The notes beneath the pieces were generated by a model. That model worked only from the letters and a program-made list of their open reading frames with translations. It was not told where the DNA came from and did not search any database. Shown piece by piece: positions 1 through 64,000 of a DNA stretch of 64,000 nucleotides. Position 1 is the stretch's first letter, and each line of letters begins with the position of its first letter. A program made the position numbers and the translations under genes. Origin of the DNA: Membranipora membranacea (taxonomy: Eukaryota; Bryozoa; Gymnolaemata; Cheilostomatida; Membraniporidae); the NCBI GenBank assembly GCA_914767715.1, contig OU612067.1, positions 434,001 through 498,000 of the forward strand, given 5' to 3'.

Positions 1-64
1 TTTGATTGAAATAATTAATATTTTAAATGCTGATCATGTCCATTCTCTAACTCTTCTTTCTCAG

Positions 65-137
65 AATACTCACCGCTGAGCCCATTATAACTATATCAGT
101 TATCAATCTGGCATTGGACCTCAAACAAGGCCCCTGA
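65..137 (+). CDS. Possible terminal coding exon of a gene entering from the left
   Basis: A pyrimidine-rich stretch ending in CTTCTTTCTCAG is followed by an open frame of 23 codons ending at TGA (135-137), with one leading base that would complete a codon from an upstream exon. The peptide reads ILTAEPIITISVINL and then a short polar tail. No family is recognised. Only the strong 3' splice signal and the short open frame support it, so it may be chance. Nothing else is seen between here and 790. Confidence 0.25.
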
Positions 138-790
138 CCCACCCGTCCTCTACTGCGAGGCCGCCGTCATGTTAGCAGAGGGGGCAACTCCGATGCTGGC
201 AGATTGGCACAAACTTAATATCTCCTCCCCTTCCCATCACTTCTTGTAACTAAATCCAACAATTCACCTTGCAGTAGGACATCACCATGCAGTAGGACAT
301 CACCTATATTCTCCAATGTCGAACAAATCTGACATTCCCGATCCCTGGGATGAATTTTTTTACCTCGTTAAATCCCTTCTGGCTTGTTAACATAAATTAT
401 TAAAAGAGCATGTTGAGGGAGTAAACTGGTACAAAGGAAATGGAATTTCTCAGTTAACAGAAATCAGCTGATCGCTGTACCACTCTATAAATACAACACA
501 GTGCATAATTTTTCGTCGTGTCCCACTAGCCCTGTTACATGGTCACCCTTCTCACACCCTTGGAAGATGACGCATACATCTACAATGTGATGTTCTTAAA
601 ATTTCGTGCAGGAATTGGTGGCAACAAAACAAACTGCGATGTAATTGGCTATAGCAGTCAATGAATTCAAACTGTAAAATCTGCTCCTAGATTTTCTAAT
701 CCAAAGCCCAAACTTTTTGCTTTCATGCTTTTGTTCAATTTAGAGGTTTGAATTTTCAACACATCTGAGTCTATCCACAACTCATCCAAA

Positions 791-1825
791 TTACATTTTA
801 AGCAAAATTTGATTACAATAGTACCTCCTCTGATAGTAGTCTTTGTCACATTGTGATATACCACAAGCCTCGTCTAAATTCTCCAGCTCCTCGATGCAGC
901 AGTCCGGGACGTCCCTAGACTCCTCCTTTTCTAAGTTATTCAGAGCATTCTCTAAGGCTAAAATCTCCAATCTCAACCGGTGACATTGCCTTTCATGATT
1001 GCGAAGCTCCCTCATGTCAAAGGAAGTGAATTCCAGTTTTAGCGTATCCAATACTAGTTTTTCTTTCCTAAGTGAGGTGTTGGCTGTGTTATACATTACT
1101 AACGAGATCTTTTGTTGTTTGTCTATAGTTTTCAGCTGTTTCCTTGTTTTATCTATGTTCTTTTGCAGATCATCAATGTAGCATTTATCAAGGCTCAGCC
1201 AGTCATAGAATTTTTCAAGATAGTCCTCCAAACTATTGATAGTTGCTGGGAGAAGCCGGGCTATAGTGTGTCCAGAATGACATTCACATTGCAGTAAGTC
1301 CATCGGTATCTCACTTCTGTGCACTGGTAGGCTATCTAGCTGCAGATATCCGAGCATCAGAGATATTTTCTCCCTGAACTTTTTGACAGAGTTAATTTTT
1401 GCTCGGTAGTGAGTGAAGAGGCGATCATCATTGACTCCTATAGCCTGATAGTTACTACAGTAAAGCATATACTGATTATACAGATCCTCTGTACAGGCGT
1501 GATCTAACTTCACCAGCCTCTCCCTACAGCTCCGGAAGCTGTGTGCCCAGTCCACAAGCTCTGGCTCGGTCCCGCCTTTGTTCCCTCCTTGTCTGAGCAC
1601 TTGATTGACGACGTCATAGTTATTTGTGGTGTTTTTTAGTAGACTGCACACATATAGCCCGTGGTTCTCCTCATCTCCACCGACACCGTAATACTGAGCC
1701 TTACATCGACTCAGCTCTCGTCTGAAGTAACGCAGCCTGTCAACCAGATACTCCCACACCTGGTGTAGATGGATGACTGGAGATCCAGGCTCCCATCCCT
1801 GTTTCCTTCTATTTGCTCTCTTCAT
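791..1825 (-). CDS. Coiled-coil protein, unknown function
   Basis: A 344-residue open frame without introns, starting MKRANRRKQGW. Residues about 20-45 (WEYLVDRLRYFRRELSRC) and about 195-310 are rich in charged heptads typical of coiled coils, for example DLQKNIDKTRKQLKTIDKQ. Cysteines are frequent, with a CQC-like cluster near the end. There is no signal peptide or membrane segment. The layout resembles the plus-strand coiled-coil gene at 6856-8543: a VxRLxYxRxxL segment near a variable acidic stretch, then a W-containing helix and a long coiled coil. The two may be diverged paralogs. The family is not recognised. The start is the first ATG in frame, and an upstream exon cannot be excluded because the related gene has a short first exon. 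Confidence 0.6.
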   Translation of the reverse strand: MKRANRRKQGWEPGSPVIHLHQVWEYLVDRLRYFRRELSRCKAQYYGVGGDEENHGLYVCSLLKNTTNNYDVVNQVLRQGGNKGGTEPELVDWAHSFRSCRERLVKLDHACTEDLYNQYMLYCSNYQAIGVNDDRLFTHYRAKINSVKKFREKISLMLGYLQLDSLPVHRSEIPMDLLQCECHSGHTIARLLPATINSLEDYLEKFYDWLSLDKCYIDDLQKNIDKTRKQLKTIDKQQKISLVMYNTANTSLRKEKLVLDTLKLEFTSFDMRELRNHERQCHRLRLEILALENALNNLEKEESRDVPDCCIEELENLDEACGISQCDKDYYQRRYYCNQILLKM

Positions 1826-4440
1826 AGATCAAGCGGTAGTTGTTAGTGGAAAGAAAACTGAAAGAAAGAGAAGAGCGTATGAACCGTTATCACTTGATAT
1901 CATGGTGAAGAGTGTTCAGATGAATCTTGAGGCGATTTACCATTAGTCAGCTGAAGCAAAGCTCTAGAAGATCCTCAAAATCCGCCACCTGAACAAGATG
2001 ACATATAATGTAAAAACTCCATTTTACTCTTCATGAAGACCATCAACATGAACGCTGAGAAAAGTTGGCAACTATGGGATGAAAATAAATGGCTTGTCCT
2101 AAAATTCAGCACACTGAAATGTCTGAGAACATACCTGATAACTTGTGACCTTCTCACTCTTCTAGTAGAGCACAGACTGATCTCAGTATGACTCTCAGTG
2201 TGACCGATCTGTAGGAGAGAGTAAGGAAATAATATATGAGCTGTTTATAAAAGGAAATGAATTATTCAGATTGAAAATAGAAGTATCAAGCAGTATCGTC
2301 AGCGTTCGTGATGCTCATTATAATCCCTGCAGCTGCCTCGAATCTCTAACTGCTGACATGGTAATGTACTAACAAATTAGAGCGGGAGAGAGTATGCATT
2401 AGTGTGCATCACCAGCGATGCCAATAATCTAGGAGATAGATATGCACATTTATAGTTAAAATCAATCAGGACAAAGAAATCCCTCGTGATTCATGTTATT
2501 ATAAATGCAGAGACATACCAAAGCTTGATGACATTTTGTCATCGTAAAATAACATGATACAAAACTTAGAGGATATATAGTAATATATTTATCTTTAGTT
2601 CTGATTTTAAGATGCTCAAGGGCTAATTTAATAACTCGTTGAAACCCATTTGCAAACAGAGACAACAAAGAGGCGGTGTCTATCGAGTTATAACACTCTG
2701 AGATTGAGTCGATAGGTGAAATGTAAGTGTATTCAGACACGCAGATTTCCTCGTAAAGAACAGTTGGCACAAAGCCAACAATTTATTGATTCGTTTACAA
2801 CTGTCTGCAAAATCTTACATAACATGACAAAATAATCAAAATAATTTTCACTTAACAGATAATTAAAAATATATCTTGTCTGGAGTATTCATAACATGAT
2901 TTGTTTAGTATTTCTGTGTAGCAAACATATTAGTACATACCACTTCTCTCACGCAGATGGTCAGTCGGTAGGGTTGATTGAGTTGAGCCGCAATGGAAAA
3001 GTAAGAAGAACAAATCCTATTCACCAAAGCCGAGACATTGACATACACAAGCACGGAAATCAAAATATGAACTGATATAACTACAAGTAACCCTCTACTC
3101 GTAGATTATAAATAGAAAGTCTCACAACCCCCTATGCACTGGTGATATCAGCGCACTTAACACAATAATAAACAATATCATGTTGTAGTATGAATAGATA
3201 GATAAGATAACGGCCAGTGCTTGTACTTGTTGCGATTACTCAAGGTTATGAGGACACCGAAAAAACAATGCTGAGATTACTCAGCAGTTAAAGGCCTCAG
3301 CTCCTAAATATGATTTTATTTCAACATTTATGGGAAATTCAATAAAAAAGTAAAGGTTATTGCCCGCAAGCATTAAGGGAACTGAGGCTTTTCTGGCCTG
3401 GTGCAGAACATTGACATTAGGGTCATTCTCGGTAGCTTGACAGTTGTTTACGCATTTAATTAACTCTTTTACATTCATCTGAACCTGAATTACCAAAACA
3501 AATGGGTAATACCACGGGGCGACAAGGATGTGTCCGCACAGCGTAAGGATATACAGAGGGGACACTTCAATGATAGTTATTGTGCCCGTGGTTTTCGATC
3601 CACTGGGGGAAAATCTTGGGCACTATAACAATCATTGAAGAGTCCCCTCTGTATATCTGGCTATGAGTTATCTGGGTTTTTTTAAATGAGATGTATCACA
3701 GGGTAAGGATATATGTCCCTTAATTTTATCATATTGATCTACGTCTGATCACGGAGTTGGTCCTTGGTCTGATTATTGACAGACATTGGACCAACGGATT
3801 TATGAAATGTCCGAGTACTGACCTGTCTATCTCAATTGTCCCACATAAATCTATATATAACTCGCTTTTGAACCCAGATCCAGTATCCAGATTTCCCCCC
3901 AGTGAATCAAAACCACAGGCACCATAACTATCGTTGAAGTGTCCCCTCTGTGTATGCTCACCCTGTGTTACTATTATGTGATGAGATACAAATTTGGGTT
4001 GAGATCATGTGATTGATGTCATCGTTAATAATTAGAATTTGTTGGAGCTATTTCAAATTTGTTGTATCAAATTAAGGAGTTGAAGTTTGAAGTTACTTTC
4101 TTCTCCTTGGGTGCATCAATTACCTCACCGAGAATCACATAGGTATATGTATTATTGAGAGGGATTGGTTTTGAGTATTAAAAGCAGGTGGTAATAGTAT
4201 CAATATACTTTGTGTTAAGCCTTGTTCACCGGCTACGGGTTTTCACGCACTCGTGCCCGTGTGAACAAGGCTACTTCTTGTTGATATAATTATCAGGCAG
4301 ATTGGGAGTTGTCCCACACTTCCTGATTGTTTTGTTTTTTGTTTTGAAGGTATTAGGCAATATGGCAAGCCATTATCCCTTAATCGTTTCCAGGTCGTCT
4401 AGGGTGAATGGCCCACGACAGCCAAGTCAGGTAGTACCAG
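1826..4440. other. Intergenic stretch with inverted-repeat debris
   Basis: No convincing gene. Short open frames at 2462-2770 (-) and 3281-3565 (-) show no domain and lie in AT-rich sequence. The only structure is the inverted-repeat family at 3540-3965 (listed separately) and a hairpin at 4217-4275, whose arms GCCTTGTTCAC and GTGAACAAGGC flank a GC-richer loop. Confidence 0.5.
3540..3965. repeat. Inverted-repeat (MITE-like) family, three local copies
   Basis: A segment beginning near 3540 (GTAAGGATATACAGAGGGGA) recurs inverted at 3610-3660 with about 37 of 40 positions matching, and inverted again at about 3890-3965 over roughly 80 bp, including the GTGGTTTT box and a CACTGGGGG motif. A further partial start, CACAGGGTAAGGATATA, is at 3698. 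A diverged copy lies near 63186-63275. The arrangement looks like nested or rearranged non-autonomous inverted-repeat elements. No transposase is encoded. Confidence 0.6.
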
Positions 4441-4469
4441 ACAAACATGACATTTCGAAGAAAAAACTG

Positions 4470-4803
4470 ATGATTGATTACACTGGGTAAACAGCTCCTT
4501 TCCTACACCTGCCCAGTATGGTTTCAGTTTATCTCCGAAGCCGATAAAGAGAAACTAGAGAAAGTGCAGAGATACGCTACACAAATGATGATGCCACACA
4601 TAGAGCACTATGATGATAGACTGACCAAGCTAGCCTTACCCTATATATCCGACTTCTTAATGTCTCTATGCAGCGAACACTTTTTAAAAATTTCAACCAA
4701 TAATACCCATCCGCTGAACAATAGAATCAGACCTAACACTCAAAGAAAATCCGCCCGTAAAGCAGTAATCGACAAATACCGACCAAGCAATGCCGCACTG
4801 TAA
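4470..4803 (+). mobile_element. 3' remnant of a non-LTR retrotransposon reverse transcriptase ORF
   Basis: About 110 residues match the end of CR1/jockey-type reverse transcriptase ORFs. The pattern is YTCPVW, then LEKVQRYATQMMMP, then YDDRLTKLALPYI, then LCSEHFLKI, then HPL, ending shortly before the stop at 4801-4803. This thumb/connection region follows the catalytic core, which is absent upstream, so the copy is 5'-truncated, as is usual for these elements. No poly-A tail or clean target-site duplication was seen. It is not expected to be functional. Confidence 0.75.
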
Positions 4804-5137
4804 AACGGCAGAACAGCTTTTTTGAATTCTATATGAGATTTTTCAACCAGTGCAATATTTTTCCATCAATTTTTATGTAAACATTTCAATTTTGTCAACC
4901 TTTTTAGGAGTGATACCGGAAATGTCTAAATAAACAAACATCATCAAACATCTACTGAAGTGTGTTGATCTTTATCTCAAAATTAATCAAGAAAATGATG
5001 TGAAGAGTTTACATCAGTGGTAACAGGGAACCATGAAAAAGGATAAAGTAAGAAAAGATCTCATGGCCTGTTTTAGAATGGCTAGTGATGGTTTATTGCT
5101 TGGTAAGTGAATGGCACAGGGCTATTATTATAACCCG

Positions 5138-5162
5138 CCCCCCCCCCCCCCCCCCCCCCCCC
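5138..5162. repeat. Homopolymer run of 25 C
   Basis: An uninterrupted run of 25 cytosines. Its length is likely to vary between individuals and between reads. The flanking 4804-5700 shows no gene. Confidence 0.95.
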
Positions 5163-5741
5163 GTGGCGATCCCGATTTGTTTGACATTTTATGTTATTTG
5201 AGAATTGATAATATTCAGTAGTAATATTATTTGTTGATGACCTTATCAGCTCATTATTGACGTCTACATGTTTACTGTACTTTAATTATTTGCTAGGATA
5301 CATCATTTGTTTGTAAATTTATCAATTCATTTATAAATAAAACAGCTGCAGAGGGATATTGTATTCCTAAAAGATTTGGAATTGATGCCCTCGCATTGTT
5401 TGCTTTTTATAATATTTCTATTAAGGTGAACCTCATTCAAAGGCAGCATAATGCATAGCAGCTAGTCAACAAGCTAGGTATTAAATTTGTGCACTGATGT
5501 ATTCGGAAAATCAATTTGATTATTCAATTCAAGCCTTTTAACACAATTAAAACCTTAAGATATACTCATACTGCTATAGTACCCAGCTTGATCAGGTATA
5601 AGCAGACTAATGAATAAACTGCTGAGCACACACCAATCAAGTAATATTGTTACAGCGGATACAAGTAGGTGATTGTGAATAAGAGGCTAATGAAACTAGA
5701 CCCCATATGGAGAGGCAGTCAACATTCGCTCCTACATGTCA

Positions 5742-6235
5742 GGACATACGCAAGGTACGTACACTCGAGGACATACACAAGGTACGTACACTCAGGGACA
5801 TACGTAAGGTACGTACACTCAGGGACATACATAAGGTACGTACAAGCATTGTAAGCATTTTAAGCATTTTGCAAATTTTTATAAGCATTTTGGAAAATTT
5901 AGGTTGGCAAGTCTGCAAGAAGACAACTCTACACACATATATACACCTAGTACAATGAACTTGTATACACTATACATACATTTAATGTACATTGTACATG
6001 CATGAATTGAATGCATGAAATTCGCGCCAAAAAGCGCGTGAAATTTGCAAATATTAAAATGAGCCACCCAAAAAGCCAAAATGAGCCGAGGTGGCTCATG
6101 AGCCATAGGTTGGGCACCCATGCTCTAGCACATACGCAAGGTACGTACACTCGAGTACATACGTAAGGTACGTACACTCGAGGACATATGTTAGGTATAA
6201 ACACTCAGGGACATACGCAAGGTACGTAAACTTGA
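5742..6235. repeat. Split 27-bp tandem array with an intervening repeat
   Basis: Four units of 27 bp (core GGACATACGCAAGGTACGTA) run from 5742 to about 5845, and about four more diverged units lie at 6125-6235. Between them is about 280 bp of unrelated sequence. It ends in an AT-rich part and a GAGCCACC...GGTGGCTC hairpin, followed by a segment (GCCATAGGTTGGGCACCCAT) of the kind found at ends of hAT-like non-autonomous elements. The simplest reading is an element inserted in a once continuous array. The array translates on both strands because 27 is a multiple of 3, but nothing suggests it is coding. Confidence 0.7.
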
Positions 6236-6855
6236 CAAGTTCAAGAAGAGATCAGGTAGTAATGTTTGCCAATCGAACACACTGTCCTTATTATAAATGT
6301 TTTGCATGCTATGACTATGACCATCAGGTTATGGTACTGTGAACCTGATTCTCAGGTGAGAATTATTTGTAGGTATCAGTTAATCAAACTAAACATGACT
6401 TTGGCTCCATGGGTCCCACCCTCCCTGGTGTAGCAACATATATTCAGCTCTGAGGAGTCCTTGTTAGATAAATCAGTGTAGGTCTGAGTCTGCTGGTTGA
6501 TTCACTTTTATTATTTTGTGTGGGGGTAGCATCTTAGTTAGCATTCAACTCGAAGAGAAATTTATTACCGCTACCTGCAGCAAAATTTATACCTGCAATA
6601 TATCACCATACCTGCAAATTCAACCACCTCAACTGACAGATTGGTCTGGGAATTGATTTCTTTAGGAGTTGGTTTGCTCTACTTAGGTAGACAGTAGTCA
6701 TGGTATACTTCTGTCCAGCGAATACTCAGCTTAATTCTGATCAAATGCAATTGTAACCTCCTAAATTTATTTCTTAATTAGATTTGTAGCGATTATGGGA
6801 TGGACATTGGTGTAGTTATAATCGTTCATATTTTGTTGAATTTTAGAGAAACAAG

Positions 6856-8543
6856 ATGGCGCTCATTTCTGCCCTAAAAGAGCAGATTCACAGGTTCAAG
6901 GAAAAGGTTAACATGAGCTCTAAATCGTTCTCAGTCAAAGACTCAAAGGAAACTCTTGAGGAAATCAATGTCGCAACAAGCCAAAAAATAAACACTATCT
7001 ACAAACTGAGAGCTTTCACTGAGCAGGAGGAAAGTAAGTGACATGGTCGACATTAGTGTTCTTATCAGCTGCCAAATTCAATATGTTTCTCATTTAGGAC
7101 AAAATGCGAAATATTTGTGATGTCAGTTAGTGATGGCTCAACCATTAAAGCCGAATCTACATTATTTTTCTGACCCTTTTGGTGCATTCAAACCCTGGTC
7201 AAAAACAAAGCAGTATTTACTGTAGTGATTTGCCATTTTCAGCATCCCCAGTTTGAAAATACCAATTTCCTTACAAATTTAAATTTGTTACATTGTATAC
7301 ACAACAGTATCTGAATGCTTTTATCAGGAATTTCACCAACATAATTGCTATACAAATGGAAGTAATTGGAGTTGTTTGCCTTTATTACAGGGGAAAACAA
7401 ATCTTTATTCTATTTTGTTTAACAGTTAACATTATTAATTATCATAATTCGATGATTTTAGGAAAAGGGAGTGATGGACAGCTTGAGAAGCATGTGATGT
7501 ACTGTAGATGGTATCTGGATAATCTCTGCTACCTAAAAGAGCTAAAGAGTCAGTTTGATAAGCGAGTTTATCTCCCCCTGGAACAAAACATGTGTGACTC
7601 TACTACAGCTCGACGTAAACAATCAGTGGATAGAAAAAGTAGTGAAGACTGTGAATCTATACTTGAGTTCAAACACTCATGTCCAGACATAAGAGACCTG
7701 TACGACTACTCAGACCTGACAAACATCGTCGGTAGGCTCGGATATCTGAGAGATCGACTCAATCATCTCCTCGAAGATGAAGGTGAAATCGATGCCGACT
7801 TGTTCTCAGTTAACAGCGTGCTGAACCACAAAGATGATAACAGTGATGATAGATTTCTGAGACTGGTTCCAGATATTTTAGTCAAACTTCAAAAAGCGGC
7901 AACTTTGGCACAGCAGTGGCTTGACATTGCAGCGACAAAGGATTTTGATGAAGGTACTCGCTTAACCAAACTCGAGCGGGTCAAAACAATTTTGGGTGAT
8001 CGACTTGCCAATATTGATGATGAGATCCAAGCAAAACAAAAAGAACTTTCTGTTGAATCCAGTGATCTGAAAGAACTCAGGAAGCGTGAGGAGCGCTCGA
8101 GCAACATCTCAAATCAGAACCAGAGTTTGGAAACAAAGATAAACAGAAGTTTGGAGAAGATTGACAGGACTAGTAGACAGATCTCAGATATCGAGGATCT
8201 CATCACAACAGCTGCAGGGAACAAGCAGTTCAACCACCAGCTCACTCAAGAGCTCAAAACGAAGAAAAAAGAGCAAAATGAACTGAATCGTAAACTTAGA
8301 ATACTCGAGTTTGAGAGAGAGATCGCTGCTGAGGACTTGTGTTTAGAGTTAGAAATAAAACCAGAACTTATCAGGCAGACGTCGAGCTTACAGGATAAGT
8401 GTGAGCATCTCGAGTCGTTTCTCGAGACAATGAGACTTGAGAAGGAGAGACTTGTGTTGGCACTGAAACCCGTAATTGATGACAAATCAAAAGCTCAAAG
8501 TAAGGTCATGTTCGACAACGGTGAATTTAAGGTGAACTCTTGA
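6856..8543 (+). CDS. Two-exon coiled-coil protein, unknown function
   Basis: Exon 1 is 6856-7033 and exon 2 is 7462-8543. The donor (GAAA|GTAAGTG) and acceptor (GATTTTAG|GA) are both phase 1, giving a 419-residue protein. The N-terminus (MALISALKEQIHRFKEKV) is helical. Residues about 135-150 carry a VGRLGYLRDRL segment. Residues about 235-400 form a long, highly charged coiled coil (DDEIQAKQKELSVESSDLKE and following). No membrane segment or enzyme motif is present. It looks related in layout to the minus-strand coiled-coil gene at 791-1825. The open frame running into the intron upstream of 7462 is not coding. An acceptor-like ATTTTAG 9 bp before the ATG may end a 5'UTR intron. Confidence 0.75.
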
Positions 8544-10250
8544 GAAGGTCATGTTTTAGGGCCCATTGGGCTTTCACCTGTATGACAGCAGATGTGGTTG
8601 ACGATTCTGGATTTTGTTTACTGACTTACGCTTATTTTATATTCAGTAAATAACTGAGCATATACTGTTAAACTATCTGTATGTGAAGATATTCCTTACC
8701 AGAAAAAAACAGAACAAATTATAACTCATAAAAAATCGTTCTCAGACTCAGGGCAATCAATCAAAGGACTGGTATTTTTAGAATTCCCACTATTCAATTG
8801 ACAGTGATCACATGATTGACTTATGGCAACAAACATGGTCAACTAAATCGGAGTTGTCATATCCTTGTAGAAGGCTACACAACCCTGAAACTTGGAAATG
8901 CGATGGGACACTTGATAACAGGGAGGGATCCCACCCTCCCTGTTGATACTTTGTTTCGGATTAATTTCAGTCTAAAAAATAACTTAGGGAAAGTTTGATT
9001 TCCTTTTGATTAGATCATTTACAAATTATAAATTGGTATTTTGATGATTTGTTGGGTAAATATATAACATTTATTATGAAGAACAGTATCATGGTGAAGA
9101 TGCATGGCAAAAAGTCACTGTCACTAGTGCCGCCCATCTTGTGCTAACAAGATCATGCAAAAACTTGTGGGTCAATGTATCCCTTAGATTTCCAACGGGT
9201 AAACTGTCAAGAGAAGCAAACATTGGTTTGTTATGCCTATTGTGGCAAACAAATATGAACTGCAAGCTAAATTATCAAATTTTTCCAACAGAACACTGAA
9301 TTCCTGGGAGGGGGTAAATTAATATATCAGCCAAGCCAAACCGAAAAGCCTTTCACTGATCTGCAGATGCTGACCTGCTTGATTTGTTTGAAGGCATCAA
9401 ACTTTATGGTATACTATACGATTGAAGATTTAAATACGATAGAAATTCAATTTATATTGTTGTGTTCTCCAATCACACCTTAGCAAAATTCCTGTCAGTT
9501 TTTTAGTTTGAGAATCGCTTGCTGGTGCGATCGAGCGAGGGATTTAGCAAGTGGGTGATTGAATAATTGGATGAGTAAAAACCATGATGAAGATTTGGAT
9601 TTGTAATCCTGCAATGTCAAGTCATTCTGAGTGTATTGTAAAATTTTTGTTGTCTGATCAGACTGAAAGCTGCTCACGAACTGATAGAGTATAATATCAA
9701 AGTAAGTTTTTTACCAAGTAAATTGTTTACAGAGATTGATGAGAGTACGTTTCCGGCAGGCTATCGTAACAAAAAAAGTGAGTATAAATGGTGCCTTGTA
9801 CACTGGAGAAGAGTGGGCTAATCAATCTTATTGACTTGTCGCTCTGAGAATAACGGCAACATTCCTAGTCAGCGATACAGCTATCATAATCTCAATATTT
9901 CAAAATTATTTGTTTGTTATTTGATTCCTCCTCACATTTTCATCTTATCTTTGCTTATTATGTTAGAAAGTTCATTTTGAACCTTGAGCTTTAGCTATAC
10001 TCTTGATAAACACTAGACCACATATTGCAATCCTCACATACGACTTCAGCCTAACACATGAATGATTGGGCTGCTGTTATCAAGATTTAAACCACACTGG
10101 CCAGGAACTATACATCGGCCTCAGAATTACAACAGACTGAAAAACGTGCGCTCATTAATACCATTCACACAAAATGTGGCAAAAAAGTACACATGTCTTT
10201 ATCGCCTACAGCTTCCTCTTCATAGTGCAGTAAGTTGTCTCAAATCTTTT
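8544..10250. other. Gene-poor interval
   Basis: No open frame with recognisable content. An imperfect hairpin at about 8920-8945 has arms CAGGGAGGG and CCCTCCCTG, and its CCCACCCTCCCTG half recurs at about 6416. The remainder is AT-rich unique-looking sequence. Confidence 0.5.
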
Positions 10251-10254
10251 TTTT

Positions 10255-10503
10255 TTATTGGGTCAGGCTCCAGATTAAAACGTTTCCTTCATTAAAATCG
10301 CATGTAAATCTCTCCAACAGCGTGCTAGTTTTATCATCAGTCAGGAGTAGCTCAATGTCTGTAGGTACTAGTACACAGCCCATAGTCCTAAGTGGGGCCT
10401 CATATATGTATATCACTTGATCCAGGTGACTCAAAGATACACATATCCCATAATTCAGTGCCGTCCTTCCATATAGGCACCTTGGTCCATAGGCCCGCAA
10501 CAA
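10255..10503 (-). CDS. Uncertain small open frame or exon
   Basis: An 82-codon frame with balanced amino-acid composition (SHLDQVIYIYEAPLR, then LLLTDDKTSTLLERF), ending IWSLTQ. On this strand the stop is followed almost at once by CCCAATAAAAAAAAAA, which contains a poly-A-signal-like AATAAA. This could be the last exon of an unrecognised minus-strand gene, but no upstream exon was identified and no family is recognised. Confidence 0.25.
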   Translation of the reverse strand: MLRAYGPRCLYGRTALNYGICVSLSHLDQVIYIYEAPLRTMGCVLVPTDIELLLTDDKTSTLLERFTCDFNEGNVLIWSLTQ

Positions 10504-10714
10504 ACACGACTACATTGCCAACATGAGACTTTGAATATTCTCATGTTGTCGGTGTGCATTCACCTTAGTTAGTGACCAATATGTTTTTCAAACATAATTT
10601 TTTGGCCTAATTAGAAACTACTTAGTTTTTTATATCATATTGACATCCATTCTACTTTTGGTTAAGTTGTGTGCATCAAAGGCAAAGGCAAAATGGCTGT
10701 ACATATTTACTCAA

Positions 10715-10954
10715 AGCACTGTAACATGATAGTGTAGGAATACGAGCACTGTAACATGATGGTGTAGGAATACGAGCACTGTAACATGATGGTGTAGGAA
10801 TACGAGCACTGTAACATGATGGTGTAGGAATACGAGCACTGTAACATGATGGTGTAGGAATACGAGCACTGTAACATGATGGTGTAGGAATACGAGCACT
10901 GTAACATGATGGTGTAGGAATACGAGTGCTGTAACATGATGGTGTAGGAATACG
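10715..10954. repeat. 30-bp minisatellite, 8 copies
   Basis: Eight near-identical 30-bp units (core AGCACTGTAACATGATGGTG) run head to tail. The first and last carry single-base differences. The minus-strand frames are open because 30 is a multiple of 3, giving artefactual repeats of 10 residues. The array lies about 300 bp upstream of the first visible exon of the NHL receptor, probably in its first intron or upstream region. Confidence 0.9.
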
Positions 10955-11256
10955 ATATGAACGTATAGGTAGATCTAGTTTTACTTACATTACAGATTAT
11001 TGTTTATTCAAATTCATGAAGACTTTAAAACCTGTTTTTGTTTGGGAATTTGGGGCTGAACCAATTGTCAACTGTATCTCTCATTGATCAACTTTGTGAA
11101 CAATCTGAGCTTTTCGATACAAAACTCTTTAAGACTCCCGTGCTATTAAAATGGAGACAAATGCGCAAAATATATATTACATATATATATATATAGGCCT
11201 ATATAAATATATTATACTGTAATTTTCTTACTAACAGTTCCACTCTCTCTTAGCAG

Positions 11257-14036
11257 GATAATTGCTCACCAACTTTTCGGAGGAGTTGCTGATTTATGCG
11301 AAAACAGTTCACTGAAAAAATATAATAGTTTATATTATGGAGAAGCTGTGCTATCTATACAGAGAGATGAGTACATCAAGGGGTCGCTGCTGGCGGTTAT
11401 CGAGAGGGATATCGACATTGGCATTGAACCAAACTCCTCTCTTTATCGTATCCATGGTGACGGCTCTAGAGAGCTTTTAGCGGACACTCTTGCCACATGG
11501 CGTCAACAGATTCTCCCATTTTCGTCCATTACTTCGGTGTTTCAGCTTAGTGAATACTTTATTCTCATCACGGACAGGAAGTTTCAATGCATCTGCTCGT
11601 TGGACACATTGGGACATATTACGTATACATTCAGCGGGATCTGCTCTTACAACAGTTATTTCTCAGCTTCACTTTCTACTAGCGGTAGAGATGGTAATTA
11701 CTATAACGCCACCTACAGCCAACCAACGTCTGTCACAAGATCACCATTCAGTCCAGATATTCTACTCGTAACAGACGGGAACAAAATCAGAGAACTTGAT
11801 ATTAATACTCGCCACGTAACAACCGTGTATTTCCGTAATAGCACAAAGTTTTTAATTAATAATTTGTTGGGGAAGGATGGGCACTACATCGTAACGTCGA
11901 ATGAAGGCGTACACAGATATGACAGGGAATGGAAATTCAAAGGTCACATAACTCTCCATAAGGTCACCTTATTTAGAGGAATGGACAGATACAACAGCGC
12001 TGAACATTTTGAGATGTTAGATTTGGGTCAAGATCTTATTGTCTTATACTTCACTGATCATATTCGACATTATGATTATGCCAGGAGCCGTAATGTTGTA
12101 GGAATTTTCTCCATGGAGATAAAAGCGTTGGTTGCAGTGCTCTATGATGAGGATTATGTAGCTGAAAGCATACTCAAAGTTTACCCGAGAGCTCTAGCTT
12201 CCCTCACAGAACATAAACTTGGCTTCCTGCGTAGTAACCACGAGAATTCAACAATCTGCTCAATTATTCAAACGATTGAATTACAAGGTAAGGCATTATT
12301 AGCATGATATGATGATAAATATTAGGTATGAAATCAAATAAGTTAACACCATTAAGCTGAATTCTAAAGTCATCCTTATTGCTTATAACAAAAGGTTTGA
12401 TAAAGCCAAAGAAACATATAAAGTAACAATTAAAGTCAGTTTTACAGGCGGCAGTAAAATTGAAAAAAATGATTTGATTTAGTGATGGTCAAATACGGGT
12501 GATATAATGGGATTATTGTGACCTTAATCGGCTGTTTCTCTGTTATTAATGCCAGCAGCCCCCTGAAAGTTTGTACATCTACTAATTGTGACACGGTTTT
12601 TCAGAATTTGCAAGTTTCAAAGCCATATCGTTATTTTTTGATCATTTTCCAATTTGCTGGCAGCGTAACGGTTTTTTTATAATTCAAATAAGCCATGCTA
12701 AATACATCTTTGGCAGGAACTATGTAGTAGAATTAACTGTGAGCTTGAGCCTTAAAACTTTGTCCGGATCGCTGATAGTGACATTCCATTGACAATCTCA
12801 ACCACAACCCTGGGAACCAAATCATTACCAGCGTCACAGACAAACTTAAGTTAATCAGATAATCTCATATTGCACCAGAACAGCTTAGAACTTGGTTAAA
12901 GTTTCCGCAAACTATGAAAATCATTTCTGCTCCTTGGAATTTATGATACCAGGTTAGATAATAGGTTGGTATTTCCTTGTTGTATAGATTATTGTATGGT
13001 AGACGACTCCTCAGTGAAGTATCCTATCGGCTATATAACAGATAAGGCGTGCGGATATAACAGTGAATGTACCATTAACTTTACCACTCTGGATGTTAAC
13101 TGGGAAAACACAACGACTGATGTATATGAAAATTGCACGGGCTCTAATAATGATACAGTCACATCTACGGGCTCTAATAAAGATACAGTAACATCTACGG
13201 GCTCTAATAATGATACAGTAACATCCACGGGCTCTAATAATGATACAGTCACATCTACGGGCTCTTATAATGATACAGTAACATCTACAGGCTCTAATAA
13301 TGATACAGTAACATCCACGGGCTCTAATAATGATACAGTAACATCCACGGGCTCTAATAATGATAGAGTCACATCCACGGGCTCTAATAATGATACAGTC
13401 ACATCCATGCAGTTATCCCCCCTCTCTATGGTCACTTCTGAGAAACCATCGGACAGTATCACAGCCGTCACGGTAGTTAGACAAATGAATAACAACACAA
13501 CAGAAATCTTAGATGGAAGTCAGTTTAGCCACACTAGTTATAACAATACTGTCAGTACACACCCCTCAGACGCATCTCCAGTCACCACTCACCAACCCGC
13601 TATCAGGCGATTAGACCCTGACAAGTTGAGAAATGAAACATTGATGACACCACCAGTTACCTCAGCATGGGGAGATATAAGCACTGAGGTGATTGTCTCG
13701 TTGTCCTGTACTGGTTTATTAGCTATCGTCCTTCTAATCATAGCATTCACCTTATGTCGACGCAAGGTAAGCAAGCATGTGTCAAACAATACAAACTACG
13801 CACTGAACAACCGACGATCACTGCCCAGTACACCTGAAATTCTACATGATGATGACAACGAGTACAATGTTATCAATGTGAGTGACGGTCAACCTGAGAT
13901 GGCTAATTTAGATGATCATGTGTATGACATAGCAGATATCGACATCACTGAAACAAATCTAGACTTATCATCAGAAGGGATTTATGTTATAGAGCCTCAA
14001 CATTTAGAGGCAGCGGGAGTAATCTCACATATGTGA
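11257..14036 (+). CDS. NHL-propeller, mucin-repeat, single-pass membrane receptor
   Basis: Two exons are visible: 11257-12287 (acceptor CTCTCTTAGCAG, phase 1; donor CAAG|GTAAGG, phase 1) and 12988-14036 (acceptor GTTGTATAG). The first encodes beta-propeller blades. The clearest NHL signature is GRDGNYYNATYSQPTSV followed by DILLVTDGNKIRELD. The second exon starts with a cysteine-containing segment, then nine 10-residue repeats (TGSNNDTVTS, each with an NDT glycosylation sequon), and a Ser/Thr/Asn-rich stalk. A transmembrane helix follows (VIVSLSCTGLLAIVLLIIAF, then CRRK), with a roughly 95-residue acidic tail holding tyrosines in EYNVI, VYDIA and IYVIE. The start with signal peptide must lie in an upstream exon I could not find. 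Likely a cell-surface adhesion or signalling receptor; the ligand is unknown. Confidence 0.75.
13137..13406 (+). repeat. Coding 30-bp tandem repeat (9 units) in the receptor stalk
   Basis: Nine in-frame 30-bp units, each encoding TGSNNDTVTS with small changes (an N to K, an N to Y, a T to R). Each intact unit carries one NDT N-glycosylation sequon and several Ser/Thr residues for O-glycosylation. Near-identity at the DNA level implies recent expansion and likely length polymorphism. Confidence 0.9.
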
Positions 14037-15790
14037 CCTAGACTGCATTATAAGAGCTGCATCGATCCATACAGTTGTTTTCACTTTGCTTATATGGCGA
14101 TCCATAGAACTCGCATTAAACCAACAAAACATCCGCTACCAACACCTGAAGTAGACCAACACCGCCCCCGAGTAATGTCAATCAGGTGATGGTATCTCTT
14201 TTCGCTGATGACTGCCTTGTAAACGATGTGTACCCTAGAAGTGGCAACATATTTTCTCTATGATTTGATTCAGTAAAACATAGAAAGTCAAAAAGCGATG
14301 AAATATGGGTTCTCCAGAAATGCCACATAGGCTGCAAACTTCATTTTTAACCAAACAGGAATGCGAGAGGGTCAATACACAGGGCACACGTAAATCGTTA
14401 TTGTAGTTTTGAGGTATTTGCAATCTAAACCCAAAAAGATCATTGCACTAGTAAGCTGCATGCAGTTGACTAGACCCAACAGCCAATAGGAATAAATGCC
14501 AGCTGTTGTAGTGAGTGTAAGTTGAAGTAAATAAGGATTGTTTTTTCTTGTAAAAAAAGAAGAAAATATACTGATGATAATAACTCTAAAAAGATTGTAT
14601 TTTTTTGCTGGTAGTGTCACTTTATTTTTTCAATTGACAAAAACATATATTTTACAGCATGACATGAGAGTCATTCAGTCTTATGTTATTATTTAAAATC
14701 ACCTGTTTTTTAGTTTTTTGCAATAAATTAATAAATTTGATTCTGCCATTCCAGGTGATAGAGCAGTTTTCTCTGGACCATTTCTTTGATTTATTGTCAA
14801 GTCATCAAATCATAAGCTCTATTGAGCAATTCACATTCAGTAGTTTGACAGCTTTTCAACTGTATTTGATATATTTACATTTAACATTTATATTTAATTT
14901 CATCCACATTATCTGAACCGATAAATCCATCATTGCCACCATCAGTAGGCAGGTGGCAGCTGGGCATAATGTTTTATCTAACAACATTTAGATGGAAATT
15001 GATATGCATGTCAAAAGATTTGATGGAAGTTTTTGGTTTTCGTTAAATTTAAAAGTCACTTGTCACTTGTGATTTTTATGGCTATGCATAGCATTCATTA
15101 ATCATGAAAACAAGCATTCGTCTAGGTTGAGAGATATCGGGAAGCGACATTAGTGGAATTAATAGTCTGCTCATTTGAGATCATTTGCACTAAACGGATC
15201 TGGATCTGACACCCGTCTAACAACATTACACTATTGGCTTATTGGGGACTTTTATGTTAGATGTTCGGATCAGTTTTCCCTAATCGAGTAATCCTTAGCT
15301 TTCCATCTCCATCTCCCTGATTAGTGATTAGCTGTGTATCTATGGGAGTTAGCTCCTCCTGGTAAAACACACAAACCGAGTCATTATGTTCTTTTGTGAC
15401 CAAACTTTGTTAATCCTGAAGACGCCTCCAGGTTCACTTTCTTGTCAGGAGAGTATACTCCTCATGAGCCTAATTATTTATGGTTAAGTGATCACCTGCT
15501 AGGCTGAATCAATCCAATTTGGCTGCATTTCTTGTCGCTCCTATTCAACTAGCAGGCAAATCGGATCTGATTTGATCAACTGCTAACATATGATTGATCT
15601 TTTGGTGGTAAGCTGATGTCTATATTAAACTCTATTATATCCATGAGCCTCATAAGAATTTGTTTACATAAATTAGTTTCGCCACTTGTTTTCACTCAGC
15701 ACCCAGCGTGAGAGTGACATCATGCCGTCAGCTTTCATTGCGTTGCCCGATATCCCTCACTGAATATATAAAAGCAATATTCAAAACTCT
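14037..15790. other. Intergenic interval between receptor and phosphatase 3' end
   Basis: Only short, low-complexity open frames are seen. This interval must hold the 3'UTRs of two convergent genes, the NHL receptor on plus and the phosphatase on minus. No RNA gene or element was recognised. Confidence 0.5.
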
Positions 15791-15793
15791 CAT

Positions 15794-18700
15794 TTAATAC
15801 CTGCAGAATAGTATGATCCCCATACTCACATATTCTATGTCCAAGATGAATTGGCGCCGGACAGAACATTCACATTTGATATTGTTTGAGTTATTTCCTC
15901 CATAACAGCAGGACAGAAAACCCTGTTTCTTCTTTCCCTTCTCAGTCTCCTCATCATCATCTCCTGCACATAAAACAAACTCCACACTACTACACCACCA
16001 CCACCATCACCATCATCATGGAGGGCATGTGCGGCAGATTATTTTGGCGACTTTTTAACAGGTCATTCATATTTGCCTCTATGGCAACACAATTATCGCT
16101 GTTGACATATTTGTGCAGCAATCTACTGATTTATATGGTATAAACTGTTGCCAGTATTATGTTAACAGCAGCTAGCTATCATCTCTAACAGCCACCCACC
16201 TTCGTCAGCCAGCTCAGAGCTGTAACCATCCTTAGAATCCACATATGAGTTATCATCGGTGTCAGCGTTCATGTCTAATATTCTCTCATCCCGGGCTGCG
16301 GATATGGCACAGATATACACAAATCTCAACTGTCCTCTGGTCTGTATCAAACCTGGTCTGAATATATACACAAATCTCAACTGTCCTCTAGTCTGTATCA
16401 AACCTGGTCTGAATATATACACAAATCTCAACTGTCCTCTAGTCTGTATCAAACCTGGTCTGAATATATACACAAATCTCAACTGTCCTCTAGTCTGTAT
16501 CAAACCTGGTCTGAATATATACACAAATCTCAACTGTCCTCTAGTCTGTATCAAACCTGGTCTGAATATATACACAAATCTCAACTGTCCTCTAGTCTGT
16601 ATCAAACCTGGTCTGAATATATACACAAATCTCAACTGTCCTCTAGTCTGTATCAAACCTGGTCTGAATATATACACAAATCTCAACTGTCCTCTAGTCT
16701 GTATCAAACCTGGTCTGAATATATACACAAATCTCAACTGTCCTCTGGTCTGTATCAAACCTGGTCTGAATATATACACAAATCTCAACTGTCCTCTAGT
16801 CTGTATCAAACCTGACTGAATATATACACAAATCTCAACTGTCCTCTAGTTTGTATCAAACCTGGTCTGAATATATACACAAATCTCAACTGTCCTCTGG
16901 TCTGTATCAAACCTGGTCTGAATATATACACAAATCTCAACTGTCCTCTAGTCTGTATCAAACCTGGTCTAAATATATACACAAATCTCAACTGTCCTCT
17001 AGTCTGTATCAAACCTGGTCTGAATATATACACAAATTTCAACTGTCCTCTAGTCTGTATCAAACCTGGTCTGAATATATACACAAATCTCAACTGTCCT
17101 CTGGTCTGTATCAAACCTGGTCTGAATATATACACAAATCTCAACTGTCCTCTAGTCTGTATCAAACCTGGTCTGAATATATACACAAATCTCAACTGTC
17201 CTCTGGTCTGTATCAAGCCTGGTCTGAATATATACACAAATCTCAACTGTCCTCTAGTCTGTATCAAACCTGGTCTGAATATATACACAAATCTCAACTG
17301 TCCTCTGGTCTGTATCAAACCTGGTCTGAATATATACACAAATCTCAACTGTCCTCTAGTCTGTATCAAGCCTGGTCTGAATATATACACAAATCTCAAC
17401 TGTCCTCTGGTCTGTATCAAACCTGGTCTGAATATACACACAAATCTCAACTGTCCTCTAGTCTGTATCAAACCTGGTCTGAATATATACACAAATCTCA
17501 ACTGTCCTCTAGTCTGTATCAAACTGGTCTAAATATTAGGGTAATGGCAGAGGTTGTGGGCCAACTATAAGTAAATAGTAGCTGCACATACGGACACATA
17601 CCATATATGGTTTGGTAGTTTGGGGTCATACGACATCATATAATAGATTAAAATACAAAAAAAAAGATTTCCAGTTACCCAGATACTAGATTACCATCAA
17701 TGAGTATCTGATAGGCATAAGTGTTACCTACCTGTATCCACGTACATCCACAACAAGCTGCTTTATGTCTATATCAATATTCTGTTGTTCTTTAATCTGA
17801 GAAATCAGATCAAGAAATGACTATACTATATGTATAATAAGCTGAACAAGGCGTCAGGTGAAGTTGTACCCTAGAAGAGTAAATGTCAGCTAGAGTTTAG
17901 TTGAGCTAGTCAAAGGTGACTCAATTTTAGCTAGCATAAAGTTTAGCTAGGTGAGATGGGAGCATACATAAAGCAAAGAGGGTGAATAATGAAAACATTA
18001 GCTTAATCAATTAATGGCTAACATTTCCTCCTGTGTGTATTTCACTCCTCTAGGGTATAAGAAGATCCATCTCATTTCTCCTGAGGAGAGGAGAGGAGTA
18101 CGAGTTACGACACAGCATTACGAGACACAAAGTCACCTTTTTGGCATGAATCACAATTGACCCTACCTTCCGCTTTATGTTACAAATAATATACAGATGT
18201 GATCAGAAAAGACCAAGATTGTTGGAAAGGAGACTCTCTTCATATACATCTGATAATGTAGTAGCAGATAATGGACATGGAGTGACGAGACCTAAGCCAC
18301 ACTAAAGAAGCTCATCATTCACAACAGGTTTGACCCATCTTGAAAGCATTTACCCCCCCCCCCCCTCTTATACTGATTATTGTCATTAGAGGAGAGATCA
18401 TCTCAGAACACAGAAATTTTGGATAGAGTAATGGATGAATGTATAATGTGATTCACAAGGCAAATCGTGTTATCCACAGATAAAGGTTCCAGTAATTATT
18501 TTCAAAAACATTTTGCACACAACAAAGCTTTAGATTACTGACCAGATTGATTAATGAGTCGATGACAAGAAAGGCACCAGACCTGCCGATGCCAGCACTG
18601 CAGTGTATACACACAGGACCCGCTGAACCTGGCTTATCCATCATTTTTAGGTCTCTTGCCATGTGCAGAAACTGAATAAACTTGAGCGGGTGTGGCACAC

Positions 18701-20998
18701 CAAAATCAGGCCACTCGACATACTGTAGGTGAATCAGCCGCCTACCCTTCTTAGTCTGACAAAGAGAGAGAAGATATACGCCAGAATAACACAGCAATCA
18801 GAGGGCAAAGACAAGCTTGAGACATTTTTCCAATTCCACCAAATTTTAGGCTAAGCTAAATGACTGCTAGACTATGCTAGATGATAGTTTAAAAGTCTCA
18901 GGGCTTGAAAATTAATTCGTTTAGATGGTAAAGAATGCAAGAACCAGTCTTGTCTAATGGTTATCCCAAAGGCAGTAAGTTGAGTTTGCCTGCCTTCTGG
19001 GTCACTCCCAGTTCAATTCATCTGTTGGTAGTGGAAAGCAAACCAAAATACAAGCGCATTGGAGCGAACTTGAGTTAAGCTGGGCAAATAAACTCTATTC
19101 GGCAAAGCACATTTCAAATACAATTCAGGATTATTGATTGAAAAAATATGATTTAGAATTCGGGCACAACCGTGCATGATACAGTCAGAGGAAGTCTCTC
19201 TTATCTGGTTCTCCTGAGTTACCTGGTGATGGAAGATTGCATAATCTCGTATGACATAAGCACCCAGATCCTTCCTGTCAGTCAGCCTGACACCGATCCC
19301 TATATCCTCATATTCTACACTCTCCTCCTGAGGACACGTCACAGGGTCAGGGAAATATGCCGCACACTTATCCTGTGAGAGAAAGTCTGATGGTTAGTAT
19401 ATACCTGTGGCGTATCGGACGCTGTCTGTTCTAGGTCCTGGTTTTTGACATAACTTCATTTTTCTTATTACCTGTCCCAGGACAGTCTGATAATGGGCCT
19501 ACTATAACTAGTCATTAAAAATGCCACAGCTTTGATTAGTGAGCTTTTCTTGTCTTCATATATACAGACTGATGTCTCCTCTAACTCAATACTGTTCATG
19601 TATGAGATTATTGTTGCATCAGCAGTAGTGAGGCATCACAGTAAATGATACAAACATTCTATTCCTGATAAACCAGTCTGTCCCCACCCATCCATACACC
19701 CGCCCACCCATCCGTCCACCCACGACAGCCTGCCCAGGCTACCACCAATGAACTAGTTCATTGCTACCACTTGATCCTACTCAAAATATCACTAATAAAA
19801 CAGAACGCAGTGAAGTTGTCAGCACTACAAAAAGGAGATTGTAACTCCCAAAACAATGGCATGTGAGGCTTGTAACAGTAACTGTCATATTATTGTTATG
19901 AGATGAATGTGACCAAAGCATATTGGAGTGTAAGAGCTCCTACAGAGAGCTGGTGTATATAATGTGCTGAACATCCAGCATACACGGCCTCAGAGCTAGA
20001 TTTATAAATTTGGTGACTTGGCCGGCAATGCCAGCTCTGACATTTTGACTTCCTGCAACAAAATATATCTTGAGATAGAGAAGCATTGATGCAGGGTAAA
20101 TCTCAAAGGAGCTTTCCATGCTTACCTTTCCTTCCTCCACCAGTTTGTTGAGCATGATGATACCTGGACACTTCTGCTGCCAGATCATGAGCCAGAAGTG
20201 ACTGATTGTACGTTCAAGCGGCCCCTGAAATATAGAGCTAGGTCTTATACTCAGTGTACATATGTCAGTATTGTAAAGTGAAAAGATCTTGCGCTGTGCT
20301 CCAGCGGTACTTCACTACGTCCTTTGATTGACATCTATTTTTTTGGAATATCAATGATCCAAACCACAGTGATCATGCTTGCCAATTTATACCGCATGTT
20401 TTTGGACACCATTTCCGTTCTAATAATTATTAACCCTAAGCCTCAAAACCTTAGCACCTACATTATAGAGTGAATGAGAAAAAAAACATACATTCATACC
20501 TGGGACACGATATATTCGCGTTTAGCGGAAGGAACTTTTACTTTGCTCGCATTAATATAATCTATCTCAAAGTCCTGCAGCTTAATTCTGTTCCTATCAT
20601 CTGAAGGCAGTAAAATAAAGTGTATTACTAACTGTAAGAATAATGTCCATAAAAATGTGGGTATAAGAAGTGTAGTAAATTCAATATTGGACAGGGAGAG
20701 CAAGTTTTATGTTATAGATTTCTTGAGAACGAAAGATACATGAGATACAAAATACCAGACAACTATCAGAGCACTATCAGTTCTCAGTTTGAAAGAAACA
20801 GCCAAAAAATATTGTTCGTTCATTTTGGAATGAGGCTCCATCTGACATAAATGTGTTTTTGGCAGACATACATGGTACAACATTAGGATATCTGTTGAGA
20901 GAGTTGTGTTTTCGAGCCACTTTTTTACCGTACGGGTACAATGCCAATGCTGACTCCTTCATACGCTTTAAATCGATAAGACAATAATTAACAGACAT
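15794..20998 (-). CDS. PTPN1/2-like: Non-receptor protein tyrosine phosphatase, PTPN1/PTPN2 type
   Basis: Eight exons with continuous phase: 20872-20998, 20500-20600, 20126-20224, 19223-19372, 18543-18755, 17732-17796, 16200-16357, 15794-15963; 360 residues. Order of motifs: NRYPNVVPYD (phosphotyrosine-loop region, equivalent to NRY), DYINAS, QGPL, WPDFGVP (WPD loop, Asp about 176), HCSAGIGRSG (P-loop, catalytic Cys about 211, Arg about 217), and GLIQTRGQLRF (Q-loop, Gln about 257 and 261). Spacing and the DIDIK...RGYR segment fit the PTP1B/TC-PTP subtype, whose members dephosphorylate receptor kinases and JAK/STAT components. The tail is acidic then lysine-rich (KGKKKQGF) and lacks a clear hydrophobic ER anchor. 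The start is the first ATG in the exon with the NRY motif; an earlier exon is possible. The start of exon 7 is embedded in a 51-bp array with many alternative acceptors; the listed exon uses the acceptor nearest the downstream exon. Confidence 0.85.
16310..17545 (-). repeat. 51-bp array made of the PTP Q-loop exon start plus its splice acceptor
   Basis: About 24 head-to-tail units. Read on the minus strand, each unit holds an intron-like end (TGTGTATATATTCAG) followed by about 37 bp encoding RPGLIQTRGQLRF, the phosphatase Q-loop. The acceptor phase in every unit matches the phase-2 donor of exon 6. Nine acceptors, at 16357 and every 51 bp up to 16765, read in frame into the rest of exon 7. 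A one-base loss near 16815 and another in the 5'-most unit near 17525 cause stops for acceptors further upstream. The plus-strand open frames across the array are artefacts of the 51-bp period. Confidence 0.85.
19000..19025 (+). repeat. Possible tRNA-like SINE fragment (weak)
   Basis: Between about 18955 and 19025 the sequence has an AATGGTTATCCC motif resembling an A box and CCAGTTCAATTC resembling a B box, spaced like a tRNA head. No body or tail is recognised. It lies in a phosphatase intron. Confidence 0.2.
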
Positions 20999-22542
20999 CG
21001 TATTATGTGAGGGAGATGTAGCATGCTGAGTTTACTATCTATAAACGTCGCTACTGGAGCGCTGGTCTGACATCCTGAATCTCAAGTACAATGTGATGGA
21101 GTATCTTTCATAACTAATGACTTATCAATTAGTGAATTCAACTTTTGCTGTTATTTTATCACACTTTGTGGAAGGGTCGCCTGAAATTAATTGATTGTTT
21201 GTTTGCCTTTTCCTATGTAATACCAATAAAATACCCAGATTTTGTTTTAAACCAAGGATTACTAACTAATTGCCTGATTAGCTGAATCTAAACATTTGAC
21301 AGTGAAACTCGCTATTGTTAAAATATCATGGTTACAAAAGTGTTTCAATAATTTTTCATTATCATGTTTGACTATCAGAAGAATAGTGTACCCGATACGC
21401 AGATCCCCATCTATCCCCAGACTCAATACGATCAAACTCTTCTTTGATCATCTGAAAGCAAGAGAGCAAAGTAACTACACTTCTTTGAATATGATTGGCA
21501 GCCGTTTTATTTCACATGTAACTCTGATCTACACACGAATCTTGACAAAGGTGCATCTATACTTCTGTGGCTGGTGATTTGGTATACTCATGTGTTGCTT
21601 TGATGAGAATTACGGGAGTGGTATACATAACCGGTCTTAAAAACTTTTTTTGTGTTAACTGCATCACACAAACTTTCTACGTTTCAGCGCAGAAGAAAAA
21701 AGAATTTTCTTGTGTTAAGTTAAACTCCATAGATTTTTCAAAACCTCATATGGTGACTGGATCAGGTCATGTTAATAAAGTGTGGAATGTTTTAGAAGAT
21801 TGGGATTCATCTGGTTTTTTTTATAGGTAAACCAAGGAGTTAGAGACTAGGTAAACACAACTTACATCAGATAGACAGCAGTATACCAAAGAAGCGGACA
21901 AGTGATGATAGCATGCAGAAATACTGCAGATGAGACTGAACTGGCAACCTCTGGTGTGGGTCCACAGTTTTAAATTTTGTTGATTGGTGCTTTGTCAACT
22001 CCACCCCTGCAGTAAACTGGAGAAAAAAATTGTATTGCAGTGATTGGCCTTAGATAGGAAACCAATCACTTATCACCAAGGTGTAACAGTCCTTGTATGC
22101 AGGTCACTCACCAATGAACTATTATCTTATTCATTGAACACTGTGGAAAGAATTTTGATTGTTGTCATGCAGTGTATACTGAAAGTGAAACTAAAATGAG
22201 TAAGAACTTCCACTTTGTTGTTTACTCAAAGTGAAACTACAAATTAGTGAAAATGATTCAATCCTCATTGTGATACTACAGCTGTTTGGCTTGTTTTAGT
22301 CTCTGTTTACCATTGTGAGGTATCTTTGTTTCTTTTATGATATATTATCATTGTAAATTCAACAGTTGAGCGGTTCAACTGGCTTCTATTTGTTCCCACA
22401 TAGCTATCCTATGTTTGCTCATTTAAATTTATTTCGACAAATCATAATTTAAGACATAGTAAACAACAACTCAGCTGTGCATGTGTAGTTCTGCAGAAAA
22501 CCAGTCAAAACAAGTCTAAAACTGAAATTCTGCACTCAAATC
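20999..22542. other. Divergent intergenic region between phosphatase and GCSH
   Basis: The two flanking genes point away from each other, so promoters of both should lie here. No element, RNA gene or convincing open frame was recognised. Open frames at 21296-21830 are AT-rich and featureless. Confidence 0.5.
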
Positions 22543-25500
22543 ATGGCTGCTAGGCACATGTTCCGAAAGGTTCTCAGTCACCAACTGAGACTCTCATCTG
22601 TGCATGTGATCAACAACTCCCTGACAGGAGTTTTTGTGGCAAGAAGACAGCTCTCCACAACACTTCCTGCTCTTGGTAAGTAGAATAATTTTGGCAATAA
22701 TAGTAGCCTGTAGGTAGTAGAAGTAGTAGTACTATCTTAATCTATCATCTACTATGGCAATAGAATATTATGGACAGGGAGGAAAGGTAAGGTCGTTCTA
22801 GATCTAGTTAAAATATTACTCATTCATTGGCACAGCCCAGTTTTTGATTGAAATTAACATTCAAATAATGGCTTAGTAAAAAAGCCTGTAAATATATGTT
22901 GTTTATCATACACAAAACATGCAGCATTCTTTCTGACTATTATTTATTGGATACTGGAAAAGTTACTAAACTTAGGGGTCCCAAAAACTGAATAGTGTAC
23001 ATCATCTTGACTTGTGAAGCAATCATAATAATAATCTTAGATTCACATTAAGTGAGGCTGTAATTTATGATGTATTACATGGCTCTTTGGAGAAGTTTAC
23101 TTTCGAACTGAAACTCTACTAGTATTGATCCCCCTTTCATTGATCTCTAATTGACCAACTATTTCAAATGGAGAGAGAAGTACTACGATATGTGTCAGTG
23201 TAACTTGCCCTACTGCTGCTGCCGCGTGTTGTAAGCACTATGTGCTAATTATAAAGGAACTTCTCTATTGTAGGACAGCTGTATTTTACTAAAGACCACG
23301 AGTACCTGGATGTTACAGGCAACACAGCCAAGCTCGGCATTACCAATCATGCTCAGGTAAGGCATCACATAATCATGCTCAGGAGAAGGAAAATCATCTG
23401 AGACGTCTATATGAGAATCTGTGACTAGATGATAAAGCTGTCCCCGTAGTGCTCGCACATTTTGCTGCATGCTTAGTAATTGATGGATGAATTGTTCAGG
23501 AAAAGAATATTGTTTTTGTTGTAGAAAGAGCTCGGTGATGTTGTGTATGTAGATCTGCCAACTGACTCAATAGGGGAGGAGATAGACGCTGGAGGTAAGA
23601 TAATACTAACTACCTGATACTGTCCATCTCTCTCTATGCTGTGAAAACTTCACACATAATCCAAGGTGTAGCTTTGCCACGCGGGAACTTATTGTGTTTT
23701 AGATAGTAAACAAAAAAGCGGCCGCAAGGCTCAACTAGGTGTGGTCTGTTCTACTTTGTAGTAGAAATGTTTAGGTTTTGTTCTGAGCAATTCTACCTAG
23801 AAGCCACCTGACTATATATCACGGAGGCCTAACTGTATAGTCAATGTGCCTCACTGTTTGAGCCGTGAATGGTTTTATGACTACTAGACCTCAAGTACTA
23901 ATCAACAACACCAAAGGTCTTGTTAATCAAGTCATATCATTTCTACCTTCATTACCTTCATATAGTTGAGTGTTGAATCCCTGATTGTATCTGTAGACGT
24001 TGCCTGCTCTGTAGAGAGTGTCAAGGCTGTAGCCGAGGTATTTATGCCCATCACTGGTAAACTAGTGTCTGTAAATGAAGCTCTGAACTCGACTCCTGAT
24101 CTGGTGAACAGCTCACCAGAATCTGAAGGTGAGTCTCACATCGGAGCACCTTGTAAGATCTTCCATCTTGGTTATATTGTATTGTTCTTTACATTGTGTG
24201 ATGATATATGTTTATAGGCAGAAGGGGACTTCAAAATTTCTTATTTGCTATGAATCTGCTCAAAATATTACTAAATTGCTAATTTAAGTGTGCGTACGCA
24301 ATCTATGTTTTAGTAGCCTGTGTAATTCTGATTCACAGTAGTAGACATCCTAGTAAACCACTGTCCATGTGTATGTATAAATTCATCATCAGACATTTTG
24401 CGTAGTACAAGTTAGAAATCAAACAGGCTTAGACTCAACTAAGAAGAAAACCAAGGTTTAGGAGTGAAATGGCTTATGTTTTTTATGGATATTTCACTGG
24501 GGAGAGACTGTTTTCTGCGTCATATCACTCTTATTTTAAACAAAATGCTTTTTTAGACAGAGATTTGATTTTTTATTCCAAGTGTCTTCGCTTTTTCTTG
24601 CTGATTCAAAGTGCCAGCAATTACACTGTATTTTGCGACTCATTTTTTCTTTTAATAATGCTGTCAGTGATAGTAATAAAATCCATCCATCCATCAATAC
24701 TATGAAAAACCACAGAATACTATCAATATGATTGATGAGTTTATTTTTGCGAGGTTCAATGCTTCTTCAACTGTGGTTTAGTTACACACAAACCCAATAA
24801 CTTTGATAGTGAGCCCTGAGGATCTCGGGATACACCATTGCCGTCACAAGTTCCCTGACCCGCGTTTAAAAAAATTCACTTCATTGCTGGCTTGAGGAAA
24901 GTGTTCTGAGTTGTCTCATCTTTGAGAAAAGTGTCACAACTCCACTCAATCAGCTAGATCACGCAGTTTCTAACAAACAAATATTTAAAACTCAGAAAGT
25001 TCCAGCCTCCAAAGTTCACTTTCCTGAGTATACATTTTACGTTTGAATTTCTCAATATTAAATTTTAGTAATTAAATTGTTTCTGAGAATGTTTTGTGCT
25101 AGTCTGAGCTCCCCAGACTCTTCCCCCAGCCGGTGTAGATTTGTGCAGCCATATTAAGTGTAGTGATGTTATGATACTGTTTAATGATTTATTTAAATCC
25201 AAGGGTCAGTATTTGTATGTTCAGCTGTATTATAGAGATCTTATTTACATATTATAATTTTGTTGACCACAACTGCACCTCCATTGATGTGCTGCATAGA
25301 GAAACGTTTTCAAGTAAGTCGTACCACGACTTACTGGCGCCCACAGTATGACATGAAGAAGCCACTCCAAGGCTATAGCTACAGTAGAGGTGACTCGAGG
25401 CATTCCATCACCACATGTGTGTCATTTATCCGATTCTATTTATCTGCTATCCGTTTACAGGTTGGCTTGTGGAGGTTGAGGTTGCAGAACAGGGACAGCT

Positions 25501-25555
25501 AAAAGATATGATGGATGAATCTACTTACAGTAAATACTTAGAGGAGACAGACTAA
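22543..25555 (+). CDS. GCSH: Glycine cleavage system H protein, mitochondrial
   Basis: Five exons: 22543-22675, 23274-23356, 23525-23594, 23997-24128, 25461-25555; phases 1, 0, 1, 1; 170 residues, close to the about 173 of the human protein. Residues 1-45 are rich in Arg, Ser and hydrophobics with no acid (MAARHMFRKVLSHQLRLSS), as expected for a mitochondrial targeting peptide. Then come YFTKDHEYLDV, ITNHAQKELGDVVYVDLP, and the lipoylation site ESVKAV with the lipoyl-lysine near residue 105, followed by GKLVSVNEAL and GWLVEVEV. H protein carries the aminomethyl group on its lipoyl arm between the P, T and L proteins of the glycine cleavage complex. All key residues are intact, and all introns are GT-AG. 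Confidence 0.95.
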
Positions 25556-25563
25556 GTACTCCT

Positions 25564-25583
25564 CCCCCCCCCCCCCCCCCCCC
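25564..25583. repeat. Run of 20 C just after the GCSH stop
   Basis: A pure run of 20 cytosines begins nine bases after the TAA at 25553-25555, in what should be the 3'UTR. Confidence 0.9.
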
Positions 25584-28500
25584 GTTCTCCTCTCCACTCA
25601 CTACACACAGGCTCCTCCAGATAATAGACACTCGACTAACCAGCTAACACTAACACAACTCTGAACTTTGTCTCCGCAATAACAATGACATTTTGTCCAC
25701 GATATTGTAAGTATAACTTTCAGTAATCGGTAGAAGAAATGGATAGATACAGTTGAAGGGTTAAATACGCCAAATTCCATAATTTACCTCAATGTCATAC
25801 ATATATTGTGAGACATTGTCACTGTTTTATCAGCCTAGTTCTGTGGTCAACTTTTCTACCAAAGTCTCTGTCAGTTTTATGATTGAGAAAAGTATTTTTG
25901 CCATATTTCTAGAAAGTTTTATGAAACACTGACATCACCTGGTAGTTTAGTGTAGCTTGTTTAGTGGGTGTGTTGGTTGTGACCAATGGCTGTAGTTATT
26001 ACTTATCATGCTTAAGTATTATTGCTTATGTTATCTCACTATAAACGTTTTTATTCTACTTCAATCTCATACTTTGGCAGCTATAATTCAAGCTCTTTGT
26101 TGTTGTTAGCAGTGAAAAGCTTGGATGCATCATGATAATATTTGACACAATGGACTAAAATTCACTGGTCCTGATTCAAGGTCAGGTATTTTTCTAATCA
26201 AAACATATTGGGTCATAAATTCATCAATAAATTTGGAATTTCGAACCTATAATTGGTGGTATGTTTTTACTCAGAATTTCAGGCAATTTGGTGCTTTTCT
26301 CATTCTCTCTCTCTACGCCTGAAGTCCTACAAAAAGTTGATGAATGCAGAGTTATATAAATAATTGTGTACAAAGCAGGCCATAGAGCTGAATATGGTCA
26401 AAAGACAAGTGGGCGCTTGTTTCGGTTTCGGTGCATTACCCATTGCGCAGGCTCCTTCACCTGTTTCTGTTGTCTGTCTTGATTTGTCTGACCTTCTTTT
26501 CTCATAAATATCTTAGGTATTTACATGTTTATGGTTATTTCATTCTCTGTTATTTTGATCGAGGGCCAGGAGCTTGTTATGTCCATAGTAAGGAGATTGT
26601 TATGAGATGTTAAGATCGATCATAAACCACTCATACCTTCGATCGGAGTAATTTTTGGCTCAGGATTCCCACGATCTCGCTATGAAATTATCGTAATAAT
26701 TTTCGCCGTTTGTATCACAAGCAGTGAGTTCACTACACAGAGATGATGAGTGTAAGGATAAGAGTATGTCCCAATAGTTTTTCACTCGCTGTCACTACAA
26801 AGTTGTTTGAGCTGAATTATTTCATCACAATGTTACTATTATTATGCAGATTGATCAGAAGATGAACACACTCTATCCAAAAGGAATAACACTCATCTCA
26901 GTGGTTTGTAACTTTATGCCTTTCTGAAGCTAACTGATATAAGATTATAAATCACATGATAGGATGCCAGTACAAAGAACAACTTGTTTGAATTCAGTCT
27001 AGCGTAAATTGGTGAAAGAATAACTACATACTGCAAAATAGACAGACTTTGTGATTATTCGATAGTGCAGAATTTTCCCGTCTCTAAATGAAGTTTGAAA
27101 AACACCCACCCTGCCACTGATACACAGCTTCATAGTTTCAAGTAAGTAGGACAAAATAAAACCCAATGAAAAAACAGCAATGTTTTGTGGCCAGTCAACT
27201 CTTTGAATAATGAAGGTAGGATGTGGCATTTGGAGCTGTTTGAAAATCCATACTATTACAACACAGCGGTTTGCAGGAATGGTTCTAATCTCTCCGAATA
27301 GAAATGTTTGTAACTTCCGGTAACAAATTTAACTCTTATCCATTTCATCAATATGTTTTATGTAGCGCCAATATGAACATGATATAAATGCAGAGCCAAG
27401 ATTAGAAATATGTAAATGATATAAGGAGTTGCTCTCTCATTGTACGTGTTAATACAAATCCTGATATATCCATCAATAAGTAAGATATCATTCAGTTAAC
27501 TATAATGATAAATCGCGATCGTTTTAAATGTTGAATTTCACAACATTTCTTCTATTTTGCTAGTTTTGCTTAATCGTGAGTTGTAGTATGGTTTAGTTTA
27601 CTGTTGATATATATACAATGTGCTTACACTATTTGGTCGCGGTGGTCCCAGTCTCCAATGGTTTTCTGTTTGATGTAATTAGTTTAGACCAGCGGTACGG
27701 TGCATCATAATTAAACTAAAATAATTCACACAAAATGAGTTGGGTATATTACTTTCCCAGTGCTAGACTATGTCATGTTAAGCTGTGAATAAGAACTGGG
27801 TATGGAGTGGTGTATTCACAATTACTTCCCATACATGTCAAACTCTGATGTTATATATTAGCGTAGTTCGAATGTTTATTATGTTCAACCAAAAACCTCC
27901 CGCAGGCCTAAAACATTTCTCAGGATTGGGTATTTATAGATATTTGCTCAATTCTGCCCCACACTGGAAAAAACCCGATGATACACCATGAGAAAACTTT
28001 CCGCTTGCTCCAAGTGACCAGTGAAAAACAAAACTCAAAGCATGCTAACATTACCGATGTGAGGTGAGACACGGACCTGACATCACACAGGGGATGTGAA
28101 CCTGTCCGTTACTCTCTCAATCTTATATCAATCACCTCTCTCTTGTTTTCATTTAAAAACTTTACTGCTTGTTTTTGCCCACATCAAATGCGGGTTAACT
28201 TTGTGTCAGTGTAAAATAATTACTGGTATTCCACAGGAATGTGGTGGTGATCTAGGATGGGCCTCACTCTGTGCGTCATCAATATTATTGTGTGTGGACC
28301 ATTTATGAGTGAGGTAAGTGTACAGGGGCGGCTCATAACCAACATAGGGGATGTAAGATTAGATCGGCCTTATTTTAATTTTAATAACCAGTCAGCCAGT
28401 TGAATGGTTTTCTGTGACTGTATCATAAATCAATACCCTCATCATCTTGTCCTGCATACCAAACTAAAACACCAAATAAGGTCATGACCTCATGATTTTT

Positions 28501-29433
28501 GGTAGCGAATCTCAATCCGCTCCTGTTTTCAGATCTTGAGTTCACTTCCCAAGAGAGGACATCACCCTCACAGCCCATATATGTTTGATGTTGTAATGGT
28601 TGTAATTTTAGTGTACATTAGTGTTTTCGTTGGAGTGCAGCTCAGTTGACATGCATTCAAGTAATAAAATTTGTTTTCACTAATCATCAAATCTGGTCAA
28701 TTTTATGTCATTGATTTCACTTTTTGGCTCGATAACCCAGTCTGTACAGAGAGGAGCATCTGGTACTGACGTGCATCTGTAACAATAATCATCAGTTCAC
28801 CTGACCCAGCCAGGTATGTTATCTTATCTAATTAACTTCGCTGTTTTACACATAGAAGGGCCTGTAACAACAAGGCTATTATCGTTAGATCAGAGACTAT
28901 AGATATATATCTATAGTCTCTGGTTAGATATCATAGGACAAATTATCATTAGATATCATATCACTTTCAAAAGATAACATTTGTGTTGACTGTTGATGTA
29001 TATAGTCTACTGACTATAATTGTTACCACGAGAGAAAATGATACATTTCTGTTCCTGTGTTTACAATGATGATACATGACATAATAATTGTTTCTAATGG
29101 CCTGTAAATTTTACTCAAAGCACAACAAAAATGTTATCCAAAACTTTTGATCCCAAACATAAAATACCATAGAACAAGGTGGTTCTGGTCTTGCTGCGAT
29201 AAATTTATTCAAGTAGTAAACTATTCATCCCTTTGACAATTCACCAGAACAAATAACATGGCGCAGCAGATTGGACTAGTCCATCTTTTTATATTTATTT
29301 ATGATCTTTGTTAAATGTGATATATTGTCTCTCTAGTTTTAGAGAAAGTTTTCATATTTGATCCCCTGTAACCGCCATTTTTGTAGATTTAAGAGTTTGA
29401 GTTTTTATATACCTGTGAAACTATAAGAAAGTC
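25584..29433. other. Intergenic interval, possible alternative first exon inside
   Basis: Mostly AT-rich without recognisable genes. An exon-like segment at 28237-28313 has an acceptor (TATTCCACAG), an ATG at 28257, 19 hydrophobic codons (MGLTLCVINIIVCGPFMSE) and a strong donor (GAG|GTAAGTG). Its length and phase equal those of the listed first exon of the transporter downstream, so it could be an alternative first exon. A perfect 32-bp palindrome lies at 28891-28922. Confidence 0.35.
28891..28922. repeat. Perfect 32-bp palindrome
   Basis: Two 16-bp arms (CAGAGACTATAGATAT and its exact complement) with no spacer. It could be a hairpin core of a small element. Confidence 0.9.
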
Positions 29434-32400
29434 ATGGAGAGGAGGAAGAGCTGTGACAGGAATGGTTCAGCGCCTGTCGCTGATTCGCAGGTAAATTATG
29501 TCTACGGTTAGGGAGTTATCAGCCCTTTTTACTCAGACACTGTTCATTGGCAACAATGTAATTTCTAAGAGGAATGTTGTAAGTACAATGTCAAAAAAAA
29601 TTCAAATGTGAAAAAGAATAATTAAATCAAATATAATACTTGCGTGCAACATTTTCAAAGACTTAGTTAAAACATGTGATCTTGCAAACTCCGGATCCTT
29701 TCTTAACACTCTCAAACCATGCCTTGTTTGACACATTTAAATATGTATTTAGTTGGTAACCTTTGATGGAAATGCCAATGCTGTGGTTTTGTTCCGGTAT
29801 CTCATATTGTTATAAGGCTTGCAAAAAGATACTAGTGGTCTAAATGATACATATGTCTGTTAACAGACAAAGTTTGTGATGACATCAGACGACAGCGTGA
29901 CAAGTGGTGGTGAGCCGGAGAAGGCTGTCGGTTTAGAGAGGACTGTAGGTTTGTTAGGTGGTGTGGCCCTCATAGCTGGAACAATGATAGGTATGTCCAA
30001 ACTCAAGATTTTCCCATTTATATTAGTGTTTTTTCTGATTAAATTTATTCTTTTATTATTTACGCTTCCGTTTTTGTAGGCAGTCAGTTATTTTATCTTC
30101 TTCTTACTGCCTTTGATATTAAATAAACGCATTTGATGTTAAGTGTACTGTTGACTGTACCTCAGTGGGTCTCACCTGCATCTAACTCGGCCTGGCTACT
30201 GGCCAAATTTTCACACGTTTAATTCATTGCTAGACATAAATGAAACTTGAGATACAAAATGGTCACTGAAATAATTAAAGTTTCACAATTTTTGGACACT
30301 TGTGGTGATGAAATTACAACATTGTGGTATCATTTGAGTATTGTGTTTTTGGTGCACATTCCGACCCATTCGGCTTTTCTTCTGTCTCGGACAAAACAAC
30401 CCCCAAGGTACAAGAAGATCAAATAATGCCATGTTTGTATTCATAATAAGTTTTGGTGTCACTCTGTCATGTTTGACATGTATGCGACAGACTGACGGTC
30501 CATGCTGCTTGTCTTGTGAATTAAATTTACTCATTCCGAGAAAAACGTGAACAAAAATATGTGAAGCATTTATGTAGAAATGCAGGAATAATTCAAAACC
30601 TGATAATGTCTATCTATGTCTATATATCTATTGATGAGCGTAGAGTAACATTTTTATTATTTAAATTTGGAATACGTACTACACAGGATTAAAATTTTAA
30701 TGTGTGATTCAGAATACTATTAAACTTATTATGACCCATTCCGTGTTATGTTACAGGTTCCGGAATATTTGTGTCACCTAAAGGAGTGTTAGAGGACACT
30801 GGCTCTGTGGGTCTCAGTCTTATTATCTGGGCTGCCTGTGGCATTCTATCAATGTTTGGTGAGAAGATTAGTCTCTAGTACAAGGATTTGATTGTCTCGG
30901 GTTGTTCAGCTATAATACTATAATAATCTGTTTGGATATTTTTGCCCACAAGCTGACTTACTTTTCTCTCTATTTCTGCATCTCTAAACTGATATCTAAT
31001 AGAATTTAGCCTCTGTTCTAGTATGTAGTATTGGGATTATGGGACGTCATTAGAATGACTGGAGATTTAAAATAATTATGTATTTACTTATGTAGGAGCC
31101 CTGGCCTACGCAGAGTTAGGCTCTATGATCACCTTATCGGGTGGTGAGTGGATATACATGAACACAGCATTCTCTCCCTTACATCACATACTGGGAGATA
31201 TGCCTGCGTTCCTGTTCTCCTGGACTAGTGTCGTAGCTCTGAAGACGTCGAGTGTGGCCATCGTCTGTCTCACATTCTCGGAGTATATCATGTCTCCTTT
31301 CTTTGATGAGTGCGGACCTCCAGTTCTGGTGTTAAAACTTCTCACCGCTGTCACTATAAGTATGTCTTACTTTAATCAGATGGTTATTTACTCTTGTACA
31401 GGTTGAAGAATTACTAAATGGCTTGAACTGATGCTCTTTTTACGAACCGGAATGGGTTCATGTTGTGTCACAACGTCCGCAAGAAGGAAGCAATCCTTAA
31501 TAATTACCCGTGATCACCCATCTCTCTATCAGTGATATGTGGGTGTTTTTCATGAGTGTCCTTCAGGACAGCCGTCACTCCAGTCTTCGAACTATCTGGC
31601 TGAGCCCTTGCTTTTTTATCATTATTTGCTTTGTTATTTGCAGTGATAATGGGAGCCATCAATGTCTACAGTCCTAAAGCTGGAAGTAAGATTCAGGTTC
31701 TCTTCTTCGGGATCAAACTGGCAGCGACCTTTGTTATTATCGGAGGAGGATTCTACTCAATGGGTGTCGGTAAGTTTAGTAAAATTTATCCATGATATTA
31801 AAATATATATACTATATACAGTGATGACATGCATCTTTTACATATTTTTTATTTATTGTATACATGATATTAGATAGATTTATATATATATGCCGCCTTC
31901 GCTTATAAGTCACTCGACTTATAGGTGAGGTATTACGGTAGATATCATTAAGGTCATGCCTCGCCAAAAATTTTTTTGGGGTTTCTCAATCCACATGATC
32001 AAAGAAGTCTAAACCCAAAATTTGGCGACGTTACGCCATGACGTGACGCGTCACTGAATTTCAGCAACATGTCAAAACCTATTGTCACTAACGTCCATAT
32101 TGAAAGACATTGCAAGTTCTTGGAGCAAAAAATGCAGTTAATACATAAAGACTACCCTTATATCATCCAGCCATAACAACAATAATGTTCAATGCTTGAT
32201 TTGACTTGAAAAAAATCGCATTCAAATTCACATACTGATAGCTAAACCATAAGTGTTGACAATGCTATAAAGAAAATGAGCTGTGTCAATTGCTGTCCAA
32301 GGTGGAGAAATGTGATTACCCTAGTGCCCTCACTAGCCCAGTGCTGACCAGTATTGATGAAAAAAAGTTGATGTGCCAGTTGGAAATTTTGAATTATCTT

Positions 32401-35400
32401 ACTCCTAAACTAGTCAAATTTTTGACTAAAATGCCCCTTTGCTGTACAAAACGAGAAGTATAAATATGTGAAAACAGTACTGAGACTGAAATATTTTTCC
32501 TGCTAGGGGCATCCTCCAAAGCCTTGGTGAGGGCACTATGCATTTATTTTGAACCAAATAAAATTTATCATGTTGGAGAAGGGGTATAATAAGAATGCCC
32601 ATCATGCAGTTTTCCAGAGGCAGGCTGTAAACTCAATATTCTTTTTGCCAGGCTATCTTCAAATGAAATATATATTGAGTGAACAATTGCATGGGAACTC
32701 CCTACAAACATATCCTCTTTGTATATTCCCAAGTTCCATATCAAAACCTCTACTCGAATTGAAATAAATGCCTCATGAATACAGAGGAAAATCCAACCAT
32801 TTATGGTTTTTTGCCTGATATATTTCTGCACCAGATTTAGCGTAGTAATATAAGTCTCTAAAATCCAGTCATTTTGGTGCATTTTACAACAGTTCACAAG
32901 CTGACTTATTAATTCCTGACTGTTATTATAGAACTTTCCTTCTCTAGTACTTGAAATTCATGTCAAGGCTTGTTCCTAGGATTAATATCACAAATTAATT
33001 TTATTGGGACTACTTTGCGCTGCCAATCCTGGCTTGATACGATAAATGGTTGTGAGGCGTCTGAGCCAGATGCTCCCAGTTATTGACAGCTCCTATTCTT
33101 TTGCATGGGCAGCGGTGGCTTCAATTTCATAAATTGCCATCACATACATAAGAAATTAAATTAAAGACAATTGAGGGTTTGGAAATTGCTAAACAAGGAA
33201 TAGCTTCAATTAGAATGAAAAATCAAGGAAATCGGACCAGTAGTTCTCAAGTAAGTATCCTAGGCGAGGCATGACCTTAATTGGATACTTTCTTTATATT
33301 GCAGGTAATGTTATCTCCTCCATGCTGTAGGCGGTGAAAACTTAGTAGAATTTTCATATCATATCTCCTTTTACAGGTAGAACTGAGCACTTATCTAAGG
33401 GCTTTACTGGTACCGTTACCTCAGCCTCCAGTATAGCCCGAGCTTTCTACAAAGGATTGTGGGCTTATGATGGTTGGAACAATCTCAACTATGTAACTGA
33501 GGAGATTAAAAACCCTAAGAGGTAATGGGCTCTATCCTAACTCTGTACTCTGTACTTTGTTTCCTATCTATAAACTTGTTAAATTTCATGATGAGATGGT
33601 CTGAAACGCGGTTTGCGGCTAATCGAAGACATGCTGAAAGGGTTCACATTTCCATGGCATGTTTTCATATTCACACTCAAAAAACCATTGATTTTATTGA
33701 TTTTATTGATTCAATTGTGTTACTGTTTGATTACTTGTAGAAATGTACCACTGGCGATTATAATATCGATACCTCTGGTTACTGTGGTGTATATATTAGT
33801 AAACATTGCATACTTTACAGCCTTATCACCTGCTGAACTACTCGCCTCACCAGCTGTTGCAGTGGTGAGAATTCATACAAAAAATAATCCTTTAATCATA
33901 AGCTATATACCCTAAGCCTGTAGTCAAGACCCAATATATGGAGAGATTGAGGCCAACTGTGCCTACATGCTATATCAATTATGCACCCTTCGTTTTATAT
34001 CCATACGAAACCTGTAGCTGGTTTTTAAGAGTCTTATCTCTGCTGTATGCCATGATTTTGGCGATGAGTACCAGTTTGGTATGTTGTTTGTCTAGCCTGG
34101 TTGTTGTAAATGTGAAGATTGTCTGTGTACTTGTGTTGAGACGATTATTATGTATTCTGATAACATCCACATAACTCACCCCCTTTCCGTTTGAATGTAG
34201 GATTGGGCTAAGATAGTGATACCATATTCAGCTGCAGCTGTAGCTATCACAGTATGTGTGGCTTTCTCTACCTTTGGTGCTGCTAACGGAACTCTCATCT
34301 CGGGATCAAGGTAAGCGTATCTACAGTCCTGTTATTATATGTGGATAAGAGTGTACATGGGTATATAAGTTACTTTGGTATATTGACATCATAGATACAT
34401 AGACATCTAAGTTATGTTGGTATATGGGCAGCTCTCTGTGTTTTTAAGTAGCGATATTTAATATTTGGAAAAACGAGTCAGGTTTTATGTTTTATTTTGA
34501 TTTAATGTGTTTTCACAGTTTAGAGATTGACGAAACATATAATATATTTGTTATGTTTACACATTGTAGATTGGTGTATGCGGCAGCTCGAGGTGGCCAT
34601 CTTGTCTCTCTGTTATCTATGATTGATGTGAAATATAACAGCCCTTCCACTTCTATCGTATTCACAGTGAGTTATAACACCAATGTATTTTTTCTAAGCG
34701 CCTATTAATTTGTCCGATTGTTCATTTCCATTTTGTTTTGTCACATACTGTCGCTGGTAAACCAGACGCCCATCAAGAAACAAGAGACTGAAATCGATTC
34801 AACTTTTACCTGTATGTTGTATCTTGATTTAGATTTCAAACAAATATTTAATTCAATTGGTTTCCCTTTTAAAACCTGGTGAGATGTTAGTGGTAAATTA
34901 CATCTTCTCCCAGCTGATAGTCATCTCTGTTACAGTGTGTGATAGCTGTACTGATGGTTATACCCAGTGATATATTCACCCTCATCGACTTCTTCAGTTT
35001 CTCAGCTTGGATATTTTATGGCCTGACTATGGTGTCACTTCTTATCATGAGGTGGAAAGAACCAAACCTCGAGCGACCTTTCAAGGTAATATCAATCAAA
35101 AGCAAGGTCATATAGAGCTAGTGTCAGTAAACACATGATTATATTATAGCTGACTTGATCCCAGATCCAAAGTCCCAATATCAAAACACACAATGCGAGG
35201 CATCACTGATGGCATCAGTGTACTTTACATGATCCTACAAAAAATCCTTGTGTGCGAGGCAAGCTTTGAAAAGCTTTATTTAATAACTGTTTTAATTTAA
35301 TGATGTTTAGTACAGTAGACATATGTATGTATCTGTTTACAGTGTCCGATCTGGATACCTATTAGCGTACTGCTAGCCTCAGTGTACCTGGTGATCGCTC

Positions 35401-36094
35401 CTATCATAGTCTGAGAGGCTCACACTATCTCCTATACAGAGTTATATTGTTGTTGTTGTAGTGCCCGATATGGATACCTATAGTAGTACTGTTAGCCTCA
35501 GTGTACCTGGTGATTGCTCCTATCGCTGACGCTCCGGATATACTCTATTTATACGCTGCTCTCTTCATGCTAGCCGGACTCATCTTCTACTTCCCTCTGG
35601 TGGCCTTCAAGAAAAGTATCAAACCTTTCGGTAAGTTGTTTTCATCACTCCATGATGATCGCTCGTTCTGAAACATTTCAATGAATACAGGTTGAGTTTC
35701 ATTGTCAATCCAGCTAGTTAGGAGTCAGGAGCTGTCTGATTGGTGTGGAGGACGTTGATCATATCACAGCGTGGGGAGTTGTTTCTGATTTGGCACTGGC
35801 TTTTTATCTCAGTCAATTGTGTTTAGATTCAGACCTAAAAATACTCGGTGTTGAACAAACCTATGAACCCCACAATGGCAGGGAAAGGTTTTGGGTCACA
35901 TACACGAGCACACCACTCCGCACATTGAAACTGTTTGGGTTGTTTTGTAATTAATGAACGTTCAGGATTTTTTAGACTCTAGACTATCAGTCTTTAGCAC
36001 ATAATGGTTTGTAATTTTTGTTATAGATCATGTGACATTGTTTGTACAGAAGTTAATGCTGTTAGCTTCACCAGAGTCAGAGCCTGAGGACTGA
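29434..36094 (+). CDS. SLC7A9-like: Amino-acid transporter light chain, SLC7A9 (b0,+AT)-like, copy A
   Basis: Twelve exons with continuous phase: 29434-29490, 29867-29990, 30757-30858, 31096-31359, 31644-31769, 33377-33521, 33741-33864, 34201-34310, 34570-34666, 34936-35085, 35462-35630, 36027-36094; 511 residues, the usual size for this 12-helix APC-family transporter. Signatures: [20 protein letters not shown] (helix 1 unwound substrate site), [32 protein letters not shown] (helix 6), [10 protein letters not shown] (helix 8). A cysteine in FFDECGPP near residue 167 sits where the heavy-chain disulfide forms in b0,+AT and LATs, suggesting pairing with an SLC3-type partner. Likely exchanges neutral and basic amino acids or cystine at the plasma membrane. 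Exon 11 is preceded by a truncated extra copy of its 5' part (35343). Introns carry several elements. Part of a tandem pair with the gene at 38104-45037. Confidence 0.92.
31952..33276. mobile_element. 1.3-kb TTAA-flanked inverted-repeat element in transporter A intron 5
   Basis: The ends are perfect inverted repeats of 14 bp (GGTCATGCCTCGCC), each directly flanked by TTAA (31948-31951 and 33277-33280). TTAA duplications are typical of piggyBac and Kolobok elements. No transposase frame is present, so it is non-autonomous. It contains a second, nested inverted-repeat element. Confidence 0.7.
32324..32536. mobile_element. 213-bp TA-flanked MITE nested in the TTAA element
   Basis: Inverted ends GTGCCCTCAC (10 bp exact) flanked by TA on both sides (32322-32323, 32537-32538), as for Tc1/mariner-type MITEs. 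It lies wholly inside the larger TTAA element, so it inserted later. Confidence 0.55.
35343..35461 (+). pseudogene. Truncated extra copy of exon 11 start in transporter A
   Basis: After an acceptor (TATCTGTTTACAG) the frame reads [20 protein letters not shown], then IIV and a stop. It copies the first about 70 bp of exon 11 with about 10% difference. It is followed by an intron-like stretch (CTCCTATACAGAGTTATATT and on) ending in the acceptor of the functional exon at 35462. If spliced in, it would truncate the transporter before its last helix and tail. It may be an alternative terminal exon or a dead relic. Confidence 0.7.
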
Positions 36095-36336
36095 GGATAG
36101 TCTGTGTTCATAGACACCTGGTTTGTTTACATGTTATTAGTGCAACCTGCAAACCCAACACTCAGGTGTTCATTTCATCATGACAATTAAAGGCTTCCTT
36201 TAAGTTAAGTTGCTTATTTGTGTTTAGACAAAATACGCATTTTTGTACAAAGCTTCATAAAGAATACTCTGGAAACTATGGTCAGTATTTTTCATTATTT
36301 GAGGAAAGCTCATTTTCTTCATGAACCCACAGTATA

Positions 36337-36376
<40 letters not shown>

Positions 36377-38103
36377 GCTTGCTATCATCTATGCTCGCTA
36401 CTTCTTTACATTTTTTTTGATCAAAATTATCAGAAATAATCAGTATGTAGCCATATACAAATAATGTAAACGCTTTCTGATACCACCATCGATATAACAT
36501 CCAGCGGATTAGCAAGATACTGATACTGACTAATGTGTATGTTAGACCTCCATTTAATATCTACGATTTATTAGCAGCTACTCACATAATATCCCCATTT
36601 AAGTTCAATTCTGAGCTGTACAACTCAAGCTAGCGTTGATGATTTTGTTCAAAACATAGACATCGAAACAATGCTTCTAATCAGCAGTAATCACCTCCCA
36701 CTTTGATCAGCAATAGCCAGCAGAAACATCTATTTTTCAGCTTCTATTGGCACAATAAAATCCACTACAGGAATTTCTTTATAACCATTAAATTTTTTGT
36801 GGAGTGCGGCAGATGGATTCAACAAAAAATGAAAGTGTTTTCATATCTGGTTTCATTCACTGAACTCCCTTATTATCAGCGGTATAAGCCAATCAGGAGG
36901 AAGCTTCATCAGAGACTTACACCTAATGGGACGCTGTGATTGGCTGCTTCTCTTAGTGTTTGGAGCTCATATGTGGTGATTTGCGTAATTAGTCTAGTCT
37001 TTCAGTATGTTTACAGCGTGTTTTATAGTTGTAGCCATTGTTTTGATAGAATTAAATTTCACTCGCCTTCTCTTGATACCGAATCACAACCTATAGCACT
37101 GCTAATAGTGTGCATGTACAATGTTAGGGGCCTCATTACTCAGTGAGCTGTTCTCTCAGGGTACTCTAGTTTTTAAATCCGCTGCACATATCTCTATATA
37201 ATATATTATAATATAGATTCATCAAGGATTACCTGTTATCGGATGTTATCTTATATGCATGTCATCCAGAATAAAATATCACAAACAAATTCAGGTAAAT
37301 GAATATGCAGTTATCTTTTTTCTCAACGTCAATAACTTGAGTTTAGAAAGTTAAACGATGTGATAATGCAGAGCGCATTGACTTGACTTGGATTTTGTAA
37401 GAACTTGTTGGTACATATTATGTAATAGTTGCTGGGCGATCACTAAGAATATACCAAGTACCCCAAAGTGCTCAGTGTTGTAGTAAATATAACTATGTCT
37501 ATGTTGTAGCTGAGTTGTCCTGAAACAATGCATTGTTATTTAATGCATTGTTATTTAATGCATTGTTATTTAATGCATTGTTATTTAATGTGTCGGCAGC
37601 CAGCAACGCCAGTCGTTGCTAAATTGGCAAGCGTGCCAAAATCTTAATCTGATGTGATTTAAACTTATCTCCATGGTAAAAGCTTTCGAGATTATCTAGA
37701 TGAATTTATTGCTACCAGTTATGTATTTATCATAACTATAAGTAGTAGCTATAAGTAGTAGTTAAGTGATACTTGAGCATACCTTGGCTGATAGCGTCAG
37801 CCTATCATCAGACAGGGGAGGCGATCTCGTGTCTGGTCACATCAGTACTGATCATTACCACATTCATAGAGGGTAGCATATAAATGTGCTGACTGGATTA
37901 TGTCTGGTGTACGAAATCACAGATATTAACTTCTTAATTTGAGGACAGGTAGGTCTACTCAATTAATTAAAAATAATTGCATATAATATATTGAGCTTTT
38001 ACTTGCGTACTTCCTGCTAGATCTTGACTACCACGTTCTGACACCTTTTGTAGATTTTTGAAGTATATGGGAGCAGATAAATTTACCAATCTTAGGAGCG
38101 ACA
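36095..38103. other. Intergenic spacer between the two transporter copies
   Basis: It holds a (TA)n microsatellite at about 36338-36372 and a 15-bp repeat (AATGCATTGTTATTT, four to five copies) at about 37525-37590. No gene was recognised. Confidence 0.6.
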
Positions 38104-41100
38104 ATGACGACTGGCAGGAAGAGAAGTAATGATAATAATGGATCGGCTCCAATCGCTGACTCGCAGGTAAACTTGCCATACATGTAATACATTTATTTTA
38201 ATGGCCTCATATTTATATACTGAAAGAGGTACAGGGTGCTGCTGTAAGTTCATCCCCCTCCCTCTCCCTCTCTCCTGCTCTTGTCCACATTTATCAGATA
38301 AACCTTTGCGGGGAATTTAAAAGTTCCAGACCTTTTATGCAACAGGCTTACCTGCGTTGGTCAGCAGGGTGCTTTAGAGCTGTAGTATAATTTTTTTAAT
38401 GTCAATAATAGTGTTGAGATGAGACTTTATTATGTGCGGCAGCATCAGTATTATATGCAAGTGTGAGTTTGTATGTTATCAGATAAAGTTTGTGATGACA
38501 TCAGACGATAGCGTTATGAGCGATGGTGAACCAGAGAAGAAAGTTACACTAGAGAGAACTGTGAGTCTAATCGGAGGAGTGGCTCTGATAGCTGGAACAA
38601 TGATAGGTGTGTACTCCTCCAGTCATCTTTTTTATCCAGTTTTATGATTTTTATTAAGTCTGTGAGAATGACTAAAAACTGTTTTGTTATGTCTGCAGCT
38701 CGTCACGATTGCCTCAATGATAATCTCTACTACACAATATTCATTGATTACAGGTTCTGGAATATTCGTGTCACCTAAAGGAGTGTTAGAGGACACTGGC
38801 TCAGTGGGGCTCAGTCTTATTATCTGGACTGCCTGCGGCATTCTATCAATGTTTGGTAAGTAGTGCCATGTGGTCTAAACAATACAAGTAAGAAACCCAA
38901 TACAAAAGCTCTGCGCAGTGCTGCAGAAAGCAACAAAATCGCTCTCGGAAGTGCTTCGCAATAGTTATGCAAGAATCTTTAGTACTCTTGATACTTGGTG
39001 GTTCAAAACCACTAAGATTTTAATTCTGCAGTCTTACCGCAGTTTGTTACAATTATTTTGGAGATCACGGTTCACAAATACAAAATCACAATATGCATGA
39101 TTCAGTTAGAATCTTAATCAATTTGTAGCATATATATTTAAAACTTAACGCGCAAAATCTGATATTTTCTAAAAAACCAGCGGCAACATTCTCAGAAGTC
39201 TGACTCTGCCATATTTCTTCGACTTGTCTTGCATGTTCTGAGAAGTTTCAGGAGTTGTCATCTCATCAAATATGGGATGTTACCGCCAACAAAGTGTCTG
39301 ACCTTTATTATCACCATTTTATGATAATTATTTATCATCATATTTTTGGTTTTTATTCTAGACTGACTTAGAGCGCATCTAGTTTATTTTTACAGGTGCT
39401 TTAGCCTATGCAGAGTTGGGTTCTATGATCACCTTATCAGGAGGTGAATGGATATACATCAACACTGCATTCTCACCATTGAACCGGATATTCGGAGATA
39501 TGCCTGCGTTTCTGTTCTCTTGGACTAGCGTGGTAGCTCTCAAGACGTCGAGTGTTGCCATAATATGTATGACATTCTCGGAATATATCATGTCTCCATT
39601 CTTTGATGAGTGCGGTCCTCCAGTTCTGGTGTTAAAACTTCTCACCGCTGTCACTATAAGTGAGTTGCATTAAGAATCATTTGGCTGAATGTCTGCCTTA
39701 TTGTGATTATCTGCCATCAAACGGTATGCAGGTTTAGATGTCTTCTCATATCTTATTGTACAAACAATGCTCCGCAGTTTGATGTGCTGATATCCCTTTA
39801 TCATGTCCCAACTAGCTCTGGCCTTAAGACAACATCAAATAGCCATAGTATTTAGCTGTCCTCAGCAATGCAGACAAAATCAAGCTAAATTCTTCCACTG
39901 GCTTGGACTCAATACTGTTTTCACCATTGCATGACAATTTTTAGTCACCCCATATTGAGTTCATTGCCACTTTGTTTTTTTAGCATTTTAATATTATAGC
40001 TGGGTATTTTGTTCACCAACCTACCTGCAAGCTACATCCACATGCTGAGAGCACTACTCACATTGCCCTCTCTCTCTCGGAGTTAAATTTGTCAAATATT
40101 TCCAATCTCCTTCCCGTCTGTGGCCTTACCTAAAACAGCGAAGTCATATCCAAGTGTACTTCTTCTGTTGATGTAAGGTGGAGAAGTTAACAATCTATTA
40201 TGTTTTAGTGTTTATGGGAGCGATAAATGTCTACAGTCCCAAGGCAGGAAGTAAGATTCAGGTTCTCTTTTTTCTGGTGAAGCTGGCCGCAACATTTGTG
40301 ATAATTGGAGGTGGATTTTACTCTATGGCGATAGGTAAGTATTGAGACACTATAGTATGGTCACAAAGATTAAAGAGTTCATGAAGTACAGGTGTGCTCA
40401 ACTTTGTGCAAGCTGTGACTATGCAATGGTTTTGGCTAAGATGATATTCAGCCCTTATAGATGTACCCTGTCTTGACAGAATTATATGGTAGTTTGAGAA
40501 TAATGTCCCACAAAATGCTGTCAAAACTTGCTATTCCTATCGGGGTTGTAAAGTGTAGCTCTGACGATACCCATGTATCAACTGTAGCTTATCAGCATTA
40601 AGCCCTTGGTGTAGCTTTCAAAACTAATTAACTTATTTTTTATTGTATCAGGGAGAACCAAGAACCTAGCCTCAGGATTCACTGGTACAGTCACCTCAGC
40701 ATCTAGTATAGCCCGAGCTTTCTACAAAGGATTGTGGGCTTATGATGGCTGGAACAATCTCAACTATGTAACTGAGGAGATCCAAAATCCTAAGAGGTAT
40801 GAAGATTTGTAATCTGGAGGTATCATTGAGTTGGTTTATAACTCATTGTGCTTCGTATTAACTCAATTACTGATTGGCTCTGTTCAATGAAAACGCATGA
40901 CATAAGATTTAAATGACCCAGGATGAGATGTGTAATCATTCACTATGTTTCTGTGATAATTTTGAGCTAAACTGAGTTGTCACATCTTGGCTCAACTTAG
41001 AAAGCTGCATCTGCGTCCCACAGCTCCAAAATTCGGTCAGCTCAATCTCATGGAAACACAGTGACAGATTCATCAGCAGAAGAAGCATTTCTTCTTCATT

Positions 41101-44100
41101 TCATCTATAAATTTATCTGATTGCAGGAACATACCCCTAGCGATATTAATCTCCATACCTCTGGTCACAGTGGTGTATATTTTCGTAAACATTGCATACT
41201 TTACAGCCTTATCACCTGCTGAACTACTCGCCTCACCAGCTGTCGCAGTGGTGAGTTCTCATCTTATATAATTTCTGATTACTGATATCAAGCATTTATG
41301 TTGGATGCTCTTTCATTACTCAACTACGCAGTATAATTACTTTCCTAAAACATTGCCTAACTGTCCCTGCCTCATAACTTTTCCTCTGTGTTGCTCTAGA
41401 ATATTGCAATACTTCGCATCATAAAGTTGCTTTTAGCTCAGTATTCTGTCTGTGATGTGCGTTTTGGTAACTAGAGTGGTTCATGTATTTTTGAGAGTTG
41501 TCCCACTACGGTTCGGGTAAAAGCAACTCCTAATGTGTGTGAAAATTACTGTATAAAGTGGTATTTTTGAACAGGTTACATGAAAGTAGAACTTTTTTTA
41601 AGAGCTCTTTCATAGTAACATGTTTCGACTTTAGGATTGGGCTAAGATAGTGATACCATATTCAGCTGCAGCTGTAGCTATCACAGTATGTGTGGCTTTC
41701 TCTACCTTTGGTGCTGCTAACGGAACTCTCATCTCTGGATCAAGGTACCAAATAAGTTAACTATTATTTAACATTCAAACTGATACATTGATACTAGTGA
41801 TAGACAGGTGCTGGGGTAACATTCATCAAATTCATCACACAGTCAGTGTCTTTATTGAATGGTTTGCATAGAGGAGCTCAAAGCTGATAAAGTCAGTGTT
41901 TATTCTCCATTGTAGATTGTATTACTCAGCGGCTCGAGGCTGATAAAGTCAGTGTTTATTCTCCGTTATAGATTGTATTACTCAGCAGCCCGAGGCTGAT
42001 AAAGTCAGTGTTTATTCTGCGTTATAGATTGTATTACTCTGTGGCCCGAGGCTGATAAAGTCAGTGTTTATTGTCCGTTATAGATTGTATTACTCAGCGG
42101 CTCGAGGCGGACATCTTATATCTCTCTTATCTATGATTGATGTAAACCATCACAGCCCTTCCACTTCTGTCGTGTTTACTGTAAGTTAACTATAAGCCTC
42201 TCAGCCACAGCGGGCTAAGACAACTCTAAACCTGCATTGACACTACGGGTTTTCCCGTAAGATTTCTCCTTCAGATTTTCCCATAAGATATTTCTTTTAT
42301 ATTAGCTACCAATAGGCAAATTCGCGACCTGCTCCACTGTATTAAATTGATTATTAATAATTGTATTGGGATGTCCAACATTATTTTGAGGTGTATCTTA
42401 ACAGTGGTCTCCTTATTAAGTTGTTGTAACTTTATTGCAGAAACTGAGTACTGTAACCTGTTAATAAAAGTGACGTTTTAAAATTGGTACTTGTAACATC
42501 AAATTGTTGTGAACGATTTAGAAGCAAATACAAAATAGAATAAAGCAACTTAATTATCTTGACTTACAAATTTTGACACCTTCACATAAGTATGGTGATT
42601 CCTGGTTGGTGAGCTATAATATTGGTGCTGTTGTAGGTACTGAACCTATTAATAAAATGGCATACAATGACTACGTACAAAAACTAGGTCACAACAAATT
42701 TATGTGGCAATTGCATACATGTTGAATACAATTAACTTCAGATTAATTGTGCGTTTATAAATTTGAAGATACATGTAAAAACAATAAAATAAAAAAAATG
42801 AACTTACGTATTCAGCCTTAGACTTAAGATATGTGTAATATGGTGGTGTAATGATACGCTAATTCTCCTGTAGTGTAGTAAATATTGAGGAGAAAATTTT
42901 CCCAAACAGGTGGGCTTGACTATAAAACTGATTTCTTTCTACATTTTGACGTCTTAGTTGGGTGATGGCTAAATGACTAATGCTATAAGAATACTGTATG
43001 ATATGCGACAAGAATAGATTGTTTAGACTTGGCTACAGCTTGAGATAATATTGGGTATATAATGAGCTAGGACATAAAATTCACATCATGCTGAGAAAAA
43101 GTGACATCAAAATCTATGACCTTGCTTGAATATTGGCCTCTATTATGTAACATTAATTTAGGTGAGGCAAAAACTGGGTGCATCACGTGTATACCGATAC
43201 AATAATCAGTGTAAAATCCCATACGCAGTTGAGAACTACTGCGTGGATTTTACACTGATTATTAATAATCAATTTAATACAGTGGAGCAGATCGGCGAAT
43301 TTGCCTAATTAAGAGCAACAAAAAATCTGAATTTAGTGGCAATGTCACAAAGCGTAGATTTTTGGTTGCTCCCAATGATAGCTTATATAAAAGCAATTTC
43401 TGACCAAACAACCTGAAAATCTGACAGAGAATCTGCAGTGAAAATGCAGCTTCCTGCCTTGCAGTTCTTATGATGTGTTCAGTTAGAGATTCAGATAACG
43501 GGTTTCAAGCTTTATGGTCCATTTTTTATGCCTGAATGAACTTCAATAGTTTTAAGACTCATAACGCAGACAGCAGTCATACTTGTGATTCGTTTAACTA
43601 TATTTATATATTCTCTTTCAGTGTATTATAGCTATCGTCATGGTGATACCCAGTGATATTTTCACCCTCATCGATTTCTTCAGTTTCTCAGCTTGGATAT
43701 TCTACGGCTTGACGATGGTTGCCCTTCTCATTATGAGATGGAAAGAGCCAAACCTCGAACGGCCTTTCAAGGTATGTCTGGTTTTATCCAAGCCTTGAGT
43801 TTTAAGTCAGTATCAGCATGTGTTAAGACACAAAATTGAAGTGCTGTTGTACAGTTAATTGCTCAGATGCTCAATGTGGGGAATTTGAGTAGTGAATTAG
43901 GCACAAGGGGCAGGTGCCTTGAAGATTGCGTCGTTGCACTAATGACAATGAGTTGATCAAAATCGAACCAACCTGCGCTAGTTTGGCATGAAAGTGATGG
44001 GGTGTGCCATTGTTGCATTGAAACAATGAAGGGTTGGCAGCCTCTCTGGTTGCGCAACAGTGAAATCATACAGATTATGTCAAATACCGAATCTGACAAA

Positions 44101-45037
44101 ACGCACTGAGGGCTAGAATTAATGGTATGAGATGCTCATCAACAAGCAGGGGTATTAAAATTTATGAGGCAGCATCCTGTTGACTGTTTTCTCCTATACA
44201 GAGATATATTGTTGTTGTCTGGGAGGCTCAGATCACCTCCTATACAGAGTTATATTGTTGTTGTCTGGAGGCTCAGACTACCTCCTATACAGAGTTATAA
44301 AGTTGTTGTCTGGGAGGCTCAGACTGTCTCCTATACAGAGTTATATTGTTGTTGTTGTAGTGCCCGATATGGATACCTATAGTAGTACTGTTAGCCTCAG
44401 TGTACCTGGTGATTGCTCCTATCATAGACGATCCTGATATACTATATCTCTACTGTACTCTCTTCATGTTAGCTGGTCTCATCTTCTACTTCCCTCTGGT
44501 GGCTTTCAAAAAGAGCATTAAACCTTTCGGTAAGATACTCAATAGTCTTAGGAATCTGCAGTTTTTAATTCTCAAGTTATCAAATTCCAAGCTGCCAAAT
44601 TAGATATAGTGAGGACCTTTTTTAACCACAGCAGTTTGTGAAAAAATTTTTCACCAACTGGCCACTGATGTCACTGATAATACATGGGTGAACTGTAGCC
44701 TGTCCGCGGTGGGCGCCCTCCCATTCCTGACAGCCTGCCCAGGCTATGAACTGACTGTGCTACGATTTGAATTCATATTGTTGAGATACTGTTGGCAGGG
44801 CAAGGGTGTAGAATATGTTTGTGTCCTCTGATTTGGTGGCACAGGAATATTACAAACCAAAGGGGATTAGCATGTTCTTTGATCGGTGAAGCACACAGGA
44901 GATATCTGTAGTTATATTTTGTCTGCTTGTGTAACAGAGACTTATATATCAGTTTTCCATATTTTACAGATTACGTAACGTTATTCATACAGAAGCTTAT
45001 GTTGGTCGCTCCTACTGACTCTGAACCAGAGGAATAA
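38104..45037 (+). CDS. SLC7A9-like: Amino-acid transporter light chain, SLC7A9 (b0,+AT)-like, copy B
   Basis: Twelve exons: 38104-38166, 38483-38606, 38754-38855, 39396-39659, 40209-40334, 40652-40796, 41127-41250, 41635-41744, 42084-42180, 43622-43771, 44361-44529, 44970-45037; 513 residues. Every exon after the first has exactly the same length and phase as in copy A, and the first differs by two codons ([21 protein letters not shown]-type N-terminus), so the pair arose by tandem duplication. Substrate-site motif [10 protein letters not shown], helix 6 [13 protein letters not shown] and the heavy-chain cysteine (FFDECGPP) are all present. The acidic C-terminus is DSEPEE. Exon 9 is preceded by three decoy copies of its acceptor and first 25 bases. 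Intron 9 carries a 1.2-kb inverted-repeat element. The acceptor of exon 11 abuts a 46-bp tandem repeat. Predicted plasma-membrane amino-acid exchanger like its neighbour. Confidence 0.92.
41880..42109 (+). repeat. 56-bp tandem duplication across the exon 9 splice acceptor
   Basis: Units of exactly 56 bp begin (after AG) at 41916, 41972, 42028 and 42084. Each has an intron end (TTTATTCTCCGTTATAG or variant) and the exon start encoding RLYYSAARG. In the first three copies this is followed by TGA; only the fourth continues into the real exon. A weaker fifth remnant precedes 41916. Confidence 0.9.
42241..43442. mobile_element. 1.2-kb non-autonomous element with long inverted ends, intron 9 of transporter B
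   Basis: The two ends are inverted copies over 100 bp or more with gaps. Both share GGCAAATTCGC, TGCTCCACTGTATTAAATTG and CTTTTATAT...AGCTA blocks, and both begin CACT. A near-perfect hairpin at 43201-43264 (arms AATAATCAGTGTAAAATCC and an inner ACGCAGT) sits within it. No coding capacity. Exact borders and target duplication are uncertain. Confidence 0.65.
44191..44360 (+). repeat. 46-bp tandem repeat abutting the exon 11 acceptor of transporter B
   Basis: Four units starting at 44191, 44237, 44282 and 44328 (CTCCTATACAGAGTTATATT, then a TTG run and GGAGGCTCAG). Only the last merges into GTTGTTGTTGTAG and the exon. A related single unit precedes the functional exon 11 of transporter A. Confidence 0.85.
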
Positions 45038-46257
45038 GAAGGACAGAGCACCTGCCATTAAGCATTAATGACTTATGATAAAACATTTTTAAAGACGAAA
45101 AGATCATTTTAAATTTTTCAACAGCTGAAAGTGTTTTCTGCAACCATTACACGAGCTTGTATCCTGGAACTATTTTATCACCGACACATTGGAGCATAAA
45201 CCAAGATTTTTTATAGTAGCAGGCAAAGAAATTAGCAGCCCATGCAATGACTTTACTTGCCAGCAGCACCAGGGGTGCTATGTGGGTGCCAATCTCCATA
45301 TCAGTCAGGCAGGGTGATGTGACTTATTAAAAAAAGTGATTTTATTGCCCTGACTTCTGTTGATATCTAGTAAAAAAAATTCAATTGGTTTTTGAAGGGG
45401 GATTCGAGAGGGGGTGTGGTTGCTGTGACACTTTATTGATCGGATTATCAGTCCAGTTCTGTGCAATAAAAATATAAATAAATCTAACACGATATTCATG
45501 AAATGATATATTATTATAAACATTGAAATATAAAGAAATATATAATATGATCCCGCTTCGGATTTTGATATAGCACTGATATGGTTGTTCTCAATAAAAA
45601 ATTCTAAATGACATAAATACATTTAATATTTTGTTATACAATATGATTCTCAATTCAATCCATCTAGTGAATATATGTATATATGGAGTTTTTTGTTCTA
45701 ATTGACTTGTCGGTATCTTGTTTCAAGAAACCTTATTTCCTGATACTAAATTTCATTGTGTTTGGTTACATGTGTTTGTAAGCTAATTATTATGCCAAAG
45801 AAAAAAGAATCTGAAAACTAGATTCTTTTTTTTTCTTTCACAGAGTGACAGTGACATCCAAGAGTTCCCTAACTCCCTGATGTCACCTGTTCTTTTTACA
45901 GCCCATAGAAACGATTGTCTCATCTGCAAACGGTCGACTAAGTTAACTCCAAAAACATAATGATATTACCTCACCTGTGCGTCTCTCATCATTTCAAAAT
46001 TTTTAAAGAAACAAAAATGAGCATAAAATGAATCTTGATGAACACGAGAATGTGTACGGCAAACAGTAAAATGTCTTAAATGTAGGCAGCTTAATACAGA
46101 TAAAAAATTGAGCAAGTAGTAATCGGAATGTGATAAATTCATGGTACAAAATTGTAAAAAATAAATATATAGGCTTGTTCACAATTGTGCAGTCAAAACA
46201 GCTGTCATTAGATGTTTAAGTAGTTATTAGACACTCCAGAGTTGATCTAATGCTTAC
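45038..46257. other. Convergent 3' region of transporter B and the arrestin gene
   Basis: The terminal exon of the arrestin gene should lie here on the minus strand, but several weak acceptors compete. Candidates near 45930-45990 would add roughly 10-13 residues before a stop. No choice could be supported. The minus-strand open frame 45305-45622 is low complexity. Confidence 0.4.
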
Positions 46258-49200
46258 CGATCGTTATCGGAACATTGAACTTCATCGACCAGACACGTAC
46301 CTGAGAAAAAATCAAACGTCAGTTAGAAAATTCAGTGTGTGTACCCAAGGAGTTAAAGTCTTTAACTCCTTGGCGTACCTGAATATAAGAACTGTTATGA
46401 GCAAGCTACTCAGCTGACAGATACATTAACTTCTGTCTTACTCACTAACATTAACATTTCTCCAACTTCAAAATGGTAAATCTTATAATGGTTACTCCTG
46501 GGGGAAAAAACTGTGCTGATGATTTACAAATATAATTGCTTTCTACCATGGTGAGAGCTCAATACCTGAATCAACATGTCAATTAGGAAGAAGATACCCT
46601 CCCTTCTACTTCAGAGTAATAGAACATATCATATACCAGTTATGAGCCATGTCATAAATCATGAGTGAGTGCGGGAGTGAGTAGGGAGTCACAATATGCC
46701 AAGTTTACTAGTCCAGGTATAAGCGCACCTTCTCAGAGTTAGTTTTATATGTCGTGTCATGAGTTACAAGTCAATGGCTCAGTTAGATTTAGTCATCACA
46801 CTCATTCAATGCTGAGAATCTTCGATGTTCAGAAATAATAGATGTTACATGGGTGGTTAGTACTGATCATGAATAAATTTTATCCTGTGGCTTACTCTTG
46901 ACACTGTTAAGTGTTAATGGTTTCATCATCTGGTACAACGAAAGTTTTATCAGCCTGACCTGTGGTGAATCGAATCTCAGCTCATGTAACTCAATAGTTG
47001 ATCTGTATACATAAAGCGCTGTGATGATGATAAAACATTCGAGAGAAAACTGCTGTTGCTAAACATCTTAGACTCATAATACTCACTTTTACCCAGTGTG
47101 ATATGCTGATGTTACTAGTTTGAAGGGTAGGAACGGTCCTCGCCATATTCATAGGAAGTGTAAGCACATGTGTATTATGGCGAGTATTAGCCTTAATTTT
47201 TTCCTGAGTTGAGGTACCGGCTGTCAACTTTGTTGAATTTCGTTTACTTCCTCTAGTTTTAAAATCTACTCTCTGGTGAAGCTCTATCATGGGTCTCATC
47301 GTGTTACTTGAATGATTGTCTATTTCGAGGTAGACAACAACATTCTCACCTGACAAATGAGATAAATCAATATACTTAAAATAATGATAACTAATCAGGA
47401 GTGGTAGTTGTGCTCTCATTTTCAATAGGAAGATAAATCAGTATACTGAAGATTCTACCTTATTGTCTGATTCTTCCCTTACTAAGGTGTCTTGTTTCCC
47501 TGACAGTGACAAATATCAGTAGATTTCTCCATGGATTCAAAAATGTTATTACACAGCTATAATCTGAAATTGATTGATTGATTGAAAAAATCTCCAATAA
47601 CATTACACAAGATTCACACACTATTGGTGAATCCGAGCATACCATACACATATCCTGTCTTGTCTAGTCTAGCTTTCATCACTATGGGACCTTCAGCACA
47701 CCAACAGCAACAATCTGTGACCTCATCATCATATCCTACGGGTTCCTGTATATTACACAATCATAGATATATCTATGTCCGCAACACAACTCGTCATGAT
47801 AACCAGACACAAGGCCATTTATACTCTCCACCAAGCATTCATACCTCAAAATCTCTAGCTTTGTGTACGTACAGCTATAACATAAAGGGTACAGCGCACA
47901 GCGTAAAGCGTACTATGTCTTAAAGCTGCAGTAAAGTTACAGACCATATCACATGACATGAATACAAGTCTGACCAGTTAAGCTATGACAAAGGCACACA
48001 CACAAACACACTATTCAAGAAAGAACAAGTAATGTAACAAGAAATTAGGTAGATGTAGGTCTTACCATATATTGTGGTAAGTTTACACAGATCTGAGGGT
48101 TGACTATATTGAGTGGGACTTGGATTTTCTTGTCGAAAAAGTCCCCGGCCTTATCCATTACTACTCTAAGGGAATATTCTATTTTACCATAACTGTTGTT
48201 ATGGAATGAAGAGGGAAGATTGTTACAAAACAAATATATATATATTCATGTAATAGAAATATTGTTACATTCATTATAAGTCCGAGTTCTAAAATACAGG
48301 TACAAACCACTGCTCACTGACTACCTCAGGCTATCACTGTTACATTTATGCTGGGTCTTACTTTGTTGGCTTGCCAAAATCTGTCATTTCTCTTTGTACA
48401 AATTTCACATGGGATAAGACTTCACGTTTATTTGGATGAGATGTGACCATGGACTAAAAATATTCGTAATAATAACAATCATAATGATAATAATATGCCA
48501 TTGGTGTGACCCCAAATGTTTTGACTTTATTGGACAGAGAGTTTTGCTCTGTATTAGTTGTGAGGAGGAGTCACAGTTTCCCTATCAATATCCTGCCATA
48601 TGAATTCACTAAGTCATCTAAGTTTAGACCATTACTCCTTCTGATCATTTAGAGATTCTGATGGAGATTGTTCAAAATGAGCCTTGAGCAAAGATGACAT
48701 TCAATAAAATACATATAATAAAGATATGTGAAATGCCATACTTGCCATATTTTTCTATGCAAACACGACACATCAGTGTAGAGGGTGTTGCAATTTTTAT
48801 GTTTACGCTTGATGTTACTTAACTTACTTATTATTGTGAAGACTAAATGTGTACAGCAATCTGTGACTCCCTGGTTCATATATTCTCTGCTGATTACCTA
48901 AAGATGAAAACAGTTACTTTATAGGAGAAATGAGAAATATCCTTCATGCAGATTGGTCACGTTGCTGTCACCATAATACTTGATCTGGGATTCACGGATT
49001 ACTTTGCTTTTACAGCACATAATCAGGATTTAGGTTGCTATGATGTTGAAGTCGGCTGATTTACTTGCAAATGATTTGCTCAATTACCAGCATTGTTCTA
49101 GATGAAGTTTGATCGAATTTGCCTGCAATACGGTGGTCCCAATTCTACTGGTGAGCCAGCGGCGTCTCATAACTCTAAATGCAGCAAATTGTATCATGCT

Positions 49201-50403
49201 CGATCTACATCATCCCTGGGACACATCACTTTTTTTTGTAATGTTTTTTAAGGAGTTTGAGAGTAGACAGCCACAAGAGTTGCCACCACAATATCGTGTC
49301 AATATCAGTAAAACACCATATATTTGTATATCAGGTACAAAAAGCTGTATAGTCAGAGTTGTCAGTTTCATCAACTCGCACCATGCCAGGCTAATAAGGG
49401 TGTCCTCAGTCATCACCATCGCTGTTACATGTCATCTCCTCTGGCACTTACAGAGCAACTGTTGACATATTGTCTGGGAATGTTGAAAGACCCCCCCCCT
49501 CCCCTCAGCAGTAGGCACAAGTTGGATGCTGTGCAGTGGTACAGTGGGGTTTAGGGGTTAAGGGGCTAAGGGCGTTAGTCATTACGGGAGTCGGGAGGGG
49601 TCTGATGGTTAAGGGTGCAGACTTGTGATCTGTGTGGTCCAGTTTCAATTCCCGGCGCCAGCAGTCATTTCTGATTTGGTACTGGCGCGCCATTCATCCT
49701 AGCCAGGTCCTTGCGGAATGGGGCTAAATAATACTGGAGGTCCACTGTGTGTTTGCACACCCCACATGCAGTAAAAAGACCCCCCTCTGCCTCTTCAATA
49801 AAAAGAGCAGCCGAAATTCCGGCGGGCAAGGGTATAGGGTGTGGCTTTAGTACCATTGGTCTCTGTACCTGTACTCTTGAGGGGAAACCCTCTCCGCAAT
49901 GACGACTTAGACATTACAGATCAATCAAACTGTTCAATCTGATCTGCTTACCTAGCATATCGAGTCCCAGGTTGACAAGAATTTCTTTGGAAGTATGAGT
50001 TGTTCTATTATCCTGTGAGCCAGAAGTCCATCGGCATTTTGATTTACCCTTCAATAGAAGTGTTAACCTGTTTATGCTGATACCTTTAAAATGAAAAACA
50101 CATGCTGTTATAGATTTAAACAAAACGAATCAACTACACACAGGACAAAGGGTCATGCTAGCCAATGTCTTGGCTCTGAGTCTGATATGATCACAGCCAA
50201 CATATTGGCTAGGTCATGCTAGCTTTGTCATTTTTTCTCATCTCATTAATTATTCTTATGATAACAAAATTTTAATCAATTTTATTTATTTTACCAGCAA
50301 CAGGCTTATTTCATATATGTTTCTATTTTAACCTTTTATCACATGTACAACGCTTAGAAATCATTGTTTTTAAACAATTTTATTGAGCGTTTCATAAATA
50401 AAC

Positions 50404-50456
<53 letters not shown>

Positions 50457-50918
50457 GTGGCTACAGAGAAAAAATGAACACTAGACATAGGATAGGTGAG
50501 AGTGGTCGCACAGCAGATCGGGCTCCATGGTTTGTGGCATGAATAGGACTTGTGTAATATATTCCAGTAGTCGAGCGATGAGGATAAATGGAGTGCAGGT
50601 TATCAATGTGGGTAGGTTATCTATGATAAAGCGTCTTAGACCCACAGTGTGCTGGCCTATATACCGGCACTAAGTCTCCTTTCTCACTGAGACAGGCAAT
50701 ATTATTCATTGCAAACTAGGACTAACACACCTTGACCTTGACCTTAATTGATCAGTGGAGACATAGTTTGAGTCAGAAGGCGGGCTTACCCATAGTGAGG
50801 CTTATTAATACTCACGTTTGTGTACATTCAGTTGTAGAGATCCAGAAATGACACCATTAGTAATTCGCAGGTTATTAGGATCACCATCTACAGTGATCAA
50901 AACGTCCACCTTCCCCAT
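46258..50918 (-). CDS. ARRDC-like: Alpha-arrestin (arrestin-domain-containing protein), 3' end incomplete
   Basis: Exons, 5' to 3': 50816-50918, 49952-50083, 48828-48897, 48066-48192 (see below), 47643-47745, 47087-47349, 46258-46300, then an unplaced terminal exon. Phases agree throughout; 280 residues are covered. N-domain: start MGKVDVLITVDG, INRLTLLLKGKSKCRW, EPGSHRLLYTFSLHNN, then YGKIEYSLRVVMDK. Linker: DCCCWCAEGPIVMKARLD, then TGYVYGENVVVYLEIDNHSS opening the C-domain, VLTLPMNM, and the closing VPITIG, all hallmarks of arrestin folds. Such proteins act as adaptors linking membrane receptors to NEDD4-type ubiquitin ligases; PPxY motifs would lie in the missing tail. Oddity: the conserved LPSSF segment is encoded just before 48192 with no AG upstream, so the canonical acceptor at 48193 would skip it. 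A SINE lies in intron 2. Confidence 0.85.
49540..49880 (+). mobile_element. tRNA-derived SINE
   Basis: A GC-richer block in an AT-rich intron. At 49600-49655 it has a tRNA-like head with TGGTTAAGGGTGCAGACTT (A-box-like) and CAGTTTCAATTCCCGG (B-box-like), then a unique body (GGTCCTTGCGGAATGGGGCT and on). The B box departs from consensus, so the copy is old or a variant. It lies in intron 2 of the arrestin gene, opposite to its transcription. A short stretch near 35776 (TTCTGATTTGGCACTGGCT) resembles the start of the body. Confidence 0.6.
50409..50456. repeat. (ATT)n microsatellite
   Basis: About 16 uninterrupted ATT units in the first intron of the arrestin gene. Confidence 0.95.
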
Positions 50919-51606
50919 CCTAATTATTCTAGTCTACACTTTTACTCTGCAGTAAAAATTTGTCTACAAACATAAACATGATGATGAGTAATGATTGAGA
51001 CTGTACCACCAGTAATGATTGAGACTGTACCACCAAGGTGTACCACGAAGTAATTATAAGAGCGTGAAATAACTAGATATTGGTCTTATAAGACCTACAC
51101 TGTCAATAAAGGACTCTATAGTAACAAACTAGTATCAAGTCTGCGGTATTAGGCATAACTTGTACTACCATAAGAGACAACAAAATAAATACCTTGTGTT
51201 GAGTTCTTTCGCCAATATCCAACTGATATCCAATCTCAGATTGTTTGAGTGTTATTGTGTGTATTGGGACAGCATCATATGGTTATTACTCACACATGTA
51301 AGCAGGGAGAATGGAATTCTCTATGTTGTAAGTTATTACTAATCCTGTTCACAGCTCAATAAGGGAGCTTGTTTTATTCCCGCTTATCACTAATCAATAA
51401 AAGACAAGGAAGTAAGACTAGGATGGAAAAATTTATACTTGTTGCGCAATGCAACCGTGTATCACTGCTAATTAACATGCTTGAATAAATGTCAACAGTT
51501 TCGTCATCAAAGTAAATTCTTCAGTGTAACAGGATACACTTTTGTGAATGATATTATGATAATATAACAAAACCCGAGAAATCATCAGTAAATTTATTTT
51601 GCCTAC

Positions 51607-52199
51607 CCAGGCATCTATGTCTATGACGCTCTTCTTAGCTACACGTACACGATCATCTAACGGTGTAAAAGTAAAGTAAAATAAGTTTTTCATATTGAAG
51701 TGGTTGTCCGTCTTCTATCAGACTCTCCTACTCTCTGGAATACCAAAACTAGCCTAGCAACATGTGCTCTAAAACTTTTGGCATGTAAAAATTTTATTGG
51801 AGGAAAAAACATGTGACTCCAGGGTAGGAATATATGTGCTGATTTCAATAATGAGAGTGGTCCCAGTTGTAGTAGCAGCGGCGGCACAGCGGCGGCACAG
51901 CGGCGGCACAGCGGCGGCACAGCGGCGGCACAGCGGCGGCACAGCGGCGGCACAGCGGCGGCACAGCGGCGGCACAGCGGCGGCACAGCGGCGGTACCGT
52001 CCTACCTGGAGGTGGTATAGCGATTTCCAGATGCAGAACTGATGAAAGTGAACCGACTATAATATGATACCTAGATATTGTATAGCGATTGCTCGATGTC
52101 GATCCGCTAGTACATTTCAATGTACTGATGTCAGCTGCTAATCTACAACGAGATACTGTGGTAACTGTCACTCCCGTAGGTGATCTAATAGAAACTGCA
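51607..52199 (-). CDS. Two exons of a probable second arrestin-like gene (partial)
   Basis: Exon 52006-52199 (acceptor ATACTCATAG; donor CCTCCAG|GTAGG, phase 1) and exon 51607-51656 (acceptor CACCGTTAG; donor GCCTGG|GTAGGC, phase 0) join to about 81 residues. They contain TVTTVSRCRLAADISTLKC, SSVLHLEIAIPPP and AKKSVIDIDAW. Position and pattern (a strand, a polar Ser/Thr loop, L-L...PP, then I-D-I-x-W) resemble exon 6 of the arrestin gene just downstream (TKLTAGTST, VLTLPMNM, ISISHWV), which suggests the C-domain of a tandem paralog. The homology is weak, and flanking exons were not found on either side. A GC-rich 11-bp array starts directly after the first donor. Confidence 0.45.
51877..51997. 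repeat. 11-bp GC-rich array (AGCGGCGGCAC), 11 copies
   Basis: Ten exact units and one variant, nearly pure GC in an AT-rich genome. It begins within about 10 bp of the 5' splice site of the exon ending at 52006. Because 11 is not a multiple of 3, all frames cycle, giving long open frames on both strands that are not genes. Confidence 0.95.
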
Positions 52200-52564
52200 C
52201 TATGAGTATACAATAGATATATCTATATACAACACAAACTGACCTAAGCCTGAATGTGATTGACCTATTTGGTTAAGTGGCTGCTGGGATTAAGCTGACA
52301 AAGATGGCAGCGGTCGTAAGCATGGATATCGCTATTACTGCACTAATCGAGCGTCTTTAATTATATAATGTAAATGTCAGCTTATATGTATAACTGACGC
52401 TAATTGTGTATGTGATTCGGTTGAAGTCTCATGGCACACATTGGTAGAGAGCATGAGATCAAGGGACAACTGCTTGAAAACTGCCATGTCGCAGCAAGAG
52501 CTTGTCATTATAGCCGTTCAATTAGTGTGATTAGGCGTTGAATGACTATTGGAGTTAGGCCCTT

Positions 52565-52795
52565 ATGCTGTTTGCTAAGAAACAGAAGATTGGGCTGCCC
52601 CTAAAGAGGGACGCAAGGTGCCCCAATCCTCATACTGAGAATGTGATACATTCTAGAAAACTAGAATGCATCCTAGAGGTGAGGCCATAGAGGACCTCCT
52701 AATCATAAGTCTGCAGCAAGCTGCCAAAACTGAACTGGCACTAATCGGCCATTGGCAGTGACACTTTGATCTTAGCCAATAGGCCGAAAAGTTAA
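52565..52795 (-). ncRNA. U2 snRNA 5'-end-like sequence, probable derivative or retro-element
   Basis: On the minus strand, 52791-52761 reads CTTTTCGGCCTATTGGCTAA, then GATCAAAGTGT, matching the 5' end of U2 snRNA with about three differences over 31 nt. The branch-site-pairing GUAGUA that should follow is missing. Further on there is a GTCCTCTAT block as in U2 stem II but at a larger spacing, and a stable hairpin at 52645-52672 (arms GATACATTCTAG). No Sm site was recognised. It looks like a U2-derived pseudogene or SINE rather than a working snRNA. Confidence 0.4.
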
Positions 52796-53105
52796 ACCTT
52801 TTTGTTCTGGGAGAGGATAACTCATTCTGTCTTACAATACCATCGCATTTAGAAGTAGACATGTTTCAGAGTAGTAAGAACATGTGTTATGCAGTGGGTT
52901 TTGATGAATTCCTTCTATTGTGATTATATGGCACCTGATGTGCTGCTAAATGTGTAACTTTGCCGAATATAATGCAGTCTCATCCCCATATTCAAGATGG
53001 TGATATTAAGATGATGTCTCCCCGGCTGGAAGAGCCTAGAGGGCTCAGACTAATGTGTAGGGGAGATAAGTCATTGATAAACACAATCCACAGGAAAAGA
53101 CCTGA

Positions 53106-53142
53106 CCATAGAGTTATTATATACTATATAATAACTCTATGG
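53106..53142. repeat. Perfect 37-nt hairpin (18-bp arms, 1-nt loop)
   Basis: The arms start CCATAGAGTTATTATATA. A degenerate copy of the left arm with the same flank (GACCTGACCATAGAGTTATT) follows at 53144-53185. It is a small palindromic repeat in a gene-free stretch (52200-54600) that otherwise shows only AT-rich sequence. Confidence 0.85.
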
Positions 53143-54614
53143 GACCTGACCATAGAGTTATTATAACTAATAAATCTATGGACCTGACACGCTACCTTGA
53201 GGGACGCAAATATTTACAGAGCTGATTGAAGAGCGATGTCCACAAAATCAGACATATTGAGCTCACTTTGATGGAATGTCTTTTACCGGACATATTATAC
53301 TGTCATAATAAATGACTATATACTATATGATACTGTGTTGGTATATTCACTTCTTAATGTCGGTAGGAGTACCTGTCTTGTCTTGACAATCTTTGTTCAT
53401 GTCAAGACAGGCTAAGCTAATAAGTGACTGAAGCTAAAGAGATTGTGAATCTAAAACATCATAGGCCTAATATCATGAATAGTGCTATACTCTTGTATAC
53501 TAGTTATAGCATGGTGTCACCTTCAGGGTCTGTGGCTTTAAGAAACCTACCGGTGATAGCCAATATATCAGTCTGGGATCAGTCTTCAGCATATAGGCAG
53601 CTAATCAGGATGGCGCTGACCGGAGGCAGAGAATTCTATTTTCTATTTGTGCATGGTGTATGATCTGCGACAGCGATCAGTTGGTATGTGGTGCTATGTG
53701 TTGGTGGGAGTGACAAATCACTGAGGTGTGTTTCATCCTTGTGATTTATATACAAAAATAACCATTGTTTTAATGGCGGTAATAGCTTAATATTTGACGG
53801 TCACTTCTACATTCATTCATTCATTGGAAGCTGTAACTCTTCCAACCGCACAAATTAGCCAGTCTTTACACCGGCTCAAAGTCTGGAGTTGGATAGGTTT
53901 TCACACACAGTCACATATATACATTTCTACCTTAGATGCATCTCTGTTACACTACCTCTACCCAGTGAGTGGTGGAAATGGAAATAAATAAATAAGTGCC
54001 TATACACCAAACATTGAGATCAATCCGGGTGGGTCCGGGAGTTTTCCCCGTGAATTTGATATTTGTGCCCTAATTACAGTGTTTCTGGTGTATTTTTTTC
54101 CTTTTTGAGCCTAAATCTAGGAGCATGTTTTGACTGAAGTAAAGCATACAAAGTGCACAGCAGTGATAGGTTATAAGTGCCTATACACTTATTGAAGGTG
54201 TAGTAGGCATTGATGTGAACTTCCTATACACTGTATAGGCCCGTATAGGCCCATTTCCACCACTGCCTCTACCACCACAGAGATCTTCAAGACAGGCTGG
54301 TTTGGTACACAGATTCATCAATGAACTAGTTCATTGGATCCTACATAAAGAAATTACTTGATAAAAGGTTGGAATCCTGATTTGTATGTATGATATCTAG
54401 GAGTTGTCTGCTACAAGCAAGTCATCTGTATTTGTCTCCTCATGCATAGCATAACAGAGGCCAATCAGCTCTCTTGCTTCTATATCACGTGATGTGTATG
54501 GCCAATCACTGGCTATCACAGCCAATTACTATATCCGGTCACATGGTGAAGTAGACCACATGTGAAGGGGGATCAGTCTTCAGAGATATTTGTACTTGAA
54601 AAATCAATTCAAAT

Positions 54615-57600
54615 ATGTCGATTGAGAACATTGCTGCTGCTCTTCAAAGTATCACTGTTAATCAGGAGGCCCTAGAGAGCCATGAGAAAAATACTAATGC
54701 TGACTCACAAAGCTCAAATGTGTTCATTTCTCCATGCAAAACCGCTTCTCAAAATCAGCAAACTCTCTCAGTTTCACCTGTCGTTGTTGTCACTCAACAA
54801 CAGAACCAAAACATTCATCAATGTAGTCCTTACAACACAATACCACATGCTGCTACCCAAAACATGTCTCAATTACACCAATATGGTGCTGGTGGTTTCA
54901 GTAATAAGGCTGCATGCTCAGCAACACAACAACTCATGTACAACAGCAGATCACTGTTTTCAACAACCACCCCAACACAAGATCAGCAAGTCTTTAATAA
55001 TCATTTGTTAACACAGCACGCAGCAAGTTATCATCACCAGCATTTCCCTCTATGCTCACCTCCTGCCAGAAGATCACCTCAAGTTCTTAACATCGGCCAG
55101 AAGAATCATGAAGGGAATGCACTGCAGCCCTTTCTCATGCAGAGGCCGAGGGAGCATCATTCAAACACCGCTACTACTGGAATGATACCTCAAAATTTGA
55201 GTCAAACACCACCTCCTACAGTGCCATTCACTAGTTATCATGAAGATGATCACAGCCTCACTGAAGTTAGGATGTCTCGTAAGAGGAGCCTACCAGCCCC
55301 GATACCCAGTGTGGACTCCGCTCGGCCTTACATGTACTATCCTCAGAGAGTTATGCCTGCTGATGGCAGCAGAGTTTCCCATTCTTCTGACAATGTCTTC
55401 CTAGAAACCAGCAATGACTGTCTCATAAGTCAAACACTTCAGGTGAGAGTTGTATGTTATACCGATTTTGTACTTGTTCCTAGTCAATTGGCACAAGAGG
55501 AACAACTTGCCGATATATATATCAATCTTTGTTTTTTTTGTATTGAAAGCATGTAGCGTGTCATATCATTTTATCTCTGTCATGGATCCATCTGATGCTG
55601 TGTACTCAGTGATGATCGATTATTAAGTGTTTTGGTTTCTAAAACCGTGATAGGTTTGTACAAAGAAGAACAGTACACCTTATGAAGATTATAGCCAATA
55701 TTTTGACACCCTGCCTTTATATACTAAACATTTACTTAAATCAAACTTCTTCATCGCTTATTTAGGGGCGAGCTACAGCTGCGACCACACATGTATTACC
55801 ACAAGCTTCCAGTATGAGGAGCGTTCAGAGGAGTGTCGAGTATGGAGAGGTAAGACAAAGAATCGACTAACTATGAGAGTCATGACAAGATTTCCTCAAA
55901 GTCGGAATTAACTTATCCATCATGAATCCTTGTTTATTTGCTCTCAAAGCTACATCTGGTTGAGGATGTTCAGGAACAGGCAGAAATAATAATATATCGA
56001 TTACAAAAAAATAGGGATGGAACCTGTCGTATGACAAGTAAATGGCTCACTATCTTTAAGCCGAGTATTATTTATGTATCACAGAGCCAGCCATGTGAAG
56101 CTGGAGAGGTCGTTGTGTGGAGTTCCTCTCCCTCACAGAGCCCTTACACAGACGAGGCTCGAGCTGAGAGGAAATCAGAGAATACTACAGAGAGTGTGAG
56201 AGTGGCCAGCAGCTTCCATGTGGCTGAGATCGTCGGCAAACAAGGTGAGTAATCAGAGTCTGGACGCACAGATAAGGAGCTAATAGAAGTCCCTCATCAT
56301 ATAGTCACTACATGTAGAGTGTTGAATCTAAGGGGTAATAAGAGCATTATACCCTTCTCTGCATGCTTCTTTATTTATTATGATTGGTAATGTTCAAGGT
56401 CAGTATCAAATTATCATTGTTATGGTAAACTTGTTGCCCATTTCGTGCCTCACTCTACTTGTGATCGTTCACCAATAGGTGCCAAAATTAAGAAGATACG
56501 AGCAGACACAAACACATGGATAAAGACACCTGCTCGCGGAGAGGAACCAGTGTTTACTATATCCGGTAAGCCTTGTTACCTGCTTCATAATGATAGTAGA
56601 GAAAATGCCGGTGTTAAATAAACATTATCTTCATCTTAAAGTTGACGTCTGTTCATGTGTAATGCAAAAGATAAGCCCGGAATCTCCACACTAATAAATG
56701 TGGTGTAGCCTGGTTATCTTACATAGAATGGAGGCAAGAAACATGTCAACAAACACTGAATAAAATTCCCATTACGGAGTGTCACCGGTATGTCGTGGTG
56801 TCACTATATATATTTTTGAGCAGTTATTTGGTGGTGAGCTGGTTTTGTTTAGTTTGGACAAATAACTGGCAAATTCCAAAGATTGTATTGATATATTAGT
56901 CAAGCTCAGATACATCACTTGGTTCCTCATTGCTCACCGCAGGGAATGTGGGACAAGTCAAACTCTCACTGCTTACAGGCAATAATAATAATAAAAAAAA
57001 AGAAGAAGTTGTCTTAAGCCGTCAATGAAGCGGGCAACTCCTAGTGTAAGATTCGACAAAATTAATCATGTTTTACTGGGAACTGTAAGAAGTGAGGGTA
57101 AGAGGGTAAAATCAACTAAAATTCCCTCTGACTTTGTCGGCTACAGTAGACTCTAAATGATTTACTATGATTGTGGCGTTACATTCTATCCCTGCGCATG
57201 TTGAGGATGAGAGTTTGCTATTATTATGTTGTTGAGGGTCCGATAGGTGCGATCCATTTCTGTCTGTGCCCTTAAATTTAATTCATACAATGTCTAAATA
57301 TAAGTTGACGATATGTGAGGGTTAAATCTCTGTCTTGTGTTTTTATTGTTCACCTTGTTGTGAAGCTAATGGGGTTGTCTGTATTCTAAGACCAATATTG
57401 GTTGGTTCAGTTTGATGCTAGAAATTTGTTTTTATTGCTGATAATATTTTCTCCTTTCATGACCTAAATTTAAATGAGTGACACACCGCTAATCAATTCC
57501 ATTTTAATGAGATTGTCACCATGACTGTGGTTGAACAAATAAGCTTTGCAGTAAAAGGTAACTCCACATAATTATAATGTCATAAGCAGCATCTTGGGAA

Positions 57601-58463
57601 TCCTGGCTAAGAAACCATTGTGTTATTTTCTATACACAGGACGACAGGAAGGTGTGAGTGAGGCTAAATCTATAATTATAGCCTCAGCAGAGAAGGTAGC
57701 TAGACTGAGAGCCCTGCGTCATAGCAGAGGTCAGACAGGAGCTGGTGAGGAGGACCCCGCCATCAATACAGACGGATCTATAGTTCTCAAGGTTAATGTG
57801 CCAACAAATACAGTAGGGCTTGTGATTGGGCCCAAAGGAACAAGAATACGTGAGATAGCAGAAGCCACCAACACCTACATAAAGACACCAAGTCGGTACA
57901 GGGAGCCTGTCTTTGATCTGTTTGGGCTGCCTCAGGATGTTGCTTTAGCTAAAGAACAGATCCAGGCTTTCGTAGATGGAAAGAAAGAAGAGGAAAATAT
58001 AAAGAAGCTTATGGGTGAGTTGCCCATACATGAGCCCGGCTCCCCAGTGAAACCCCCTACACGGACTAATGCTATGTCTGCTCTACCCACAGCTGCTAAT
58101 ACAAACTTCACAAGGATACGCCCTTACTCTCCCCACCAGTATGTATCTCCACTCAATAATCTCTCATCAGCCTCGCCCACATCCGCCCATAATATGTACT
58201 CTGATATGCTGCCACACTTTGCCCCTGTACCCATGTATAACACCACACCGGCTGAAAGCCAGGCGATCGGGTCTCGTTATCATCCTACTGTGAGGTCAGC
58301 ACAGGGTAGAAGCTGTGATATGTATGTCCCTCAGTCACAGAGGTATACGAGTATGGTCCAATCCTCCTACACTAACACCCCTCCACAGATGACACAGTTC
58401 ATGCCCAGCCCTGATGGTGGGCAGGTAAGCCCTCGGTATAGGAGATCGCCTCACATGCAGTAA
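54615..58463 (+). CDS. MEX3-like: MEX3-type RNA-binding protein with two KH domains
   Basis: Five exons: 54615-55442, 55766-55849, 55950-56244, 56479-56565, 57640-58463; phases 0, 0, 1, 1; 705 residues. Residues 1-276 are Gln/Asn/Ser-rich and disordered. KH1 spans about 388-460 ([13 protein letters not shown] with GKQG loop, then [24 protein letters not shown]). KH2 spans about 480-550 ([18 protein letters not shown] with GPKG loop, then [17 protein letters not shown]). The paired TNTxIKTP signatures are specific to MEX3, a translational regulator of maternal and cell-fate mRNAs. The C-terminus is Pro/Ser/Tyr-rich and stops without the RING finger found in many MEX3 proteins. An alternative in-frame acceptor at 56085 would shorten exon 3, and a GTAAGC donor-like site at 58424 could lead to a further exon. 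Confidence 0.88.
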
Positions 58464-59732
58464 TCATGTCTACCCCTCCCCTTCCATTGACTGCTCACTT
58501 ACTGATTAATCCGAACAGTGTTTGACGGTATGAACCAGCTAGGTATGAAATCAAGAGACACTTTCATTCTGCTATCCGCTCAAAGCACACTATTTTGCCT
58601 GCCCTATTTGTGCTCCTATTATTGTTTTTCGCAGTTTAACTATTTTATTTATTACAAACTTGCTAGGTGCTAAGTTTATATTTTGTTACATTTCTATATA
58701 TATAGCCATGGTTTTATCTTGTATCTTGTTTTTATTTCCATATGTCTGTCAAGGGATTTCTGAATGATGGATGTTTTTCATTTACCACGCTTCATTACCA
58801 AGTATACAAATATTTTAAGTACAAAAAAGTTTTATCTCAGTATGTACTTTATAAAAAAAGTTTCGGAGAGTTTTATTATATATTATTCACATAAATGTTG
58901 TGACCTCTAGTATAAGGATAGGAATTCTAACAAATGTTTTTGTATTAGTCATCTATTACTGTTTTATACATCTTACCCATTTTGAGTGTTTCGCCATTAA
59001 CTTGTTAGAATTCGTTATTTAGTTTTTTTTGTAGTTTAGAAATATATTATTTCTTGTTTATGACAAAGCGCACATTTGATAACACACACACTAGTTACCT
59101 GAGGTCATCCAGTTCATTGTCTCCATTCTGTGAATTATATGTGTCAATGAACTGGTCGGAAATATGCAATATGTATGCTCGGTGGTGACGCAAGTGATCT
59201 GGTGATTCTGTGATGAGCTCCCTGGTTACTGTTCTCTTGTATCACTGTTGATTGTTCCGCATGAGAAGCTAATAGAGTAAGGAGACCGTGACCTGGCAAG
59301 TCATTGATCTGTGTTGTTAGATTCGTTGCAATTCATTGTCAGAATTCCGTCTCATAAACAAATGACTATAGAGAACATCCTTTACCCTCAGAGCACACTA
59401 ACTAAGTTAATCTACCCATCGCTGAAGCAGACAGACAGACAGACAAAGTGAGCTGGATATAAGATAGAGGTGGTCTAATCCAACTGTTCTTCCTGAATAA
59501 TAAACCTTTCACACCAATCATACTCATAGCATAATATTGGGTAAGTTTCTTTGTACTGTGTTCATGGCATGAAATGTTGGTTAGCCGAGGCGAGAGTCCA
59601 TATAAACTAAAGATAGAGATATTGAGTAAATGTAAGCTAGCCTTAAATTTAGCTATTTCAGACAAACTTTTCCTCCTGCGGGCACTTGACTCCTCTGGAG
59701 TTGTAGACATGATGATCTGATCTTTATTACAG
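58464..59732. other. Probable MEX3 3'UTR and intergenic sequence
   Basis: AT-rich with many T runs. It contains an inverted repeat at 59109-59155 (arms CCAGTTCATTG and CAATGAACTGG, 25-nt loop). The open frame 59402-59710 on minus is low complexity with a (GACA)n-like stretch and is not supported. Confidence 0.5.
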
Positions 59733-59880
59733 GTGATGGCCCTGGTGGCGACAGGTGACTATAAGAAGCTTGAGTCTCTCACATCATCTCGACCTACAGA
59801 TGGATTTAACTCAGCAGTTGGTGCACATATCAAATATGAAACTGGCTCCTCAACCATCAACAATAACTCCAAATCTCCGG
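59733..59880 (+). CDS. Isolated exon-like open frame
   Basis: A good acceptor (GATCTTTATTACAG) is followed by 49 codons (VMALVATGDYKKLESL, then DGFNSAVGAHIKYETG) and a donor CCG|GTATGG, both phase 0. The start resembles the lead-in to ankyrin-type proteins, but no repeat follows in the visible sequence. It could be joined to MEX3 through its optional donor at 58424 (same phase) or belong to another gene. Unresolved. Confidence 0.3.
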
Positions 59881-61530
59881 TATGGGCACCAAGTGAACAT
59901 TCGCTGTTTTTTTTGTTAGTTTGTCTTCATCTCACACTCCATTGGTCATACATAATGGACATAGCAGAATCAACTCTGATCCGAGCAGTCTTATGAATCG
60001 TTTAACGAGAGTGCTCTTTGCCAATCAAGCTTTCATTATTATTGCCCATCTTTTTTAAAAGTTCTTGCGGAAACTGGTGACATTACAATTTTTTGTTGAC
60101 ATATATCTCTTGGCATATTCACCTAACTTGTAAATTTCCTAATTTTTTTACAATTACTCAGTGAGATAAAAATCGGCAATTATCTGCTCTTGCTTGCAAC
60201 TAAAATCAGGATGTCTAATAAAACTGTGGACCCTGGAGTCAAAATAATGATAGGGGACTTATTTTTTTTGTGGGATTTTAGAAAAATAGGGTCCGTTTCG
60301 ATACTGAAAAAAATCCAGGAGTATAAAGATGGGTAATTCTATAATTATCAACACTCTGCGCTTTCGGGGACAAATTAAAAAAGTTCTATGTGAGGTACAA
60401 GCACCATTCTTTTTTCTGGTTATAGCTAGTGCTTAAATGAATCCCAGTTATTAGCGGTTAAGAAATAAGTTAGTATCGAACTGAGGAAACAAATAAAACA
60501 TGATTAAAAATCAGTCATCGACGCTCCGCTGTTTTTATTTGGCTGAACCTTATTATCTAAATGGGTGGATTATCAACCTGTGCCCCTACTATAAAATAAC
60601 TCTGAGTACGTATTTATAAATAACTTTTTTATGTTGCAAAAAACATTATTGTATTGATATTTCAGTGCTGTTTTTTATAATCAGTAATCACCAGCTATAA
60701 TTGTGCTGTACATGTAAGGCATACAATCAGGGGGCTTGGTTCTCTTATCCGCCCCTGCCTATGTGATTTGGAAATGATCGCACCCATCCACATAACTGGT
60801 ATTACTAACCACATGCATATAATGAGCTAATCTATGAAAGGAAGTTTAATAGCACCTTGCTGCCAAAAATAACTAATAAACTGCCGCTGAAGCATCTAAC
60901 GAAAACAAATTGTTGCAGATGTGTTGTTCTGCTCTTCTCGCTGGCGCATAATCTATCAAATAATTTAACCGCATTTACAAACAAAAATTTGTTGTCACAA
61001 ATTCTCCGTATTAAAAGCCAAAACTTTGGTGTTTGATAGGCCGAGAGAGCAGCATGAGCACTAATAAAATTAGCAGAAAAAGAGTGGGAAAACTGAGCTG
61101 ATTTCCCTCCAAAATGAACAGAGACTGTATCTAGTAAAATTGTAAAAGTCTGAGAAAATACTGTTCTGTAATTTTCACTGAATAATTGGATTTTACAAAC
61201 TGAAACATAATGGGCGCCATCCAACCCCCCTGTGTGGATTTTGGCAGACCGTTTTGTATCACAATTTCTCAGAATACATTGATTATGTGGCGACAATGCG
61301 GGCATTTCCAGATATGCTGAAAGATTTAACTGAGAGTAACTACACTTGAAGCAAAAAAGACAACCGTGGATATCTTCATAACAGGTGAGCACATCGTTTT
61401 AGCTGCCATCTATGTTAATTCAACTTGTTCAGATTAATGATACCAAAAAATCAATATTGCAACACCAAAAACCTTTCACTAGATTAGATGGGCAGCTCAA
61501 AATCAACACTGTAAGCAAACTTAATTTTTT
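59881..61530. other. Interval with one unexplained open frame
   Basis: A 186-codon frame at 60832-61392 on minus has several Cys-x2-Cys pairs (CLFCFKC) but no recognised domain. It lies directly upstream of the broken coding sequence at 61531-62509, so both could be parts of one inserted element. No terminal repeats were found. Confidence 0.3.
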
Positions 61531-62509
61531 ATAGGTTGTCCTACACCAATAGAGATAGAGACGGATTTCTCAACCATTTTGACTTACTTGCATGGGATCG
61601 GCTTTCTAATGATGAGAAACACAAACATCAATACAAAAACTGCTCGGAATGTATGACTGAGACTCATAAATATGTCTATGGAAAGTTAAGAAGAAATGCT
61701 ATTGCATTTGGCAGCCAAGTTCCAGATTGACCAGCCCTAGCTCCACAAATAGAAAACACAGAGAGAGAGGAGATAATTAGGGGAGCTTTAGCTGTGGTCG
61801 GTCAAATCGCAGTTGAAAGCGCACATACCGCTGCCATGGCACGTAACGTTTCCATGAGAACAATGCGAAATCTTAGGAGAGAAGTTGCACTCGTAAAGTG
61901 TGCAAACGCTAGGCCAATCTATGAACTAAAATTAGAAAACTATGTGTTTGATAGGGAATAACAAAAGAACACATAGAGGCAACAATAGAAGCTAATGGCA
62001 GACCAATCTTCTCTGAGTTAGCTAGGAATTTCCCTGTATTCTTGAGAAATGGAAAAATAGCATCAAATGGCAATCAGATACTCAAACAATTTGCCATTGA
62101 TGACGGGATATTTGAGCAACCGGACAAAGAGAACAGAAGGCAAAGGCGTGGGAAAAGGATGCTCGACTTGGATGGGGCCAAGTTTCCATTAACAGCACTT
62201 CATCCTACCAGGGAGCAGCTGAAACAAGAGACAAGGGACAAGATTTCACGAGAGGAGCTTGATATCGGCGTCCCCATTGTCCCGATCACTGTTGAGTGTT
62301 TGAAGATAGGAGAAGGAGGAGAGCTAGAAAAACACAGTATCACAACTGAAGGGCGAGCATACAGTATGCAGAAAATTCTTGATAAGCTTCTTCACCAGCA
62401 TCTAAGCCTAGGGCTGCACCGCAATTATTTTAACGAAGCTGATGACATAGATGAAGTTATAAAACAGTTACGTATAAAGGGTAGGTTGGATCAGTCAATA
62501 AACATTTAA
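61531..62509 (+). pseudogene. Broken intronless coding sequence, family not recognised
   Basis: One long frame can be followed with two breaks: a TGA at about 61727 after FGSQVPD, and a one-base frame change with TAA at about 61960 after YVFDRE. On both sides the sequence reads as a coherent, charged, soluble protein of about 325 residues. Segments include HFDLLAWDRLSNDEKHKH, ESAHTAAMARNVSMRTMRN, IEATIEANGRPIFSELARNF and KFPLTALHPTREQLKQE. It ends at 62509. Intronless structure in an intron-rich region plus decay suggests a retrocopy or a gene from a mobile element. No catalytic motif was identified. Confidence 0.5.
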
Positions 62510-62731
62510 CTGTATTTTTACCAGCTACATAAATTTACACACAAGTCAACATCAGAGGTAATGAAAATATCAGCAAAGCATGTCTTGTATCAAAATAAAT
62601 TTTCTGCATAATCTGATAAGATGTAGATGCTGTAAGTATTTACCATTTGTATGGTAATCAAAATGACCGGTGATCGCAATGAAACTTGATCACTTGCTTA
62701 TTGTCTTAACCTTGGTGTTATTATTTTCAAG

Positions 62732-63690
62732 GTATTCATTGTAATGCACGGAGTATAGAAGAGCTGAATGAAATGATTTCCTCCTGTATGTTTGTTGTCT
62801 GGCACGATCATTCTACCGTCGGCTCACATAGTCATTTCCTTGTTCTTCTCTCACTTATCTTTGATCCTCTAGTATACCTCACACCTGCGGAATATAAAGA
62901 AGGTGGAAAAAAGTAAGTGTCTTGCAGAGGCTATTCATTCATGATAACATCGCAGAGTAAGCATATTGTACCTCTATGAAGACTTTTTGTCAAAGATTTA
63001 AAACTAGGTGACATATCAGTGGCTGTGTAGCCCAACGGCTACAAGTTATCGAAAACTTTCAGGGGAGTTTCGGAGATAACAGTCAATTATTATATGGTGT
63101 ATAGTGTGATAGAAATGTCTGGTTTCACACTACAGAGGCTCAGTCTAGTAGCCTGTTCTGCAGACAAGCTTACTTAGAGCTTCGTACCACAGAGTAAGGA
63201 TATATCATCAAAGTACATATTGCATTATAACGCTATAAAGCAGTTGTGGTTTTCGGATTGGCTGGCAGATCAAAGCGAGAGTAACACAATATTTGAACAT
63301 GTACTGTGCATTGCATGATCATTGATCGACACCTTTCAAACATCATACTAAATGGACTGCTCATGTTTTAGGTCTCTTGATTCTATAATCAGCCTGATAG
63401 AACGACCAGAGATTTATATTTTCGCTAGATCAAACAGCTCAACAAAGGATCAGATGCTCTATACACCCTACCGAATTGAAGATCTAAAATCTCTGCTGCC
63501 ATCAGTGTCCCATTCAGGGATCGTCTACCACTCAAAAATGAGAGTTGGCATAGGTACATTTCAGTTACATGCAATTGAACTCATACCTTGTTCTCGAGAA
63601 GAAATTGAAGCCGTAGATTGTGTAACCAGTCATCATCGAATGCTAGCTTTAGCTTTCCATAATATCATCGTTGCAAACATCCTAAAGTGA
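62732..63690 (+). CDS. Last three exons of an unrecognised gene
   Basis: Exons 62732-62785 (acceptor TTATTTTCAAG; donor CCT|GTATGT), 62873-62912 (acceptor TTGATCCTCTAG; donor AAAA|GTAAGT) and 63372-63690 (acceptor CATGTTTTAG) join with phases 1 and 2 and no stop, giving about 136 residues. They include HCNARSIEELNEMIS, LTPAEYKEGG, IERPEIYIFARSNSS, YTPYRIEDLKSLLPSVSHSG, and the end VANILK. The composition is soluble and globular. No domain is recognised. Earlier exons must lie upstream, possibly before the broken sequence ending at 62509. Confidence 0.55.
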
Positions 63691-64000
63691 AAGAAAATAA
63701 CGATAGGCTACTGATTCTATCGTAATTCATGTTCTCAAGGTGATTCTCCAGCAAGGGCATTTGAGTCAGGCAATCAGGTGAATGGCCACCTTCCCTGCCA
63801 CTGCGGCATTGACATCCGTCTTGTCCTGACCTACCAAAATCTAACAAAGCCTAAGTATCTATCTATGTGTGCTAGAATGGAGGTAATCCAGGAAACAAGT
63901 TGATGGAATGATAGGCCGGTTGGACAGATACCAGCCTATGATAATCTCAATGTGAGTGATTTTTTCTTCTTTGGAGATTATCTCATATAATGTAATAACT

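Follow-up and report, generated by a model that had tools for sequence, protein, structure and literature searches.

Tandem repeats that run across intron-exon boundaries have been named 'mirages' in amphioxus, where the relevant passages of two papers describe them in Adh3, the globins, TnC and PGBD5 (PMC3087553, PMC3902484). In the amphioxus globin gene BflGb6, the repeated segment comprises the 3' end of an intron and the 5' part of an exon and is present in 6 or 3 units depending on the haplotype, with units of 150-160 bp that share 81-100% identity and are described as undergoing concerted evolution (PMC3087553). The authors of that work judged regular splicing to be undisturbed, yet considered that the extra signals could act as cryptic sites (PMC3087553). 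For Adh3, units of 10-72 bp are given (PMC3087553) and somatic instability has been reported (PMC3087553, PMC3902484). The Adh and TnC mirages are said to yield no aberrant mRNAs, and the PGBD5 repeats, whose copies are imperfect, were suggested to be non-interfering (PMC3902484). Internal minisatellites in human duplicated genes are likewise described, in the part of the paper that deals with them, as altering exon-intron structure, in some cases through cryptic splice sites (PMC2812944). A search of the open-licence literature for mirages outside amphioxus, in a bryozoan or in a tyrosine phosphatase (PTP) gene returned none.

The array described here lies in a PTP gene on chromosome 3 (C3) of the bryozoan Membranipora membranacea, within the 64,000-nucleotide stretch of DNA that we analysed as a whole and refer to as the window. 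With a probability of roughly 80%, we consider it to be a mirage-type intronic minisatellite, in which the acceptor at 16357 is most likely the one spliced to the preceding exon (exon 7), so that an ordinary PTP is made.

The host gene

The gene was modelled by hand and comprises the following features.

15830..21451, minus strand: PTP gene, nine exons (E1-E9); hand model with uncertain start and C-terminal end
21451-21392, 20965-20872, 20600-20500, 20224-20126 and 19372-19223, minus strand: exons E1-E5; hand model
18755-18543, 17796-17732, 16357-16200 and 15963-15830, minus strand: exons E6-E9; hand model
17732..17796, minus strand: exon 7, ending in phase 2, donor gtaggt
16200..16357, minus strand: exon 8, with the Q-loop PGLIQTRGQLRF, starting at the exon-proximal acceptor; from the model and the domain match

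Joined without any extra array unit, the nine exons give one uninterrupted protein, residues 41-279 of which match PF00102 (Pfam, E 1.4e-66). In alignments with PDB entries, residues 3-283 align with PTP1B chains and residues 42-281 with receptor-type PTP chains. The model carries the P-loop HCSAGIGRSG, the WPDFG motif and two Q-loop glutamines, as does a classical PTP catalytic domain. The predicted product is a tyrosine phosphatase whose catalytic domain is intact when the extra units are absent. Four weak inverted-repeat pairs are also found within the gene.

A 51-bp unit across the exon 8 acceptor

Between exon 7 (17796-17732) and exon 8 (from 16357), the intron contains a tandem array.

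16313..17536, minus strand: 51-bp array of 24 units, each with about 45 nt of exon start and 6-11 nt of intron end with its AG; from TRF and unit extraction
17479..17528, minus strand: unit 1 (50 nt), beside the intron end that precedes the array, CCCTAATATTTAG; its one-base loss puts a stop at the fourth codon
16766..16815, minus strand: unit 15 (50 nt), one-base loss
16358..16765, minus strand: eight in-frame upstream units, with acceptors 16765-16408

TRF places the array at 16313-17536 with a period of 51, 24.0 copies and 97% matches; 22 units are 51 bp long and two are 50. An AG precedes all 24 units, and the intron end reads exactly TATATATTCAG in 21 of them, the departures being at 17528 (which ends AATATTTAG), 17427 and 16968. 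The first exon bases of the 24 acceptors fall at 17528, from 17478 to 16866 in steps of 51, at 16815, and from 16765 to 16357, again in steps of 51. The original prediction of an exon start amplified about 24-fold together with its acceptor is therefore borne out, each unit holding a 3' splice site and the start of the Q-loop exon. That exon start was put at about 37 bases and turns out longer, since identity between unit and exon 8 spans 45 nt except for position 19, which is variable inside the array too. What is left of the unit is a 6-11 nt intron part, its range being set by a short homology at the joint; such a homology had been proposed, and it is ATAT, common to the exon and to the intron end before unit 1, rather than the whole GTATAT. 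What precedes unit 1, CCATTACCCTAATATTTAG, has the appearance of the original intron end and would place the duplication right at the boundary, as drawn in the hand gene model.

Variation among the units is ordered; the variants that tell units apart are T7C, G16A, T19C, G33A, A42G and C49T. Seven neighbours, units 17-23 with acceptors 16714-16408, do not differ from the consensus. T19C marks units 3, 5, 7, 9, 13, 16 and 24, thus alternating across units 2-9. Both the identical block and the alternating pattern would fit a recent expansion in blocks. Taken together, the array shows a boundary-spanning unit, splice signals kept in many units and homogenised units, three of the features of a mirage. 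Chance is ruled out as the source of a 24-fold repeat of a 51-mer. That the repeated segment spans a junction is less remarkable than the repetition itself: the gene has 16 junctions in 5.6 kb (4.4 kb once the array is subtracted), and by hand calculation about 14-18% of 51-bp segments picked at random from it would span one.

The sequence comes from the tzMemMemb1.1 HiFi assembly (reads ERR6406215), for which the genome note gives 339.4 Mb and a mitochondrion of 14.7 kb (PMC10290214). Poly-A RNA-seq (ERR6464929) and an alternate haplotype (GCA_914767555.1) are also listed there (PMC10290214). A DNA search of the 339-Mb genome, which passes over simple repeats and very common words, finds the array at one place. 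HiFi reads are comfortably longer than the 1.2-kb array, which makes an assembly artefact unlikely; with the single genomic place, the ordered unit variants and 0 N in the surrounding 264 kb all speaking against it, and nothing found in its favour, we regard this explanation as scarcely credible. Two further observations concern the assembly at large. In C17 (10331 bases), open frames recur about 5.9 kb apart, as if the contig held one unit almost twice over. C18 is the mitochondrial genome (14.74 kb), whose genes occupy both strands and leave little space for tRNAs; Rfam finds two tRNAs at the gathering score, and ARAGORN none on the one stretch searched. COX1 aligns well when translated with genetic code 5.

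Reading frames and acceptor strength

Read in the phase of exon 7, nine of the 24 acceptors (16357-16765) run without a stop to 16200, where exon 8 ends, since a unit of 51, being divisible by 3, keeps the frame open. The other 15 meet a stop, namely 17528, those from 17478 to 16866, where the one-base loss in unit 15 shifts the frame, and 16815, which stops likewise. In these respects the gene model agrees with what had been foreseen: the upstream exon (numbered 6 in the original prediction, 7 in our model) ends in phase 2 with matching acceptors, and nine acceptors from 16357 to 16765 are open in steps of 51. The predicted one-base loss near 16815 is real as well, and a second one, in unit 1 (17528), had been missed.

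Two long open frames translate the unit as a repeat of 17 residues, as might be expected if the entire array were coding and kept as a repeat domain. The breaks of the frame in units 1 and 15 and the stop at the fourth codon behind the first acceptor contradict coding across the full array in this assembly, and we consider such a domain very improbable.

A second way in which the array could reach the protein is splicing to several of the nine acceptors that lie in frame, giving PTPs with 0-8 extra 17-residue peptides at the Q-loop. The nine open acceptors, equivalent in frame and identical in local acceptor sequence, would permit this. The variants bear on it too: six distinct point variants occur among units 2-23, four of them synonymous and two not, and with 17 of the 51 possible transitions in the unit being synonymous, the binomial p for at least 4 of 6 is about 0.10 (by hand). 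Such an excess may hint, weakly, at a frame in use; at this p value it neither firmly indicates coding constraint nor disproves it. Two one-base losses in 24 units, on the other hand, point to an array frame without strict constraint. Moreover, the open ladder needs no special cause: by a hand estimate, about one in four such arrays should combine a unit length divisible by 3 with stop-free intron-derived codons, which are few. The two sister acceptor arrays described below (56 and 31 bp) lack this combination. The PTP structure would also put the extra units between the pre-Q-loop helix and the Q-loop, inside a compact catalytic domain. On balance, we find the production of such a protein series quite unlikely.

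Local signal strength does not favour 16357, which scores no higher than its fellows in the array. With a small matrix built from 15 neighbouring acceptors, 20 of the 24 array acceptors, 16357 included, score 0.8 bits, equal to the 74th percentile of the 4095 AGs on the same strand of the window; the leave-one-out mean of the 15 true sites is 5.0 bits (range -1.5 to 12.7). The highest array scores belong to 17427 (3.8 bits) and 17528 (2.9 bits).

Sister arrays in the surrounding 264 kb

The neighbourhood scanned, C3:334001-598000, is a contiguous 264 kb with 0 N and contains 76 minisatellites with a period of at least 10 bp. Besides the PTP array, three more arrays span a splice junction there: one acceptor array in an amino-acid permease gene, and an acceptor and a donor array on sequence resembling tuberin. 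They are listed here with related permease loci, in window coordinates unless marked C3.

41876..42108, plus strand: acceptor array, 56 bp x 4.2, over an amino-acid permease exon; from TRF and reading frames
34570..34666, plus strand: paralogous permease exon with a single acceptor, the state without an array; read by eye
35343..35525, plus strand: two copies, 119 bp apart, of an acceptor plus exon start (CPIWIPI) in a permease paralogue; end of the second approximate
44191..44355, plus strand: 46 bp x 3.6 array whose end lies 5 nt short of a permease exon (from 44361), which it abuts and does not span
C3:404707-412333: acceptor array, 31 bp x 246, 7.6 kb, over a Rap_GAP exon of a tuberin-like gene
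C3:419282-419402: donor array, 30 bp x 4, of exon end plus GTAAGT donor; in frame

The host of the 56-bp array matches AA_permease_2 when two exons are joined (Pfam, E 2.9e-7). Its acceptors lie at 41916, 41972, 42028 and 42084, and the last alone gives an open exon, the other three of the four leading to a stop after nine codons. The single acceptor in the paralogous exon indicates that such arrays come or go. The permease exon from 44361 was called by eye and has no Pfam match of its own.

The 31-bp array is far more extreme. Its exon matches Rap_GAP (Pfam, E 5.7e-11), and with the upstream exon taken, by eye, to end in phase 0, 211 of its 213 exact acceptors stop at codon 22 and one at codon 18, the last being open for 180 nt into the exon. 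The exon at the 30-bp donor array scores 17.9 bits against Tuberin, below the cut-off of 27, and this array probably belongs to the same tuberin-like gene. Being in frame, it counts against the mirage-type reading that we prefer.

Since all acceptors except the last stop in both the permease and the tuberin-like array, only the exon-proximal acceptor can yield a full product there. This suggests that in the sister arrays the exon-proximal acceptor would be the productive one and the remainder intron. If these two genes are expressed normally, as we assume, the spliceosome would pass over up to 212 like upstream acceptors.

The same stops could instead have a function of their own, with the copies competing as acceptors: upstream ones would send transcripts into stop frames and decay, so that array length would set the dose of enzyme. 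As 15 of the 24 PTP acceptors and 212 of 213 in the tuberin-like gene lead to stops, a dose effect would recur. Against this, the Adh and TnC mirages are said, in the text bearing on them, to be without aberrant mRNA (PMC3902484), and we judge tuning of this kind to be rather unlikely. Broader still is the view that splice-spanning minisatellites are recurrent in this genome and at the same time serve as built-in controls of dose or isoform through acceptor competition, array length (24 here, at least 213 in the tuberin-like gene) determining the yield of functional mRNA or the choice of PTP isoform; taken as a whole, it is unlikely.

Other minisatellites in the region and elsewhere

Among arrays with a period of at least 20 and at least 3 copies, 4 of the 18 in the 264 kb span a junction (4 of 19 if the one at offset 5742 is counted as 27 bp x 3.9), a tally that rests for the most part on visual reading of the host exons and for which the flanks of all but the array at window offset -63608 were viewed. 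Enrichment of minisatellites at splice junctions is on these figures suggestive only, and we make no claim of it. By eye, a junction was absent at window offsets -79401, -58563, 5742, 6123, 10715, 93787, 97230, 101508, 111713, 126079, 145722 and 152548. Arrays at offsets 96201, -16068, -19659 and -32154 end a few tens of bases from a likely splice site and do not span it, and a 75 bp x 2 array at offset -1978 may be a duplicated donor.

Two other repeats in the window deserve mention. At 13136-13407, a coding repeat of 30 bp x 9 (TGSNNDTVTS) sits in a 372-codon open frame that by eye has the look of a stalked membrane protein; Pfam at 0.01 returned no match for this frame. At 5741-5844 and 6123-6232, two arrays of one 27-bp unit lie about 280 bp apart, with a donor-like AAGGTACGTA in most units.

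A genome-wide search for the PTP family (at least 158 matches, with 150 of 374 candidates scored) was used only to pick three extra loci. Another 45 kb, from five loci outside the region, contained 9 small arrays of at most 3.2 copies, and none of the five arrays whose flanks were viewed spans a junction. The class of junction arrays may thus be patchy across the genome.

Discussion

Given that in both sister acceptor arrays the final acceptor alone is open, we take the PTP array to be of the same nature, its unit length being divisible by three by coincidence. In the scenario suggested by the anatomy of the unit, a single duplication, probably at the ATAT homology, would have copied a short stretch that bridges intron and exon, and slippage or unequal exchange would then have spread the duplicate to 24 copies, leaving the array as the 3' part of a now longer intron. 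Under exon definition, the acceptor beside the real exon (16357) would win with the help of the enhancers and donor of that exon, and the 23 upstream copies would be skipped, the next in-frame ones possibly being used as noise. The original prediction had offered a ladder of enzymes or the tuning of output by competing acceptors; both are unsupported and unlikely, the sister acceptor arrays needing their exon-proximal site and the PTP frame being open by virtue of its unit length.

The recurrence of the class near the window, together with one extreme array that has over 200 acceptors, is a more interesting result than the PTP array itself. Where all acceptors but the final one lead to stops (212 of 213 in the tuberin-like gene), an array amounts to a natural experiment on 3' splice-site choice: these genes would be broken if the spliceosome simply took the first AG downstream of the branch site, whereas under exon definition they would not. 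Junction arrays may also bear on trouble in gene finding, although linking them to the 'particular gene structures' mentioned in a passage of the genome note (PMC10290214) is a guess.

The original prediction knew of no earlier case of this arrangement in a PTP; as a kind it does have precedents, in the mirages over intron-exon boundaries already described in amphioxus (PMC3087553, PMC3902484). The arrangement itself is known; what is new is its recurrence in a bryozoan genome, with four junction arrays in 264 kb of a lophotrochozoan, whereas the published mirages that we found in the open-licence literature are all from amphioxus. Introns are reportedly also gained through tandem duplication across splice sites, a route associated with Rogers and with Gao and Lynch; such duplications likewise place splice-site DNA in tandem within a gene, whereas the PTP array lengthens an existing intron. 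The human internal repeats sit, in the part of the study concerned, within exons or introns (PMC2812944), in contrast to the amplified boundary seen here. The mirages of Adh3, TnC and PGBD5, as far as the two amphioxus papers describe them in the passages concerned, resemble the PTP array as short tandem repeats over splice sites and differ from it in genes and phylum (PMC3087553, PMC3902484). Closest is BflGb6, with which, going by the description of that gene, the PTP array shares a tandem repeat of intron end and exon start, splice signals in many copies and homogenised units; unlike this chordate globin, with its 3-6 copies of 150-160 bp (PMC3087553), it has 24 copies of a 51-bp unit, divisible by 3, in a bryozoan phosphatase.
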